Origin: Crocinitomicaceae bacterium
Lineage (GTDB): Bacteria > Bacteroidota > Bacteroidia > Flavobacteriales_D > Crocinitomicaceae
Direction of reading: 5' to 3'
Assembly: GCA_018402525.1 (NCBI GenBank)
Contig: JAGYIR010000010.1
Coordinates: forward strand, 248,001 to 312,000
DNA: 64,000 nucleotides
This document shows positions 1-64,000 of this stretch, piece after piece. Made by a program: the position numbers and the translations under genes. Below the pieces are notes generated by a model. The model had not been told where the DNA came from, ran no database searches, and saw only the letters and a list, made by a program, of their open reading frames with translations. The first letter of the stretch is position 1, and every line of letters begins with the position of its first letter.

Positions 1-918
1 GACATTTTTTCCCTCTTGAGCTTCCGTCAACGTTCCCAAAATATGTTCAATCTCTTCTACAGGAATTTGCAATACTAAATCAATTTCTGAATTTCGAAAT
101 GCCATCAACTCACTTCTTTTATCTTTTGTATAGGTCATAATCACCTTACTTAAGAATGGTAATTGATTTCCAAGTTCGTCCTTTCTCCAATAGTTCGCAT
201 TGCGTTTCAATACAATTTTCTCGTCGCTCATGGACTCAAGGCAAAATGGACCCGTTCCCACTGGATGTGTCGCCATATCAGTGCCGTATGTTTCATATGC
301 TTTTTGTGAAATCATACCTAAACTAGGGTGAGTAAGTACGTGTTCAAAACCAGCAAATGGCTTTACCAAGGAAATTTGAATAGTGTTCCCATCAATTACT
401 TTGATACCTGATACTCCACTTTTCGGCAGGGAATTTTTTGATTGTTTGAAAAACTCTTGCGCACCAACAATTCGATTCACAAGCTGATAACTTACGTTGT
501 TTTCTTTTAATCCTGAGCAAGCTAAACTCAATGAAAACTTAACATCATTTGCAGTGAGTTCACTTGGAGAACTTCCAAAGCAATCATCCTCGTGAAAATA
601 GACGCCTTTGCGAATTTTGAACGTATAAGTCTTTGCATCGTCACTTACTTTTACGTCTTCTGCAATTCCTGGAATAGGTTCCATGGTAGATGGCTCAAGT
701 CGCAAAAGAGGCTCGTAGATTTGAGCAACAATTCGAGAAGAGTAATGGTCATCGGATGAATATGGAAACAACGTCGCAATTTTTTCAGACGACATGAACT
801 TGAATTCACCGCCGTACTTCTTGCCTCCGAGGGCAACTAGCTCCTCTTCTTCAGAACCTCCGCAAGAAGTCATGAAAAAACCGACAGTTAGTAGTAGCAG
901 GATTTTATAGTATTTCAT
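1..918 (-). CDS. ABC transporter substrate-binding lipoprotein, peptide type (SBP_bac_5), C-terminus outside window
   Basis: The frame is open from an ATG at 916-918 to the left edge, giving 306 residues without a stop. The N-terminus is a lipoprotein signal ending in a lipobox with Cys19 (FFMTSCGG). The following sequence follows the extracellular solute-binding family 5 pattern: YEPLLRLEP, then a segment on expected behaviour of ligand-bound regions (YTFKIRKGVYFHEDD), then VGTGPF near residue 235. Family members deliver oligopeptides or nickel to an ABC importer; the ligand cannot be read here. It lies 51 bp downstream of trpS on the same strand and may be read through from it. Roughly half of a normal 500-600 residue protein is present. 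Confidence 0.85.
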   Translation of the reverse strand, partial: MKYYKILLLLTVGFFMTSCGGSEEEELVALGGKKYGGEFKFMSSEKIATLFPYSSDDHYSSRIVAQIYEPLLRLEPSTMEPIPGIAEDVKVSDDAKTYTFKIRKGVYFHEDDCFGSSPSELTANDVKFSLSLACSGLKENNVSYQLVNRIVGAQEFFKQSKNSLPKSGVSGIKVIDGNTIQISLVKPFAGFEHVLTHPSLGMISQKAYETYGTDMATHPVGTGPFCLESMSDEKIVLKRNANYWRKDELGNQLPFLSKVIMTYTKDKRSELMAFRNSEIDLVLQIPVEEIEHILGTLTEAQEGKNV

Positions 919-969
919 TTTAAGTTGGATTTGGAAACACACAAAAATAAAAGAAAAACTAGAATAACA

Positions 970-1938
970 CTAGTATCCTAAATTTTCTCTTACACGATTT
1001 AGTACTTCACGTGCAACTTTTCGTGCTTTTTCAGCACCAACTGACAATGCAGACTCAATTTCTTGAGTGTTGTTAATCAGGTGGTTGTATGTGTTTCGCT
1101 GTGTTTCGAACTTCGACATTATCAGTTCAAAAAGTGCTTGTTTCGCATGACCATAACCATAGTTGGTTCCTGTGTAATTTGCACGCATTTCAGCGATTTG
1201 TTCTGAATCGGCAAGTAATTTATACAGCGCAAAGATGTTACACGTATCAGGATTTTTCACATCGTCTAGACCTTTTGAGTCTGTTGTAATGCTCATAATC
1301 TGTTTGCGTAATTCTTTTTCTGGTAAAAACAAGTTGATGATATTCCCTCTCGATTTACTCATTTTGTGACCGTCCGTTCCAGGAATAAGCATTGTGTCTT
1401 CCTGAACGACACCTTCTGGGAGCACAAAAGTTTCGCCCATTTTTGCATGAAACCGTGAAGCAACATCACGTGTCATTTCAATGTGTTGCAATTGGTCTTT
1501 TCCAACGGGAACATGGGTTGCATCGTACAGTAAAATATCAGCTGCCATCAACATTGGATAGGTAAATAATCCCGCATTGACGTCTTCTAAACGATCGGCT
1601 TTATCCTTAAAACTGTGTGCTAATGTCAAGCGCTGAAATGGAAAAAAGCAACTCAAGTACCATGAAAGTTCGGCTGTTTCAGGAATATCGCTTTGGCGGT
1701 AAAAAACTACTTTTTCGACATCTAATCCAAATGCCAACCAAGTCGCAGCGACACTTAAGGTGTTTTCACGCAAGGTTTTTGCATCCTTAATTTGAGTCAA
1801 TGAGTGCATGTCTGCAATGAACAAAAACGAGTCGTTTTCTTCATTCTCCGCCATTTTAATTGCCGGAGCAATTGCACCTAGAATATTACCTAAATGTGGT
1901 GTTCCTGTACTTTGAATTCCTGTTAAAATACGAGCCAT
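970..1938 (-). CDS. trpS: Tryptophan--tRNA ligase
   Basis: This class I aminoacyl-tRNA synthetase charges tRNA-Trp in the cytoplasm. At 322 residues it has the usual bacterial TrpRS length. The HIGH-type motif reads TPHLGN at residues 13-18 and the KMSKS motif is exact at 192-196 (GHKMSKSRGN). The segment MAADILLYDATHVPVGKDQ at about 131-149 is typical of the TrpRS tryptophan and adenylate pocket. The ATG start is well supported by the HIGH motif position. A TAACTTCG box about 20 bp upstream is a weak promoter candidate. It is divergent from plsC. Confidence 0.97.
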   Translation of the reverse strand: MARILTGIQSTGTPHLGNILGAIAPAIKMAENEENDSFLFIADMHSLTQIKDAKTLRENTLSVAATWLAFGLDVEKVVFYRQSDIPETAELSWYLSCFFPFQRLTLAHSFKDKADRLEDVNAGLFTYPMLMAADILLYDATHVPVGKDQLQHIEMTRDVASRFHAKMGETFVLPEGVVQEDTMLIPGTDGHKMSKSRGNIINLFLPEKELRKQIMSITTDSKGLDDVKNPDTCNIFALYKLLADSEQIAEMRANYTGTNYGYGHAKQALFELIMSKFETQRNTYNHLINNTQEIESALSVGAEKARKVAREVLNRVRENLGY

Positions 1939-2016
1939 ACTTTTGTTATTTCGATTGCGAAGTTAAACATTTTTGAAGGAAAATAAATTGAGGTGATTTC
2001 AAGCGCTTGAATTTTG

Positions 2017-2024
2017 TAAATTTG
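2017..2024 (+). promoter_or_regulatory. Bacteroidota -7 box of plsC, leaderless spacing
   Basis: TAAATTTG matches the TAnnTTTG consensus and ends four bases before the plsC ATG. If transcription starts at the usual distance, the mRNA begins at or next to the start codon. No convincing -33 TTG at normal spacing is visible. Confidence 0.5.
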
Positions 2025-2028
2025 AGCA

Positions 2029-2790
2029 ATGAAATGGATTCGTGGAATCTTCTCGTTGATTTGGAAATGTTATGTAGGCGTGATTTTCGCTCTTACTGCG
2101 GTGCTGTATTACCCTTTTATTACACCGTTATTATTTTCAGAGAAGACGAAGAAAAGGGCGTTTCGCGTTTTTGTCGTATGGAGTTGGACAGTGCGTATAT
2201 TATGCCTCTATTTTGTTCAAAAACGAGGGACAAGAGAACGGCCAAAGGCACCATTTATCATAATTGCCAATCACACTTCTTATTTGGACATTTTTTTAAT
2301 GTACTCCATGTTTCCAAACGAACCATTCATTTTTCTCGGAAAGACCGAAATTTTAAAATACCCGCTGATAAAAACATATTTCAAACGCTTCAACATTCCA
2401 GTTGATAGAAGCAATAGTGTGAAATCGGCTAGAGCATTAGTAAAGGCCTCGAGATTGTTAAAGGAAGGTTGGTCGCTGGTGATTTTTCCAGAAGGAGGAA
2501 TTCCCGACGACGATTGTCCTAAAATGGTTCCGTTTAAAGAAGGTTCGTTTCAACTGGCTAAGAACATGAAAACGCCTATTTTACCAATTACTTTTTTGAA
2601 TAATTACCGTTTGTTTTCGGATCCAACAAACATTTTGGGATCAGCGCATCCTGGTGTGAGCCAAGTGGTGATTCATCCTTATGTGTCTGTCGGTACAATT
2701 GAAAAAATGTCTCAGACCGAGTTGAGTGACCATTGTTTTGAAATTATCAACGCTCCAATTCTGGAGAAGTTTCCACATTTCAAGGAATAG
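2029..2790 (+). CDS. plsC: 1-acyl-sn-glycerol-3-phosphate acyltransferase
   Basis: PlsC-type acyltransferases put the second acyl chain on lysophosphatidic acid at the inner membrane. The HX4D catalytic motif is NHTSYLD at residues 81-87 (His82, Asp87) and the acceptor-binding motif is FPEGG at 153-157, where EGG replaces the commoner EGT. A hydrophobic N-terminus (about residues 5-38) supplies one or two membrane segments. The length of 253 residues is normal. The ATG at 2029 is preferred because the hydrophobic anchor follows directly and an overlapping frame has no motif. gatC follows 16 bp downstream with its own promoter box. Confidence 0.93.
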   Translation: MKWIRGIFSLIWKCYVGVIFALTAVLYYPFITPLLFSEKTKKRAFRVFVVWSWTVRILCLYFVQKRGTRERPKAPFIIIANHTSYLDIFLMYSMFPNEPFIFLGKTEILKYPLIKTYFKRFNIPVDRSNSVKSARALVKASRLLKEGWSLVIFPEGGIPDDDCPKMVPFKEGSFQLAKNMKTPILPITFLNNYRLFSDPTNILGSAHPGVSQVVIHPYVSVGTIEKMSQTELSDHCFEIINAPILEKFPHFKE

Positions 2791-2794
2791 TTAT

Positions 2795-2802
2795 TATCTT
2801 TG
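2795..2802 (+). promoter_or_regulatory. Bacteroidota -7 box of gatC, leaderless spacing
   Basis: TATCTTTG fits TAnnTTTG and is followed by four bases (acgc) and the gatC ATG. This is the same geometry as in front of plsC and the SCO1-like gene. Confidence 0.5.
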
Positions 2803-2806
2803 ACGC

Positions 2807-3097
2807 ATGAAAATTACAGATGAAGTAGTAGACCATATTGCACATTTAGCACGCTTAGAATTTGAGGGTGACAAAAAAGTGTCTATTCGCCAAGATTTGG
2901 AACGAATTATTTCATTTATGGAGACTTTACAAGGGGTGAACACAGAAAATGTCGAACCACTTGTTTTTATGACCAATGAGGTCAACCGACTTCGTGAAGA
3001 TGAAGCAAAAGACACCTTGACGCAATCAGAAGTACTCAAAAACGCCCCGAAAAAAGATTCGGATTATTTCCGTATTCCAAAAGTACTAGACAAGTAA
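2807..3097 (+). CDS. gatC: Asp-tRNA(Asn)/Glu-tRNA(Gln) amidotransferase subunit C
   Basis: GatC stabilises the GatCAB complex, which converts Glu-tRNA(Gln) or Asp-tRNA(Asn) to the amidated form. The 96-residue protein has the family pattern: VDHIAHLARLEF at about 8-19, then the helical DLERIISFMETLQ, the VEPL turn near residue 50 and a C-terminal FRIPKVL tail. No gatA or gatB lies nearby, which is common in this phylum. The neighbours plsC and the M42 peptidase are functionally unrelated. Confidence 0.95.
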   Translation: MKITDEVVDHIAHLARLEFEGDKKVSIRQDLERIISFMETLQGVNTENVEPLVFMTNEVNRLREDEAKDTLTQSEVLKNAPKKDSDYFRIPKVLDK

Positions 3098-3117
3098 CTT
3101 TGAAATTAAAATCGTGC

Positions 3118-3170
3118 TCCGAGTCAGGGACTATTTTCCATCACAACAACTAGTCACTATCAACTATTCA
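3118..3170. repeat. Degenerate short repeat related to the 61.7-62.4 kb repeats
   Basis: The 70-bp gap between gatC and the M42 peptidase contains ACTAGTCACTATCAACTATTC. The same CTAGTCACTA words occur many times around the S23 gene at 61.7-62.4 kb. No gene is visible in it. Confidence 0.5.
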
Positions 3171-4226
3171 CTACCTTATTATCTCCCAATCATACTGATC
3201 GATATCACGCACACACGCTGTTAACAGATCAATACTTCCTTGAATGTCTTCTTTGTGTGCCATTTCAATGACTTGATGCAAATGACGCGTTGGAATAGAA
3301 ACAGCACCCGCAATTGATCCTCCTTCAGTCATGCGTTGAATTCCTGCCGTATCTGTTCCGCCAGCAGTCAAAATCTCTGGTTGCCATTTGATTTTATGTT
3401 TATCTGCCGTTTTCTTCATGAAATCGACCATTCTGTAATCACAAATGGTAGAAGCATCCATAATTTTGATGGCTGTACCTTCGCCTAATTTGGTAATCAT
3501 CTCGTGGGCTGCAGCACCTGGCAAATCAAACGCAATCGTTGTGTCGAGTCCAAAACCAAAATCCGGCTTTATACGCATGGATGATACGTTCGCTCCGCGG
3601 ATTCCAACTTCTTCTTGAACGGTGAAAACACCATAAATATCGTAAGGAACTTCCTTGCCTTTCAATCCGCGGAATAGCTCAATTAGTATAAAAACAGCCA
3701 GACGATTGTCCAAGGATTTACTGTTCACACAATTCCCCATTTCAATAAATTCACGCTCACGTGTAACGGGGTCTCCGATCGTCACGAATTCCTTTACCTC
3801 TTCGGCAGACAGACCAGTATCAATAAAATAGTCAGTGATCTTTGCGACTTTGGTTCGTTCTTCGGTTGTCATCACATGAATAGGTTTGGAAGCCATTACG
3901 CCAATAATGTCCTTTTTCCCATGAATGATGACACGCTGAGCTGTCAACGTTTTTGGGTCAAATCCTCCTAAGGTGTGAAAACGAATAAATCCTTTATCGT
4001 CAATGTGAGTGACCATAAAACCGATTTCATCCATGTGCGCACCTATCATTACACGTTTATCTCCTTTTCCACGTTTGATGGCGTAGACATTACCCATATT
4101 GTCAATTTCAACCTCGTCTACAAGTCCCTTTATTTCTTCGAGGACGACGCTACGAATTTGTTGTTCAAATCCTGGAGCACCTGGTGTCGTGCAAATTTTA
4201 TTGAGTAAAGCTGTGTTTATTGACAT
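3171..4226 (-). CDS. M42 family metallopeptidase (glutamyl aminopeptidase/endoglucanase M-like)
   Basis: M42 enzymes are cytoplasmic dinuclear-metal aminopeptidases that form tetrahedral 12-mers and trim peptides. The metal ligands are recognisable: AHMDE at residues 63-67, the bridging Asp in SLDNR at about 171-175, the catalytic and metal Glu pair in VQEEVGIRGA at about 203-212, GLDTT near 226-230, and GGTDTAGIQ near the C-terminus. Length 351 is standard. It is divergent from the SCO1-like gene across 58 bp. A TACTTTTA box lies upstream of its ATG. The exact substrate preference (Glu, Leu or Lys aminopeptidase) cannot be read. Confidence 0.92.
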   Translation of the reverse strand: MSINTALLNKICTTPGAPGFEQQIRSVVLEEIKGLVDEVEIDNMGNVYAIKRGKGDKRVMIGAHMDEIGFMVTHIDDKGFIRFHTLGGFDPKTLTAQRVIIHGKKDIIGVMASKPIHVMTTEERTKVAKITDYFIDTGLSAEEVKEFVTIGDPVTREREFIEMGNCVNSKSLDNRLAVFILIELFRGLKGKEVPYDIYGVFTVQEEVGIRGANVSSMRIKPDFGFGLDTTIAFDLPGAAAHEMITKLGEGTAIKIMDASTICDYRMVDFMKKTADKHKIKWQPEILTAGGTDTAGIQRMTEGGSIAGAVSIPTRHLHQVIEMAHKEDIQGSIDLLTACVRDIDQYDWEIIR

Positions 4227-4272
4227 GTTGTTTTTCTTTGGGTTTAAAAGTACAAATGATTTTTATAAAAGG

Positions 4273-4280
4273 TAACTTTG
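4273..4280 (+). promoter_or_regulatory. Bacteroidota -7 box of the SCO1-like gene, leaderless spacing
   Basis: TAACTTTG fits TAnnTTTG and is followed by tccc and the ATG at 4285, so the predicted transcript start coincides with the start codon. Confidence 0.5.
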
Positions 4281-4284
4281 TCCC

Positions 4285-4947
4285 ATGAACAGAATTGTTT
4301 TTCTTCTCGTTTTTTTTGTGGTTGGAGTCACCATTACTTATTTTTTGATTCAACCCAAAGAAAAGATGCTTCCTGTTATAAATCCAACTGATTTGGAAGT
4401 TGAAATGGTCGACCCGGACGTACTGATGAGTGGAAAGGGCTACGGACATACGATTGGTGATTTTTCGTTTATCAACCAAAATGGAAAGACGATTACGCAA
4501 AAGGATTTGGAAGGGAAGGTGTATGTCGCGGAATACTTTTTTACGACCTGTGGAACGATTTGCCCGATTATGAATGAACAGATGACGCGTGTTCAACAGC
4601 ATTATCGATTAAATGATAATGTTCGCATTTTGAGTTTTACGGTGAACCCTGAAGTGGATAATGTCGAGCGCATGAAAGCATACGCCGAGGAACACAAAGC
4701 AAACGACAAACAGTGGTTCTTTTTAACAGGAGAAAAAGATTCGCTTTATGCGTTGGCGCGGAAATCATTTTTTGTGTTGAAACCAGCGGAAGCTGAAAAC
4801 TTAGGTGATGCGGGAAGTGATTTCATTCATACCAACAATTTTGTATTGGTAGATGGAAAAAAACGGATTCGAGGTTATTACGATGGAACTTCAAGAACTT
4901 CTGTCGATTCCTTGATCTATGACATTGGACGACTGTTAGAAGAGTAG
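4285..4947 (+). CDS. SCO1/SenC family copper-binding protein
   Basis: SCO proteins deliver copper to, or reduce thiols in, the CuA centre of cytochrome oxidase. The 220-residue protein has an N-terminal membrane anchor (residues 4-22) followed by a periplasmic thioredoxin fold. The copper-binding CxxxC is CGTIC (Cys89, Cys93), and the distal His ligand is His183 in FIHTNNF. All three ligands are present, so the protein should be competent for copper. It is convergent with the ABC-F gene, with only 3 bp between stops and no obvious terminator. Confidence 0.92.
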   Translation: MNRIVFLLVFFVVGVTITYFLIQPKEKMLPVINPTDLEVEMVDPDVLMSGKGYGHTIGDFSFINQNGKTITQKDLEGKVYVAEYFFTTCGTICPIMNEQMTRVQQHYRLNDNVRILSFTVNPEVDNVERMKAYAEEHKANDKQWFFLTGEKDSLYALARKSFFVLKPAEAENLGDAGSDFIHTNNFVLVDGKKRIRGYYDGTSRTSVDSLIYDIGRLLEE

Positions 4948-4950
4948 CAG

Positions 4951-6585
4951 CTATTTCTTTTCAATCTCGCTTAAATTCTCCATCTTCTTCTTAGCTAAGA
5001 ATCCTTGAATGTCTTCAAAGTGTTCTTTTACGCGCTGATTTCCAAACTCAAACACTTTTGTTGCTAATCCATCTAAGAAGTCACGATCGTGTGATACTAA
5101 AATCAACGTTCCATCAAAATCGCGCAAGGCATCTTTGATAATGTCTTTTGTACGCATATCGAGGTGATTGGTCGGCTCATCGAGAATCAACAAGTTGACT
5201 GGTTCCAACAATAATTTCATCATGGCCAAACGGGTTTTTTCTCCCCCTGACAGGACTTTCACTAATTTGGAACTGTTGTCGCCTCCGAACATAAATGCAC
5301 CAAGTAGATCTCTGATTTTATTTCGGATGTCGCCTTTAGCAATGTTATCGATGGTTTCAAAAACCGTTAGATTTTCATCCAGCAGTGCAGCTTGATTTTG
5401 TGCGAAGTAACCGATTTGAACATTGTGACCGAGTTCGAGTGATCCTTCCACATCAATTTCTTTCATGATTGCTTTGATCATGGTCGATTTACCTTCACCA
5501 TTTCTTCCTACAAATGCCACTTTCTCTCCGCGCTCAATGACCAACGATGCATCTTTAAACACGACATGATCGCCGTATTTTTTGGACAATTCTTTAACGA
5601 CAACTGGATAACTTCCAGCACGTGGAGCAGGAGGAAATTTTAGACGAAGCGCTGAAGAATCAACTTCATCAATTTCGATGATTTCCAATTTTTCCAACAT
5701 TTTAACGCGTGATTGTACTTGATTCGTTTTGGAAAATGTTCCTCGAAAGCGATCGATGAATTCTTGATTATCGGCAATAAAACGTTGTTGTTCTTCGTAT
5801 TGTTTTTGTTGTTGTGCTCGTCGCTCTTTACGCAATTCGAGGTAATGAGAATACTTGGCTTTGTAGTCGTAAATTCGACCCATGGTCACCTCAATCGTTC
5901 GTGTGGTTATATTGTCGACGAAAGCTCTATCGTGTGAAATCACCACAACGGCCTTTGCTTGATTGATCAAAAAATCTTCCAACCATTCAATCGAATCAAT
6001 GTCCATGTGGTTGGTTGGCTCGTCCAACAAGATCAAGTCTGGTTGTTGCAACAATATTTTCGCTAGTTCGATACGCATTCTCCATCCACCACTGAATTCC
6101 GATGTTGGTCGCGTAAAATCGGAACGCAAGAATCCTAATCCCTGCAATACTTTTTCTACTTCAGCCTCGTAATTGATTTCTTCAATGGAATAGTATTTTT
6201 CGCTGAGTTCTGAAACTTGCTCGATGATTTTCATGTATGCATCTGAATCGTAATCTGTCCGAGTGGTCAATTCATCATTCAGACGATCCATCTCATCTTT
6301 CATGGCAAAAATTTCCGCAAATGCTTTGGAGGTTTCTTCAAAAACGGTAGCGTCATCTTCAGTCAACAAATGCTGAGGTAAATAGGCAATAATGGCATCC
6401 TTTGGGGCAGAAATTCCACCTTTTGTAGGTTTGTTAATACCAGCAAGTATTTTGAGTAGTGTGGATTTCCCCGCACCATTTTTACCCATGAGCGCGATCT
6501 TGTCGTTCTCATTAATAACGAAGGAAACATCGCTAAAAAGTGTGCTACCACTAAACTCTACTGTTAAATTATCAACTGAAATCAT
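4951..6585 (-). CDS. ABC-F family ATP-binding protein
   Basis: ABC-F proteins have two ATPase domains and no membrane domain. They act on the ribosome in translation control or antibiotic protection. Walker A1 is GKNGAGKS at residues 34-41, the first signature is SGGWRMR and the first Walker B is ILLDEPTNH. A charged linker follows, then Walker A2 (GRNGEGKS), signature 2 (LSGGEKTR) and Walker B2 (LILDEPTNH). At 544 residues it is nearer the YbiT/EttA type than the longer Uup type. The exact subfamily needs a tree. The ATG start leaves the first domain complete. Confidence 0.93.
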   Translation of the reverse strand: MISVDNLTVEFSGSTLFSDVSFVINENDKIALMGKNGAGKSTLLKILAGINKPTKGGISAPKDAIIAYLPQHLLTEDDATVFEETSKAFAEIFAMKDEMDRLNDELTTRTDYDSDAYMKIIEQVSELSEKYYSIEEINYEAEVEKVLQGLGFLRSDFTRPTSEFSGGWRMRIELAKILLQQPDLILLDEPTNHMDIDSIEWLEDFLINQAKAVVVISHDRAFVDNITTRTIEVTMGRIYDYKAKYSHYLELRKERRAQQQKQYEEQQRFIADNQEFIDRFRGTFSKTNQVQSRVKMLEKLEIIEIDEVDSSALRLKFPPAPRAGSYPVVVKELSKKYGDHVVFKDASLVIERGEKVAFVGRNGEGKSTMIKAIMKEIDVEGSLELGHNVQIGYFAQNQAALLDENLTVFETIDNIAKGDIRNKIRDLLGAFMFGGDNSSKLVKVLSGGEKTRLAMMKLLLEPVNLLILDEPTNHLDMRTKDIIKDALRDFDGTLILVSHDRDFLDGLATKVFEFGNQRVKEHFEDIQGFLAKKKMENLSEIEKK

Positions 6586-6602
6586 TGCCTAAAATTAGGG
6601 CG

Positions 6603-6610
6603 CAAAGATA
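6603..6610 (-). promoter_or_regulatory. Bacteroidota -7 box of the ABC-F gene
   Basis: On the minus strand this reads TATCTTTG, an exact TAnnTTTG, about 17 bases before the ABC-F ATG. No clear -33 box is seen. Confidence 0.5.
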
Positions 6611-6649
6611 GTGGTAATTAATTGATAATATTTAGTGATGATGACAAAA

Positions 6650-7720
6650 TCACCTTAGAACATTTACACTTCCGTTTTCGGCTATTCCGCCACGAAAGAG
6701 AACATAATTGTAGCTACCTGTAGGAAGGTCCGCTGTAGTGAAAGTAAATTCGTTGTTTCCAACCTTGTCAAAATGTTGCTTGGTTTGAAAAACCAGCTGT
6801 CCAGTTGAATTATATACATACAGAGCTACATCTTGAGGCATTTCCAACGTAAATGAAATGTTCAATTCATCTCTAGTGGGATTGGGGTAAGCAATGATTG
6901 AATTTTTGCTTGAAGGAATTGTACTTAATCCGACTGTACTAAAGGAGTGGTAAGTCACTGTATTGTTTTGAGAATTAGGAACCGCCAGCGTATCATTAGT
7001 CAGATTATAAACAATGTCTGCAGGGTTGGATAATCCAGTGACAACCGATACAGGGTTCGTCAAATTGTTGTCAAATTTGTAAATTGATTGTTGACTCCAT
7101 GCTGAAACGAAATAATTTCCAGAAACATCACGGGCAATTCCATCGCAATTTCCAAGAGAGGTATTCGCGACAGTGGACAGTGTTGAGTCAATTAAACTTA
7201 CAGCTTTTATTGGTGCATTTGTCCCCCAGTTTACAAACAAAATACGGTTATTCGCACCATCGTATAACATCCCATTGGGGGTGGATACAGTATTGGCAAC
7301 CATTTCGAAGAATTCCAATGTCTCGGTGTTGAACCTGTAAATTTTCTTTGCGGAGAAGTCACTTACGAAGAGGAATTTAACCCCATCGTTGGTAATGCCG
7401 TTCAAAAAGGTTGCGCCGAGATTTACATTATCTATTAGCGTTCCAGTCGTTAAATCATAACTTTTTATGCGCGCTCCATCGCATGCCCATAGTTTTCCAT
7501 CAAGAATTTCTAGTCCTGCTGGACTTCCAACATTTGAAGAAAACAGCGTTGGTGCTTGTCCAGGAATTGCTGATTGTATACTTTTTGTTGTTCCTCTATT
7601 TGAAACAAGGTAGCGATTATTGGCTGCGTCAAACTCAACACTTTCCGGTCCGCTGAATGATTGAGCGAAGGAAACAGTTGTGAAGAACAGGTAAGAAAAC
7701 AGGAGCAAAGTAACTTTCAT
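6650..7720 (-). CDS. Secreted NHL/SMP-30-like beta-propeller protein with T9SS sorting domain
   Basis: The protein has 356 residues with a signal peptide (residues 1-19, cleaved after SFAQ). The body (about 25-265) is built of propeller-like repeats of the form GITNDGVKFLFVSDF and GIARDVSGNYFVSAW, like SMP-30/gluconolactonase or NHL folds. The last 85 residues are a type A T9SS C-terminal domain: AYPNPTRDELNISF, LYVYNSTGQLV, then LPTGSYNYVLF and a short tail. It should be exported and attached to or released from the outer surface. The ligand or enzymatic activity is unknown. Confidence 0.87.
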   Translation of the reverse strand: MKVTLLLFSYLFFTTVSFAQSFSGPESVEFDAANNRYLVSNRGTTKSIQSAIPGQAPTLFSSNVGSPAGLEILDGKLWACDGARIKSYDLTTGTLIDNVNLGATFLNGITNDGVKFLFVSDFSAKKIYRFNTETLEFFEMVANTVSTPNGMLYDGANNRILFVNWGTNAPIKAVSLIDSTLSTVANTSLGNCDGIARDVSGNYFVSAWSQQSIYKFDNNLTNPVSVVTGLSNPADIVYNLTNDTLAVPNSQNNTVTYHSFSTVGLSTIPSSKNSIIAYPNPTRDELNISFTLEMPQDVALYVYNSTGQLVFQTKQHFDKVGNNEFTFTTADLPTGSYNYVLFRGGIAENGSVNVLR

Positions 7721-7761
7721 GATAGTATTGTTTTGCTCTAAACCTACGAATAATTTGATGT

Positions 7762-8004
7762 TTAAACGAATTTTTTCAGGTTGGCAATTAAATATTCACC
7801 TTTTTGATTGAAATCAATTTTTAAGGATTCTTGCTCATCACAATGGACAAAGGGGAAAGCACTTACCGTTTTTACTGGTCCTTTGTTGTTTTTTCTGAAT
7901 TCATTGATTTTAAGCAATTCACTTTTTTCTAAAGCAATTAAAATACCGAGCTCGATTTCCTCGTACGTGAGAAGGTCGTTTTTTTTGTTAAATTTTTCTA
8001 TCAT
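7762..8004 (-). CDS. Small hypothetical protein
   Basis: An 80-residue soluble protein rich in Glu and Lys with no signal peptide. Its N-terminal half looks helical (YEEIELGILIALEKSELLKI), followed by a strand-rich half (VKTVSAFPFVHCDEQESLKI). I do not recognise the family. The ATG is at 8002-8004. It lies alone between two T9SS substrate genes, and codon use looks normal. It could be a spurious frame, but the clean composition favours a real gene. Confidence 0.5.
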   Translation of the reverse strand: MIEKFNKKNDLLTYEEIELGILIALEKSELLKINEFRKNNKGPVKTVSAFPFVHCDEQESLKIDFNQKGEYLIANLKKFV

Positions 8005-8269
8005 CTTATTATTCCGGCAACACTGTTTGTTTACTCAGGATAGAATGGTTTGGTAGGGCAAAGATACATCAATTACTTGTATGACTGAACTAAATAAGTT
8101 AAATTTTACGGCATTCACGAGCCAGCGGTAGGCGTTGTTAGAATTAGCAACTCAATTTAGTTGGCTCGATAATATGCTGACCATACCCACTGATTATCAA
8201 ATTATTAACATTGTATTCCCCAACCTTTCTTCAGCGAGTATCGTTACTTGTAAATCAAAAACTTACTAC

Positions 8270-11200
8270 ATGAAATTGGTTACATTTCTCTTAATTTACA
8301 TTGTTACTACGACTGCAATCTATGCTCAGAATTGGGGAACAGTGACTGAAAGTGCTTTTGTAAATGAGGCATTGGACATTGAAACCGACGCATCGGGTAA
8401 TAGTTATGTTACAGGTTATATTACGGGAGAAACAGCATTTGGAAACGCTTTAAGTTTTCCAAATGCTCAAGGGAATGGGGATATATATGTTGCCAAGTAT
8501 TCGAACAATGGAACGTTGGTATGGGTTAGAAAATTTGGTGGATCATTTTCGGATAGAGCGTATGATTTAGCACTTGACAACAATGGTAATATTTTTGTTA
8601 CAGGTCAATTTTATGGGACGGTAGATTTTGATGGGAATAGTATCACCTCAAGTGCAAATTCAAAAGATATTTTTCTAATAAAGCTAGACAATAATGGAAC
8701 AGCTATCTGGGCAATTTCGGAAGGTGGAACTGGAGCGGAAAATGCATATGGGATTACTTGTGATAATTTAGGAAATGTGATTTTGACTGGTCAATTTGAA
8801 GGAAACGGAACTCTTGGAGGACAAGCATTCTCCAGCATAGTTGATCCTGTTACTGGTTTGCCATCATATGATTTATTTGTTGTAAAATATACCGGCAACG
8901 GAACTCCCCTATGGGTTCAAGTTGGCCAGGCGAAATACGAAGATCGCGGATTTGCGGTGACTACGGATGTGCAAAATAACATTTATCTCAGCGGTCAATT
9001 TTCCGACACGCTAACTTTTGCTGGTAATACACTGAACAATGGAGCCTATAATGTAGGGTTACTTGTGAAGCTATCACCCAACGGAAATTTGATCTGGTTG
9101 AACACGTTAAAGGGTAGTGTATGCCTTCCTTATGACGTTGAAGTTAATGGAAGTGATCTTTTCGTGGGAGGTGATTTCAGGGGAAACCTAATATACTCCA
9201 ACAATGGTCAGTCACAACACACAACCTCACTCTTTGATAATTCTATTTTCGTTTTGAAAACAACGCTGGACGGACAGCAGACTTGGACAAGTATTCTCGG
9301 TTCTGACAACGAGCTATCTGCCCGATCACTTTCAATAACCCCTGGAAAGGAGATCTTTATTACTGGTTATTTTTCGTGTGCCTGGACTGAGTTTCATCAA
9401 ACACAAACTGCTGCTTACCGTTCTGTTGGGTTTAAGGATGCGTATTTGTGGAAAGTGAATCAAAACGGGAGTTTGAATAATGTTAAAACCTTTGGGAGCA
9501 AAAGGGATGACCTTGGGCACGGTGTAGCAATAATCAATAACAACCGAGCGATTATTTGTGGGGGAAGCACTGACGATTTAAATATTCCTACAGCAATATT
9601 CGGTCAATATATGATTAATAACAACAATTATTTCAATCTAAACAGCAGCTATGGTGGTGAACCCGGTCATGTTTATTTACATGGAGATATCAGTCGAAAT
9701 GCATTTGTTACAACCGCAGTAACAGATCAAACGCAAGACTACAACTACTTTATTGACCAGCCAAACGACAGTCTTGTACCTCAGATATTTCCGTACTCGG
9801 ACACAATTCACATTTGCGTAGGTGACTCAATCTATGGTCGCCCGGAAACCTATAAACACTTCGGACCCGCCTATGGTTATCTATGGAACACAAATCAAAC
9901 AACAAGTTCAATTTATGTAAATACAACTGGCGACTATGACGTTACTATTACCAGAGAGGATCAATGCTCTTTTGGAAGTGACAGCGCATTCGTGTTGGTT
10001 CACCAATTGCCATATTTACCTACGATGACCGATAATTTGGGACTAGCTTTAGATGAGATAGGATCATCTTATTATCACTATGATTTTTGCTATCCAGATT
10101 CGGTTGAAATTTGGTTCAATGGATTGGATACAGCATGCATAATTGAAATTTCGAGCGGATCACAAATATTCTCAGATACATTACCTCATTATTATTTTGA
10201 GAGTGGTTCGATCGTTGTGGAAGATCAATACTGCCAAAATATAGGGCATTTTTCGATAGATTATGATTACGTCACCTTACCTAATTATGACCCATACTTG
10301 ACTTTGGTGGATGAGGTGGATTTTAATGATTCCATGGTCATTTGTCAAGGAACAATCGTCGAGGTGCAAAATCATGACTATACCAATAACTTGAACGGCA
10401 CCTTTTATTTGATGCCTGACGATACAAGCGTTTATGAGATTTGGACAGTGTATTTTAATAATGTTGTATTTCCCAGCGTGCCTGTTGATTATCCACCTAT
10501 CCTCCATGATTATGGAGTAGAATTTTACCCAACTCAAACAGGATTTTACACCGTTCAATTAGAAATTTCTATGGGGTATGATAATTTATGCGGACTGGAT
10601 ACAACCAATTATATAGTGATCGATTCATTCTATTTTGAGGTGCTTTCCAACCCTGTAGTTACTGCCCCTCCAATTCTGGGAGACAATTTATTGTGCCCGA
10701 ATGGCTCAGTGTACTTAACGGTTGACACCACAATAGTGGGGTTTGGTTGGGGCGGCCCTGGGGTAATTTGGACGTCACCCATGTTAGATTCAGCGCAAGT
10801 GACTGTAGAAGGTCATTATACCTACGGAGGAACCTATACGGACACAACAACTGGTTGCTCTGCACAAGCCGTCTCACATTTTCACTTAATTGAAAAAGAT
10901 CCACCTACGATTTTGCTAGACCCAGCGGATGGAATTATCTGTCCCTACGATTCTATTTTACTCTATGTAGAGGATATTTATCTCGATTATAATTGGACAG
11001 GTCCCTCTGGGAGTAATTTATCATCGACTTATTTTCATGAAGACGATGAACAAGGCTATTATTATGTTACTGTGCTGGATGATGAAGGGTGCTATTTGAC
11101 TAGTCCACCGGCAGAATTAAGGGAATACAGTACGCCTTATTTAACTGTGGAGCCGTCCGTTATTTTGTGTGAAAATGAAACCACCACCGTGAGCGTAGTA

Positions 11201-12961
11201 GTATTCGGTGACGGCGTGTATGATTGGATAAATCCTGCGGGACATATAGGGACAGACTTTATCGTGGATCAACCTGGTTGGTACATTTGTGAAATGACGC
11301 AATGTGGAATTACAACTATGGATAGTGTAGAGATTATTGATGGAACTTTTACTATCTCCTTGAGTGCATCAGATACATTGTTGTGCTTTGGGGAGGAAAT
11401 TTTGCTCACTGCAACAGCAGGACTTTCAGATTATCACTGGAGCAATGGGGAGATGGGTGTTGGCTCTATACTCACTGAAAATGAGGGAAGTTACTACGTA
11501 AGCGCGTATAATAATTATGGTTGCGAAACAACGTCAAACAGTGTAGACATTGTGTATGTAGAAAACTCTGAACCACCTATCATAAGTGATGTTGTCGTGT
11601 GTGCGGAAGGCAACATTTTAATTACCAATCCAATAGCGACAAACTGGTATACGAGCGATTCTGTTTTTATTTCTTCTGGAAACAGTATAAGTTTCGACGT
11701 GCAGAACGACACAACTCTTTTGGTGAGCAACGCGCCGGCTGAATGCCCCGTGGTCTACGCAGAAATTGAAATAGAATTAATTCACGAAATTCCACCATAT
11801 CAGATTTTAGGGGATATCAACTTGTGCTATAATGAAAACTTGGAGCTTTCGGTAAATTCCAACGATGAGTCGATCGATTGGTGGCACCTAGGAAGCAATG
11901 TGGGATCAGACACAAGTATTGTGCTGGATAGTTCCCTTCTTGTGAATGGTGACACAATTGCAGTAATCGTTTCTAACGCCTGTTATGCAGACACGCTGGT
12001 AACTACGATACAAATTTTCGACCAACAAGCGGTCAATATTACGCCTGATTCTATCGTGCTGTGTTACTATGATGACCTTGAACTTTCCATCGAGGAAAAT
12101 TATGCTGATGTCATTTGGTCAGGAAATTTTGGTACGACTCACGACACCACCTTATTTTTAACCTCAGGAGTTGGTAGCGGATATATTTATGTTCAAGCGA
12201 CAGACGGCAATGGATGCTTTACAAGTTTAGACAGTATTTTTGTATCTATTTCATACAATCCAGTGTACATTGACACCTATGTTGGATTGAACTGTTTTGG
12301 CGACTCTGTTGTTTTATGGGTACAAACGACAAGTAACTCCATCCTTTGGACGACGCCATTTGGAACTTTTTCGGACACATCTTTAACATTCACTCTAAAT
12401 GATTTAACTACTGGAGTTTACATGGTACAAGTATGGGATTCTTTGGGCTGTGAATACACCGACTCCATTGATTTAACAGTAAATTCTTTGCCTATCATTA
12501 CCCTTTCTGAGGATACAATTTTATGTCTGAATGAATATATGGATGCAATGAGTGGAGTTGATAGTTTGTCGTTTTATTGGGAAAATTATGGGTTTCAAGA
12601 TTCCATCAGTATTGCAGGTAGTGGCTGGTATTATGTAACAGTTACGAATGAGTTGGGTTGTGTCTTTGAAGATTCGGTGTATGTCGTCTCTGTGAATTGC
12701 GAGGATGAACTTCCAAATGTGATTACCCCTAATGGTGACGGTGCAAACGATTATTTTTTCATTGATGAAGCGCCGATTTTCCCAAACAATCGATTGACGA
12801 TTACCAACCGCTGGGGACAAGTAGTTTTTGAAGAAGATGGTTACAACAATTCCTTCAACGGGGATGGATTAAATGATGGAGTGTACTTTTATACGTTTTA
12901 CCGTGATTATAAACAAAGCCCCAACGTACACCAAACTGGATTTTTACATATAGTGCGATGA
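8270..12961 (+). CDS. Very large secreted protein: SBBP-type beta-propeller, Ig/PKD-like repeats, gliding-motility-associated C-terminal domain
   Basis: The start is placed at the ATG at 8270 because a signal peptide follows at once (MKLVTFLLIYIVTTTAIYAQ). The frame extends 45 codons further upstream only via a TTG without a signal. The mature protein of about 1543 residues begins with a propeller of repeats such as NIFVTGQFYGTVDF, NVILTGQFEGNGTL and NIYLSGQFSDTLTF. Long repetitive Ig/PKD-like modules follow, with a recurring pattern of ILCLNE or LLCFGEE then WSNG or WTTP, often with one Cys per module. It ends with a CHU_C type B T9SS domain (PNVITPNGDGANDYF, NRWGQVVF, GVYFYTF). Such proteins are cell-surface adhesins or filaments; the target is unknown. 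Confidence 0.88.
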   Translation: MKLVTFLLIYIVTTTAIYAQNWGTVTESAFVNEALDIETDASGNSYVTGYITGETAFGNALSFPNAQGNGDIYVAKYSNNGTLVWVRKFGGSFSDRAYDLALDNNGNIFVTGQFYGTVDFDGNSITSSANSKDIFLIKLDNNGTAIWAISEGGTGAENAYGITCDNLGNVILTGQFEGNGTLGGQAFSSIVDPVTGLPSYDLFVVKYTGNGTPLWVQVGQAKYEDRGFAVTTDVQNNIYLSGQFSDTLTFAGNTLNNGAYNVGLLVKLSPNGNLIWLNTLKGSVCLPYDVEVNGSDLFVGGDFRGNLIYSNNGQSQHTTSLFDNSIFVLKTTLDGQQTWTSILGSDNELSARSLSITPGKEIFITGYFSCAWTEFHQTQTAAYRSVGFKDAYLWKVNQNGSLNNVKTFGSKRDDLGHGVAIINNNRAIICGGSTDDLNIPTAIFGQYMINNNNYFNLNSSYGGEPGHVYLHGDISRNAFVTTAVTDQTQDYNYFIDQPNDSLVPQIFPYSDTIHICVGDSIYGRPETYKHFGPAYGYLWNTNQTTSSIYVNTTGDYDVTITREDQCSFGSDSAFVLVHQLPYLPTMTDNLGLALDEIGSSYYHYDFCYPDSVEIWFNGLDTACIIEISSGSQIFSDTLPHYYFESGSIVVEDQYCQNIGHFSIDYDYVTLPNYDPYLTLVDEVDFNDSMVICQGTIVEVQNHDYTNNLNGTFYLMPDDTSVYEIWTVYFNNVVFPSVPVDYPPILHDYGVEFYPTQTGFYTVQLEISMGYDNLCGLDTTNYIVIDSFYFEVLSNPVVTAPPILGDNLLCPNGSVYLTVDTTIVGFGWGGPGVIWTSPMLDSAQVTVEGHYTYGGTYTDTTTGCSAQAVSHFHLIEKDPPTILLDPADGIICPYDSILLYVEDIYLDYNWTGPSGSNLSSTYFHEDDEQGYYYVTVLDDEGCYLTSPPAELREYSTPYLTVEPSVILCENETTTVSVVVFGDGVYDWINPAGHIGTDFIVDQPGWYICEMTQCGITTMDSVEIIDGTFTISLSASDTLLCFGEEILLTATAGLSDYHWSNGEMGVGSILTENEGSYYVSAYNNYGCETTSNSVDIVYVENSEPPIISDVVVCAEGNILITNPIATNWYTSDSVFISSGNSISFDVQNDTTLLVSNAPAECPVVYAEIEIELIHEIPPYQILGDINLCYNENLELSVNSNDESIDWWHLGSNVGSDTSIVLDSSLLVNGDTIAVIVSNACYADTLVTTIQIFDQQAVNITPDSIVLCYYDDLELSIEENYADVIWSGNFGTTHDTTLFLTSGVGSGYIYVQATDGNGCFTSLDSIFVSISYNPVYIDTYVGLNCFGDSVVLWVQTTSNSILWTTPFGTFSDTSLTFTLNDLTTGVYMVQVWDSLGCEYTDSIDLTVNSLPIITLSEDTILCLNEYMDAMSGVDSLSFYWENYGFQDSISIAGSGWYYVTVTNELGCVFEDSVYVVSVNCEDELPNVITPNGDGANDYFFIDEAPIFPNNRLTITNRWGQVVFEEDGYNNSFNGDGLNDGVYFYTFYRDYKQSPNVHQTGFLHIVR

Positions 12962-12966
12962 TAGGT

Positions 12967-13006
12967 ATTTATCGTTGACTGAGCGAAGTCGAAGGCAACG
13001 ATAAAT
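12967..13006. terminator. Inverted repeat between convergent genes
   Basis: ATTTATCGTTG at 12967-12977 and CAACGATAAAT at 12996-13006 are perfect 11-bp inverted arms around an 18-bp loop containing GAGCGAAGTCGAA. It starts just after the stop of the giant surface protein and faces xseB, so it could act as a bidirectional terminator. The loop is part of a dispersed repeat family. Confidence 0.55.
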
Positions 13007-13011
13007 CTCGA

Positions 13012-13054
13012 GCATCGGACATTGAGCGGAGTCGAAATGTCGAGATGCCGATGC
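13012..13054. repeat. REP-like imperfect palindrome
   Basis: GCATCGGACATT (13012-13023) pairs with AATGT (13036-13040) plus GCCGATGC (13047-13054), with six bases bulged in the second arm. The loop is GAGCGGAGTCGA. A close relative of the whole unit lies at 48041-48083, also between convergent genes. Confidence 0.6.
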
Positions 13055-13055
13055 A

Positions 13056-13253
13056 CTACCCCTCCAACTCCTTCAAAATCTGATTTACATCTTCCTCCGT
13101 AGATGTCAGTTTGGCTTTGCACAGTTTGATAAGTTCTGATGCGCGTTTCACTTTAATGCTTAGTTCATCCACAGAGATTTCACCATCTTCAATGTCAGCA
13201 ACGATTTGTTTTAATTCGTCAAATGCGTCTGTATACTTGATGTCTTTACTCAT
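13056..13253 (-). CDS. xseB: Exodeoxyribonuclease VII small subunit
   Basis: XseB is the small helical subunit that multiplies around XseA in exonuclease VII, a single-strand DNA exonuclease used in repair. The 65-residue protein has the family pattern: YTDAFDELKQIVADIEDGE at residues 7-25, the conserved LSIKVKRASELIKLCKAKL helix, and a short acidic tail. Its ATG overlaps the xseA stop by four bases, so translation is probably coupled. Confidence 0.95.
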   Translation of the reverse strand: MSKDIKYTDAFDELKQIVADIEDGEISVDELSIKVKRASELIKLCKAKLTSTEEDVNQILKELEG

Positions 13254-14635
13254 GGTGTTTTAGTTATCTCTGTGACTTCTGATTCAATGCTAAAATTAGC
13301 AGTTTTTGTTATGATTTTGTCTCCTTTTTGAGCTTTATTGGTCGATTTGATCGTTTTTCCGTTCAATGTCGTTATGGAGAATCCTCGTTTAAGTACATTA
13401 ATTGGATCCATCAATTGAACGGAGTGCAACAAGTTATCCAACTCACTTTTTTTAAGCAAAAACTGGTTCTTTGCGGTGCGGGGTACATCGATACTGAGTT
13501 GCTCAACTAACTTACGGTTGGTATTAAACAAATAAGTCGATGCCCGTTGCGCATTTTGTGCGTGGAGCCGAATTTGTTGCCCATTGTGCTGTAAAGCATA
13601 GCGCACATTACTGCTCACTTCACGACTTTTTGCGATGAGTTGTTGTCCATTGTTGAACACTGCCTGTTGTGCACCACTTCTACAATGACGTGATAAGTTG
13701 ACGAGTGCGTTTTTTTCTTCTTCTACCCGTGAAACAGCATAGTACTTTATGCTTTTGGTCGCATCTTTCAATGGAAAGGAAAAATTGTGAAATGCTTGAA
13801 TGAGAAAATCGCCTAATTCTGTTGGAGTGATTGCATTTCGAAAGGCGATCATTTCTGCAACCGTGAGATTGGTAGAGTGTCCAATTCCTGTCAAAACTGG
13901 AATGGGGAACGAAGCAATGGCTTTACATAATTCATAATCGTTGTAACAGGAAAGTCCGACTTCACCGCCACCACCGCGCACGATGACCACGACATCAAAA
14001 TGGTGCAGGACTTTCTTTATGCGTTCCAACTGCTGAATGATTGAACTTGCGGCATTGTCGCCTTGAAGGTACGCGGGAAACAACATCGTGAAAAAGGTGT
14101 AATTCCATTCATTCTTATCGAGGACCTGCATAAAATCCGATAGTCCCTTGCTCGAATCTGCAGAAATAACGGCAACGCGTTTCGGTAACAATGGAAAAGA
14201 TAATTGCTGATTGGCATTTAACAAGCCTTCTTTTTGCAGTTTCAGTAGTGTTTCTTGTCGCTCCCGTTGAAGTTCTCCGAGCGCATAATTTGGGTCAATA
14301 TCGACTATCTGCAAACTCAAACCATACGATTCGTGAAAGGTCACTTTGACTTGCATCAGCAACGTGGTGTCCTCTTTCAGTGGTTCTTTCACCACTTGTA
14401 TAAAGCGCTGATTGATCTGCTCAAATTGATGATTCCAAATCGTTCCACGAATTTGAGCAACTATGCGCCCATTTTCCTTTTGAAGCAATTCAGGAAAGCA
14501 ATGTCCACTTGCAAATCGATTGAGTTTGTGCATTTCAGCCTTTACCCAATACAATTGCTGATAGCGTTCTTCTATCGTTTTCCGAATGGAGGAAACAACT
14601 TGTTGAAGCGTAAATATTTTGGGTGATTCTGGCAT
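13250..14635 (-). CDS. xseA: Exodeoxyribonuclease VII large subunit
   Basis: XseA carries the catalytic domain of exonuclease VII. The 461-residue protein starts with the OB-fold DNA-binding region (residues about 10-110, including YWVKAEMHKLNRFASGHCF) and continues with the catalytic core: VAVISADSSKGLSDF, VIVRGGGGEVGLSCYNDYEL and GIGHSTNLTVAEMIA. A long helical stretch and the C-terminal GFSITTLNGK segment follow. The core motif is usually RGGGSxEDL; here RGGGGEVGL is a moderate departure. The two genes form an operon, xseA first. Confidence 0.93.
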   Translation of the reverse strand: MPESPKIFTLQQVVSSIRKTIEERYQQLYWVKAEMHKLNRFASGHCFPELLQKENGRIVAQIRGTIWNHQFEQINQRFIQVVKEPLKEDTTLLMQVKVTFHESYGLSLQIVDIDPNYALGELQRERQETLLKLQKEGLLNANQQLSFPLLPKRVAVISADSSKGLSDFMQVLDKNEWNYTFFTMLFPAYLQGDNAASSIIQQLERIKKVLHHFDVVVIVRGGGGEVGLSCYNDYELCKAIASFPIPVLTGIGHSTNLTVAEMIAFRNAITPTELGDFLIQAFHNFSFPLKDATKSIKYYAVSRVEEEKNALVNLSRHCRSGAQQAVFNNGQQLIAKSREVSSNVRYALQHNGQQIRLHAQNAQRASTYLFNTNRKLVEQLSIDVPRTAKNQFLLKKSELDNLLHSVQLMDPINVLKRGFSITTLNGKTIKSTNKAQKGDKIITKTANFSIESEVTEITKTP

Positions 14636-14690
14636 TTAACGTGAAGATAGTAAGAATCTTTTAAGGAATACTGATCGCAGGAAGTTTATG

Positions 14691-14778
14691 TAAAAAGTCT
14701 ATTTTTGGTGAATATGTTCACTAAAAAAGTCTATATTTGGTGAATACGTTCACTAAAAAAGTCTATATTTGGTGAATA
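14691..14778. repeat. 32-bp tandem repeat with palindromic sites and promoter boxes
   Basis: Two full 32-bp units (14691-14722, 14723-14754) and a 24-bp third copy (14755-14778) lie just upstream of the DUF4143 ATPase. Each of the first two holds a dyad GTGAA-n4-TTCAC (14708-14721 and 14740-14753); the third copy ends in a half-site. Each copy also holds an exact TAnnTTTG box (TATTTTTG at 14700, TATATTTG at 14732 and 14764). The last box lies 20 bases before the ATG. This looks like a promoter with repeated operator sites. Confidence 0.7.
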
Positions 14779-14791
14779 GAACAATAAAACC

Positions 14792-15910
14792 ATGTACAGT
14801 CGTCAATTAAAATCGAGTATAGAATCGCAGTTTAATAAGGGAAAGGTGATTATTATCATTGGTCCGAGACAGGTTGGTAAAACAACATTAGTTAAAGATT
14901 TAATGAATGACAAGGATTGTCTTGAAATGAATGGGGATGATCCAGCTGTGAGAGAATTACTCAAAAACCCAACAATAGAAAGGCTGAAATCAATTATAGG
15001 CGAGAAGCCTTACTTTTTTATCGACGAAGCCCAACGAATTGAAGGCATAGGTCTTACCTTAAAACTGTTAATAGATGAAATGCCGAAGCAGAACATCATT
15101 ATTAGTGGTTCATCAGCGCTAGAATTGAACGCTCTAATGAATGAACCGCTGACAGGACGGAAAAAAGAATTTAAGATGTTTCCGATTAGTTGGTTTGAAC
15201 TTGAGCAAACAGTTGGAGTTGTAAAGGCATATCAGCAACTGGAAAACAGATTGTTGTTTGGAATGTATCCCGAAGTAATGAACAGCATTGGAAACGAACG
15301 AGAAGTTTTAACAGACATCATCCAAAGTTATTTATATAAAGATATTTTGGCGTTTTCTGGTATTCGAAAACCTGTTGTTTTAGAAAAAATTTTAGAGGCT
15401 CTGGCTTATCAAATTGGCAACGAAGTGAGTTACAATGAAATTGCTCAGCTGGTTGGTGTGGATAAGAACACGGTGAATCAATACATTTCCATTTTGGAAC
15501 AAGCGTATGTTGTTTTTTCGTTGAAGAGTTATAGTCGGAACTTGAGAAATGAAATAAAAACGAATCAAAAAATATACTTCCACGATATTGGACTACGAAA
15601 CGCAGTCATTCAAAATTTCTCACCAATTGACGCTCGACCTGATAAAGGGGCTATTTGGGAAAATTTTCTAATTGCAGAAAGAATAAAACAAAATCATTAT
15701 CAGAAGTCTTTTAAACGATTTTACTTTTGGAGAACAGTGAGTCAACAAGAAATTGATTTAATAGAAGAAGTGGACGGAAATTTAAGTGCTTTTGAGTTTA
15801 AATGGAGTTTGGCAAAAAAAGTAAAAACCCCAAAATCGTTTTTAGAAGCGTACGACACAGAATTGTCTGTGGTGAATCGGGAAAATTTTCAAGATTTCGT
15901 GAAAGGGTAA
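14792..15910 (+). CDS. AAA ATPase with DUF4143 domain
   Basis: The 372-residue protein has the AAA_14 P-loop domain and a C-terminal DUF4143 domain. Walker A is GPRQVGKTT at residues 24-32 and Walker B is FFIDEAQ at 75-81. An SGSSA sensor strand and a conserved LTGR follow. The C-terminal half contains a helix-turn-helix-like stretch (VSYNEIAQLVGVDKNTVNQYI), KIYFHDIGLRNA, and a restriction-nuclease-like strand FYFWRTVSQQEIDLI. The function of the family is unknown; such genes are scattered by transfer. It is a lone gene between xseA (divergent) and a GNAT gene (convergent, 5 bp apart), and its promoter has a palindromic array. Confidence 0.9.
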   Translation: MYSRQLKSSIESQFNKGKVIIIIGPRQVGKTTLVKDLMNDKDCLEMNGDDPAVRELLKNPTIERLKSIIGEKPYFFIDEAQRIEGIGLTLKLLIDEMPKQNIIISGSSALELNALMNEPLTGRKKEFKMFPISWFELEQTVGVVKAYQQLENRLLFGMYPEVMNSIGNEREVLTDIIQSYLYKDILAFSGIRKPVVLEKILEALAYQIGNEVSYNEIAQLVGVDKNTVNQYISILEQAYVVFSLKSYSRNLRNEIKTNQKIYFHDIGLRNAVIQNFSPIDARPDKGAIWENFLIAERIKQNHYQKSFKRFYFWRTVSQQEIDLIEEVDGNLSAFEFKWSLAKKVKTPKSFLEAYDTELSVVNRENFQDFVKG

Positions 15911-15915
15911 GAGTA

Positions 15916-16437
15916 TTATACCGCACCTTCATCGCCAAAAATTACGAGTTCCATATCGTTAAAAACTCCATTTTTTAATCGCTTCATACCGTTTCTCTCG
16001 GCGACTTTCATGGAATCCACATTTTCTGGATGAATGGTCGAAACAAATAGTGAAGAAATGCCTAATTGGTTTCCAATCCTACGCATGTGCGTTGCTGCCT
16101 CTGTGGCATAACCTTTTCCCCAGTGGGATTGCATCAAAGAATAACCAATTTCATAAATCATTTTTCCTTCAAATACACGGGGAATGATGCCACATAAACC
16201 AATTAAAGTTCCAGAACTTTTTTCGATGACAGCCAGCATTCCTAAGCCACTTTCTTCGTAGCGCTTTAACTGCATGTTGATCCAATCGGTAGACAATTCG
16301 AGATTGCTTTTATTTTCAAATCCAAAGAAGCGCAACCGGTCATTGTCCACAAAAAATTGCTCCCAATGAGGAATGTCACTTTCTGTGAGTTTTCTAAAAT
16401 CGAGCCGTTGAGAGGAATGGTTGAAATAGGACTGCAT
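15916..16437 (-). CDS. GNAT family N-acetyltransferase (RimJ/RimL type)
   Basis: A 173-residue cytoplasmic acetyl-CoA-dependent transferase of the Acetyltransf_3 group. The N-terminus reads LDFRKLTESDIPHWEQFF. The acetyl-CoA pyrophosphate loop is HWGKGYATEAA (about residue 100-110), and the usual motif HPENVDSMKVAERNGMKRL is near 138-156. The substrate (protein N-terminus, sugar or antibiotic) is not evident. The stop of the CBS gene lies 7 bp upstream of its ATG, so the two are probably cotranscribed. Confidence 0.88.
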   Translation of the reverse strand: MQSYFNHSSQRLDFRKLTESDIPHWEQFFVDNDRLRFFGFENKSNLELSTDWINMQLKRYEESGLGMLAVIEKSSGTLIGLCGIIPRVFEGKMIYEIGYSLMQSHWGKGYATEAATHMRRIGNQLGISSLFVSTIHPENVDSMKVAERNGMKRLKNGVFNDMELVIFGDEGAV

Positions 16438-16444
16438 GGTGAAT

Positions 16445-16804
16445 CTAGTCTTCGGCGTATACTTTAATTATGTCCATAGAACTAACCATACCAACCACGT
16501 TTCCCTCTTCCATCACAACTAAATGGTGGACATTGTTCTTCACCATCATGGCAGCAGCATCCTTTACTCGGTTGTTTTTTAAAACGATATGCACGCGGTC
16601 TGACATAATATTTTGTATCAATTCATTTTCATCGTGACATTTAGCGACATCGCTCGACGAAACGATTCCTGTAATTGTGCCATCTTCCTCTAAAACTGGC
16701 AGTGCATTAATGTTTTTGCGCGAAAGTAAATCCTTTAAAAAGGTCACTTTGTTGTTTCTTTTGGTGATCGTTACAGGAACGCTCATAATCGCTTCTACTC
16801 TCAT
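16445..16804 (-). CDS. CBS domain-containing protein
   Basis: A 119-residue protein made of two tandem CBS repeats (about residues 5-57 and 66-116) and nothing else. The repeats share the pattern NINALPVLEEDGTITGIVSSSDV and NVHHLVVMEEGNVVGMVSSMDI. A CBS pair (Bateman module) binds adenosine nucleotides and usually regulates a partner enzyme or channel. No partner is obvious here; the downstream GNAT gene is cotranscribed. Confidence 0.92.
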   Translation of the reverse strand: MRVEAIMSVPVTITKRNNKVTFLKDLLSRKNINALPVLEEDGTITGIVSSSDVAKCHDENELIQNIMSDRVHIVLKNNRVKDAAAMMVKNNVHHLVVMEEGNVVGMVSSMDIIKVYAED

Positions 16805-16840
16805 TTTATTATAAGTTGTTGGGTGTTAAAAAGTTAAAAT

Positions 16841-17278
16841 CTACCAGTAAATCACAATTTTACCATTCACTGGCTGTGGATTGGTTTCAATGATTATAAC
16901 ATCAGAGTTTTGAATTTTTTTGTGTGACCGTGAAGCAAACTTTAGTTTGTACTCGCCTTTTTTATTCTCAACGATTTTATAAACCACCGAGACGGGAGAT
17001 TTAATTGCGCCTTCACCTGGATCGGCAAGTTGAAAGGCCTTCTTTTCAATTTCAGGAATGGCGGGATCTTCAAAAACGATTTTCGCGTTCACGTAGTCCT
17101 TATCCGTGTTTAGAATCTGAATATTACTCACTGGTTGTTCATTCATGGTGCGGCCGTTTAAAATCAATGTAAATTTTAATCCATCCTCAGAATAAATTTC
17201 TAAGTCGTGCGAAATTTGTGATGTTCCATGAAAGAAAATCATCAACGTAAAGAATAGTGTGCTTGCTAGTTGTTTCAT
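16841..17278 (-). CDS. Secreted protein resembling the N-terminal part of DUF4476 proteins
   Basis: The start is taken at the ATG 17276-17278, which gives a clean signal peptide (MKQLASTLFFTLMIFF, cleavage near SQIS); the longer frame to 17320 adds 14 residues with no signal. The mature part of about 125 residues has HDLEIYSEDGLKFTLILNGR followed by AKIVFEDPAIPEIEKKAF. This resembles the periplasmic beta-domain found before DUF4476 in Bacteroidota proteins (from memory). No DUF4476 helix bundle follows. Function unknown. A TATCTTTA box lies upstream. Confidence 0.72.
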   Translation of the reverse strand: MKQLASTLFFTLMIFFHGTSQISHDLEIYSEDGLKFTLILNGRTMNEQPVSNIQILNTDKDYVNAKIVFEDPAIPEIEKKAFQLADPGEGAIKSPVSVVYKIVENKKGEYKLKFASRSHKKIQNSDVIIIETNPQPVNGKIVIYW

Positions 17279-17451
17279 AATTGAAATGTTTATCAACTTA
17301 AAGATAACTTTTTTGCACATTACATTTCCACAATTCTTGAAATAAACATGAATTTATTTCGACCAGCGACAATTACAATTGCAAGAGAATGAAGTCAGTT
17401 TTGAACTAACTAAAATTTGCGTAACTTGTCATTTAAATTAAGCAAAATCAA

Positions 17452-18381
17452 ATGATTAGAATAGGTTTTCTTGTATCTCTTTTGTCCGTTTTGATACTTG
17501 GCTTCTCATGTAAGAAGAAAGAAGATTATCCAGGAACAACTGTGATCACCTCCTTTACACATGGTGGTATTTTTAGAAGTTTTGAGGTGTATACTCCCGA
17601 AAGTTATGATGGGAGTCAAGCATATCCATTACTACTTGTGTTGCATGGAAGGTATGGAACAGGGAAGGCCAGTAAGGAGCAATATGGGATGAACGCTGTG
17701 GCAGAGGAACTTGGGTTCATTGTGGTTTATCCGGATGGCTACGAAAAGTCATGGAACGATGGTCGTGGGGAAGGTCCTGCTTTTGAAAACAATATTGATG
17801 ACGTCGGTTTTATTGAGAAAATACTGGACCACATGGAGTTCAATTACAATATCAACGATAAAAAGGTGTACACTACAGGCATGTCCAACGGTGGGTTTAT
17901 GAGCATGCGCTTAGGTTGTGAGCTCGCTCATCGTTTTACCGCAGTGGGTTCAGTCGCAGCAACGATGGCAATTGACCCAGGGAGTTGGTGCTCACCTTCT
18001 CGTGAAATGCCAGTGCTATTAATTGCAGGAGTGGCTGATCCAATTGTTCCGTACAATGGTGGTGAAATTTCCAGTGGGAGTTTTTGCGTTGGATTCGAAG
18101 ATGCCTTTGAATTTTGGAAGGAAAATGCTAACTGCGTTGGAAGCGAGAGTTCTGAACTATGGACGGATCAATTTCCAAACGATGGCACACAAATCAGAAT
18201 GAGAGCGTTCACTAATTGCGATAACAATGTGGAAGTCCAATTGTATGAGGTGCTAGGAGGGGGACATACGTGGCCCGGAGGAACCTCTTCGTTCAGTGAA
18301 AACCTTGTTGGAAAGTTATCACTTGAAATGAATGCATCCCAGACTATGGCAGCGTTTTTCTTGCAGTTTAGCTTGGATTAG
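17452..18381 (+). CDS. Lipoprotein esterase of the PHB depolymerase/feruloyl esterase family (LpqC-like)
   Basis: An alpha/beta hydrolase of 309 residues, exported as a lipoprotein (lipobox LGFSC, Cys20). The catalytic set is visible: nucleophile Ser145 in GMSNGG, Asp196 in GVADPIVPYNGG and His272 in GGGHTWPGG. The oxyanion region is LLVLHGRYG at about 62-70. Members hydrolyse polyhydroxybutyrate, acetyl or feruloyl esters; the HTWPG motif is typical of the group, but the substrate cannot be decided here. It appears monocistronic; the next gene has its own promoter. Confidence 0.88.
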   Translation: MIRIGFLVSLLSVLILGFSCKKKEDYPGTTVITSFTHGGIFRSFEVYTPESYDGSQAYPLLLVLHGRYGTGKASKEQYGMNAVAEELGFIVVYPDGYEKSWNDGRGEGPAFENNIDDVGFIEKILDHMEFNYNINDKKVYTTGMSNGGFMSMRLGCELAHRFTAVGSVAATMAIDPGSWCSPSREMPVLLIAGVADPIVPYNGGEISSGSFCVGFEDAFEFWKENANCVGSESSELWTDQFPNDGTQIRMRAFTNCDNNVEVQLYEVLGGGHTWPGGTSSFSENLVGKLSLEMNASQTMAAFFLQFSLD

Positions 18382-18459
18382 ATAAATCATGTTTTTAATA
18401 CTATTTCTCTTGACGTCTTCTTTAATTCAAATGAAATGGAAGCTTCAAAAAATTAAACC

Positions 18460-18489
18460 TTGCACTTCGGCACTAATTTTGTACTTTAG
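18460..18489 (+). promoter_or_regulatory. Promoter of the DUF4783 gene
   Basis: TTG at 18460-18462 and TACTTTAG at 18482-18489 (one mismatch to TAnnTTTG) are separated by 19 bases, the normal Bacteroidota spacing. The start would be about 18 bases upstream of the ATG. A second exact box, TAATTTTG, lies at 18474-18481. Confidence 0.5.
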
Positions 18490-18510
18490 TTTCGATCAAA
18501 TCAAAAAACA

Positions 18511-18894
18511 ATGAGTTTTATATACGCTGCACTTGCCTCTATTATGTTTTCCTTAGGACTTCTTGGCGATGTACCCTACGCCCAAGTGGACAGTGCATTT
18601 GAAGCTAATAATCCAAATGCGATTGTGGCATTGGGGAAACAAAAGATCTTAATCAATGTCTTAGGAAAGGAAGGCGTTTATAGCCAACCGCAAGCTGCAT
18701 TGGTTTTAAAGGATTTTTTCACGCGCAAACCTGGTTCTGAGTTTAATTTCTATTTCAAAGGAAAAGAATCATCCGATGGAACATTTGCTATTGGTAACTA
18801 TACCAGTCGCGGAGAGAAATTTCGGGTAACGATTCACTTCAAAAAAGAAGGCGATCAATATAAGATTGAGAGCTTGAGGATAGAGGAGGAATAG
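18511..18894 (+). CDS. DUF4783 domain-containing protein
   Basis: A 127-residue protein with an N-terminal hydrophobic segment (about residues 3-24, signal peptide likely). A compact NTF2-like domain follows: VDSAFEANNPNAIVAL, then VLKDFFTRKPGSEFNFYFKG, GTFAIGNYTSRGEKFRV and the terminal YKIESLRIEEE strand. This matches the DUF4783 layout found across Bacteroidota. Function unknown, probably periplasmic. It is convergent with the DUF6438 lipoprotein, with a REP-like inverted repeat between them. Confidence 0.85.
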   Translation: MSFIYAALASIMFSLGLLGDVPYAQVDSAFEANNPNAIVALGKQKILINVLGKEGVYSQPQAALVLKDFFTRKPGSEFNFYFKGKESSDGTFAIGNYTSRGEKFRVTIHFKKEGDQYKIESLRIEEE

Positions 18895-18898
18895 TCGC

Positions 18899-18969
18899 GG
18901 CATCTCGATAACCGAGAAATTTTACTGATTCAATCCAACATTATTGGTCATCGAGCTTGTCGAGATGCC
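18899..18969. repeat. Inverted repeat that also encodes the end of the DUF6438 lipoprotein
   Basis: GGCATCTCGA at 18899-18908 and TCGAGATGCC at 18960-18969 are perfect 10-bp arms 51 bp apart. The right arm lies inside the last codons of the neighbouring minus-strand gene and includes GAGCTTGTCGAGATGCC, kin to the repeats at 13.0 and 48.0 kb. Confidence 0.6.
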
Positions 18970-19450
18970 ACTCTTCAGACACCAACAATTCATCAAACAT
19001 TTTTTCGAATTCCGTAAGTGACTTTGGAAACCCATGACGCTTAAGTACCTGCTTGCGTTTTCCATTTACAACAATTGATGTTGTAGATTCAGGTAAGTCT
19101 GTAATCATTGAATTATCGTAGGAATCTTCCATATCCATGTATCCAATGGTCATTGCTTTTTCAAGCAGAGCGCGCATTTGATCTGCTGTGATTGTTGTAC
19201 TATAATTTCCTATTAAGTCAATGTTGCGCGTTCCTTCCAGCGTGGTGTATCCGCTGTTGTAAATTTTAATTTCAAAAACGGGACATGTTCCATAACAAAA
19301 CCCGCGCTTGATGGATGCAAAAAGCGAATCTCCTTCGGTGATGTTTTTGAATTCTGACATAGCGCTGGCGTTTTCTTTAGGAAGTTCTTTTGTGTTCGCA
19401 CAGGCGATAGCTAAAAGAGCAAGTGTTAAAATGGAGAGAATGTTTTTCAT
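18941..19450 (-). CDS. DUF6438 lipoprotein
   Basis: The start is set at the ATG 19448-19450, which begins a lipoprotein signal (MKNILSILTLALLAIACA, lipobox AIAC). The longer frame to 19516 adds 22 residues without a signal. The 169-residue protein has the DUF6438 pattern: FASIKRGFCYGTCPVFEIKI, then YTTLEG and a C-terminal KQVLKRHGFP segment. Function unknown; probably periplasmic. The last residues (WHLDKLDDQ) are encoded by the repeat described separately. It lies 65 bp after the helicase gene on the same strand. Confidence 0.82.
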   Translation of the reverse strand: MKNILSILTLALLAIACANTKELPKENASAMSEFKNITEGDSLFASIKRGFCYGTCPVFEIKIYNSGYTTLEGTRNIDLIGNYSTTITADQMRALLEKAMTIGYMDMEDSYDNSMITDLPESTTSIVVNGKRKQVLKRHGFPKSLTEFEKMFDELLVSEEWHLDKLDDQ

Positions 19451-19515
19451 GATCGTATTTTTTACTAAAGTTACTTTTTTAATGTGAAGGACGAGCAATA
19501 ATTTTGCCAAATGCA

Positions 19516-22500
19516 CTATTCATACCGCACTACCCAACCCCGGTGCTGGAGTACCTGTTGCAAGGTGACCAATTCCTCTGCCGTAGGAAGCGTTTTGTGA
19601 ATGTCGCGAAAGGTCAACTGATTTTTGCTTTGACTAGGAGTGAGTTGATACGGAAAGACAGGCGTTCCCGACGGAATTTCACTTTCCGAAAAACGGAACC
19701 ATTGGCGCAATAAGTTCACCGATTCATTTTCGCTCAGTTTAAAGTCGGACGATTGTACCGAACAACAAAAATCAATGGAAGTGGTGGCGCGGGTAAGTAA
19801 GACATTTAATCGCTTTCTTCCGTTTGCCGTATTCAATGGTCCAAAACGCATGTGAAATTCACCGTCTTCATTTTTTCCGTACCCAAAGCTGATAATCAAA
19901 TGATCGCATTCATCGCCTTGAACATTTTCCAGTGCTTTGAAAAAGTCTTCTCCGTTTTCCAAGCGATTGGTGATTTCAGTTTGCACCTTCGAAGAAAGTT
20001 GTTCCCAAATGCACTGAAGCTGCTCCTCCGAAAAGGCAACCATTCCTATGCTTCCCTTCTCTTTTAAACGGTTTTCAATCACACGTGCGACGTACTTCGC
20101 TTCCACCAAATTCCTTCTGTCGATAAAAGTAGCTCCTTCCACAAAATGATGGTGGAGCGGTTGAGCGCCATTGTACGATGGGTATGCTTTTAACTTTCCG
20201 TCGTAAAAATGGGTGTTCGAAAATTGAATCAGCGCGGGATGCTTACTTCGGTAATGATGGTGCAACGGCGTTTGCTTGAGGTAATAATTCGCCTGGTGCA
20301 AGACATCCATCGGCTCCGTCGATCCACTTTTGAAATAACTGCTCGGTCCCATCTGATGCTCATCGCCCGCAATGACAATGCGCTTGGAACGTTGAATGGC
20401 ACCCAATGCATTTTCCAGCGGGATTTGACTTGCTTCATCAAAGATGGCCACGTCGAACAGGTTCATCTCCATGGGAAAACACTTCGCCAGTTGTGCTGGA
20501 TTACTCAACCAAATTGGTTTCAATAATTGAATCCATTCACGGGCTTCGGAGTTGTACATTTCACGCAAACTCGGGTGACTTCTAGTTTTCGAAAATTCCT
20601 TCACCAACAACGATTTTCCTTTGCGCAAACGCGTTTTTTTCTCTCGCTCTTCTTCTGATAATTTTCGAGCCGGTGTGTTGAGCAATTTATGGTATTGACT
20701 GAAAACCGTATGTTGACCATGCACAATGGATCGCGCAAAATGGGTTGATTCTATTTTTTTAATCGTTCCAATTTCATCAATTTTCACCGCAATGTCGTTC
20801 ATGGAAAAATTTGAGAACACCGAAAATCGATCTTTGAATTGTGCCCAATGACTGGCAAAAAGTTCACCTTGATACGCTTCAAAATTTGGATTTCTACCGA
20901 GGGCGCTGAGTGCGTAACTTGACAATTGTTGCAGCGCCTCTTTCATGCCGATGAGATCACTCAAATTTGTTTTCACGTGTCGCAAAAATTCGCCCAAGTC
21001 TTGCGTTTCATCCACGTTGAAATAGGTCGAAATTTCGCGTTGTAAATTCGTAAGCAACTGGTGAGAACCTGTAATTTTTAATCGACGCTCAACAGGGATT
21101 TGTTGCACGTCTTGCCATTGTTCTTTTGTCAATGCGTGAATTGTGAAATCAATCTGTTCGACATCAATTTCGGGGTTTTCTATTCCTAATTCGCAAAATT
21201 TAATGGTTAACTGCGTAAAATTGTTGATTACTTCGCAATTCGCGACATGCTGTTTTAAGTCGGTCGACGCCAATTTTACGGGGAGGTGTGAAATTTCTTT
21301 CCACCTACGGTTGAATTTTATCCGCGAAAAGAACGTTCCATTCTCACTCGTTTGCAACAAGCTGATGGCTTCCATTTCGGAAGGAATAATTTTCCATTGT
21401 GAACTGTTTTTTTGGATGCGTTCCAGCTCCATTTTTGTCGCTTGGTATTTCTTTTTTAAGCGTAAAAATTCCTTTTGATTTTTGCTGTCTGGAACAAATA
21501 ACTCGCTGTATTTTTTGTAGTATTCGTTTTCAAATATTTGACATTGCACCGCTTCCTTCATCAAGGTTTTAATTCCCTGCCAAGAAGTCGTTCCAAAAAT
21601 TTCTGAAATCTGTTCAACGCTCTTTTGCCAAGTCATGACTTTCTGATCCAAGTGATAAAATCCTTCGCTTGCAATTGTCTGTGATTTTAATCCACCGACT
21701 ACTGAATTTAATTTCCTCGTATAAATGTCACGAATGATTTCTTTGTTCCTCAAAAAAGATGCAACGCTATCCACTTGACTGTTGTACGCAAACTTCTCGT
21801 GTGAAATTCCAGCACTAGATTCTTTGAACGCTTGAAATGAAACACCTCCAATTAAATCTTCATTGTGCAACATGTCCAACGTCATTTGCAGTTGATCTTT
21901 CAACTGTTCAGAAAGTCGAAGATCAGGTTGAATTTTATCAGTGTAGGTCTCGAAGAAATCCCATGTTGCTTTCAATTCCTGCATAAAGGCGTGATCGCTG
22001 TGATCCGAAGAAGCGATGTAACATAGTTTATCTAATCCAAAAGTCGCCAGTTTGTTTTTAATGACTTCCAGCGCCACCCGTTTTTCCGAAACTACGACCG
22101 TTGTGTAATTCCCTGCAAGCAATTTTCCGATGACATTCGTAAGCACTTGCGATTTCCCAGTTCCCGGAGGACCTTGAATCACAACGTCACCATTGGCTAT
22201 TTCTCTGAACACATTTTCATGATCGGTATCCGCATCCAGCAGGGTGTTTGGCACCAATTCAATTGGCAGTGCAAGTTCTTCCGTTTCCTCACCAAAAATG
22301 CGGTGCAGCTGTGCGCTATGTTCCTCCGCCGTGAGCAAATCATCCAATTCTTTGATAATCTGATAGCGGTGGTGGTGAAAATTTCCAATCACTCCTTCCA
22401 CACTCTTGTTGACGCTGAAATCCAATTTTTCCAGTACCTCGACCCAATCGACTAGTTCTTCGATTTCGGGTAACTTTAGTTCCAACTGGTGGGTAATGTG

Positions 22501-22866
22501 ATAAATCAAAAATGGATTCACGAACAGTTCATCTTCCATCTTCTGAAAGCTGAGTGTCGCATTTTTCTTGTTTATTTTATAGCTCAACGGCGTTAAAAAC
22601 AAAGGCGCATCAAACGTTTTTTCGTTGAAATTCACGCCAACTGTATATTGCGCCAAGCAAAGTGGATTGACTCCCGTCTCCTTGATTGTTTTCGCTGTTT
22701 CAGTAATTATTCTTTTTGGAAAGTCGTCCATTGAAAATTGAAGTTCACTTCCACACGAAAAGAGTTTGGGGTGTTGCTCATCGATATGCACCAGCACGTC
22801 GTTTGCATTGAAACGAATGCACTCAAGACGTAATTTTTCGATGGTATGTTTCAGCCCGTTCTTCAA
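19516..22866 (-). CDS. Large superfamily 1 helicase-like ATPase (AAA_11/AAA_12, COG1112 type)
   Basis: A 1116-residue UPF1-like SF1 protein. Walker A is GPPGTGKS at residues 232-239. A long insertion of about 550 residues rich in helices follows, then motif II FDEASQIP near 812, motif III AGDEHQMGPS, motif IV-V region (IGMVAFSEEQLQ) and a C-terminal GDECDHLIISFGYG followed by LLTRATTSIDF. No nuclease domain (DUF559, PLD or REase) is recognisable. The start is TTG at 22864-22866 with no nearby ATG. The helicase lies downstream of cysS (71-bp gap). Role may be nucleic-acid maintenance or defence; undecided. Confidence 0.85.
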   Translation of the reverse strand: MKNGLKHTIEKLRLECIRFNANDVLVHIDEQHPKLFSCGSELQFSMDDFPKRIITETAKTIKETGVNPLCLAQYTVGVNFNEKTFDAPLFLTPLSYKINKKNATLSFQKMEDELFVNPFLIYHITHQLELKLPEIEELVDWVEVLEKLDFSVNKSVEGVIGNFHHHRYQIIKELDDLLTAEEHSAQLHRIFGEETEELALPIELVPNTLLDADTDHENVFREIANGDVVIQGPPGTGKSQVLTNVIGKLLAGNYTTVVVSEKRVALEVIKNKLATFGLDKLCYIASSDHSDHAFMQELKATWDFFETYTDKIQPDLRLSEQLKDQLQMTLDMLHNEDLIGGVSFQAFKESSAGISHEKFAYNSQVDSVASFLRNKEIIRDIYTRKLNSVVGGLKSQTIASEGFYHLDQKVMTWQKSVEQISEIFGTTSWQGIKTLMKEAVQCQIFENEYYKKYSELFVPDSKNQKEFLRLKKKYQATKMELERIQKNSSQWKIIPSEMEAISLLQTSENGTFFSRIKFNRRWKEISHLPVKLASTDLKQHVANCEVINNFTQLTIKFCELGIENPEIDVEQIDFTIHALTKEQWQDVQQIPVERRLKITGSHQLLTNLQREISTYFNVDETQDLGEFLRHVKTNLSDLIGMKEALQQLSSYALSALGRNPNFEAYQGELFASHWAQFKDRFSVFSNFSMNDIAVKIDEIGTIKKIESTHFARSIVHGQHTVFSQYHKLLNTPARKLSEEEREKKTRLRKGKSLLVKEFSKTRSHPSLREMYNSEAREWIQLLKPIWLSNPAQLAKCFPMEMNLFDVAIFDEASQIPLENALGAIQRSKRIVIAGDEHQMGPSSYFKSGSTEPMDVLHQANYYLKQTPLHHHYRSKHPALIQFSNTHFYDGKLKAYPSYNGAQPLHHHFVEGATFIDRRNLVEAKYVARVIENRLKEKGSIGMVAFSEEQLQCIWEQLSSKVQTEITNRLENGEDFFKALENVQGDECDHLIISFGYGKNEDGEFHMRFGPLNTANGRKRLNVLLTRATTSIDFCCSVQSSDFKLSENESVNLLRQWFRFSESEIPSGTPVFPYQLTPSQSKNQLTFRDIHKTLPTAEELVTLQQVLQHRGWVVRYE

Positions 22867-22937
22867 GGTTATAAATGTATAAAGAAAAACGCTTCGACTT
22901 GATTGTTAAACGTCTAAATCGATCTGGCACCGTTGAA

Positions 22938-24398
22938 TTAGCTCCAAGTCGTTCCGTCCTTCGTGTCTTTGACAACAATTCCCGCTGCAGCAAGTCCATC
23001 TCGAATTTTATCCGATGTAGACCAATCCTTCTTTTCACGTGCTTCTTGACGTAAATCGAGCACCAAATCCATGACAGGTTTCAGTTGATTGTTGTTCGAT
23101 GAAGCGACAGGCACCATTCCAAGAACATCGAACACAAACACGTTCATTTCGCGTTGTAGCAGCGTTAAATCATCTGCAGTAATGGTCGCTTTTCCATCGT
23201 TAACGGAATTGATGTAGCGCACAGCCTCAAAGAGATTAGCAATCAAGGTCGGTGCGTTGAAATCATCGTTCATTGCAGCATAAAAACTATCGACAAGCGC
23301 TGTGACATTGGAAGACGAAGCATCACTCGTTTTGAGTTTCTCCATCAAGTTCATTGCTTCCATCAATTTCAAATATCCTTTTTCAGTTGCTTTTAGTGCA
23401 TCGTTGGTCATGTCCATGGTGCTGCGGTATTGCGCTTGCATCATTGCAAAACGAATGACATTTGGAGAAAATGGTTTTTCAAACAATTCCGTAGAACCGT
23501 TCACAATTTCCATCGGCAAAAAGTAATTCCCAAACGACTTACTCATTTTTTGTCCGTTCACATTCAACATGTTCGCATGCATCCAATATTTTGCAGGTGA
23601 ACAACCCAATGAACCACAGTTTTGTGCTATTTCGTCTTCATGGTGAGGGAATTTTAAATCCATTCCACCACCGTGAATATCAAAGTGATTTCCCAAGTAT
23701 TTTGTACTCATTGCAGTACATTCAATGTGCCAACCAGGATTTCCATCACCCCAAGGCGAGCGCCAAATCTGCATATCGTCAGGATTTGCTTTTTTCCACA
23801 GGGCAAAATCCGCGAAGAAGCGTTTTTCATCTTGTGCATTGAGCTCTCTTGTTTCTTCCGCTAACTCGTCAATCTTTCTTCCACTTAAAATGCCGTATTG
23901 ATGTTTTTCGCTGTATGCTTTCACATCAAAATACACCGAACCATTCACCACGTATGCAAAACCATTCTCAATGATTTTCTCAATAATTTCTATTTGCTCC
24001 TGAATATGACCCGTTGCTGTCGGTTCGATGCTCGGTGGCAACATGTTATACGTTCGCTGCAAATCTTGAAATATAACATTGTACTTATAAACGATCTCCA
24101 ACGATTGCATTTGTTCTTGACGTGCTGCTTTTCCAATACTATCCACCTCATCACCAGCGCTATTTGTGATATGTCCTGCATCGGTGATATTACGTACATA
24201 TTTGACGTTGTAACCCAACACCAATAGGTAACGATAGATTAAATCAAAATTAATGAACGTGCGCATGTTTCCCATGTGTGGCTCGCTGTACAAGGTTGGT
24301 CCACATACATACATCCCAACTTTTCCTTCGTTGATTGGTACAAAGACTTCTTTTTGTCCCGAAAGACTATTGTAGATTGAAAGTTGCTGCTTGCTCAT
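22938..24398 (-). CDS. cysS: Cysteine--tRNA ligase
   Basis: A class I synthetase that charges tRNA-Cys. The 486-residue protein has the HIGH-type motif in GPTLYSEPHMGN at about residues 33-44, the zinc-site His segment GWHIECTAMSTKYLG, IHGGGMDLKFPHHEDEIAQ around 237-255, and the KMSKS motif exact in GQKMSKSFGNY. One zinc Cys is Cys32 (MYVCGPT). The C-terminal anticodon domain is complete. It appears to have its own promoter box (minus strand TATATTTG at 24420-24427). Confidence 0.96.
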   Translation of the reverse strand: MSKQQLSIYNSLSGQKEVFVPINEGKVGMYVCGPTLYSEPHMGNMRTFINFDLIYRYLLVLGYNVKYVRNITDAGHITNSAGDEVDSIGKAARQEQMQSLEIVYKYNVIFQDLQRTYNMLPPSIEPTATGHIQEQIEIIEKIIENGFAYVVNGSVYFDVKAYSEKHQYGILSGRKIDELAEETRELNAQDEKRFFADFALWKKANPDDMQIWRSPWGDGNPGWHIECTAMSTKYLGNHFDIHGGGMDLKFPHHEDEIAQNCGSLGCSPAKYWMHANMLNVNGQKMSKSFGNYFLPMEIVNGSTELFEKPFSPNVIRFAMMQAQYRSTMDMTNDALKATEKGYLKLMEAMNLMEKLKTSDASSSNVTALVDSFYAAMNDDFNAPTLIANLFEAVRYINSVNDGKATITADDLTLLQREMNVFVFDVLGMVPVASSNNNQLKPVMDLVLDLRQEAREKKDWSTSDKIRDGLAAAGIVVKDTKDGTTWS

Positions 24399-24419
24399 GG
24401 GTTCATTTCTTCAGTGGAA

Positions 24420-24427
24420 CAAATATA
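24420..24427 (-). promoter_or_regulatory. Bacteroidota -7 box of cysS
   Basis: On the minus strand this is TATATTTG, an exact TAnnTTTG, about 21 bases before the cysS ATG. Confidence 0.5.
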
Positions 24428-24460
24428 ATGATTTGTGAGGATTGAAAAACCGCAAATAAA

Positions 24461-24780
24461 AAAACGAATGACAGGGTTTAACGGCAGAGTTGCGCGGAGG
24501 AATTCGCAGATGTACGAAGAGAGAAGGTGTAGGTGCTAAATGGGGGTGCAAAGTAGTGATGAATGCAAAGAAAAACGATGTGCAGGGTTTAACCGCGGAG
24601 TTGCGTAAAGAATGAACACGAAAAATCATTCATAGAAACATAAGTACATCCGAAGAATTGAAGTAGAGTTTCGTAAAGTGATTGCAGCTAACTCCTCAGC
24701 GGAACTCTACCTTCGGTGCTACTTCGTGGTGCGTAAAACTCCGCGCAGCTTTGCGGTAAAAAAGCGCATGTGGTACAAAC
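24461..24780. repeat. Non-coding region with degenerate dispersed repeats
   Basis: Copies at 24461-24500 and 24571-24610 share CAGGGTTTAAC-n-G-GAGTTGCG words about 110 bp apart. A third, inverted relative (ACTCCGCGCAGCTTTGCGGT) lies at about 24739-24760. An 8-bp inverted repeat, GTAGAGTT (24663-24670) and AACTCTAC (24703-24710), is nested within. No gene or RNA is evident; a minus-strand frame here only reads the repeat twice. Confidence 0.6.
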
Positions 24781-24990
24781 CTACGCCCTTCTCATTTTCA
24801 GCAAGTAAAAACTATTCACCAAAACAATTGCCGCATTCGTAATAATAATTGGCCATGATTCAAGGAGTAGTCCGTACCAAATAAATAATCCACAGCCCAC
24901 CAAGTTGATGAGGCGCAAATACATCATTTTTTTCATGACAAATGAAAGCAAGACGAAAAAGGAGGCGATGTAGCCTATGTATTCTACCAT
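24781..24990 (-). CDS. Small inner-membrane protein (YgjV-like)
   Basis: A 69-residue membrane protein with three hydrophobic segments (YIGYIASFFVLLSFVMKK, LINLVGCGLFIWYGLLL, IITNAAIVLVNSFYLL). The pattern resembles the inner-membrane YgjV family, where SFxxKxxxxLRxxNxxG is typical. The ATG at 24988-24990 is preferred over a TTG one codon earlier. It begins 4 bp after the aspS stop, so it is cotranscribed with aspS. Function unknown. Confidence 0.75.
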   Translation of the reverse strand: MVEYIGYIASFFVLLSFVMKKMMYLRLINLVGCGLFIWYGLLLESWPIIITNAAIVLVNSFYLLKMRRA

Positions 24991-24993
24991 CAA

Positions 24994-26766
24994 TTATCTG
25001 AGTTTGATGCCTAATTCCGCCAATTGTTCATCGTTCAATGGTGAAGGCGCATCAATCATGACATCGCGACCGCTGTTGTTTTTTGGAAATGCAATGTAAT
25101 CGCGGATAGATTCAGAACCTCCCATCGTTGCTACCAATCGATCTAAACCGAATGCCAATCCACCGTGTGGAGGAGCTCCGTATTCAAAGGCACTCATCAA
25201 AAATCCGAATTGTGCTTGTGCTTCTTCTTTGGTGAATCCAAGCAAATCAAACATGCGCGATTGCAACGCTCTGTCGTGGATTCGGATGGATCCTCCTCCT
25301 AATTCTACTCCGTTCATCGCTAAATCGTAGGCATTTGCACGGACTTTTCCAGGATCTGTATCGATCAATTCAAAATCTTCTGGTTTGGGAGATGTAAACG
25401 GGTGATGCATTGCATGGTAACGTTGTGAATCTTCGTCCCATTCCAACAACGGGAAATCAACTACCCACAAAGGTTTGAAGACGTTTGGATTTCTCAATCC
25501 CAATTCATTCCCCATGTGCAAGCGCAATTCGTTCATTTGTTTGCGAACTTTTTCCAAATCTCCGCTCAACACCAAAATTAAATCTCCAGCTTTTGCATTT
25601 GCAGCTTTCGCCCATTCAGCCAAGTCTTCTTGTGAATAGAATTTATCGACAGACGATTTGAACGTTCCGTCTGCGTTACATTTCACGTAGACCATTCCAA
25701 GTGCACCAATTTGCGGACGTTTTACCCAATCCGTCAATGCATCCAATTGTTTCCGTGTGTATTCTGAACAATCTTGCGCATTGATTCCAATCACCGTTTC
25801 TGCATTGTCAAAAATGCTAAATCCTTTTCCTTTTGCGACCTCATTGAGGTACACAAATTCCATCTCGAAGCGAATGTCAGGCTTGTCTGATCCGTAACGT
25901 TCCATCGCTTCAGCGTATGTCATGCGTGGAAATTTAGCATCCAATTCAACACCTCGGACTTCACGGAACAAATGCTGAATCATTCCTTCAAACATGTTCA
26001 AGATATCTTCCTGTTCCACAAACGCCATTTCGCAATCGATTTGTGTAAATTCAGGTTGTCTATCCGCACGTAAATCTTCATCACGGAAGCATTTTACAAT
26101 CTGATAATAACGATCAAATCCTGACACCATCAACAATTGCTTGAATGTCTGAGGTGATTGTGGCAATGCATAAAATTGTCCTTCGTTCATGCGACTAGGC
26201 ACAACGAAATCACGCGCCCCTTCTGGCGTAGATTTTATCAAAACAGGTGTTTCAACGTCCAAGAAGTCTTGTGAGTCCAAGTATTTTCTTGTCTCCAACG
26301 AAACTCTATTACGCAAACGCAATTTTTCTTGTACTGGATTTCTTCGTAGGTCTAAATAACGGTACTGCAAACGCAATTCCTCTCCACCATCGGTATTGTC
26401 TTCAATCGTAAACGGTGGTGTTTTTGAACCATTTAGGACATTCAACGAAGTCACTTTAATCTCAATCTCTCCGGTAGGAATGTTCGTGTTCTTGCTAGAA
26501 CGCTCAATCACTTCGCCTTCCACTTGAATCACGAATTCACGTCCTAAATTTGAAGCGTTATAAATTAATGAATTTTCAAATGATTCAATATTGGTTAATA
26601 TTCCGTCTTGCGAAAATTGTAACTGTGTAATTCCATAGCGATCTCGTAAATCAATAAAAATAAGATTCGCACTGACTTTACGAATAGTTTGCACCCATCC
26701 AGCGAGGGTTACCTTGTTGCCAATATGTTCGGTGCGTAATTCGCCGCACGTGTGTGATCTATACAT
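24994..26766 (-). CDS. aspS: Aspartate--tRNA ligase
   Basis: A class II synthetase of 590 residues, the bacterial long form. It has an N-terminal OB-fold anticodon domain ([12 protein letters not shown] at about 18-29), motif 2 ([20 protein letters not shown]), an inserted GAD domain (about 280-410) and motif 3 ([14 protein letters not shown]) near the C-terminus. The bacterial AspRS signature [15 protein letters not shown] is present. A TATCTTTG box precedes it. Whether it is discriminating or also charges tRNA-Asn (a GatCAB system exists, see gatC) cannot be told. Confidence 0.97.
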
Positions 26767-26786
26767 GAGATAAAATTAATCGATTG

Positions 26787-26794
26787 CAAAGATA
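26787..26794 (-). promoter_or_regulatory. Bacteroidota -7 box of aspS
   Basis: On the minus strand this reads TATCTTTG, about 20 bases before the aspS ATG. The -33 position is not recognisable. Confidence 0.5.
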
Positions 26795-26808
26795 TCTTTT
26801 TTGGATAA

Positions 26809-26921
26809 TAAGACCGCTTCGCTCAAAGACAAAAGACGTTAAGACTTAATCTTGCATAGGATTAAGTCTTGGCTCTTGACTAGCTGCGCTGCTGACTTCG
26901 TCGGTCTTTTAGTCTTCCAGT
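26809..26921. repeat. Hairpin-bearing repeat downstream of the carboxylase gene
   Basis: AAGACTTAATC (26841-26851) and GATTAAGTCTT (26860-26870) form a perfect 11-bp stem with an 8-base loop, nested in AAGACC / GGTCTT outer words. It could terminate the carboxylase transcript. A close copy lies upstream of the same gene at 28508-28632. Confidence 0.6.
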
Positions 26922-28463
26922 CTAAAGCGGGATATTTCCATGTTTTTTCTTCGGCAGGACTTCCGCTTTGTTCTCCAGCATTTTAAATCCTGCGATTACT
27001 TTTGCGCGCGTTTCTTCGGGTAGAATTACGTCGTCCACGATTCCACGTTCTGCTGCTCGGTAAGGATTTGCGAACATTTCAGCGTATTCTGCCTCCTTTT
27101 CCAACCATTTCGCTTCGGAATCTGCTGCTTCTGAAATTTCACGTTTAAAAATAATTTCTGCGGCTCCTTTGGCTCCCATCACTGCAATTTCTGCTGTTGG
27201 CCATGCATAGTTGAGATCAGCACCAATACTTTTTGAGTTCATTACGTCAAATGCTCCACCGTAGGCTTTGCGGGTAATGACAGTAATTCTAGGAACTGTT
27301 GCTTCTGAAAACGCATACAATAGTTTTGCACCGTGCGAAATAATTCCACGCCATTCTTGGTCCGTTCCCGGAAGGAATCCTGGGACATCTTCAAACACCA
27401 ACAATGGAATATTGAAGGCATCGCAAAAACGTACAAAACGTGCACCTTTTCGCGAGGAGTCAATGTCCAACACTCCTGCCATTGCAGCAGGTTGATTGGC
27501 TACTACACCAATTGTTTTTCCTTCAATGCGCGCAAAACCTATGACAATATTCTTCGCAAAATCTTCGTGCACTTCTCTAAAACTGTTGTCATCAATGACG
27601 CAATCTACCACTTTACGAATGTCGTATGGAAGCGTGCTGTTTTCAGGTAATATCTGACCGATGGTTGCTAATTTTGTCTCCGTGAAATCAAATTTTGTCG
27701 GACGTGGCGGCAATTCGTTCGCATTTTGAGGCATGTACGTAATCAAATCGCGCACTTTTTTCAATGCTTCGACATCGTTGCTTGCTGTAAAATGGTTGAC
27801 TCCTGATTTTTCAGCGTGTGCTTTTGCTCCACCCAAATCTTCTGAAGTCACTTCTTCATGTGTTACCGTTTTTACAACGTTTGGTCCTGTGACGAACATG
27901 TACGATGTATCTTCCACCATCATGACAAAATCCGTTAAAGCCGGAGAATACACCGCTCCACCAGCACAAGGCCCCATGATTACGCTAATCTGTGGGATAA
28001 CCCCAGAAGCACGTGTGTTTCTATAAAAGATATCCGCGTAACCCGCCAAAGAGACAACCCCTTCTTGGATGCGTGCTCCGCCTGAATCATTTAATCCAAT
28101 TAAAGGCGCTCCATTCTTCATTGCGAGGTCCATTACATTGCAAATTTTCGCAGCATGTGTCTCTGAAAGCGACCCGCCAAGTACGGTGAAATCTTGCGAA
28201 AAAACATAGATCAATCGACCGTGAATGCTTCCAAATCCTGTAACAACACCGTCACCAGGAATTTTGTTCTTTTCTAGTCCAAACGACGTAGCTCGATGCT
28301 CCACAAACTGACCAATTTCATTGAATGAACCTTCATCCAACAATAACGTCACACGCTCACGCGCCGTAAGTTTTCCTTGATCGTGTTGGCGTTTGATGCG
28401 CTCTTCACCACCACCTAACATTGATGCTTTTCGTCTATCTATAAGTTCTTGATTCTTGTCCAT
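26922..28463 (-). CDS. Acyl-CoA carboxylase carboxyltransferase (beta) subunit, propionyl-CoA type
   Basis: A 513-residue carboxyltransferase of the PccB/MmdA family, which transfers CO2 from biotin to propionyl- or acetyl-CoA, or decarboxylates methylmalonyl-CoA. The family sequence [18 protein letters not shown] is at about 31-48; the oxyanion-hole Gly pair is in GGARIQEGV and [16 protein letters not shown] in the N-half, with [11 protein letters not shown] and [10 protein letters not shown]-like sequence in the C-half. No biotin carboxylase or BCCP gene lies beside it. The substrate is inferred from overall pattern only. Confidence 0.93.
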
Positions 28464-28494
28464 CTACTTCCGGTTTGTTCCAACTGAATAGTGA

Positions 28495-28502
28495 CAAAGA
28501 TA
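28495..28502 (-). promoter_or_regulatory. Bacteroidota -7 box of the carboxylase gene
   Basis: On the minus strand it reads TATCTTTG, an exact TAnnTTTG, about 31 bases before the ATG. Confidence 0.5.
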
Positions 28503-28507
28503 ATTAT

Positions 28508-28632
28508 TTAGATAAAAGACCGTCTTGAGAGTCAAGACTAAAAGACAAAAGATCGCTCCTGCGTCGCTTTAAGACTTAATTATACGCAGGATTAAGTCTT
28601 GATTCTTTTAGTCCGTAAGTCCTAAAGACTTT
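28508..28632. repeat. Hairpin-bearing repeat upstream of the carboxylase gene
   Basis: AAGACTTAAT (28571-28580) and ATTAAGTCTT (28591-28600) form a stem with a 10-base loop, set among repeated AAGAC and GTCTT words. It is a sibling of the element at 26809-26921; the two flank one gene. Confidence 0.6.
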
Positions 28633-28644
28633 TGTCTAAATTAC

Positions 28645-28652
28645 TATCTTTG
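28645..28652 (+). promoter_or_regulatory. Bacteroidota -7 box of the 28.7-kb lipoprotein gene
   Basis: TATCTTTG, an exact TAnnTTTG, lies 25 bases before the ATG at 28678. It sits just past the hairpin repeat, so that repeat is outside the predicted transcript. Confidence 0.5.
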
Positions 28653-28677
28653 CCTTATCAATTTAATATACAGAACT

Positions 28678-29085
28678 ATGCGTTTACTTTTTTTAATGGT
28701 GGCTTTAGCTGGATTGTTGCTTTCATCGTGCAGTAAATATGACGAGGGGAAGCCTTCTCTAGCAAGCAAAAAATCACGCATAGTGAATAACTGGGCAGTG
28801 GTTAAAATCACCGCTAACGGATTTGATATTACAAGTGCTAAAATCATTACAAGTGTTGACGTTCGTAGTAATAACACGCTGACGGTGAACGGTGAACTTT
28901 TCGGGACACCTTATTCAAATGTCGGGGGGTGGGCATTCAACAGTAATAAAACGCATGTGTTGGTGACGAACAATGATGGTTCTGTGGATTCGTATGAAAT
29001 CATCAAACTTGAAAAAGATTCAATGAAGCTACGCATTGTCAACGGAGACGGCGTAACCATTGAGTACGAGTTTAAAACGGCTTAG
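28678..29085 (+). CDS. Lipoprotein of unknown function (lipocalin-like)
   Basis: A 135-residue protein with a lipoprotein signal (MRLLFLMVALAGLLLSSC, Cys18). The mature part is beta-rich: NNWAVVKITANGFDIT, then NTLTVNGELFG, GGWAFNSNKTHVLVTNNDG, and a final MKLRIVNGDGVTIEYEFK strand. This resembles short lipocalin-like Bacteroidota lipoproteins in which the fold follows the pattern 'W...I...G' (from memory). It is convergent with the L,D-transpeptidase, one base between stops. Function unknown. Confidence 0.7.
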   Translation: MRLLFLMVALAGLLLSSCSKYDEGKPSLASKKSRIVNNWAVVKITANGFDITSAKIITSVDVRSNNTLTVNGELFGTPYSNVGGWAFNSNKTHVLVTNNDGSVDSYEIIKLEKDSMKLRIVNGDGVTIEYEFKTA

Positions 29086-29086
29086 T

Positions 29087-29626
29087 TCACGGTTGAATCG
29101 TAATCATTGTTGCAGTGCCGATGGATTTGTACAAATCGGTGATGTCTTCAGTTTTTAGAGAGATGCACCCAAGTGTCCAATTCGATTTATTGTCAATCAG
29201 ATCATTCATTCCTATTGGTACTCCGTGAATTCCAACTTCGCCTCCGATAGTTGCATCTGACGGAATTTTTCCTTCAGCTTTGCGACGCTTGAACTTCTCC
29301 CAAGAGCTTGCATTGGGGTAATCGATCCAAATAAAATACGACCAACTTTTGTGTGCGTACTTGCTTCTTATTTTAAATGTGCCCTCAGGCGTACAACCAT
29401 CACCTTCTCGACTTTTATCATCGACTGCATTAAAGCCCAAAACACACGGGTATTCAATTAATTTCTCTGTACCACGAAAAACCGCAAGCGTATAATCTGA
29501 CTTATCAACAAGGATGGAGAGTTCATTCTTGGGAATTTTTTGTGTTGCGACAATTTCGTGGAGATTTGTCTGCGACCAAACCGAAGTGGAAATGAACACA
29601 AAAATTAATAGAAAAAAGTGATTCAT
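29087..29626 (-). CDS. L,D-transpeptidase (YkuD)
   Basis: The start is the ATG 29624-29626, which begins a signal peptide (MNHFFLLIFVFISTSVWSQ); the longer frame adds 14 non-signal residues. The 179-residue protein has the YkuD layout: LSILVDKSDYTLAVF, GDGCTPEGTFKI, the catalytic His in GIHGVPIG (His134) and the nucleophile in TLGCISL (Cys154). The usual SHGC is TLGC here, a tolerated variant of [ST]xGC. YkuD enzymes cross-link peptidoglycan 3-3 or attach proteins to it, in the periplasm. Confidence 0.9.
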   Translation of the reverse strand: MNHFFLLIFVFISTSVWSQTNLHEIVATQKIPKNELSILVDKSDYTLAVFRGTEKLIEYPCVLGFNAVDDKSREGDGCTPEGTFKIRSKYAHKSWSYFIWIDYPNASSWEKFKRRKAEGKIPSDATIGGEVGIHGVPIGMNDLIDNKSNWTLGCISLKTEDITDLYKSIGTATMITIQP

Positions 29627-29768
29627 ACAGACAAATTTACTGTGTAGGCATAGCAAGTACCATTCCAAAGTTATGATGCATGGACTGTTGATAACTTTGG
29701 TTAATAATATTTTGTTATGCTCGCATAGTTTTGTAACTTACTAGAGAATCAACTAAACAGTGTCAATT

Positions 29769-30455
29769 ATGGTACGTCAACTCTCTTTTTATTTTGTTCT
29801 ATTGAGCTTCTGTTTTGGTGCAGCGACGTCACTTGGTTTTGAGGTAGACAGTACAGAAGACTCTTCCATTGATTTCGCTAACATAAATGCGGAAGTCTCT
29901 TCAAAAATAATTCACTTTACATGGAATGTCAACGCGGAAAAGGACGGCGATTACTTTCTCATCGAAAAATCCTTAGATAAAAAAAATTGGACAACAGTCT
30001 CCCGCGTTGAGTCCATAGAAAATCACAAGGATCGACATACTTATTCTGTCTCTGAAATTAATTTTGCGGAAGGAATTACTGAGTTTTTTAGAATCACTCG
30101 CGTGGATCGTTACGGCAATAAACAAGTACTGGATATTATCAATGTGCATCAACCCATTTTAAATCACCTGCTATTGATTCCACTTCAGGGCGAGGTCGAT
30201 AAAAGAATCCGACTTTCTTATGATTCCAGAATCAGTGCGCATGGTGAAATCTCGGTCGTGAATGAAGTCGGGAAGCTAATATTTAACACGAAAGTACATC
30301 ACGAAAGTGGTTACAATAGTTACGTGCTGGATATTAAAAACTATCCGGAAGGGAATTATGTAATTGTGGTTACCGATCAATATGCGAATAAAACCTCTCG
30401 TATGTTGAAAGTGTACAATGCTAAAAAGAAAAAGCGCGGTTGGTTTGGTAATTAA
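29769..30455 (+). CDS. Secreted beta-sandwich protein with T9SS-like C-terminus and a basic tail
   Basis: An ATG at 29769 is preferred to the GTG three codons earlier. The 228-residue protein has a signal peptide (residues about 1-22), then a fibronectin-type-III-like sequence (IIHFTWNVNAEKDGDYFLIEKSLD, a pattern common in Bacteroidota surface proteins; shown in pieces). The C-terminal region LNHLLLIPLQGEVD, SVVNEVGKLIF, YPEGNYVIVV, RMLKVYNA resembles a type A T9SS domain but is followed by a KKKKRGWFGN tail. A TAGTTTTG box lies about 36 bases upstream. Function unknown. Confidence 0.72.
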   Translation: MVRQLSFYFVLLSFCFGAATSLGFEVDSTEDSSIDFANINAEVSSKIIHFTWNVNAEKDGDYFLIEKSLDKKNWTTVSRVESIENHKDRHTYSVSEINFAEGITEFFRITRVDRYGNKQVLDIINVHQPILNHLLLIPLQGEVDKRIRLSYDSRISAHGEISVVNEVGKLIFNTKVHHESGYNSYVLDIKNYPEGNYVIVVTDQYANKTSRMLKVYNAKKKKRGWFGN

Positions 30456-30476
30456 ATTGCGCTTGGCTCCAAGTAT

Positions 30477-30519
30477 TTATAGAAAGGGCCATCTAATAAA
30501 AGACAGCCCCCTTCTATAA
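30477..30519. terminator. Bidirectional terminator-like hairpin
   Basis: TTATAGAAAGGGC at 30477-30489 pairs imperfectly with GCCCCCTTCTATAA at 30506-30519 across a 16-base loop. It lies between the converging 29.8-kb gene and the S74 gene. There is no long T-run, so termination strength is uncertain. Confidence 0.55.
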
Positions 30520-30534
30520 TGAAGAATTGTTCTC

Positions 30535-33255
30535 CTAGTGCTTCATCATTCTTTTGGTTGAAACAATTTGACCGTCAGCAACAAGTGAATACGTGTATAC
30601 ACCTGAGCTTAAATCATTGGCATAAACGTTAATTTCTCCACGTCCACGCTCAACTAAATCAACTGTATTGATGAGGTTCCCTTTTCCATCGTAGAAATGA
30701 ATTTGTGCTTTTCCAACAGTTTCAGGAATAGAATAACTGATCACCGTCTTCTCTGCAAACGGGTTCGGCACATTTTGGTTCAAGACGATGTTGTTTTTAT
30801 CGCTTAATTCAATATCGATTGCTTTAGCTAATTCTTGCTGTACCTCTTCTTGCGTTGGTGAAATTGCTGAATTGTTTAAGTGACACAACAAAGGTAAAAT
30901 TCCACTTAGACAGTTTTCCAAGTTCGTTAAACGATTGTTGAGGTCGTTGATAATAGAATCTTTCTCGTTGATTTCTACTTGCTGTTCCTGTAAACCTTTG
31001 ATAAGGATTGGTATAAACGCCTCATACTCCAGAGTTAAAAAATCTATGGCTGCATCAATTTCATTACCCAAACTATCATAGGAAGCGGGGAAGGTGCTCG
31101 GTTTGATCAATCCTGGAAGAATTGTCTCTACTTCCTGCGCAATTAAACCAAAGCGATTTCCTTCAGGCATATCCATGCGGTCATATATTCCGGTTTGTTT
31201 AAAATCAAAACTCACTGGTTTTAAAACACTTATGATATCCATTGCATCGTCTATCGGAACGATATTCTCTTTGAGATTCTCGTCAGAAGTTGATACAATA
31301 ACACCGTTCATAAATACATCACCTGTAAAATGTGCTGCAAAATGATTTGTTTCGCTTGGTGCAATAGCAAGAATTGCGCAGTTAAATGATCCTGGGTTTG
31401 AAGAAACAGAAGTATGAATCCCATAATTAATATTGGATGCTCCGTAACCTTGAAACAAACCGCCTACATTACTAAAACCTGGACCAATAGCCTTAAAGTT
31501 ACCCCCTACGTTATAGTTGAACAGTCCTGTTGGGTATGTGGCAGGAACTTCCACAAACCCGCTTACCCCAAAATTAAGTGGTGCGTTAAGCGCTCTAAAA
31601 TCTCCTCCTATATTAATAGTCCTGTTCACTGGGTTTTGAATTCCAGATGCTTCTCCATATACCCCAGAGTATTGTAACAGTACCGTATTCGCAATATCTG
31701 TATTCATTCCTGAAATACCCACTGTTGAAGCATTTATAGTCATTGGGTGCGTTTGCAACACGCTCAATTTACCTGGAAGTGCAGTACCACAGTCATATCC
31801 CATTCCGATGTGATTTTGACCCAGTGCATCATTGTTTTCAAAAAATAAATTTTGATTGTTTAAATTTACTTTTGAATCAACTAATAAATCTGCAGCACCA
31901 GTATTGTCGGTACAGTCGAAAAATCCATTTCCAGAACCAGGTGGAACATCTGCCAAGACTACGTCACCATTTTCATCAACAGTTAGCAATTTACTATTAT
32001 CAACTCCGTTTGTCCCGTTGGCAACTGTTGGGGAGATAGATGTTAATTTTGTAAATCTTAAACCGCTGGCATTTGTGTTTCCATAGTTACCTTGATTATT
32101 CGCACTTATTTCAACTGTATTTCCAACACCGCATAAACCTGCTGATGCCGGCTGAGCACCGAAACCAACTCCGCCACTTTGAGCTGCTCCTGAAAACATC
32201 CAGAAAGAATTACCATTTAAAAAAATTACTCTACTTGAAGTAAAAGTAGATGCTAGAACAGGAAAAAGACTGGTACATGGTGCTCCCAGCTGAACATTAC
32301 CTCCAGCAACTGAAAGTCCATTATTGGCAGTGACTGCACCTGGTGCTGTTCCCCAAGTGCCATTTCCAAGCAGTACTTGACCCGCATTACCTGTAAAGTC
32401 TAGCCTTCTAACTCTTAAGTTACCAGCTCCACCATCAGCAACTCCAACAATTAAAGCATTGGGGGTCGCTGCCGCAACATTTCGAATCCGGGCATCACCA
32501 AAAACGTCTAATGTAGCCGTAGGGTTTGTCGGTGCATTTATACCAACTCGCTGTCCGGTAGGCATTATTTGTAGATTTCCTGCACCATTACTAAAAAAAT
32601 CCGTGTTTGGTCCTCCAGTCGCATTTACCCCTCCAAAGTGCAGGCGAAACTGTGGAGCATTATCAACTACCTCCAAGCGGCGCGCACCATTTATAGCTGG
32701 GAAGGCGTCCGTTTGCATCCCAATTCGCCAGAAGTTGTTGGTGCCAATAACGGCGGTTACATTATCAAGCCGTGCAAACTTGTAGATCCCTATACTTTCA
32801 CGTGTGTTGAAGTACAATCCTCTATAATTGGCTTGCACCTCAAAGCGGTTGAATGCCCCGCGGATATTACCCGAGCCTCCCCAACGAATTTCTGTGTGGT
32901 TTGCATCTGAAGTGAAGATATCGATTTCACCCACGCCTCCAGGTGACGAATTTTGATTTAAAATACGCAAACCATCCCCTGTATTGCTGATACCAAACAA
33001 GCCATTGTTATGGGAGAAAAAGGACGTGACTTCGTTATTTGTCATAATCCAAATGTCTGATGCCCATCGGGTGCCAAAGATGTTAGCTCCTGCAGGGCTA
33101 GTTCCAACGGGGAAGTTTCCGCCTCTGTACCAAGCAGCATTGGCATTCGTTACTGCCGTTGAAGGATTTGTTGCGACTGGCGGTGGGAAACCTGTCTGGC
33201 TAAAGCCGAAAAGATTAAGCGCAAATGCACTAATTGTCAATATAAAATTTTTCAT
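30535..33255 (-). CDS. Tail-fibre-like surface protein with S74 intramolecular chaperone domain and T9SS sorting domain
   Basis: A 906-residue secreted protein (signal MKNFILTISAFALNLFGFSQ). The large N-terminal part is Asn/Gly-rich beta-structure like phage tail fibres. The peptidase S74 auto-processing chaperone starts near residue 655 with STSDENLKENI and RFGLIAQEVE (about 702-711). A coiled-coil segment of heptads follows (about 752-785). The last 85 residues form a type A T9SS domain: QNVPNPFAEKTVISYSIP, HFYDGKGNL, LSSGVYTYSLV. S74 domains trimerise fibres and cleave themselves off; here the T9SS domain is C-terminal to it. Confidence 0.88.
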   Translation of the reverse strand: MKNFILTISAFALNLFGFSQTGFPPPVATNPSTAVTNANAAWYRGGNFPVGTSPAGANIFGTRWASDIWIMTNNEVTSFFSHNNGLFGISNTGDGLRILNQNSSPGGVGEIDIFTSDANHTEIRWGGSGNIRGAFNRFEVQANYRGLYFNTRESIGIYKFARLDNVTAVIGTNNFWRIGMQTDAFPAINGARRLEVVDNAPQFRLHFGGVNATGGPNTDFFSNGAGNLQIMPTGQRVGINAPTNPTATLDVFGDARIRNVAAATPNALIVGVADGGAGNLRVRRLDFTGNAGQVLLGNGTWGTAPGAVTANNGLSVAGGNVQLGAPCTSLFPVLASTFTSSRVIFLNGNSFWMFSGAAQSGGVGFGAQPASAGLCGVGNTVEISANNQGNYGNTNASGLRFTKLTSISPTVANGTNGVDNSKLLTVDENGDVVLADVPPGSGNGFFDCTDNTGAADLLVDSKVNLNNQNLFFENNDALGQNHIGMGYDCGTALPGKLSVLQTHPMTINASTVGISGMNTDIANTVLLQYSGVYGEASGIQNPVNRTINIGGDFRALNAPLNFGVSGFVEVPATYPTGLFNYNVGGNFKAIGPGFSNVGGLFQGYGASNINYGIHTSVSSNPGSFNCAILAIAPSETNHFAAHFTGDVFMNGVIVSTSDENLKENIVPIDDAMDIISVLKPVSFDFKQTGIYDRMDMPEGNRFGLIAQEVETILPGLIKPSTFPASYDSLGNEIDAAIDFLTLEYEAFIPILIKGLQEQQVEINEKDSIINDLNNRLTNLENCLSGILPLLCHLNNSAISPTQEEVQQELAKAIDIELSDKNNIVLNQNVPNPFAEKTVISYSIPETVGKAQIHFYDGKGNLINTVDLVERGRGEINVYANDLSSGVYTYSLVADGQIVSTKRMMKH

Positions 33256-33268
33256 GATATTCGTTATT

Positions 33269-34267
33269 TCATCGTATCAATGAAATAAACCCTTGTTGTA
33301 ACATACCACAATCTTCTCCATAGAGCTTGTAAAAATAAACACCATCATTACTATTCATTCCATCCCATGATGGATGTGCACTATCCAAACTAGTAATGAG
33401 GCTTCCCCAACGATTGATGATGTCCATTTTCCATGAATTACAATTGAATACTTGGATTTCAAAAACATCATTTACGCCATCGTTGTTTGGTGTAAACACA
33501 TTTGGAACATTGGCAAACCCTGGCGTTTTTTTGATTGACACATCATCAATAAAAAAATAATCTCCAGCCAAAGTTAAATTTCCCCAGAAAGAAGTGTCAC
33601 ACGGTTGCACATACGTCATGCTAAGTGAGTCCTGATAATTTCCAATGACAACAAAGTTTTCACTTCCGTTAGCAAGGTAGGTCATTTCAATTTTTTGCCA
33701 AATAGCTGTATCCAAAAAATAATTAGAGATATCGTTTACGGCATCTGGAACAAAATCTGTTAACCATTGCGTACTTGGATCCGTGTATTTTGAAGGGAAA
33801 AATTTCACTCCAAATTCACTAGACGAGCAAGATGTAAGGTTTCCAGAAACATAGAACTCAATGTAATAATAGGTGTTAGCCTCTAATTCAGAAGTTAATT
33901 CGCTCTGAATGTATTCTCTATAATTTTGGACAGTTCCATCATTCACAAGAATTGCAGCCATGTTATCCCCAGTTTTAGGATATTGCCAGTATGGCCCTAA
34001 ACTAGGTGGAACACTGTTACCAATTATTGGGTTTTGGCACCACAAGTCACTACTTGACCCAATGGGATTAGACCATCCTTTACACCCCGACCATTCAAAC
34101 ACATCAAAACCAATTCCTGCAGGTTGCCCGTAGCAAGAATCAATATCTTCAAAGCTACCATTGGCAACTAAGTTCTCTTGTGCCCAACTCATTGTCAGAA
34201 CTAGGGAAAATAGTAGTATGTTAACAAGGTATTTCAATAATACGATAGTTCTAAGGTGCTTCCCCAT
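33269..34267 (-). CDS. Surface protein with gliding-motility-associated C-terminal domain
   Basis: The start is the ATG 34265-34267; the frame to 34324 adds 19 polar residues without a signal. The 332-residue protein has a signal peptide (cut near MSWAQ) followed by NLVANGSFEDIDSCYG, a typical start of CBM/DUF642-like jelly-roll domains in Bacteroidota. The C-terminus is a CHU_C type B T9SS domain: VPNVFTPNNDGVNDVFEI, INRWGSLI, GVYFYKLY. It follows the S74 gene's strand and lies upstream of it by 13 bp, so the two are likely an operon with this gene first. Confidence 0.85.
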   Translation of the reverse strand: MGKHLRTIVLLKYLVNILLFSLVLTMSWAQENLVANGSFEDIDSCYGQPAGIGFDVFEWSGCKGWSNPIGSSSDLWCQNPIIGNSVPPSLGPYWQYPKTGDNMAAILVNDGTVQNYREYIQSELTSELEANTYYYIEFYVSGNLTSCSSSEFGVKFFPSKYTDPSTQWLTDFVPDAVNDISNYFLDTAIWQKIEMTYLANGSENFVVIGNYQDSLSMTYVQPCDTSFWGNLTLAGDYFFIDDVSIKKTPGFANVPNVFTPNNDGVNDVFEIQVFNCNSWKMDIINRWGSLITSLDSAHPSWDGMNSNDGVYFYKLYGEDCGMLQQGFISLIR

Positions 34268-34735
34268 GGTTGAGGTATTGCACCCTTTAAAATTAGTTGT
34301 TTTTTCCAATTCAGTTACGCTCATTGGAAAAGGCGTGCATCATTATCTACATCTCATAGACGCAAATACAGTGTGGTAAGTTGGTATGTCTGTTTTGTAG
34401 AGGTTGTTTTAATGAGTTAATACTAACAATGTAATAAAAATATTTCTTAATCCCTTCACTATGAGCGATTAAAAAATTTCAGATGTACTCATTTGAATAT
34501 AATTACTAAACCACACAAACTTTTAGATCCTTATACTATAACGAGATGTTCGGTTCCTTTCGTCTTTACAATGTCGGTAGAGTTTTAGTAGATTGCTGAA
34601 AAACTGAAACAAACACAATCGAACTAAATTCTTTTCAATCAGCAGTTTACTCAGCTGAACTAATGCCCGATAACCAATCAATCGTCAAAAAGGTGATTAA
34701 ACTACAATGTAATTATTCCTTTTCCAGAAAAAAGC
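34268..34735. other. AT-rich intergenic region without recognisable gene
   Basis: This 468-bp divergent spacer between the 33.3-kb surface gene and the epimerase-like gene holds no convincing frame, RNA or repeat. A short reading frame here is only antisense to the leader of the surface gene. It probably carries both promoters, but no full -33/-7 pair could be assigned. Confidence 0.5.
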
Positions 34736-35722
34736 ATGAGGTATTTTCCACTGTTTCTAGTTCTATTCGCCCTTTTAAGTTGTTCAGACAAGCCTGAAGT
34801 GATTGAGGTAAGTGATATTCGTGATACTTACAGCGCAAAAACAGACTCCATTTCTAGTTTTAAAAGTGATGATTTTGACATTCAAGAACTACCTTTTGAA
34901 GAAAGAATATACACGAATGGTGAGCGATTCTATATAACACCTGAATTTCAAGATGACGATAGTATCATTTTGCACATTTATAGGGAAAAGTATGACTACC
35001 ATCCAGTTATGTTAGCCGCACATGCATTAAAACTTTTGGACATATACCGCCGAACTCAGAATGATACGTGCCTTAGGATTGCCGAAAAGCACGCTGACAA
35101 ACTACTAGGCATAGGGTTGACAAAGGACGGTGCACTGCTATTCCCGTACTCATTCAATTATCACTTCAACGATAAAGATATGATGATTGCACCTTGGGTC
35201 TCTGGAATGGCTCAAGGTCAGGTGTTGTCGCTTTTTTCTAGGCTTTATAATTACACTAAAAATGATCACTATCTTGAGAGTTCTCACAAAATTTTTAAAT
35301 CATTTAATCATAGAAAAGGCGAAGAAATGTATTGGATTACTTGTGTCGATACTGCTTCAAACCTTTGGATAGAGGAATATCCATTTGAAGAGCCAAGTCA
35401 CATTTTCAATGGAATGGTATTTGCAATATTTGGAGTCTATGATTATTATTTAATTCATAAAACGCCAGAGGTCAAAGCCATTTTAGACGGAGCAATAACC
35501 ACTGTCAAGGATAATATGCAGCTTATTCGCAACGAAAACAACATAAGTTATTACGGACTTAAGTATATAACTACAAACCCTCACTATCATCCAATACATA
35601 TTGAACAACTTAGAATTCTCTCTAAGATTGCAGGTGATAGTTCATTTGAAAAACTAGCTGATTTATTAGTTAAAGATGAAATAAACTTTACTAAAAACCA
35701 AAAAAAGGATTCGGTTCATTAA
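34736..35722 (+). CDS. D-glucuronyl C5-epimerase-like lipoprotein
   Basis: The 328-residue protein has a lipoprotein signal (LFALLSCSDK, Cys16) and then an (alpha/alpha) toroid-type region of the glucuronyl C5-epimerase C-terminal family. Recognisable family features are MMIAPWVSGMAQGQVLSLF near residues 145-163, EEYPFEEPSHIFNGMVFA near 215-232, and the late NPHYHPIHIEQL. Eukaryotic relatives convert glucuronate to iduronate in heparan sulfate. Bacterial lipoprotein versions have unknown substrates; polysaccharide processing at the cell surface is an inference. No polysaccharide lyase or sulfatase is next to it. Confidence 0.85.
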   Translation: MRYFPLFLVLFALLSCSDKPEVIEVSDIRDTYSAKTDSISSFKSDDFDIQELPFEERIYTNGERFYITPEFQDDDSIILHIYREKYDYHPVMLAAHALKLLDIYRRTQNDTCLRIAEKHADKLLGIGLTKDGALLFPYSFNYHFNDKDMMIAPWVSGMAQGQVLSLFSRLYNYTKNDHYLESSHKIFKSFNHRKGEEMYWITCVDTASNLWIEEYPFEEPSHIFNGMVFAIFGVYDYYLIHKTPEVKAILDGAITTVKDNMQLIRNENNISYYGLKYITTNPHYHPIHIEQLRILSKIAGDSSFEKLADLLVKDEINFTKNQKKDSVH

Positions 35723-35901
35723 CTCTTTTTACAATCAGATGTATATACGCCCTGTTTTCTTCGTATTTATATCTGAATGCGTGTTTTAAGCTTAAATAAC
35801 CAAATGTGATTCTGGTTATATCGTTTTGGATATCTGTTCGTAATTCATAACTACCTAAAATTAGCGATGAGTTTATCTAAACGACATTCTGCATAGTCAG
35901 T

Positions 35902-37233
35902 TTAAATTGCTCCTTTGGCTTTTAGCTCCAAGTATTTGTTGATGGTGTTAATGGACAGTTCTTCTGGCAATGTCAAAACTGTTTGAATTCCGTTTTGACG
36001 CAACTCTCGTGCGATATTGGATTTGATGGAAATCATTCGTTCAGCGACTGCGGATTGGTAGACATCGTGAATGGATTTTGAAGGTTGGTACGCCAACTCT
36101 TGCAATTCACTGTTTTGAAAAAAGACCACCGTCAATACATGCTTTTGATTTAATTTGCGCAAATACGGCATTGCTCTTCGCATGGAAAATTCCGTTTCAA
36201 AATTGGTGAATAAAACCAACAAAGATCTCGTTTTTACCGTTCTTCGAATCGATTGATACAACAACTCAAAATTAGATTCTCTGTACTGTGTTTTCTGATT
36301 GTACAATGCTTCTTGAATTCGTCGCATTTGTCCACCAGCACGATCTGCAGCTAACAAGGTCCCAATTTTATCAGAATAAGTAATCAACCCTGCTTTGTCC
36401 CCCTTTCTCAATGCAATGTTTGAAAACACCAACGTCGAATTGATCGCATAATCCAGCATGGAAAGTCCATCAAACTCCATTTGCATGTTTCGACTTTTAT
36501 CGATAATGCAATAAATACTTTGCGATTTTTCCTCTTGGTATTGGTTGACCATCAACTCATTTTTCCGGCTAGTCGCCTTCCAGTTTATGGTTTTCAACTC
36601 ATCACCTTGCACATAGTTTTTGATCTGTTCAAACTCGCTGTTGTTGCCTAAACGTCGGATCTTTTTTATTCCAGCACTCGTCTTTTGTTGCTGAAACACG
36701 AGCAGTTCATACTTCTTCATTTGAAGTACCGATGGGTAGACATGCACTTCTTGTTCGAGTGGAACATCAATCCTGCGTGAAACAAGAAAAAACAGCGAAC
36801 GAACGATGAGAAAAACATCGCCAAACACATGTTCTCCACGCCTTTTTGGGGTAAATGTGTACGACCATTCCTTGATGCTTCCAGGTGCTAGCGTTCCTTT
36901 GAACACAGAAGAGCGGTTCTGCATTTCGACAGGATAACCCTCGATCAATGAATAAATCATTGGTTGAACTGTCAAGTTTTCGACGTGAATGACCACCTTG
37001 TTTTCGTCCCCAAGATTTAAGCGCGATGCAATTGTTCTTTTGACCAGAACTGGATCAGTGCTACTAAAAACGAGTAACCCGTCAATGATCGTCATTCCAA
37101 AAAGTGAAGCCAACGAAACATTCGCCATCATCGCCATCGACGGAATTGTAAATGCGAGCACGTATAGAAAGATCACTGCGACAAAAGCAGCGAAAAACCA
37201 TCGGGTCAAATATATGTTACGTGTGAATTTCAA
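35902..37233 (-). CDS. DUF58 domain-containing protein
   Basis: A 443-residue protein. Two N-terminal membrane segments (about residues 12-34 and 40-56) precede a beta-domain and a DUF58/vWA-like domain. The DUF58 signature is seen as FEQIKNYVQGDELKTINWKA then YCIIDKSRNMQMEF (a DxSxSM-like MIDAS region with Ser at DKS). The start is TTG at 37231-37233, which abuts the MoxR stop. Last gene of a five-gene operon; proteins like this work with a MoxR AAA ATPase as a metal-dependent chaperone or signalling unit. Confidence 0.88.
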   Translation of the reverse strand: MKFTRNIYLTRWFFAAFVAVIFLYVLAFTIPSMAMMANVSLASLFGMTIIDGLLVFSSTDPVLVKRTIASRLNLGDENKVVIHVENLTVQPMIYSLIEGYPVEMQNRSSVFKGTLAPGSIKEWSYTFTPKRRGEHVFGDVFLIVRSLFFLVSRRIDVPLEQEVHVYPSVLQMKKYELLVFQQQKTSAGIKKIRRLGNNSEFEQIKNYVQGDELKTINWKATSRKNELMVNQYQEEKSQSIYCIIDKSRNMQMEFDGLSMLDYAINSTLVFSNIALRKGDKAGLITYSDKIGTLLAADRAGGQMRRIQEALYNQKTQYRESNFELLYQSIRRTVKTRSLLVLFTNFETEFSMRRAMPYLRKLNQKHVLTVVFFQNSELQELAYQPSKSIHDVYQSAVAERMISIKSNIARELRQNGIQTVLTLPEELSINTINKYLELKAKGAI

Positions 37234-38373
37234 TTACCTTGGAACTTCGATTGTTTTCAAAATTTCTTGAATCACGTCTTCGCTTTGTACGCCTTCCATT
37301 TCCGCTTCAGGAGTTAAAATCAATCGGTGATTGAGTACGTGAACAGCGACAAATTGAATATCGTCTGGAGTTACAAAATCACGTCCTCGAATGGCTGCAA
37401 GTGCTTTCGCCGATTTAATAATTGACAACGATGCCCTCGGCGATCCACCCAAATAGATTTGACCATGATTTCTTGTCTTGTGCGTAATCGCAGCGATGTA
37501 TTTTACTAAATTATCTTCAACAATGATTTTCTCTACCGCATCTTGAATTTTTTGAATTTCATTGGCAGTAAAAACGCTGGCGATATCATCCAGACTTGGT
37601 GTTCGAATGGCATTCTTGTAACGGTGCAAAATCTCCTCTTCTTCGTTCAAAGTTGGGTAATCCAGTTTGATCTTGAACAGAAAACGATCGAGTTGCGCCT
37701 CTGGTAAATTGTACGTTCCTTCTTGTTCAATCGGGTTTTGCGTCGCGATAACTAAGAAAGGAAACGTCATCGGATACTGTGTTCCGTCGTACGTAATTTG
37801 GCGTTCTTCCATCACCTCGAACAAAGCCGCTTGCGTTTTTGCAGGGGCACGGTTGATCTCATCAATCAGTACGATATTGGAGAAAATTGGTCCTTTTCGA
37901 AACGAAAACTGTGCATCTTTCATATTGAAAACAGAAGTTCCAAGTACATCCGATGGCATCATATCCGGCGTAAACTGTATCCTTGAAAAATCGACATTTA
38001 ACGATTTCGCCAACACTTTTGCCGACAACGTTTTCGCAACTCCTGGTGCTCCTTCTAACAAAATATGTCCGTTGCAAAAGATGCCTGTCAGCAGTAAATC
38101 AACCATTGCAGTCTGCCCGATGACATACTTACTCAACTCAGTACGGACATCATTTACCTTTTGTGCTACCCACAACAATTCTGCATTATGTCGCTCAAAA
38201 CCATACGATTGATTCGGGACCGTTGGTTTTTCCTGTACATCTTCGGTCTTTCCTGCTGGAACCTCGGCTTTAGGCATGTATGCCGATGGATCCGAATTGG
38301 AGGATTCACCAGCTGTGTTTTGTGGCAATTGTTCGTCGTTCCCTTCTGGGTTATTTACATCTTCATTTATCAT
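37234..38373 (-). CDS. MoxR family AAA+ ATPase
   Basis: A 379-residue ATPase. After a disordered N-terminus of about 70 residues rich in Pro, Glu and Asn, Walker A is EGAPGVAKTL, Walker B is LIDEINRAP followed by KTQAALFEVMEERQITYDG, and sensor 1 is VIATQNPIEQEGTYNLPEAQLDRF (pieces). C-terminal GSPRASLSIIKSAKALAA is the MoxR lid. It is between DUF4350 and DUF58 with a 4-bp overlap upstream, so stoichiometry with DUF58 is probably coupled. Role: chaperone-like assembly or activation of vWA partners. Confidence 0.95.
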   Translation of the reverse strand: MINEDVNNPEGNDEQLPQNTAGESSNSDPSAYMPKAEVPAGKTEDVQEKPTVPNQSYGFERHNAELLWVAQKVNDVRTELSKYVIGQTAMVDLLLTGIFCNGHILLEGAPGVAKTLSAKVLAKSLNVDFSRIQFTPDMMPSDVLGTSVFNMKDAQFSFRKGPIFSNIVLIDEINRAPAKTQAALFEVMEERQITYDGTQYPMTFPFLVIATQNPIEQEGTYNLPEAQLDRFLFKIKLDYPTLNEEEEILHRYKNAIRTPSLDDIASVFTANEIQKIQDAVEKIIVEDNLVKYIAAITHKTRNHGQIYLGGSPRASLSIIKSAKALAAIRGRDFVTPDDIQFVAVHVLNHRLILTPEAEMEGVQSEDVIQEILKTIEVPR

Positions 38374-40064
38374 AATTCAAGGTTATGAAACTTGGTTACA
38401 AATCGCTTCAATTGTTCTTGATCGAAGCGACTTAAGTCCCAATAATTAATAATCAATTGTTTTTCTTCTTTAAAATTCAATAGTACGCCAGATTTTTTCA
38501 ATTCCGACGATAGTAGGTCGTCCCTATCAAAACTATACTTTTTTCCCAACGGTGAAAAATAAACGATGCTTTTTTGGTCCACTTTCATGTATGGATTGGA
38601 CATGCGTAAAATGCCTAGCACCAGCAATAATGCGCCAATCGGCCAAAAAACGATTCCGATTCCGATGGAACTCATCAAATAGTATAATCCGAGTAGAATT
38701 AATGTCAGACCGCTTAAAATCAACAAGGCAGGCAAGAGCATGGACCTGCGGAAAACAAACTCTTTCGCTTGAATTCGCTCGTTCAATTTGTCAGAGATCA
38801 CTCCCACTTTGCGGTAAAACTTATGTAGTACCTTGTTCACATCGGTGATGTATTGTTCACTCACAGAAAACGCTTCTTTGGTTTCCAGCAACTCAATTAT
38901 CTCATCAATTTCCTTTCTGTCGGTGTTGCTTTTTTCTGCCAAGGCATCACGCATTCTGTCGTCTTTTCCTCGATTTAAATCCAAAAAGAAGTGTTTTTGA
39001 ATCGTCGCATAGAAGTTTTTGCGTTGTACTTGTAATAAGCCATATGGATGCCGTTTCGCAAAGTAAATGGAGGTGATGGTTTCTGCGAACGCCAAAGTCA
39101 TGTCCTTCTTTGGCGGGATGTATGGAACAATCGGTCGTGTGCGTTTCGAGCGGAAGATAATGAACAAAATCATCCCCAAGAAACTGAGCAATAATGCAGC
39201 GAGCAGCATTGGACTTTGAAAGATGAGTTTAAAATAGCTGTCATCCACTTTACCGTCTGCACCGCTTTGCTCATCCGTATCTTCGTTGCCATAATTATCA
39301 GACAATCGACCAAGCTCCAATAGGTAAATGTCCTGGTCTTTGGGTAACTGATTCAACGTAAACGCAGCGTACTTGTAGCCATGCAATCGCTTCAGTTGGT
39401 AGTTGAAATACATTTCTGGGTTGGAATGAAAATAAAGAAATCCGTCGCCGTATTTTACCTTCACAAAATTGCTCATTTCCATAAACGACGAAAGCGACTC
39501 GTGTTTTCCAAGCGATTCTATTTCATCAAATGCCTTCCACATTTTTGCCACCGTATCATTCTGAAATAGATTGATCATTTTATACTTATGGTTCTTCGTA
39601 AACACGTTGACATGATCGTCGTAATCGAACTGAATAGAATAGTTTTTGAACAATTTAGTATAGAGGTTTTCTGTTAAATCATTGAAGGATAAAAACCAGC
39701 TAGATCCCGTTTCAACGCGGGATAGCAGGGTGTCCAATTCATTGTTTTGTAATCCAAAATTATTTCCAACAAAGAAAAAGGTCTTATTTGTCGTATCCGC
39801 CTGTTGAACGGAATCCATCATGATCCAGTCATCCACGACGAGTACCTTGTGATTGGCGTCGAGGTGTGCTTGCGTAAGCTTGGTCATCAAGTAAAATCCC
39901 ATTGGTTTTTTGTCGTACAATTGGAACATACTCGACCAGTTGGAAGAGACAAATTTTGTGCGTTTCGCAGTCTCGGTATTCTCTCCGCTGGAAAACAACC
40001 AGACCATTAGAAACATGAGAGTTATGATCCCAACAACAATCCCTATTTTCGTTTGTTTATTCAT
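38370..40064 (-). CDS. DUF4350 domain-containing membrane protein
   Basis: A 564-residue protein with an N-terminal membrane segment (about residues 8-26), a periplasmic DUF4350-like region (SSNWSSMFQLYDKKPMGFYL, WFLSFNDLTENLYTKLF), a second membrane segment near residue 290-308, a cytoplasmic helical stretch, and two more membrane segments (about 440-480). The stop overlaps the MoxR ATG. It is a regular member of Bacteroidota MoxR operons. Biochemical role unknown. Confidence 0.82.
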   Translation of the reverse strand: MNKQTKIGIVVGIITLMFLMVWLFSSGENTETAKRTKFVSSNWSSMFQLYDKKPMGFYLMTKLTQAHLDANHKVLVVDDWIMMDSVQQADTTNKTFFFVGNNFGLQNNELDTLLSRVETGSSWFLSFNDLTENLYTKLFKNYSIQFDYDDHVNVFTKNHKYKMINLFQNDTVAKMWKAFDEIESLGKHESLSSFMEMSNFVKVKYGDGFLYFHSNPEMYFNYQLKRLHGYKYAAFTLNQLPKDQDIYLLELGRLSDNYGNEDTDEQSGADGKVDDSYFKLIFQSPMLLAALLLSFLGMILFIIFRSKRTRPIVPYIPPKKDMTLAFAETITSIYFAKRHPYGLLQVQRKNFYATIQKHFFLDLNRGKDDRMRDALAEKSNTDRKEIDEIIELLETKEAFSVSEQYITDVNKVLHKFYRKVGVISDKLNERIQAKEFVFRRSMLLPALLILSGLTLILLGLYYLMSSIGIGIVFWPIGALLLVLGILRMSNPYMKVDQKSIVYFSPLGKKYSFDRDDLLSSELKKSGVLLNFKEEKQLIINYWDLSRFDQEQLKRFVTKFHNLEL

Positions 40065-40929
40065 TGACGGGGTCTAGGGATTTGTAATAATTCTCAAACG
40101 AAGGTTGAAGCAGTCCGAATATATCTTGGTCGATGTTGTAATCTCCGTACCATACCAAATCGTAAATGCGCACACACTCGTTGAAGTGCGCCGCATTTTC
40201 TCGTTTATGCATCTCTAGGACGTAGTGGTAATTTGTTTTTTCTTTCTTCCAGTTGATCCACCCTTTGCGAATCAATTCTTTTAAAATAAACGTAAAATAG
40301 ATCCGCACACATTCGCGGTAATCTTCTCGTTCCATAGCTTCTTCGAGTCGGAGTTCTAATTCCGTTTTACTGATAACTTCAGGATTCCAGTCGTTCTCGA
40401 CATCCACAACTACTTTTTTATTCGGAGCCTTTCTGTTTTTGAGAAAGAAGTATACGAGGAAAAGTACGAGCGCGGCAATCAGTATAAATCCAATAATTTT
40501 CCAAAAAGTAGGAGATATGGTGGGTGGATCGATGTCGACATCAGGTAAGTTAACATCAGGGGCATCAACATCTGGCAGTTCAATTGGATCGGGATCTTGA
40601 ACTTTTGGGTCGAATGGAACCGTACCATTGCCTCCACCACGTTCAAACCCTTGATACCTTTTTTGTCTGTCCTTTTGAATTTTTTGCGGTGTGTATTGAA
40701 TTCCCTGCTTGTATCCTGAGCTATTGCCGTACGTTGAATTATTGTATTCCTTGTCTTTAATATCCGCAGGATAGGAGCCGTACCAATCGCTTGGCCCTTG
40801 ATACTTCTCCTCTTTTCTGTACTCCAAGTAATCTTTCTCGCTTTTCCAGGTCGTGGTTTTTTGATCTTGTGAGAAACCACAGAAAGGCAATAGGCATAGG
40901 GCGATATGGAGGAAGTGTCTAATCAACAT
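40057..40929 (-). CDS. DUF4129 domain-containing protein
   Basis: A 290-residue protein with a signal peptide (residues 1-20), a Pro/Asp-rich linker with repeated DxPDVDxPDV-like sequence (about 118-140), a membrane segment (about 146-164) and a C-terminal DUF4129 domain: REDYRECVRIYFTFILKEL then GWINWKKEKTNYHYV. It overlaps the SpoIIM stop by 11 bp and the DUF4350 start by 8 bp. Function unknown; typical companion of MoxR operons. Confidence 0.82.
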   Translation of the reverse strand: MLIRHFLHIALCLLPFCGFSQDQKTTTWKSEKDYLEYRKEEKYQGPSDWYGSYPADIKDKEYNNSTYGNSSGYKQGIQYTPQKIQKDRQKRYQGFERGGGNGTVPFDPKVQDPDPIELPDVDAPDVNLPDVDIDPPTISPTFWKIIGFILIAALVLFLVYFFLKNRKAPNKKVVVDVENDWNPEVISKTELELRLEEAMEREDYRECVRIYFTFILKELIRKGWINWKKEKTNYHYVLEMHKRENAAHFNECVRIYDLVWYGDYNIDQDIFGLLQPSFENYYKSLDPVNE

Positions 40930-42832
40930 TTGTTTCTTTTACACGACTTCGCTTGCCGAATTTTTCAAACTCTTTTCTTAAACCAACTGCTTCTGTTTTT
41001 TCCCGCTCACTGTAAAATCCAAATGCCATGGTAATGATCACTAACGGCAATACTCCAAGCATGAATAAAACATAAATCAACTGTCGAAATGCGTTACTCC
41101 AAATCATGTAATCGTCGGTGAAAATTTGAGCTACGCGTTTAATGAAGTCAGCGGTCATGTCCAAAATATCCCTGATCAACGGTTCATTTCTCCAACCATC
41201 ATGTATACTGAACACCAATGCGATGGGCTGCATCATCATAGCCGTTAATAAGAGAAGTATAAAAATCACCACCAATGTTTTTCCGTAGTGTTGTTGACTG
41301 TACTTGAACCCCAAACCGAACTTTTTCCCTGTTTTTAGGTCACTCAAGCCCATCGTCGATGCATTGAGGTAGAAAAATGGAATTAGAAAAATGGCGAAAA
41401 TCAAAAAGTAATAAGGCAAAGAAAGTACGATCACGCATAAAAACAGGTTTCCTAGCCAAATTGGTAAGAAACGCTTTTTTGCATACGAAAAGAAACTCCG
41501 CCATGAGAAAAGTTGACCAACAGTGTAGACGCTCCAAAATACCGATGTAAAAATGAGTGCGAAAATGAAAGTCCACACGCCAAACACGATAAAATCTTGG
41601 GTGTTTCTGAAACCGTAACCGATCATAAATTCAAGTTGACTTGCCCAATCGTAGTAGTATTCGGTTAATTGTAAATTGTAATGATTGATGTCTTGTAAAA
41701 ACACGACCGTTGCTATGAGTGGAAGTACAATCAAAGCGTTAATTTTCGTGAACTTTGCAAATTCCATGCGGTACAATCGAAATGAATCAGCGATAATTTC
41801 TCCGATGGAACGGATCTTGTCAAAGTTGAACGCTTTCCGCTGCACGAAATTTCCGACCTCCTCTTTATCGACCAGTTCGGGGTATTTTCGCGCGACGTAC
41901 ATCGGGTAAAAAACATAGAAAAACAAAATCACTGCGAACGAAAATAAGATCAATGCCCATTTCGACCAGTTGGGTAAGTTTTGATAATTCGCCGTAACAA
42001 AACTCTCTAAAAATCCGGCTGCGATAATGAACGGTACAAGACTCATCATGATTTTTAATCCTCGCTTCGTCGAGAGTTGAAGCGATTGAATCCGTGTATA
42101 GCTTTTAGGAAATAACAATCCGTTTCCAGCCGTAATCCCTGCTCCACCAGCTAGTACAATTGCTGAGATTTCAAAAGCACCGTGGATCCAAATTCCTAAA
42201 AAACTGGTAATCAATAATCCCTTGGCATGAAAAAAGTATTGAAATGCCCCCAGCATGACACCGTTGTAAAACAGCAATAAATGCGTTCCAATCGTAAAGA
42301 AAAATCCAACGAAAAAAGTCAAAAACGCCACTTTCATGTTGTTGGTGGTGATTTGAATGAACATCGCCATTTGGTCGTCCGTTTCATAAACCTTAAGTGG
42401 ATTTCCGTCCTGAATGTTTTGCAGGGTCATGTCCACATAGCCATCTCCCAAAACGATTCTTGGAAAATCAGGATCCATGTGTGTTGTCAAGACTCCGATC
42501 ATCATGTAGACCATGAACACCGCCAGCGCAAACAACAAATTCTTTCTGGAGCGATAAATTTCGAGCGGAAGAGAGACCTTCCAAACAGTAATGAACTTTT
42601 TGAGCGATTCACCCTTTTGTTTGTGAACGCCCGTGTATACGCGCTGTGCTAGTTGGTTTAAATAAACACGTACAGTTCTTCGTCGGTAAAATGTTTGTGC
42701 GTAGCTTAGATCGTCGGTAATATCCATGTATAAATCGCTCAATTCTTCAGGGTCATTTGCCTGAGATTCGTAGAGCTTTTCAAAGCGTGACCACTTTTCT
42801 TTGTTCTGATTTATAAATGAAGTTTCTTTCAA
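40919..42832 (-). CDS. Stage II sporulation protein M-like membrane protein (DUF95) in MoxR operon
   Basis: The 637-residue protein is first in the operon. It starts at TTG (42830-42832); no ATG exists between there and the upstream region, and the MKETSFINQNKEKW start fits the family. The N-terminal half (about 1-330) is SpoIIM/DUF95-like with membrane segments around 100-120, 170-195 and 215-245 (AGGAGITAGNGLLFP between). The C-terminal half has further membrane segments and a polar tail. The RDD membrane protein gene that often accompanies this set is absent from this operon. Function unknown. Confidence 0.83.
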   Translation of the reverse strand: MKETSFINQNKEKWSRFEKLYESQANDPEELSDLYMDITDDLSYAQTFYRRRTVRVYLNQLAQRVYTGVHKQKGESLKKFITVWKVSLPLEIYRSRKNLLFALAVFMVYMMIGVLTTHMDPDFPRIVLGDGYVDMTLQNIQDGNPLKVYETDDQMAMFIQITTNNMKVAFLTFFVGFFFTIGTHLLLFYNGVMLGAFQYFFHAKGLLITSFLGIWIHGAFEISAIVLAGGAGITAGNGLLFPKSYTRIQSLQLSTKRGLKIMMSLVPFIIAAGFLESFVTANYQNLPNWSKWALILFSFAVILFFYVFYPMYVARKYPELVDKEEVGNFVQRKAFNFDKIRSIGEIIADSFRLYRMEFAKFTKINALIVLPLIATVVFLQDINHYNLQLTEYYYDWASQLEFMIGYGFRNTQDFIVFGVWTFIFALIFTSVFWSVYTVGQLFSWRSFFSYAKKRFLPIWLGNLFLCVIVLSLPYYFLIFAIFLIPFFYLNASTMGLSDLKTGKKFGLGFKYSQQHYGKTLVVIFILLLLTAMMMQPIALVFSIHDGWRNEPLIRDILDMTADFIKRVAQIFTDDYMIWSNAFRQLIYVLFMLGVLPLVIITMAFGFYSEREKTEAVGLRKEFEKFGKRSRVKETNVD

Positions 42833-42865
42833 TTCCTCTTCCCAATTTTTGGAATAGTAAATATA

Positions 42866-42914
42866 ACGATGTATCCTTAAAAAAGGACAATGTCCTAAAT
42901 ATATCCTAAATTTA
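42866..42914. promoter_or_regulatory. Shared divergent regulatory region of the MoxR operon and the CocE-type gene
   Basis: The region holds TAAATTTA at 42907-42914 (plus strand, one base off TAnnTTTG) and three TCCTwAA words. The dyad AGGAC-AAT-GTCCT is centred near 42890. Arrangement suggests an operator next to the promoter; weak evidence. Confidence 0.35.
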
Positions 42915-42937
42915 CATAGGTTCTAATACGCTACACT

Positions 42938-44806
42938 ATGAAATTAACACAGATATCTCTGGCAATTTTTACACTTTTTAGTGGATTCACCTATGCTCAA
43001 ATGACCCCAACGTACGATGATATTCTAATTCAAATGCGCGATGGAGAATTCTTAGAAGCGGATGTTTACATTCCAACTGGCACAACCACCGCGGAAGTCA
43101 TTTTGATTCAAACACCATACAACAAGGACTTGTTCCAATGGAGTTTACCGCTGGGTGTTGGTATGAACTTAGATGCACAACCGTACATTTGGGTCATCGT
43201 TGATTGGCGTGGATTTTATGGTTCGAGCGGCGCTGACCTTTCCAACTTTACAAGAGGAGAAGACGGTTACGATATTTGCGAATGGATTACCCAGCAAAGC
43301 TGGCATGCAGACCGTATTGGTACATGGGGTCCTTCAGCATTAGGAGGAGTTCAATACAACACGGCACAAGAACAACATCCTAATCACACCTGTGCTGTGC
43401 CAGTTGTAGCGCATCCACAACAAGCGTATAATCATGGTTATTTTTTTGGTGGCGTACTTGAAAGAGCACGCTTGGAACAATTGGATGCGTTGGGTTATGG
43501 TTTATCACCTGTAGTTTTGGCTAATCCGTACTACAGTCCAACGTGGCAGTTTGCTGAAAACAACAGTTGGTACCCACAAGACATTATCATTCCAACACTT
43601 CAAATAGGGGGTTGGTACGATCACAACATTTCCATTATGATGGACTGGTATGAAGCAACGCGTACCTCGTCAGCGTTAGCCGTGCGAGATGAGCAATGGT
43701 TACTTGTCGGGCCGTGGGTACACGGTGGGACTGGAATTGCTACGGTAGGAAGTTCTACGCAAGGTGAGTTAACCTATCCAAACGCTGCTCAGGTAAACAA
43801 TACAATGGCGTGGGATTTCTTCGCATATTATTTATTAGACACGCCGAACGGTTGGGAGAATACGGACTTGATTACCTATTACGAAATGGGCACAAATACA
43901 TGGAACTCTTCCAATGCAACACGCATTGATATTGCGAACCAAGATGTGCTTTATTTGAACACAGGAAATGAGCTCATCGGAGGAGTCGGAAGTTTAAGCA
44001 GCAGTTTTATCGCTGATCCTCGTACTCCGTCGCCGACCATTGGTGGTGCAAATCTTCATCCTACGTTGGATCAGGGTCCTTACGATCAAATTTCGTTGGA
44101 AGCACGTCCTGATATTATCACCTTTGCAACCGAAGATTTGAACATGGATGTGACCATTTCTGGGAAAGTCACTTTGGATTTGTTTGTCGAAGCAGATCAA
44201 CCAGATTGTGATATTTCTGTGCGTTTGGTGGATGTCTATCCAGATGGAAGAAATATGCTCGTCACCGACGGAATCAAACGGATGCGCTTTAGAAATGGAT
44301 ACACTGCAGCCGATGAGGCATTTATGACTCCTGGAACTGTTTATCCTGTAGAGGTGGAGTTAGCGACAACGCATTACACCTGGTTGAGTGGTCATAAAAT
44401 CAAAGCGTATATCGGAGCGAACAGTTCCTACCGTTGGGATGTGAATTTGCAAAACGGTTCAACGATGTACGTTGCAGGTGACACGAATGTGGCGAACATT
44501 ACGATCCACCACGATGTAACGTATCCTTCTAAAATTAACTTGCCTGGGAATAATCCAACATTAAGTATCGATGATATTTCTGCTCTTCCAATGGCTGTAT
44601 TTCCAAATCCAGCAACAAATGAGTTGACGATTCAAAGTGAAGGCGTATTAGAATCCTTTTCAATTGTTGATTTAAGCGGAAGAATGGTTCAGAGTGGAAA
44701 ATTAAACGAAAACGTGATATCAATTGAACATCTGAAGTCAGGCGTTTATATCCTTGAAGTCAAACACAGTTTAGGAAAACAAAGCAAACGATTTGTGAAG
44801 CTTTAA
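42938..44806 (+). CDS. Secreted CocE/NonD family hydrolase with T9SS sorting domain
   Basis: A 622-residue protein with a signal peptide (MKLTQISLAIFTLFSGFTYAQ, shown in the first 21 positions). The alpha/beta-hydrolase domain has the nucleophile Ser133 in WGPSALGG, Asp228 in GGWYDHN and His262 in GPWVHGG. The C-terminal jelly-roll-like domain (about 380-530: DVTISGKVTLDLFVEADQPD) is typical of X-prolyl dipeptidyl-peptidase S15/CocE. A type A T9SS domain ends the protein (VFPNPATNELTIQS, SIVDLSGRMVQ, LKSGVYILEVK). The nucleophile motif is GPSALG rather than GxSYxG. Substrate could be an acyl-peptide, ester or lactam. Confidence 0.9.
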   Translation: MKLTQISLAIFTLFSGFTYAQMTPTYDDILIQMRDGEFLEADVYIPTGTTTAEVILIQTPYNKDLFQWSLPLGVGMNLDAQPYIWVIVDWRGFYGSSGADLSNFTRGEDGYDICEWITQQSWHADRIGTWGPSALGGVQYNTAQEQHPNHTCAVPVVAHPQQAYNHGYFFGGVLERARLEQLDALGYGLSPVVLANPYYSPTWQFAENNSWYPQDIIIPTLQIGGWYDHNISIMMDWYEATRTSSALAVRDEQWLLVGPWVHGGTGIATVGSSTQGELTYPNAAQVNNTMAWDFFAYYLLDTPNGWENTDLITYYEMGTNTWNSSNATRIDIANQDVLYLNTGNELIGGVGSLSSSFIADPRTPSPTIGGANLHPTLDQGPYDQISLEARPDIITFATEDLNMDVTISGKVTLDLFVEADQPDCDISVRLVDVYPDGRNMLVTDGIKRMRFRNGYTAADEAFMTPGTVYPVEVELATTHYTWLSGHKIKAYIGANSSYRWDVNLQNGSTMYVAGDTNVANITIHHDVTYPSKINLPGNNPTLSIDDISALPMAVFPNPATNELTIQSEGVLESFSIVDLSGRMVQSGKLNENVISIEHLKSGVYILEVKHSLGKQSKRFVKL

Positions 44807-45831
44807 TTCTTCTTACGATCAATTTCGAGGCTGCCAATTTTAAGGAAGAACCCACGTTTTTTATCTTCTGACTTTGGCGTGGTTTGAAAATCAACTTCGG
44901 TATTCGTTTTCTTTCCAACGAATTTTGTCAACGGTTCGATAGGATTGTACATTCCTGTGTAATACGATTGCGCTAAAATAGGTTCGTTGGTGTTCTCCAC
45001 TTTGGTTGGCGTCACAATGTGTGGTGAAACAGGTTCCAATTCTTTCGAATTTATCGAAGCAATCGGTCCAACAGGTCGGTTTTCCATTTCGTTGACTTTG
45101 TACGTCAAAATATCTTTTCGAGGGATTTCATTCCCTAAGTTTCTTCGTTGCTGATTGTTTGGATTGGACACATTCTCATTTTCACCAATCTTCTTTGGTG
45201 CTTGATTTTCAACCGTTGAAGCCTGTTGAAGCACGTTGGAGTTTTCATTCGTTCCTTTCTCATGTGTTTTAGGAGCGACATCACCCTTCGTATTCGCAAT
45301 CATTTTTTGATCGGAAGGAGTATCGATCGATGTGCGCTGAAACGCCGACCAAATCATGAAAAAAGCGATCACGACCGCTGCTGCAATTCCTGAGTAATAC
45401 GGCCAAAGCACCACGGCTGCTCTTCTCTTTAATTGACCTTTTTCTTGATAAACAATCGAAAGATCTGGTTGCATAATCACTGCAGCATAACGATTTCTGT
45501 CGTTGATGTATTGACCGTTTCCAGCAGTAAATGCATCGAGTTCTGCTACTTTCTCATTGCTTAATTGACCTTCCGTTGCTGCAATGAAAAAGTGCTCACA
45601 ATTGTCCGCCGTAATTTTAACATCCGACAAATCGTGTTTCAATTCAAGTTTTGTTGCTTCATCCAATCGAATATCATCGTGAACAAATGTAGGAAGTTCG
45701 TCAGACATCACATCCAAATCAGGATTCGCCTCAAGGAACGCCATCAACAAAGCAGTATCTTCCTCGTTCAAATTCCCTTCCAGGAAATCGAGGTAGAATG
45801 CTTCGTAATTAAATATGCTTATTCGTTCCAT
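44803..45831 (-). CDS. Probable anti-sigma factor, membrane protein
   Basis: A 342-residue protein. The first about 140 residues are acidic and helical (EEDTALLMAFLEANPDLDV, LDEATKLELKHDL), followed by one membrane segment (about 143-165) and a polar periplasmic part. The start lies 1 bp after the stop of the ECF sigma gene. No zinc motif HxxxCxxC is visible, so it is not a ZAS-type anti-sigma, but the position and single membrane span suit a membrane-bound regulator. Its stop overlaps that of the convergent CocE-type gene by two bases. Confidence 0.6.
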   Translation of the reverse strand: MERISIFNYEAFYLDFLEGNLNEEDTALLMAFLEANPDLDVMSDELPTFVHDDIRLDEATKLELKHDLSDVKITADNCEHFFIAATEGQLSNEKVAELDAFTAGNGQYINDRNRYAAVIMQPDLSIVYQEKGQLKRRAAVVLWPYYSGIAAAVVIAFFMIWSAFQRTSIDTPSDQKMIANTKGDVAPKTHEKGTNENSNVLQQASTVENQAPKKIGENENVSNPNNQQRRNLGNEIPRKDILTYKVNEMENRPVGPIASINSKELEPVSPHIVTPTKVENTNEPILAQSYYTGMYNPIEPLTKFVGKKTNTEVDFQTTPKSEDKKRGFFLKIGSLEIDRKKN

Positions 45832-45832
45832 G

Positions 45833-46315
45833 TTATATGACTAATTCTAATCGTTTCAAATAATTCTGCAGTGTTTTCCGTGCTCGAAAGATGTACACCT
45901 TTACTTGTGATTCGCTCAACTGCGTAATTTCCGCAATTTCTGCATAATTGTATCCTTCGTAATCGCGCAGTAAAACAACTGACTTCTGTATTTCTGGTAA
46001 GCGCTCCAATGCTTCGTTCAAGACTTCGCTTAAATCGTGTTCATGACCGCCGTTCCAATGTTGTTCTTTGCTCTGTTCAATATCACCCGAACGTTTTTCC
46101 TTCTTTACCCAATCCACAATCGCATGATAAGCCGTCGTAAACAAATACGACTTTACTTTTTCTGCATTTATTTCTTCGTGTTTGGACCAAACCTTGGCAA
46201 ATGTTTCCTGTACAATATCTTTCGCGGACATCTCATTTTTAAGATGCTTCAAAGCGAATCGGAAAATATTATCCGAAAACTCATCAACCGCTAAATTGTA
46301 CTCTTTTGGAGTCAT
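45833..46315 (-). CDS. RNA polymerase sigma factor, ECF type
   Basis: A 160-residue ECF sigma factor. Region 2 is DNIFRFALKHLKNEMSAKDIVQETFAKVW (read at about residues 15-43), with the AKDIVQETF core; the -10 recognition follows in KSYLFTTAYHAIVDWVKKEKR. Region 4 is LPEIQKSVVLLRDYEGYNYAEIAEITQLSESQVKVYIFRARKTLQ in pieces, a helix-turn-helix. It recognises an alternative -35/-10 promoter and is probably held inactive by the next gene product. The trigger is unknown. Confidence 0.93.
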   Translation of the reverse strand: MTPKEYNLAVDEFSDNIFRFALKHLKNEMSAKDIVQETFAKVWSKHEEINAEKVKSYLFTTAYHAIVDWVKKEKRSGDIEQSKEQHWNGGHEHDLSEVLNEALERLPEIQKSVVLLRDYEGYNYAEIAEITQLSESQVKVYIFRARKTLQNYLKRLELVI

Positions 46316-46411
46316 TTTGTCTTAGTTTACCTCTTTAAGACTAACAAGTTAAAGAAAAGTTACAAATCACTGAAAAATTTATATCTTTAACTAAAATTAA
46401 AAAGAAAAAAA

Positions 46412-46975
46412 ATGACAGCATTATTAGTAGTAGGTGGGATTTTATTGATTATCATCCTTTGGTATATTTCTGCAAACAACCGTTTGGTTGCACTAAAAAA
46501 TAATAGAGAAAATGCATTTGCCGATATCGATGTTCAGTTAAAACAACGCCACGATTTGATTCCACAACTTCTTGGTGCGGTAAAAGGCTACATGGAGCAC
46601 GAGGCTGGTGTTTTGACACGTGTTACTGAAGCAAGATCAAGAGCATTGAAAGCGAGTTCTGTAAACGATAAAATTTCTGCAGAAGCAGAGTTAGGAGCAG
46701 CGATGAGCGCCTTCAACATTCAAGTAGAAGCGTATCCAGATTTAAAAGCGAACACGAACTTCATGCAATTGCAAAATGAAATTTCTGATATTGAAAACAA
46801 ATTGGCTGCTGTACGTAGATTCTTCAACTCGGCAACGAAAGAATTGAACAACGCAATTGAATCTATTCCATCGAACATTGTCGCTGGGATTAAAAAATAC
46901 ACGGTTCAACCGATGTTCGATTTAGGCGAAGTTGGTCGTGAGCAAATGGACAAAGCACCTGAAATCAAATTTTGA
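46412..46975 (+). CDS. LemA family protein
   Basis: A 187-residue LemA protein with one N-terminal membrane segment (about residues 3-21) and a long helical body: LKNNRENAFADIDVQLKQRHDLIPQLL (in part), then the conserved YPDLKANTNFMQLQNEI near 110-126 and RRFFNSATKELNNAIES. A TATCTTTA box lies upstream and a TTTAAAAAG-rich leader precedes the ATG. It forms an operon with the M48 metallopeptidase 13 bp downstream, a common pair in bacteria whose role is membrane homeostasis. Confidence 0.93.
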   Translation: MTALLVVGGILLIIILWYISANNRLVALKNNRENAFADIDVQLKQRHDLIPQLLGAVKGYMEHEAGVLTRVTEARSRALKASSVNDKISAEAELGAAMSAFNIQVEAYPDLKANTNFMQLQNEISDIENKLAAVRRFFNSATKELNNAIESIPSNIVAGIKKYTVQPMFDLGEVGREQMDKAPEIKF

Positions 46976-46988
46976 TTCTGAGGAGTAA

Positions 46989-47921
46989 ATGAAATACGTC
47001 GGTTTACACGCTCAAATCAGTAAAAACAATAGACGGTCAGCACTCTTATTGATTGCCTTTCCACTATTGATTTTTATTGCAGTCTATGCTTTTTGCTTTT
47101 TCATGTTCCAGCCGAATTGGGAAGAAGTTAATTACCGCTTCATCACCTACATTCCATTTGTTGCTGCTGGAGTAATTATCTGGTTCTTGATTGCGTATGC
47201 ATCGCATTCTTCGTTAATTCAAATGGCGACCAGTTCGCATCCGTTGGAACGAAAAGACAACATGCGCATTTACAATCTCACAGAGAATTTATGCATGTCC
47301 GTTGGTATGAAAATGCCAAAATTGTTTGTCATTGAATCTCCTGCATTGAATGCCTTTGCTTCTGGAATCAATGAAAAAACGTATGCTGTAACATTGACTC
47401 GAGGAATCATCGATCATTTGAACGACGAAGAATTGGAAGCGGTGATTGCGCACGAATTGGTACATATCCGCAACAAAGATGTCCGTTTACTTATTGTGAC
47501 GATTATTTTTGTCGGAATATTTGGGTTTTTGGTGCAAGTACTCTTTCGTTCGGTGTTGTACGGTGGTGGAAGAAGAAAAAGCAACAACGGAAAAGATGGC
47601 GGTGGCGCTGCAATTCTAGTTATGTTGCTGATTGCAGTCGTTGTTTACGCTCTTTCTATGGTTTTCAAATTTGCACTGTCTCGAAAACGCGAATATTTAG
47701 CCGATGCAGGTGCCGTTGAAATGACCAAACGACCGTTAGCGATGGCTGGCGCTTTGCGTAAAATCTCTGGAAATTCGAACCTCGAAGCAAAGAGTGAAGA
47801 TGTAAAGCAGATGTTTATCGACAATAGTGAATCTTCGAAAGGCTTTATGGCTTCTATATCAGGCATTTTTGCCACGCACCCACCGATTGAGAAAAGGATT
47901 AAGGTTCTTGAACAAATGTAG
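46989..47921 (+). CDS. M48 family metallopeptidase (HtpX-like)
   Basis: A 310-residue membrane zinc protease. N-terminal membrane segments lie at about 17-40 and 53-70. The zinc motif is HELVH at residues 155-159 within EAVIAHELVHIRNKDV, two more membrane segments follow, and the third zinc ligand Glu is in YLADAGAVEM. Gly-rich linker GGGRRKSNNGKDGGG lies between. It may degrade misfolded membrane proteins; the pairing with LemA supports this. Confidence 0.92.
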   Translation: MKYVGLHAQISKNNRRSALLLIAFPLLIFIAVYAFCFFMFQPNWEEVNYRFITYIPFVAAGVIIWFLIAYASHSSLIQMATSSHPLERKDNMRIYNLTENLCMSVGMKMPKLFVIESPALNAFASGINEKTYAVTLTRGIIDHLNDEELEAVIAHELVHIRNKDVRLLIVTIIFVGIFGFLVQVLFRSVLYGGGRRKSNNGKDGGGAAILVMLLIAVVVYALSMVFKFALSRKREYLADAGAVEMTKRPLAMAGALRKISGNSNLEAKSEDVKQMFIDNSESSKGFMASISGIFATHPPIEKRIKVLEQM

Positions 47922-48040
47922 TTGGGAAGGAAGACATTAAGATGTTAGGATATTAGGACTTGATCCTCTGAAACGTCTTGATCTTTCCTTAAATCTTGTT
48001 GTGTTGAGCTTCATCATCTATAGAACTAACACGCTTGTCA

Positions 48041-48083
48041 CGGTCATCGGACATTGAGCCTGTCGAAATGTCGAGATGCCGAG
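48041..48083. repeat. REP-like imperfect palindrome
   Basis: GTCATCGGACATT then GAGCCTGTCGA then AATGTCGAGATGCCGAGAC. It repeats the palindrome at 13012-13054 with a few changes and again lies between convergent genes (M48 protease and pgk). Confidence 0.55.
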
Positions 48084-48089
48084 ACAGTA

Positions 48090-49284
48090 CTAATTCACTA
48101 TCGCCTTAATCCCAGGCAACTCAATTCCTTCTAAATATTCCAGCATCGCTCCACCGCCAGTTGAGACGTAGCTCACTTTGTCGGCGAGATCAAATTTATT
48201 GATTGCCGCAACAGAATCTCCACCACCGATCAATGAAAATGCACCGCGTTCGGTCGCTTCAACAATGGCATCAGCGACAGCTTTTGTTCCTGCTTGGAAA
48301 TTCTCCATTTCGAACACACCCATCGGTCCGTTCCACAGAATGACTTTGGAGTTTTTAATGATTTCAGCGCAATCTTTTGCTGACTGTTGACCGATATCCA
48401 GTCCCATCCAACCATCGGGAATAGCTGTGACATCGACCTCTTTGCGATTCGCATCGTTATCAAAGGCATCTGCAACAATGGTATCCACGGGAATGTACAA
48501 GTTAATTCCTCTTTCTTCAGCGCGCTCCATGATGTTCTTTGCTACGGATAAAAAATCATCCTCTACAAGTGAGTTTCCAACTTTCCCTCCTTTCGCTTTC
48601 ACAAACGTATAGGCCATTCCACCACCCACAATTAGGTTGTCAACCGTGCTGAGTAAACGCTCAATAATGGTGATTTTCGAAGACACTTTCGCCCCGCCGA
48701 CAATGGCCGTTCAAGGTTTTTCTTTGCTGTTTAAGACTTTATTGACACTTTCAATTTCATCTTCCAAAAGAAAGCCGAACATTTTATCGTTTGGGAAAAA
48801 TTTCGCAATTACGGTTGTACTCGCATGCGCGCGATGAGCCGTTCCGAACGCATCGTTGACGTATACATCGCCATGCTTTGCTAACTGTTCAGCAAAACTT
48901 TCTGTTCCTGTTGTTTCACGCTTATGAAAACGCACATTTTCCAACAACAACACTTCACCTTCTTTCAGTTGTGCACTCATTTCAAACGATTCTTCGCCGA
49001 TACAGTCACCTGCAAATTTTACGTCAACACCCAAGATTTTAGATGTATGCTGCAACAATGTGTTTCAATGAAAAACGATCGTCCAAAGCATCTTTCGGGC
49101 GACCTAAATGCGACATCAGCACTACGCTTCCGCCGCTATTCAAAATATGTTTAATCGTCCGCGTGGCAGCTTTAATCCTTGTGTCATCTGTGATTTGCAT
49201 CGTCTCTTTGTCCAACGGAACATTAAAATCGACACGAATTAAAGCACGTTTTCCAGAAAAATTATAGGTGCGAATATTTTGCAT
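48090..49284 (-). pseudogene. pgk: Phosphoglycerate kinase, interrupted by a 2-base deletion and an in-frame stop
   Basis: PGK converts 1,3-bisphosphoglycerate and ADP to 3-phosphoglycerate and ATP. Reading through both lesions gives a complete enzyme of about 397 residues starting at the ATG 49282-49284. It has [69 protein letters not shown] and [12 protein letters not shown]. First lesion: near 49043-49048 the frame shifts, as if one AC of ACAC were lost (HIVAA-Y-TSKILG expected). Second: a TGA at 48711-48713 in KEKP-stop-TAIVGG, where L or F is expected; TTA to TGA is one change. Every motif is intact, so a recent mutation or sequence error is likelier than an old pseudogene. Confidence 0.9.
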
Positions 49285-49373
49285 GAGTTGTTGTTTTTGA
49301 CAAATATAGTAATCACCCTGCATTCTTGGTGATATAGTTTTGTGTCTGGAAAGGGGAAAGTTGAATCATGATC

Positions 49374-49413
49374 CCTCTGTGCTTTGATTGTACATGTGTG
49401 GACTGTCCTCCCC
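49374..49413. repeat. Repeat A, left copy flanking the DUF559 gene
   Basis: A 40-bp stretch beginning CCTCTGTGCTTTGATTGTA and ending CTGTCCTCCCC. It recurs at 50361-50400 in direct orientation with two mismatches. Confidence 0.7.
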
Positions 49414-49545
49414 CTTTTACCATCAGAAGCTCTCGCTTTTTCTCCTCCAAAGGGGAAACAGAGCCACAACTAATTTTCCTTTAATTTTTCAAGCCCAATT
49501 ATCAAAACCACCGAATGATTAAAAACACAAGGAGGGATTAAATTT
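49414..49545. repeat. Left part of the repeat array, with inverted relative of repeat B
   Basis: CCCCCTTTTACCATCAGAAG and CTCGCTTTTTCTCCTCC read as the reverse complement of the GGAGGAGAAAAAGCGGGAGC part of the units to the right. The block could fold back on them. It also has a diverged ACCGAATGATT copy at about 49510-49520. Confidence 0.55.
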
Positions 49546-49892
49546 CCCCCTTTGGAGGAGAAAAAGCGGGAGCTTTTGATGACCGCAGGGACTGCGACTA
49601 AGGGGGAGGACCCTATAATGAGCTACAACTAATTTTTCTTTTATTTTTTCAAGTACAACTATCAAAACTACCGAATGATTTCCTAACGAAGCGGGATTTA
49701 AATTCCCCCTTCGGAGGAGAAAAAGCGGGAGCTTTTGATGACCGCAGGGACTGCGACTAAGGGGGAGGACCCTATAATGAGCTACAACTAATTTTTCTTT
49801 TATTTTTTCAAGTACAACTATCAAAACTACCGAATGATTTCCTAACGAAGCGGGATTTAAATTCCCCCTCAAGAGGGGGTGCAGGGGGAGGA
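49546..49892. repeat. 159-bp tandem repeat B
   Basis: CCCCC boundaries at 49546, 49705 and 49864 show a period of 159 bp, with two near-identical full units and a partial third that ends in a variant (AAGAGGGGGTGCAGG). The units carry GGAGGAGAAAAAGCGGGAGC, then CCGCAGGGACTGCG, then an ACCGAATGATTTCC motif. A frame through them gives a repetitive peptide and is not a gene. Confidence 0.75.
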
Positions 49893-49909
49893 CCTTCATG
49901 TATATACTA

Positions 49910-50281
49910 CTATCCCCCCTTCTCCTTCAAACAATAAACTGCATGCTGAATCTGAGTGAGAACCTCTCCAAAGTTTTGCATTACCTCACCTTCGTAGAAC
50001 CGCAAAAAGGAATAACCATAAGATTCAAGCTTGTTTTGTCGGTACCGATCGTATTCACCTTTGGAAAAATGTGAACTCCCATCAACCTCTATGATTAGAC
50101 CAATTTCCTGCGCGAAAAAGTCAACAATAAAAAAGTCGATTGGTCTTTGGCGCTTAAATTTTACACCACATTTTGCCTTACTCAACGCATGTTTCCAAAG
50201 GTATTTTTCAGCTATGGAAACCGATTCATGACGCAGTTCGTGTGCGTATTTTTTCAACTGTGGGTTGTATTGATTATTCAT
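49910..50281 (-). CDS. DUF559 domain protein (Vsr-like nuclease fold)
   Basis: A 123-residue protein with the DUF559 endonuclease-like pattern. It has LRHESVSIAEKYLWKHAL, then GVKFKRQRPIDFFIVDFFAQE and LIIEVDGSSHFSKGEYD, with conserved Asp and Glu residues, then the terminal YGYSFLRFYEGEV. DUF559 is related to Vsr and to restriction-type nucleases, and is often found C-terminal in helicases or free-standing. Here it is free-standing between repeats A and B on both sides. Its biological role is unknown. Confidence 0.88.
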   Translation of the reverse strand: MNNQYNPQLKKYAHELRHESVSIAEKYLWKHALSKAKCGVKFKRQRPIDFFIVDFFAQEIGLIIEVDGSSHFSKGEYDRYRQNKLESYGYSFLRFYEGEVMQNFGEVLTQIQHAVYCLKEKGG

Positions 50282-50614
50282 GGTGATGTAGGTTTAGGTA
50301 CTTTAAGATAAAAACAAAAAATGAAATACAGCTTATTAATTAGTGATTTTGGACTGTCCTCCTCTGTGCTTTGATTGTAAATGTATGGACTGTCCTCCCC
50401 CTGCACCCCCTCCAAAGGGGGAAACGGAGTCGAAACTATTTTTTGTTTAACTTTTTATGTAATACGATTAAAAAAACCGAATGATTTTTGACACGAAGAA
50501 GGATTTAAATTCCCCCTTCGGAGGGGGTGCAGGGGGAGGATTTTGGTAATCACCTAGGGAGGACCTGTACAAATCTCCCACCTACAAAACACACATATTC
50601 CCTATATTTACCCC
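50282..50614. repeat. Right repeat block of the DUF559 array
   Basis: No gene is seen. Repeat A recurs at 50361-50400 and a B-type 64-bp segment (ACCGAATGATTTTTG... GCAGGGGGAGGA) at 50477-50540, matching 49829-49892 at the other side of the gene. CCTCCCCC/GGGGGAGG words make several potential stems. The rlmH promoter box lies at the right edge. Confidence 0.7.
50603..50610 (+). promoter_or_regulatory. -7 box of rlmH, leaderless spacing
   Basis: TATATTTA (one base off TAnnTTTG) is followed by four bases (cccc) and the rlmH ATG, the same geometry as in front of plsC, gatC and the SCO1-like gene. Confidence 0.4.
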
Positions 50615-51087
50615 ATGAAACTAAAACTTATCTGCATAGGGAAAACCGTAAAAAAGCACTTGATTGAAGGCGAAAATGAGTACATCAAGCGCTTAAAGCA
50701 CTACCATGCAGTGGAAAAAGTAGAGATTCCAGAAATAAAAAACGCCAAAACGCTCACGCAGGAACAAATTAAGAAAGCGGAGGGTGAATTGCTTTTACAA
50801 CACGTAAACTCCACTGATTTACTCATCCTCCTCGATGAAAACGGAAGCTCCTTTTCTTCTGTTGATTTTGCGACCTACATTCAGAAAAAGTTCAATACAG
50901 GCGCAAAAACGATGGTGTTTGTGGTAGGTGGTGCTTATGGGTTCTCGGAGGAGGTCTACGCAAGAGCAACGGATAAAATAAGCCTCTCCAAAATGACCTT
51001 CTCTCACCAAATGGTGCGGGTGTTTTTCTGGAACAACTCTACCGTGCATTTACCATTCTGAAAGGTGAACCTTATCACCATCAGTGA
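50615..51087 (+). pseudogene. rlmH: 23S rRNA (pseudouridine1915-N3)-methyltransferase RlmH, one-base deletion near the end
   Basis: RlmH is a SPOUT methyltransferase for pseudouridine 1915 of 23S rRNA. The frame gives KLICIGKTVKKHLIEGENEYIKRL, then LLILLDENGSSFSS and FVVGGAYGFSEEVYARA, followed by the SKMTFSHQMVRVFF region. At the T-run 51023-51027 one T appears missing: the frame then ends in nonsense. Reading the other frame gives LEQLYRAFTILKGEPYHH and a stop at 51085-51087, the exact ending expected. Reconstructed length is 157 residues, normal for the family. A homopolymer deletion is likely a sequence error. Confidence 0.9.
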
Positions 51088-51129
51088 TCCCAATTTATTT
51101 TGTAAATTCGTGCAAACTAAAGGAGTTAC

Positions 51130-52485
51130 GTGCAGACCAACTATCTTACTTTTCTCGATATCCTGCCTGCCATTTTTTGGTTCATCGTTATTTTAGTAGC
51201 TGCTCTCGTTATCCGAGGAAATAAACGCGATCTTCCACATTACAAGTATTATATTCCTAATCTTCTAATGAAGATGTTTTTTGGAGTTGCGTTTGGGGTG
51301 TTTTATATTTATTTGTCTGGTGGTGGCGACACGACTGCTTTTTATGATACTGCAATTTGTTTGAACAACTTATTTTTTAAATCGCCTGAGTTGTATTTTC
51401 AGCAGTTGTTTTTGCCAGCAGATCCGTACCTTTTCACAACGTATTTTGATTCAACGACTGGGTATCCGCCCGGATGGATTTACCGTGAGCCGGAAGGATT
51501 TTTTGTGGCAAAAATCATATCCATCCTATCGTTTTTTACGTTGAACAGTTATTTCGCCATGACTTTTCTCGTGGCAACGTTTACAGCCCATGCCTCATGG
51601 AAAATGTACTTACTCGTTCGTGCGTATGATTTCAGCAACCAGAAATTACTAGTAATCGGGATTTTGTTTTTACCCTCGGTAAATTTCTGGTGTTCAGGAG
51701 TTTCAAAGGATACGGTGGTTTTTGTGGCCACCATGTACTTAATTTACAATGCGTTTAAACTTATTTCAAAAGAACACCGTGGAACAATTTTTAACCTTAT
51801 TGGGGTTGTCGTGACGGCGTTTATAATATACCACATTCGTTCCTTTGTCTTAACTGCCATTTTGATTCCTTTGTTTTTTGGAATCAGTGCAAGGCTAGTG
51901 CGTATTCTGGGAGGGGGAAACATGACAGTCATCATGTTTCGAACACTAGTTTTAGTGATTGGACTTGTTAGTATTGGACAATCCTTCATTTTACAATCGG
52001 AACAAGATTTTATTGAATCAAATAGTGTCCTAAAAGAGGCAGCGGTTATTCAAAATGATTTTAAACACAATGATATTTATGGTGATAAAAAGTACGACTT
52101 GGGTGAAATAGAATTCACCAGTCTGGGTCTCTTAAAAGTAATGCCTTTGGCAACAGTGACAGGAATTTTTAGACCTTTTTTTTGGGAAGCCTTGAGTCCA
52201 GCATTGATCTTGAACGGTATAGAAAGCATCGTCTTTTTGGTCTTTACTTTCTTATTTTTCAGACGAAATGCACTAAAAAAGTGGGCATTAATCCGTGGAC
52301 ATGAGTTTTTGATATTTTGTTTATTGTTCTTACTTATCATCGGCTTTATGACTGGGATGACATCTATTCTATATGGAGTTTTGGTGCGACTCAGAGCACC
52401 ATTACTGCCGTTTTTATTCGTATTATTAACCTTGAATGACAGTCGAATTGTAAATGAAGAGAGTGCTGAAGCGCAGGAAATATGA
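51130..52485 (+). CDS. Polytopic membrane protein of unknown function at the polysaccharide locus
   Basis: A 451-residue protein with about nine or ten hydrophobic segments and little else. The start is GTG at 51130, preceded by AAAGGAG, a clear Shine-Dalgarno-like element. Notable features are a short loop SGGGDTTAFYDT near residue 65, a segment LFLPSVNFWCSGVSKDTVVF near 177-196, and a conserved-looking IFRPFFWEALSPALILNG near 353-370. It could be a polymerase, ligase or flippase for the polysaccharide, but no named family was recognised. wzm follows 77 bp downstream. Confidence 0.6.
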   Translation: MQTNYLTFLDILPAIFWFIVILVAALVIRGNKRDLPHYKYYIPNLLMKMFFGVAFGVFYIYLSGGGDTTAFYDTAICLNNLFFKSPELYFQQLFLPADPYLFTTYFDSTTGYPPGWIYREPEGFFVAKIISILSFFTLNSYFAMTFLVATFTAHASWKMYLLVRAYDFSNQKLLVIGILFLPSVNFWCSGVSKDTVVFVATMYLIYNAFKLISKEHRGTIFNLIGVVVTAFIIYHIRSFVLTAILIPLFFGISARLVRILGGGNMTVIMFRTLVLVIGLVSIGQSFILQSEQDFIESNSVLKEAAVIQNDFKHNDIYGDKKYDLGEIEFTSLGLLKVMPLATVTGIFRPFFWEALSPALILNGIESIVFLVFTFLFFRRNALKKWALIRGHEFLIFCLLFLLIIGFMTGMTSILYGVLVRLRAPLLPFLFVLLTLNDSRIVNEESAEAQEI

Positions 52486-52500
52486 GAATCTACCTGCTAT

Positions 52501-52534
52501 TTCGAGGTATAATAGCGAATATATCTTAAATTTG
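52501..52534 (+). promoter_or_regulatory. Promoter upstream of wzm
   Basis: TAAATTTG (52527-52534) is an exact -7 box. A TTCG at 52501-52504 22 bases upstream is a possible weak -33. The leader to the wzm ATG would be about 24 bases. Confidence 0.45.
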
Positions 52535-52562
52535 ATGACTGATTCACTTACAGAAACTAACA

Positions 52563-53387
52563 ATGCCAAAACTGATAATTGATGCCAACAAACGAAGAAT
52601 AATTCCTGATTTCAAGGAGTTATTCCGCTACAAGGATTTGTTCTTGACGTTGAGCTGGCGGGATTTCCGGGTGCGTTACGCACAAACGACTATTGGCCTA
52701 CTATGGGCAGTTTTGCAACCCGTTGTTACCTTATTGATTCTTTCCTTGGTGTTTGGAAAATTTGTTGGCGTAAAAACGGAGGTACCTCACCTATTATTCA
52801 CAGTAGCTGGAATGAGTATTTGGACGTACTTCAGTTACGTCATGACAAATTCAGGGAATTCAATAATTGCCAGTCAGGAAATGGTGAAAAAGATATACTT
52901 TCCACGACTGATTATCCCCTTGTCCAAAGCAGTGGTTGGATTCATTGATTTTGGCGTAGCACTTTTTATTCTGATAACCTTGATGATTTACTTTCAAGTA
53001 GCGCCATCTTCCAATATTTGGGCTGCACCATTGTTTCTGTTTACTGGAATAATTGCGGCTCTCGGAGTCGGAATTTGGTTGAGTGCATTGAGTGTGCGTT
53101 ACCGAGATTTTCAGCACGTGGTTCCGTTCTTGGTTCAAATTGGTTTGTACATTACCCCCATCGCTTATCCGGCCGAATTTGCTACAAAGCAACTGCCAGA
53201 ATGGGCTGCGAACATTTATTTTTTAAACCCAATGGCAGGAGTGGTACAAGGTTTCAGATGGAGTTTATTTGGAGGAACACCTCCAGGACAGCTAATGTGG
53301 GTTTCAGTCATCATGATCGGAGTTATTTTTATTACGGGCCTGCTTTATTTTAATAAAGTAGAGAAAAACATGGCCGATTATGTCTAG
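52563..53387 (+). CDS. wzm: Polysaccharide ABC transporter permease (Wzm)
   Basis: A 274-residue ABC-2 type permease. It has a cytoplasmic amphipathic start, LTLSWRDFRVRYAQTTIGLLWAVLQP at about 28-53, followed by six membrane segments and a C-terminal VEKNMADYV. The RDFRVRYAQT and LGLLWxxLxP elements are typical of the polysaccharide exporter group. Its stop lies 8 bp inside wzt. Works with Wzt to export undecaprenyl-linked O-antigen or another glycan to the periplasm. Confidence 0.9.
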   Translation: MPKLIIDANKRRIIPDFKELFRYKDLFLTLSWRDFRVRYAQTTIGLLWAVLQPVVTLLILSLVFGKFVGVKTEVPHLLFTVAGMSIWTYFSYVMTNSGNSIIASQEMVKKIYFPRLIIPLSKAVVGFIDFGVALFILITLMIYFQVAPSSNIWAAPLFLFTGIIAALGVGIWLSALSVRYRDFQHVVPFLVQIGLYITPIAYPAEFATKQLPEWAANIYFLNPMAGVVQGFRWSLFGGTPPGQLMWVSVIMIGVIFITGLLYFNKVEKNMADYV

Positions 53388-54588
53388 TTCCAAGGTAGCA
53401 ATTAAAGTCAGCAACCTTTCCAAACGCTATATGATTGGAAAGCAAAAGGACAGTTCCCTTCGTGGCACACTTTCCAGTCTTTTTAAAGCTGGAAATTCTT
53501 CGAGTGATGAATTCTGGGCTTTGAAGGACCTTAACTTTGAAATAAACAAAGGTGACGTGATAGGCATTATAGGGAAGAACGGAGCAGGAAAAAGCACGCT
53601 GTTAAAAATCTTATCTCAAATTACGGCACCAACCACTGGGAGAATAGAAATTAATGGACGGGTAGCTTCTTTATTAGAAGTTGGGACTGGATTTCACCCT
53701 GAACTGACCGGTCGTGAAAACATCTATCTGAACGGAACAATTTTGGGCATGACCCGAAAGGAAGTCAAAGCTAAATTTGATGAAATTGTAGAGTTCTCAG
53801 GCATAGAAAAATTTATTGATACACCAGTAAAACGCTATTCATCTGGGATGTACGTGCGACTTGCTTTTGCCGTAGCTGCGCATTTGGAGCCCGAAATCTT
53901 AGTGATTGATGAGGTGTTGGCAGTAGGAGATGCTGATTTTCAAAAGAAGTGTTTGGGAAAAATGCAGGATGTTGCGAATGAGGGAAGAACCGTGATTTTT
54001 GTGAGCCATAACATGTCTGCCGTCAAATCATTGTGTCTTAAGGGAATAGTGATAAAGAATGGCACACTAGCATACAGTGGTTCTGTTGAATCTGCCTTAA
54101 CTTATTATAATCAGGCGAGCTGTAACCCAAACTTGTTCTTTAATACTTCTGATTTTACCAAGAGAAGTAGGGGTATGCATGACATCTACATTAAGTCTGT
54201 TGAAATAGATAAAACTGTGTACTCCGTGAATTCATCGATTTCTTTTGCGATAGTGCTAGATCAAACCACTGATTTTGTTGGTAAACTTAATTTAGCAGTT
54301 TTTATCTATGACAGTTTGAATAATGTTGTGTACCAACTATCAACACTACTGTTGGGAGTGGAGGTAGGTTATAATATTGAGAGAAGTTATAAGTTTTCTT
54401 GCAATGAACTAAGATTAAGTGGAGGGGTTTATAAGATCGGTGTTTGGTTAGAAGGGAATGGACTGGAGCAAGACTATGTTGACGAGGATCTCTACTTCGA
54501 GGTCGACTCTAGTTCAATTTACCCTAATAAGAGTGCAAAAATAGTTTCGATTGTGCAGCGAGAATTTGATTTCCAAATAGTTAGCTGA
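53380..54588 (+). CDS. wzt: Polysaccharide ABC transporter ATPase (Wzt) with C-terminal glycan-recognition domain
   Basis: A 402-residue protein. The ATPase half has Walker A GKNGAGKSTLL near residues 66-76, LTGRENIYLNGTILGM and the signature SSGMYVRLAFAVAAHLEPEI, then LVIDEVLAVGDADFQ. The N-terminal ISNLSKRYMIG and DVIGIIGKNG match the group. The about 155-residue C-terminal extension (about 245-402: VEIDKTVYSVNSSISFAI and YSFKCNELRLSGGVYKIGVWLE-like) is a Wzt-C beta-sandwich. In E. coli O9a-type systems this part binds the modified, non-reducing terminus of the O-antigen. Confidence 0.9.
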   Translation: MSSSKVAIKVSNLSKRYMIGKQKDSSLRGTLSSLFKAGNSSSDEFWALKDLNFEINKGDVIGIIGKNGAGKSTLLKILSQITAPTTGRIEINGRVASLLEVGTGFHPELTGRENIYLNGTILGMTRKEVKAKFDEIVEFSGIEKFIDTPVKRYSSGMYVRLAFAVAAHLEPEILVIDEVLAVGDADFQKKCLGKMQDVANEGRTVIFVSHNMSAVKSLCLKGIVIKNGTLAYSGSVESALTYYNQASCNPNLFFNTSDFTKRSRGMHDIYIKSVEIDKTVYSVNSSISFAIVLDQTTDFVGKLNLAVFIYDSLNNVVYQLSTLLLGVEVGYNIERSYKFSCNELRLSGGVYKIGVWLEGNGLEQDYVDEDLYFEVDSSSIYPNKSAKIVSIVQREFDFQIVS

Positions 54589-55493
54589 TGACTTTTAAAA
54601 GCAAAATATATAAAACGGCATTGTTCTTTTGGGGGTACTATCCCTTTAAATTGTGGACCTTGATGCTTTTGCGATTTCTAAAAGTGCCAAACAGAAAATT
54701 TAAAACAGATTTGTGGTTTGAAGGTGCATTTTTAGTACATGGGTTTTTTCCAAAGTTTAAATTGATTTGTACGAAGAATGATTTAAGTACTTTATCTATT
54801 TTTTGGGATGGTGTTGATAAGGGATGGGATTCTCAATCACTTAAAATATGGGCTAGATTATCTTCCCGATCAAGCTACATATATGATATTGGTTCAAATA
54901 TCGGGTTATATGCAATTGTGGCAAAAACTATAAATAATAAGGCTCAAGTGTATGCTTTTGAACCATCAAAAAAAATGAATACGATTTTAAAAAACAACAT
55001 TGAAATAAATGACTTAGATATTAGTATTAATACAATTGCAATATCAAATTTGAATGGGAATATCAAATTTTTTGACTTGGAAGTTCCCACAGCAGTCGCT
55101 TCGTTAAAATTGAATGATAATTTGAAATCATGTGATAATTTGGAGGAGTATACTGTAGAAGTAAATACTTTTTCGTCCTTTATTGCAAATAATGATATAC
55201 TCGGTGTTGATTTGGTTTCAATTGATGTTGAAATGAATGAGCCTGAAGTTCTTGAAGGAATGGTGGATATTATAGCAAGTTGTAGACCAGATTTTATTGT
55301 TGAAGTACTCAACAATGAGATAGGAATGAAAATAGAAATGTTCTTTAAGGACTTGAATTATCTGTTTTTCGAGATTGACGAAAGAACGGGGTTAAAAAAG
55401 TGCGAACGTATTCATCGTGAACATGAAGTTTCTCATAGTTTCAACTTTTTAATCTGCAAACACTCCACTGCGGTAGAATTGGAGTTAATATAG
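54588..55493 (+). CDS. FkbM family SAM-dependent methyltransferase 1
   Basis: A 301-residue protein whose ATG overlaps the wzt stop by one base. After an N-terminal region likely helical, the SAM motif I is YDIGSNIGLYA near 104-114, motif II-like VYAFEPSKKMN near 126-136, and the FkbM pattern VDLVSIDVEMNEPEVLEGM near 206-224. Most FkbM members O-methylate sugars or polyketides. Tight coupling to wzt suggests it modifies the glycan this exporter carries. Confidence 0.87.
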   Translation: MTFKSKIYKTALFFWGYYPFKLWTLMLLRFLKVPNRKFKTDLWFEGAFLVHGFFPKFKLICTKNDLSTLSIFWDGVDKGWDSQSLKIWARLSSRSSYIYDIGSNIGLYAIVAKTINNKAQVYAFEPSKKMNTILKNNIEINDLDISINTIAISNLNGNIKFFDLEVPTAVASLKLNDNLKSCDNLEEYTVEVNTFSSFIANNDILGVDLVSIDVEMNEPEVLEGMVDIIASCRPDFIVEVLNNEIGMKIEMFFKDLNYLFFEIDERTGLKKCERIHREHEVSHSFNFLICKHSTAVELELI

Positions 55494-55500
55494 AATTGAC

Positions 55501-56361
55501 ATGAATTATCTAGAAAAGTTAAGCCCCTTCTCTATCAAAGAAAAATTTAAACTAATACAGTATACCATCGGATCGTTACTGGTAAATAGTGTGCCTAATG
55601 CTTTAAAATTCACCTATCACTTCACTAATAAATTGTCCGAGAATAAAGTTTCATTTGAATCAAAAAATGGGTTCTTAAATTTAACTTATCTAATTGATGG
55701 TGTAGGTTATGATTTCAAATTGAAGAAGAGTACATCGGATGTAATGGTGTTTGATTAAATAATTATTCAGCGAGAGTATGAAGTAGTGGTAAAAATTCTT
55801 TTAAGCATGAACATAGAGATAAAGACTATCGTTGACGCAGGTGCTAACATAGGATTAACGACAATTTATTTGAAGCATTACTTCCAACATGCTAAAGTTT
55901 TAAGTCTCGAACCAAGCGAAGAAACTTATTTAAGAATGGTTGCTAATTTTGACTTAAATGAACTAACAAACATACAATGTATAAGAAAAGGGATTTGGTC
56001 TGAAAGTAAAAAGCTGGGTTTTGACAAAGACTTTCGAGATAGACAAGACTGGTCATATAGACTTACGGATGTCAATCATACGAATACAGGAACTATTGAA
56101 GTCTTGTCAGTGAAAGATCTCATGAGGATTAATAATATTGACCAGATAGATTTGTTTAAAATTGATATCGAAGGAGGAGAAAGGGAACTGTTTGATTCAG
56201 AGAATGTTAAAGGCTGGCTTACAAAAGTTAAAGTAATTGTTTTAGAGATACATGATGAGTTTGACTGTAGAACCCAAATAGAATCCTTACTGAGTAAATC
56301 TGGTTTTGAACTATCTCATTCGGGAGAACTTACTATAGGCATTAATCCAAGTTTAGCTTAG
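55501..56361 (+). pseudogene. FkbM family methyltransferase 2, interrupted by an in-frame stop
   Basis: The N-terminal part (85 residues, SIKEKFKLIQYTI... TSDVMVFD) is followed in the same frame by TAA at 55756-55758 and then IIIQREYEVVVKIL and the SAM motif VDAGANIGLTT. VFDQxIIxREY is common at this spot in the family, so CAA to TAA (Gln to stop) restores it. The rest is normal: VLSLEPSEETYL, then DLFKIDIEGGEREL. Without the stop the product would be 286 residues. It lies 8 bp after the first FkbM gene. Confidence 0.85.
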
Positions 56362-56363
56362 AG

Positions 56364-57293
56364 ATGGATTTCACTATTAAAATATTGATTCCCTATTTTG
56401 GTAAACTTCCTGAATGGGCTGATTTGTACTTTGAAACATTGAGGAGGAACTCTGAGATACATTTTATTTTTTATACCGACTGTGATATAGAAAGTTATAG
56501 GAGCATTACTAATATTACATTTAATGAAATTTCTTTTGAAACGTACCTTGATAATGCCCGTAAGGTATTGGGGATAGAATTTGACCCTGCAGATGCTTAT
56601 AAATTGTGCGATTTAAGACCATTATATCCGATCTTACATTTTGACGAAATTAAAGATGCTGATTTTTACGGGTGGACTGATTTGGATATTTTGTTCGGTG
56701 ATATTCGTAAATTTTATACTGACGAGATTTTGTCCAAGTTCGATGTATTTTCAACGCATGAAATTAGAATGTCTGGACACTTTTCATTGTTTAGGAATAC
56801 TAAAAGAAACAGAAGGCTTTATCTCAAAATCTATGATTGGCGAAGTAAATTGGCACAACCAAATTTTGTGGGAATGGATGAACACGGTATTACTAATGCA
56901 CTTAGGATGACTCTTTTTGATAAACTGAGGGAGAAATTTGGTTGGCACATAAATAATTGGTTAACACAACGAATAAAGAAGATCAAAGTAAGGAAACTGT
57001 ATATGGTGGAGCAATACACCACACCCTTTATTTCCATTCCATGGATAGACGGTACGATTAATTCTGAGCAGCCAGATTTATGGTATTACAAAAATGGAAC
57101 AATTACAAATAGTAGAAATAAACAAAGAGCATTTATGTACCTTCATTTTATGAATTTTAAATCTTCTAAATATAGATTAGATAGTACAAAAGCACCTTGG
57201 GAGGACTTGGATGAAATTTGTAAAGTATCGGTTAAAGATATGAGTACAGGAATTATGATTTCACAAAATGGAATAACACCGATTAACTCATAA
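56364..57293 (+). CDS. DUF6625 family protein, probable glycosyltransferase
   Basis: A 309-residue protein of a family found in polysaccharide loci. The N-terminus is IKILIPYFGKLPEWADLYF, and a likely metal- or nucleotide-binding segment is GWTDLDILFGDIRKFY near residue 107-122. MSGHFSLFRNTKRNRRLY follows. The DLDILFGD acidic pair may be the DxD of a GT-A fold (inference). No function is proved for the family. It is 2 bp after the FkbM 2 stop. Confidence 0.75.
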   Translation: MDFTIKILIPYFGKLPEWADLYFETLRRNSEIHFIFYTDCDIESYRSITNITFNEISFETYLDNARKVLGIEFDPADAYKLCDLRPLYPILHFDEIKDADFYGWTDLDILFGDIRKFYTDEILSKFDVFSTHEIRMSGHFSLFRNTKRNRRLYLKIYDWRSKLAQPNFVGMDEHGITNALRMTLFDKLREKFGWHINNWLTQRIKKIKVRKLYMVEQYTTPFISIPWIDGTINSEQPDLWYYKNGTITNSRNKQRAFMYLHFMNFKSSKYRLDSTKAPWEDLDEICKVSVKDMSTGIMISQNGITPINS

Positions 57294-57302
57294 ACCATAA
57301 TA

Positions 57303-58448
57303 ATGCAAAAGTTACGAGTGTTATATTTAATTCCTAGTCTTCAAAAGGGTGGTGCAGAGAGATTTATTGTGGACTTAGTAAATGAGTTGAACAATCGAGA
57401 AAACATCGATGTTAAGTTGGCGACGCTTTATGAGTTAAATGAATATAGGCACGACACTGAACATATAGAAGTCATTCAACTCAATTATAAACCATTTTCT
57501 TTTCTAAAAAACAACCGGAACGATACTCTTAAGATTTTACTGGATGAGTTTAATCCTCATATTATTCATTCCAGTTTATTTCAAGCTGAATTACTGAGTA
57601 GTTACTATTTAGATAGAAAAAGGGTGTACGTATGTCATGGGCATGATAATATGTTTCAGTTTAGAAACTTTGATCTAACAACTCCTTTAAAGAAGAGGTT
57701 GTTATTTAACTTTTTGGAGAAAATGTATTTAACATGGCGTAAGTACAAGAAGGTAAGAACTTATTTTATAGCGAACTCGTTACACACCCTATCATACTAT
57801 CAAAAACATGTTTCTTTTATCCCAAAAGAAAATATAAGATTAATTCAGTATGGGTTTAATTTTAGTCGTTTTAACAAAGGAACGAATAGAAAAAAAATCG
57901 ATTCGTTATCAAAGCTTAAGTTGCTCAATGTTGGAAGCTTTCAAGAGAAGAAAAATCAACTTTTCATCGTGGAAATAGCTAATGTTCTTCGAGCTAGAGG
58001 CCTAGATTTTGAAATAAACCTAATTGGAGACGGATTGAACTTCAACAAGGTTTCAACCGCAATAAAAGATAACAATTTAGAAAAATATGTGTTTTTACAT
58101 GGTATCCTGGATAACGTGGAAGATTGGTATAATAACAGTCATTTATACTTACACACAGCATGGTATGAACCATTCGGGTTAGTCTTTTTAGAAGCGATGG
58201 CATCCGGGTTGCCCGTAATTACTTTGGATGGAAAGGGAAACAGAGATATCATTGAATCGGGTAAAAACGGTTTTTTGTTTGAAACTCAAGATGCAAATCA
58301 GTTTGCAAACTGTATAATCAATTTCACTACTTCACCTCAGATATACCCCGTAATGTCCAAATATGCTTGTGAGTATGCCGCTGGTTTTGAAATGAAAAGG
58401 AAGACAGATGAACTTATTTTCTTTTATAGAGAGATTGCTTCACTTTAG
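57303..58448 (+). CDS. Glycosyltransferase family 4
   Basis: A 381-residue GT-B fold protein. It has the N-terminal donor-interaction start PSLQKGGAERF at about 9-19, the NSLHTLSYYQKH hinge, LLNVGSFQEKKNQL, and the C-terminal EPFGLVFLEAMASGLPVI, the typical EX7E. Probably transfers a sugar to the lipid-linked O-antigen repeat. It ends 9 bp past the stop of the convergent glycosyltransferase gene (58440), so the 3' ends overlap. Confidence 0.87.
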   Translation: MQKLRVLYLIPSLQKGGAERFIVDLVNELNNRENIDVKLATLYELNEYRHDTEHIEVIQLNYKPFSFLKNNRNDTLKILLDEFNPHIIHSSLFQAELLSSYYLDRKRVYVCHGHDNMFQFRNFDLTTPLKKRLLFNFLEKMYLTWRKYKKVRTYFIANSLHTLSYYQKHVSFIPKENIRLIQYGFNFSRFNKGTNRKKIDSLSKLKLLNVGSFQEKKNQLFIVEIANVLRARGLDFEINLIGDGLNFNKVSTAIKDNNLEKYVFLHGILDNVEDWYNNSHLYLHTAWYEPFGLVFLEAMASGLPVITLDGKGNRDIIESGKNGFLFETQDANQFANCIINFTTSPQIYPVMSKYACEYAAGFEMKRKTDELIFFYREIASL

Positions 58449-59645
58449 TAAATACTGCACAAATTTCTTATAATTAGTTTTAGCATTGTATTCTCTTTCC
58501 CAAGTTTGATAAGCTCCTTTTCGACAACTATTCATGTATTCAAGATTAGAAAATGATTGAATAGCCTTAGCGATCTCATTTGGGGTGCAGTTTGCGTCTA
58601 AGCAAATTCCGTTGACGTCATTTACAATTTCTCGGTTTCCACCTACGTTTGTTGCTATGACGGGGATGCCAAATGACATTGCTTCCATTATTGAAACTGG
58701 TATTCCTTCTGAACTGCTTACATTAATAAAGACAGAGGGACTATAATTTGCGTACCATTCTAGAACATCAGTATTAGGTATACGACCTTTAAACTCCCAG
58801 TCTGTATTAGAATGTAATAAGTTTTTAGCCCTTGTTATTAGCGTGTTTAATTCTGGACCATCTCCAAAATGAACCCATTTGATTGGTTGATTCTTAATTA
58901 AGGCTAAAGCGTTGATAATCATATGAACACGTTTTAACGGTATCAAATTAGAGCAGCTTACTAAAGTGAATATACTTGGAATCCCTGTATATTGTTGCTG
59001 TTTCACACCTAGTTTAGAGACAATAACGTTATTTGATTTAATTATTTTCCAATTCGCGTGTATATAATCTTTTCCGCTTTGTGAAACGGAAATAATTAGG
59101 TTGAGATTATCAGCTATGAAATGGCGAAATGGTAAATAATTTAATTTATGCACATTACAATACACGTCCCATCCATGCACTCTGCTTACTGTTTTAATTT
59201 TAGGTTGTTGTTGCTTCAAGAGGGCTAAGGCTAATGCAGCATCATCGCACCAATAGCTGTAAAAAACAGACTGAGAATCTACTGTCAACTTTTTTAAATA
59301 CTTAAGAATTAATTTTGACCTGTATAAAGAAATCAGTGCCACTTTGATAATTTCTTTTGATAATTTTAGATTATATAATTGCTTTACAACTCTAAACTCA
59401 TTCCAAAGTCTTATGTCCTTAAACTGGGTCAGTGCACATAGTTTATCTATTTGATTTAATTCAATATGTAATGTTTTTATAGTACAGTTTGTAGGAACTG
59501 GTCGCTGTTTGTTAGAACAAGGGTTAATTGCAATAATGGTAACAGAATGAAAGGCATCTGATAGATACTGAATTTCTGATTCAATAAAAGTCTCTCCTGT
59601 TCCGAATGGAAAACCTGAGGTAAGGAAAACCAGTGTGTTTTTCAT
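58440..59645 (-). CDS. Glycosyltransferase family 4, opposite orientation
   Basis: A 401-residue GT4. The N-terminus LTSGFPFGTGETFIESEI is a known start in the family (Gly-rich donor-site loop). Later features are SCSNLIPLKRVHMIINAL and the EX7E-type SSEGIPVSIMEAMSFGIPV at about 317-335. It is the only minus-strand gene inside the cluster. The 3' end overlaps the upstream gene by 9 bp. Acceptor and donor unknown. Confidence 0.87.
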   Translation of the reverse strand: MKNTLVFLTSGFPFGTGETFIESEIQYLSDAFHSVTIIAINPCSNKQRPVPTNCTIKTLHIELNQIDKLCALTQFKDIRLWNEFRVVKQLYNLKLSKEIIKVALISLYRSKLILKYLKKLTVDSQSVFYSYWCDDAALALALLKQQQPKIKTVSRVHGWDVYCNVHKLNYLPFRHFIADNLNLIISVSQSGKDYIHANWKIIKSNNVIVSKLGVKQQQYTGIPSIFTLVSCSNLIPLKRVHMIINALALIKNQPIKWVHFGDGPELNTLITRAKNLLHSNTDWEFKGRIPNTDVLEWYANYSPSVFINVSSSEGIPVSIMEAMSFGIPVIATNVGGNREIVNDVNGICLDANCTPNEIAKAIQSFSNLEYMNSCRKGAYQTWEREYNAKTNYKKFVQYLLK

Positions 59646-59787
59646 CTTAATTTAAATTAAATGAAGGTTAAATTTAACATATTTTGAATCTGTTTTCTTT
59701 ATCGAGAAATTTTATGTATTTTTTATATGTTTAAAAGCTTGTTTGCAAAAATGATTTTTATGAGTAAATAACTATCTTAGTGGCTTT
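59646..59787. other. AT-rich divergent spacer of two glycosyltransferase genes
   Basis: This 142-bp spacer should hold both promoters. TATCTTAG at 59773-59780 is one base off TAnnTTTG and lies seven bases before the rightward ATG. No gene is seen. Confidence 0.35.
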
Positions 59788-61117
59788 ATGAAGAAAGTAC
59801 TTATCCTAGCCTACGATTTTCCACCTTTTATTTCTGTAGGAGGCCTAAGGCCTTACAATTGGTACAAGTATTTACATGAATTCGATATCGAACCGATTGT
59901 TGTTACAAGAAACTGGAACGATGAATATACTGGAGAAATTGACTACATTACCGCAAGTAAAACCACCACCGTGGTAGTCGAACAAAATGAGTATGGCAAA
60001 ATTGTAAAAGCACCGTATTTTCCCAATTTTCCAAATCGATTGTTGCTGAAATACGGAGAAAATAAGTTCAAACTTGTGCGCAAAGCATGTAGTTTATTTT
60101 TGAAGTCACACAATTTTTATGGATTTCAGGACCTAAGAAGGAAATTTTTAGGGCAGCAGATGATTATTTGAAACACAACAAAGTAGATGCGATTATTGCC
60201 ACTGGTGATCCTTTTGTTTTGTTTCATTTTGCTTCAAAATTAAGTGAGAAGTTCAACACGCCATGGATTGCGGATTATAGAGACCCCTGGTCTTTTGGAG
60301 TCGGAATGAAAAATTTCTTTTTGCAAAAGAGGTGGAATCAATTTCTTGAAAAACGAATATTAAGAAATGTGTCTGAGATTACCACGGTCAATAATTTGTT
60401 TCACAGAAAAATTCAAAACATAACTAAGCGACCAGTTCATGTATTGCCAAATGGATATGATCCCGATATAATAGATGAGTTAAATTCAAGCAAGAAACGG
60501 AGTGACGTTTTAACAATCAGCTTTATTGGTACCATGTATGAGTGGCATCCAATTAAAATTTTTCTTCGTGAATTGAATAATTTTGTGACCCAAAATGGGG
60601 AAAATTCGATTCGTCTAAATTTGTACGGAATCAATAATCAAGAATACGTGCAGTCTCTCATTGAAACAAAATTTTGTGATCTGAAAAATGTTGTTTCGAT
60701 CTTCCCACGTCTTCCAAATGAGGTGGTATTGAAGGAAGCTTCAAAAGTGATTTGTTGTTATTGTTTAACTATTATGCCATTATCGGCACTAAGATTTACG
60801 ATTACATCGGATTGAAAATCCCAATTTTATTTTGTTTTTCTGAGGACAAAAAGGCAGATAAATTAAGGGATAAGCACAAAAGCATGTACGATTATACTGA
60901 CATGCCTTTTGATGTACAACAGAAGCTAATTGAAGCCAAGAAGGCAGGTGTTATTGTAAAGAGTTCAGAGCATTTATTGACCGTACTTAGCGATTTTTTT
61001 GAGGAGTACGCCAGCAATGGACTTATTAAATGTACGACTGAAAACAGTGAAGAATTTTCACGTAGAAACAGAACTGGTAGATTGGCAGAAATCGTACATT
61101 CGTTGTCAACAAATTAG
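59788..61117 (+). pseudogene. Glycosyltransferase (family 4-like) broken by two one-base deletions
   Basis: Three frames join into a protein of about 442 residues: LAYDFPPFISVGGLRPYNW at the start, then IIATGDPFVLFHFASKL and PWIADYRDPWSF, then VHVLPNGYDPDI, and finally NYYAIIGTKIYDYIGLKIPIL in the last part. First lesion: 60138-60139, where one A of an AAA run appears lost (RKEIFRAADD expected). Second: near 60749, where one G of GG appears lost (VDLLLLFNYYAII expected). It should act in the same polysaccharide pathway. Reading frames each side are well formed, so error or recent lesion is likely. Confidence 0.85.
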
Positions 61118-61120
61118 GCT

Positions 61121-61741
61121 ATGCAAACGATTTCCATCCTTGATTACCACATGGGAAATATCCAGTCTGTTGTACGAAAAGTACAGCAATTGGGTCATTT
61201 GTGCATGGTAATAAATTCGCCAGAGGAAATATTGAAAGCAGAAAAATTGATCTTGCCTGGTGTTGGACATTTTGGCAAAGCCATGCAACAATTGGAAGAA
61301 CTGAATTTAGTTGAAGCTTTGAATACCGCTGTTCTTGAAACCAAAACACCCATTTTAGGCATTTGTTTGGGCATGCAATTGATGGCAAAATCCAGTGAAG
61401 AAGGGAACGCAAAGGGACTAGGTTGGTTCGATGCGGATATTGTTAAGTTCAAGGTCAATGACTCGTTACGATTCAAAGTCCCACATACTGGATGGAATCA
61501 AGCACAACAAAAAAAGAAGAGCAGATTGATGGATGGAATTTCAGAAAATGCGGAGTTCTATTTTGTACACGCCTACCACATTCAGTTAAAGGATGAGAAC
61601 GACGCACTGCATGAAACCATGTATGAAACTTCGTTCGTTTCTGCCATTGAGAAGGAAAATATATTCGGTGTGCAGTACCATCCAGAAAAAAGTCATGATG
61701 TCGGTGAACGCTTGCTGAAGAATTTCCTTGCCTTGGAGTGA
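61121..61741 (+). CDS. hisH: HisH-type glutamine amidotransferase (sugar amidotransferase partner)
   Basis: A class I glutaminase of 206 residues. Cys82 in GICLGMQLM, and His187 and Glu189 in VQYHPEKS form the triad. It also has the N-terminal ILDYHMGNIQSVV and the oxyanion PGVGHFG near 46-52. HisH yields ammonia for HisF. Here the neighbours (an atypical HisF and an N-acetyl-sugar amidotransferase) show it feeds a sugar amidotransferase of the WbpG/PseA type, as for hisH2 in Pseudomonas O-antigen loci. It starts 3 bp after the broken glycosyltransferase. Confidence 0.9.
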   Translation: MQTISILDYHMGNIQSVVRKVQQLGHLCMVINSPEEILKAEKLILPGVGHFGKAMQQLEELNLVEALNTAVLETKTPILGICLGMQLMAKSSEEGNAKGLGWFDADIVKFKVNDSLRFKVPHTGWNQAQQKKKSRLMDGISENAEFYFVHAYHIQLKDENDALHETMYETSFVSAIEKENIFGVQYHPEKSHDVGERLLKNFLALE

Positions 61742-61917
61742 TTAGTTTATAGTGACTAGAAACTAGTTGCTAATCCCTATTCACCAACAACTAATCACAA
61801 ACAACCAGTCACCAGTCACCAAAAACCAGTCCCTAATCACTAAAACTAATCACTATTCCCCTTGCAATTTTCCAACCATTTCACTAAATTCAATCAACCT
61901 AACTAAAAATTCAATTC
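61742..61917. repeat. Left short-repeat block of the S23 insertion
   Basis: About 125 bp of degenerate words such as CTAATCAC, CCAGTCAC and CTAGTTG follows the hisH stop, then a short unique stretch to the S23 ATG. The same words recur after the S23 gene and at 3.1 kb. No gene is seen. Confidence 0.65.
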
Positions 61918-62289
61918 ATGAAAAGTCACAAGAATCTAACCGTTTACAAGACCAGTATCCAATTTGTAACAGACATTTATAAACTCACAGAGGGCTTCCC
62001 GAAAACAGAAATTTATGGAATTACGAATCAAATCCGACGGTGTGCAGTCTCCATTCCCTCAAATATTGCAGAAGGAGCAGCCAGAAACTATTCCAAAGAA
62101 AAAATTCAATTTTATCATTATGCCCTTGGTTCAGCTTCAGAATTGGATGCTCAAATAGAAATATCATTACATTTGAACTTCTTAAACGAATCTGATTACA
62201 ACCGCATCAATCGTCAATTGGATTCAGTTTCGAAAATGCTGATGGGATTATTAAAATACGAAAAAGCCAAATTAAATGATAAAAAATAA
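61918..62289 (+). CDS. Four-helix bundle protein (S23 / 23S rRNA intervening sequence family)
   Basis: A 123-residue protein with the family pattern: LTVYKTSIQFVTDIYKLTEGFP near 5-26, then IYGITNQIRRCAVSIPSNIAEGAAR near 34-58 and a third region YHYALGSASELDAQIEISL near 67-85, then two further helical stretches. Homologues are encoded within 23S rRNA intervening sequences of some bacteria and as lone genes in Bacteroidota. Pentameric structure is known for members; role unknown. It lies between hisH and hisF, embedded in repeats on both sides. Confidence 0.92.
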   Translation: MKSHKNLTVYKTSIQFVTDIYKLTEGFPKTEIYGITNQIRRCAVSIPSNIAEGAARNYSKEKIQFYHYALGSASELDAQIEISLHLNFLNESDYNRINRQLDSVSKMLMGLLKYEKAKLNDKK

Positions 62290-62425
62290 AACCACACCAA
62301 CCAGTCCCCAAAAACTAATCCCTAGTCACTATAAAGCAGTCACTAAAACCAATCCCTAGTCCCCAAAAACTAGTCACTATAAACTAATCCCTAGTCACTA
62401 TAAACCAGTCACTAAACAAAAAAAA
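62290..62425. repeat. Right short-repeat block of the S23 insertion
   Basis: This block contains CTAGTCACTATAAAC four times or near, interleaved with CCAGTCACTA and CTAATCCC words, each roughly 12-16 bp. It ends just before the hisF ATG at 62426. Confidence 0.7.
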
Positions 62426-63185
62426 ATGTTCCGCCCCAGAATAATCCCCGTATTGCTATTAAAGAACGATGGACTTGCTAAATCGATTCAATTTAAGTCA
62501 CACAATTACATCGGAGATCCTATCAACGCTGTAAAAATTTTTAATGATTTGCGTGCGGATGAACTGGTTTTCTTGGACATTGATGCGAGTAGAACTGGAA
62601 GACTGATTTCGCTCGATTTTGTCAAAGATGTAGGGGAAGAAGCCAACATGCCCTTCGCTGTCGGTGGTGGAATTCGCTCCCTTGAGGACATCCATGCCAT
62701 CATTAGCGCAGGAGCGGAGAAGGTAGTTATTGGTAGCGCTGCGGTTGCAAATCCAACCTTTATTCGTGAAGCTGCTGATGCCTTTGGGTCTTCGACCATT
62801 TGTGTGTGCATGGATGTAAAGAGAAAATACTTTAGTGGACAAAAAGTATGGACACTGAATGGAACGAAGGCGTCGTCCTATTCGCCAGTCGAGTTTGCTG
62901 TACGTATGGAACAACAAGGCGCTGGTGAACTAATTGTACAATCCATAGAACGAGACGGAACGATGCAAGGATATGACATTGACTTAGTAAAATCTATTTC
63001 AGAAGCAGTGTCCATTCCAGTTGTTGCGCTTGGTGGCGCAGGAAGAATGGAACACCTCAAAGGAAGTCTACCATAAGGGGTTTGCGAATGGATTGGCATC
63101 AGGTAGCTTTTTCGTTTACCAAGGCGAAAAACGAGGGGTATTGATTAGCTATCCCGAAAAGAAGGAACTGCGATTTGATCAATAA
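62426..63185 (+). pseudogene. hisF: HisF-like ammonia-channel subunit of the sugar amidotransferase, one-base insertion near the end
   Basis: A (beta/alpha)8 barrel of the HisF type. The start reads RIIPVLLLKNDGLAKS; HisF enzymes usually have a catalytic Asp at position 11 (CLDVK), which is Leu here, whereas Asp130 (CMDVKR) is kept. Further family words are FAVGGGIRSLEDI, VVIGSAAVANPTF and VALGGAGRMEHLK. At 63062-63063 an extra G shifts the frame; the other frame continues EVYHKGFANGLASGSFF to a stop at 63183-63185. Reconstructed length is about 252 residues. It should channel ammonia to the sugar amidotransferase, not make imidazole glycerol phosphate. Confidence 0.85.
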
Positions 63186-63255
63186 GTGAAGGTTGAAATT
63201 GCCGTTTGAAAGGTTTTATTACTTTTGAGTCGGAAACCAACTTGAGTTATTCATA

Positions 63256-64000
63256 ATGCATCAGACAAACTATCAGCAATGTATGCGTTGTGTCATGGAC
63301 ACTACCGATCCAGAAATCGTTTTTGATGAGAAAGGGGTGTGTAATCTGTGTACGGAGTTTTTGGATAAGCGATCGAAACACAATTATCAAGGAGAAAAGA
63401 GTGCAACTGAGCTCAATGCACTGATTGAACAAATGAAACTTGTAGGAAAAGGCAAGGAGTACGATTGTGTTGTTGGTTTAAGTGGAGGGATTGACAGTTC
63501 TTACGTAGCTTATATTTTAAGCCAGCATGATTTGCGGGTTCTTGGAGTTCACTTGGACAATGGATGGAACTCTGAGGAGGCTGTTATGAACATCAAGAAT
63601 ATTGCGAAGAAGCTCAACATAGATTATGAAAGCTATGTGTTGAATTGGATTGAATTTAAAGACATACAACTTGCATTTTGAAAGCATCAGTACCGGAAGC
63701 AGAAACCCCCACAGACATCGCCATTCAAGCTTCATGGTATTACTTTACAAATAAATATGGTGTAAAGTATATTATCAGTGGAGGCAATTTTGCTACGGAG
63801 GGAATCCTTCCAAAGTTTTGGCATTACAATGCAAAGGACTTAAAGTATTTGAAGGCGATTCACAAGAAATTCGGAACGAAAACCATGCGACATATTCCTA
63901 CGTTTGGCTTTTTGAGAGAGATGTACCAAAAACTAGTTAAAAAAGTAAAGGTCATCTATGTGTTGAATTATGTTCCGTACAATAAATCCGAAGCAATGGA
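63256..64000 (+). pseudogene. N-acetyl sugar amidotransferase (WbpG/PseA type), one-base deletion, 3' end outside window
   Basis: The N-terminus has the paired Cys pattern CMRCVMDTTDPEIVFDEKG then CNLC, and the PP-loop ATP motif GLSGGIDSSYVAYI near residue 74-87. ESYVLNWIEFKDIQLAF ends the first frame. At the T-run 63676-63679 one T is missing: after this the frame continues LKASVPEAETPTDIAIQ, YIISGGNFATEGILPKFWHYN to the window end. In LPS loci this enzyme turns an N-acetyl sugar into an acetamidino sugar using ammonia from HisH/HisF. TACTTTTG at 63220-63227 is a possible promoter box. Confidence 0.9.

Follow-up and report, generated by a model that had tools for sequence, protein, structure and literature searches.

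The lone DUF559 gene of the 64-kb stretch of DNA analyzed here (the window) and the repeats surrounding it probably form a mobile element, in which a gene for a nuclease of the Vsr-like or homing type is bounded by inverted copies of an intrastrand DNA-triplex motif (TM) and of which solo TMs are non-autonomous derivatives. This reading draws on the linkage of gene and repeats, on the covariation of the blocks that make up each repeat, on the co-occurrence of both partners across genomes and on the movement of the whole unit into new sites.

The gene is flanked by pgk on one side and by an rlmH-like gene on the other (Table 1). Its product matches the PF04480 profile with an E-value of 8e-29 (100.1 bits for a gathering cut-off of 20.6), in line with the original prediction of a lone DUF559 gene amid repeats, and an alignment of nine homologues reveals invariant residues that include E25, D54, E65, D67, H71 and D78. 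In structure comparisons, a Foldseek search among them, the best fold match of the structure predicted by AlphaFold2 (pLDDT 89.6) is the Neisseria DUF559 protein NGO0050 (PDB 3hrl, Z 15.9). The nearest fold relative after this protein is the homing endonuclease I-Bth0305I, whose catalytic domain superimposes with a Z of 12.6 and an rmsd of 1.9 over 94 residues and whose profile also recognizes the window protein (E 2e-7). Vsr itself is matched with a Z of 9.7, in keeping with the earlier description of the protein as a Vsr-like nuclease. E. coli YcjD is 34% identical to the window protein (E 7e-21); our literature search returned no paper giving either YcjD or NGO0050 a function. The Caulobacter DUF559 protein VsrA has been proposed to be a mismatch-repair nuclease and is needed for the SOS response of a methyltransferase mutant (PMC12907096), a requirement that, by analogy, is consistent with nuclease activity of DUF559. 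The window protein presumably cleaves DNA as well.

The repeats around the gene, first described as two separate elements A and B, are copies of a single element of about 149 bp with two inverted arms. Each arm consists of a C/G-rich hairpin and a mirror-image third block, which together make up the TM. In the cleanest copy (50393–50541), which is intergenic, 31-bp inverted arms (TCCTCCCCCTGCACCCCCTCCAAAGGGGGAA ... TTCCCCCTTCGGAGGGGGTGCAGGGGGAGGA) enclose a variable middle; the arms (50393–50423 and 50510–50540) are 97% complementary and the DNA fold of the element reaches -40.2 kcal/mol (z -7.6). Repeat A was recovered at 49374 and 50361 as described, with 38 of 40 positions identical. For repeat B the last 48 nt (49845–49892 and 50493–50540) are indeed 90% identical, the 64-bp frame assigned to it being off by a 1-base indel. 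The additional tandem and inverted copies reported for the left side are likewise present, the two 159-bp units being 96% identical and the inverted arms at 49421–49458 and 49544–49581 being 92% complementary. Exact TM matches are found at three sites in the 64-kb window (49864–49890, 50396–50421 and 50512–50537), and since all of them lie at the DUF559 locus and 20 shuffled windows contained none, they are not due to chance.

Table 1. Gene and repeat features of the DUF559 locus, in window coordinates
Feature	Position	Strand	Description
Standalone DUF559 (PF04480) gene	49910..50281	minus	123 aa, Vsr-like PD-(D/E)XK nuclease fold
Complete solo-type element, 149 bp	50393..50541		Two inverted TM arms, ~86-bp middle; upstream of the DUF559 gene
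TM arm	50393..50423	minus	Triplex strand on minus, 50396-50421: CCCCCTTTGGAGGGGGTGCAGGGGGA
TM arm	50510..50540	plus	Motif 50512-50537: CCCCCTTCGGAGGGGGTGCAGGGGGA
TM arm	49862..49893	plus	Motif 49864-49890; follows the stop codon of DUF559 by 16 bp
Element copy, long-loop variant	49405..49611		Arms with an extra ~40-nt insertion, two further hairpins
159-bp tandem duplication, unit 1	49527..49685		Element middle and arm
159-bp tandem duplication, unit 2	49686..49844		96% identical to unit 1
Repeat A, left copy	49374..49415	plus	Runs into an element arm
Repeat A, right copy	50361..50402	plus	Runs into the arm at 50393

At many loci the arms share one layout, with a head followed by a hairpin in the direction leading away from the gene, and their sequence differs by clade. 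The head mirrors the hairpin's purine arm, with A standing for A or T, as in the pairs AAGGAGGGG with GGGGTGG, GGGGAGG with GGAGGGG and GGGAAGG with GGAAGGG, and this mirroring gives the arms the pattern of an intrastrand triplex. Of 80 hairpins, which represent 23 distinct purine blocks, 39% come with a perfect third block, against 3% after the tails had been swapped between blocks, and none of 1000 tail permutations reached the observed mean. The tail swap was preferred to a permuted-mirror test, which is weak since G-rich permutations often match. As far as can be judged from sequence, the third block changes in concert with the hairpin, which is a triplex pattern going beyond that of a plain hairpin. 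The window locus contains all of its parts, namely a pyrimidine block, a complementary purine block and a mirror third block. The same blocks, often arranged as inverted pairs, compose the BoxC/PIT/TMECO repeats of E. coli (Holder et al. 2015, PMC4666352), which have been known in this species since the 1990s and are reported from more than 260 genomes. Only the E. coli motif has been shown to form a triplex in vitro (PMC4666352), the window arms being known from their sequence. Whereas the E. coli repeats are of undescribed spread, the TMs considered here go together with DUF559 and also insert in frame within genes in other phyla. The authors of PMC4666352 report having found no mobility genes near TMs, and the text of that paper yields no match for nuclease or ycjD. 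In the searchable open-access literature we found neither an account of how TMs spread nor a paper linking DUF559 to palindromes, repeats, mobile elements, BoxC or triplex.

The suggestion that nuclease and repeats belong together is strongly supported. Standalone DUF559 genes carry TM-type arms on their flanks in a set of 119 related genomes, and when a uniform test (exact 6-nt blocks, 400 bp range) is applied to related genomes, a TM is present at 20 of 25 DUF559 loci (on both sides in 14), compared with 1 of 25 S23 loci and 0 of 25 GIY-YIG loci. A wider set, composed of loci found by protein pattern alone and of relatives, gives 71 of 88 DUF559 loci versus 2 of 88 distal controls situated 1.5 kb away and 0 of 88 shuffled sequences, the set being biased to one part of the family by a query pattern derived from three closer DUF559 proteins. 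Flank repeats accompany 36 of 47 DUF559 genes and 7 of 87 intergenic-only controls. Outside Bacteroidota a TM was found at 11 of 14 DUF559 loci, and the pairing extends to Cyanobacteriota, Deinococcota and Pseudomonadota, with examples in Photobacterium, Azospirillum, Sphingobium, Sinorhizobium, Neisseria, E. coli, Pseudanabaena, Synechocystis and Deinococcus, the locus of the last having long inverted ends. The YcjD and NGO0050 families each have a TM nearby; at ycjD it lies on one side only, and the BoxC copy beside this gene is itself a TM. In a Mantel test the type of flank tracks DUF559 phylogeny (r 0.30, p 0.002), which is not the case for distal sequence (r 0.02, p 0.31). DUF559 genes lacking the repeats, named in the original prediction as evidence against the link, amount to about a fifth (~20%) of loci, where no TM was detected, the rest having one.

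A parallel had also been drawn with the S23 locus of the window. S23 genes of the window's family, which code for a four-helix bundle and include the one at 61918–62289, have inverted low-complexity flanks that differ by locus and are reminiscent of a separate mobile gene. In detail the parallel fails, and it was rejected on the basis of the single TM among 25 S23 loci and of the flanks of 30 S23 loci, which are unrelated low-complexity inverted repeats; a loose likeness remains.

The number of TMs varies with the presence of DUF559. In the family to which the window belongs, three or more TMs occur in 16 of 27 genomes with DUF559 and in 4 of 45 without (p 7e-6), and a sample of the phylum, scored with a different motif, gives 34 of 170 versus 2 of 126 (p 3e-7), both p values being confounded by shared ancestry of genomes that are not independent. 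Within the window's genus alone the figures are 7 of 10 and 1 of 24. In E. coli, 3330 of 5426 genomes possess the ycjD region (match covering at least 80%), and in a spread sample, confounded by phylogroup, the median number of BoxC copies is 20 in the 37 genomes that have ycjD and 4 in the 21 that lack it (p 4e-9). TMs do occur without DUF559, in the 4 of 45 family genomes mentioned above and in ycjD-negative E. coli, which have up to 21 copies. A genome-wide search for the repeats, proposed at the outset together with the idea that repeats frequent without DUF559 would speak against the link, had a mixed outcome: solo copies are common, the source genome having about 17 dispersed, mostly solo copies and one DUF559 gene, and they lie mostly in genomes bearing DUF559. 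In ycjD-negative E. coli, efflux-pump genes stand beside sapF in place of ycjD, and an empty site was not seen among the loci compared. A RAYT was considered as the mover of the TMs and rejected, given that the presence of a Y1 transposase does not explain their number: in the family, three or more TMs occur in 15 of 40 genomes with Y1 and in 5 of 32 without (p 0.06), and four TM-rich genomes with DUF559 have no Y1 match.

Further evidence comes from the sites at which the unit is found. Complete arm-DUF559-arm units lie in frame at two sites within a type IIG restriction-methyltransferase; at the first of these a 5-residue linker takes the place of the unit in a homologue of 93% identity, and another homologue contains the TM-type peptide alone. 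In leuS, in a TPR/PP2C-like gene, in the linker of metH and upstream of ribD, DUF559 is likewise found in frame, bordered on one side or both by C-rich hairpin sequence. The metH gene is uninterrupted in 55 of 56 matching relatives, and the right-hand TM of its insertion has decayed. One genome has two DUF559 copies in different contexts that are 99.4% identical over 341 bp, the identity ending just past the downstream TM. Palindromic elements lie in frame within host ORFs at nine loci of relatives, and the insertion sites of DUF559 are many and unrelated (metH, leuS, ribD, PP2C-like and type IIG genes, intergenic regions). Whole units in frame inside host genes imply that the unit moves, so that comparison of these loci establishes the TM-DUF559-TM unit as mobile, reading frames being among its targets. 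The nuclease itself may maintain, cut or spread the repeats, as first suggested, a role that goes beyond the mobility seen here. Comparison of strains with and without the insertion, which had also been suggested, produced no clean pair of empty and occupied sites with a target-site duplication, either at metH, where the site is too diverged, or at the E. coli sites. The polymorphic sites ytfR-ytfQ and yhjG-yhjE of E. coli exchange whole intergenic segments, simple insertion being absent from both. Such intergenic sites hold either BoxC or BIME/other sequence, swapped as a whole. The linker of the type IIG enzymes (ELLKNAYY / LxTLPNIDINIKCGN) accepts many unrelated in-frame palindromes across Bacteroidota, with or without DUF559. 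An 1800-bp stretch that includes a fragment of DUF559 is identical in two different genomes of the family, owing either to recent transfer or to contamination of metagenome-assembled genomes.

Movement of the unit most likely proceeds as follows. Once single-stranded, as may happen on the lagging strand, the C/G-rich arms would fold into a hairpin or triplex; the DUF559 protein would recognize the folded arm and nick or cut at the arms or at the target; and repair or recombination would then copy the unit to other sites. Solo pairs of inverted TMs, among them the approximately 17 copies of the source genome and BoxC in E. coli, would be mobilized in trans, in much the same way as RAYT transposases mobilize REPs, the enzyme being unrelated. 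Recognition, cutting and transfer are steps that we infer. We know of no covalent DNA intermediates formed by PD-(D/E)XK enzymes, and for this reason a strand-transfer route is hard to see for DUF559.

It is also conceivable, albeit unlikely, that DUF559 is cargo or a hitchhiker in TM-rich hotspots and that the TMs are moved or kept by Y1/RAYT, by host recombination or by triplex instability. This would agree with the link of TMs alone to genome instability and unstable loci in E. coli, for which the mechanism was left open (PMC4666352), with the solo TMs kept by some DUF559-free genomes and with the unrelated palindromes accepted by the type IIG linker. On the other hand, other lone small genes of the same genomes lie outside TMs, as seen for S23 and GIY-YIG, the number of TMs follows DUF559 better than Y1, their type tracks the DUF559 phylogeny, and the unit moves whole. 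This explanation and the two that follow are all disfavored by the specificity controls and by the in-frame units. DUF559 as a Vsr-like host repair nuclease, countering TM instability and retained in TM-full genomes without being a mobility enzyme, appears improbable: its Vsr-like fold and the role proposed for VsrA would suit such a function, but TM borders are not required of a housekeeping repair gene, nor is joint travel with TMs into metH, leuS and restriction genes, and its closest fold relative after the Neisseria protein is a homing endonuclease. Least probable of all are TMs that act in cis on DUF559 as terminators, mRNA stabilizers or autoregulatory sites, with solo copies as relics of lost genes; gene-adjacent hairpins often serve as terminators and TMs often lie 20–120 bp from the gene on both sides, but a terminator has no need of the DNA-triplex covariation seen in the third block, and in-frame copies within host ORFs cannot be terminators. 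Earlier work in E. coli, insofar as it is quoted in PMC4666352, detected neither a promoter nor a terminator effect for the motifs.

Viewed as a mobile element, the TM-DUF559 unit has in common with the REP/REPIN and RAYT systems that palindromes occur as inverted pairs, that many copies are non-autonomous and that one or a few genes for a partner enzyme lie between repeats. There the partner is an HUH/Y1 transposase, whereas here the gene between the repeats codes for an unrelated Vsr-like nuclease and the repeat is a triplex motif. The EDxHD (Vsr-like) homing endonucleases, among them I-Bth0305I, have the same fold and insert in frame into conserved genes, but the DUF559 element is devoid of an intron or intein, comprises the catalytic domain only, occupies many unrelated sites and has TM flanks. 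In-frame insertion into protein genes is also common to the Rickettsia palindromic elements (PMC10969869), which have no nuclease gene, in contrast to the autonomous TM-DUF559 copies. We consider it an evenly balanced question whether TM-DUF559 constitutes a bacteria-wide mobile class, with a nuclease of the Vsr/homing type that recognizes triplex or hairpin ends and with BoxC/PIT and the 'CCCCTCC...GGAGGGG' repeats of Bacteroidota, Cyanobacteriota and Deinococcota as its non-autonomous copies, mobilized in trans. To our knowledge, no element has been assigned to DUF559, a very widespread family of small proteins, and linking it to TMs gives each partner a candidate role. The pairing can be tested in E. 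coli K-12, which has ycjD and about 20 BoxC copies. If true, it would represent a new kind of partner-enzyme/repeat system, one that also gives rise to in-frame insertions in core genes, and DUF559 might be a protein that recognizes triplex DNA in vivo.

Two other features of the window may be mentioned. The pgk gene next to the locus (48090–49323, minus strand) reads as broken, the frame changing near 49058 and a TGA lying in frame near 48712, which reflects either sequencing error or a pseudogene. At 14692–14787, three 32-bp tandem repeats (AAAAAGTCTATTTTTGGTGAATATGTTCACTA) lie immediately upstream of an ATPase-like gene.
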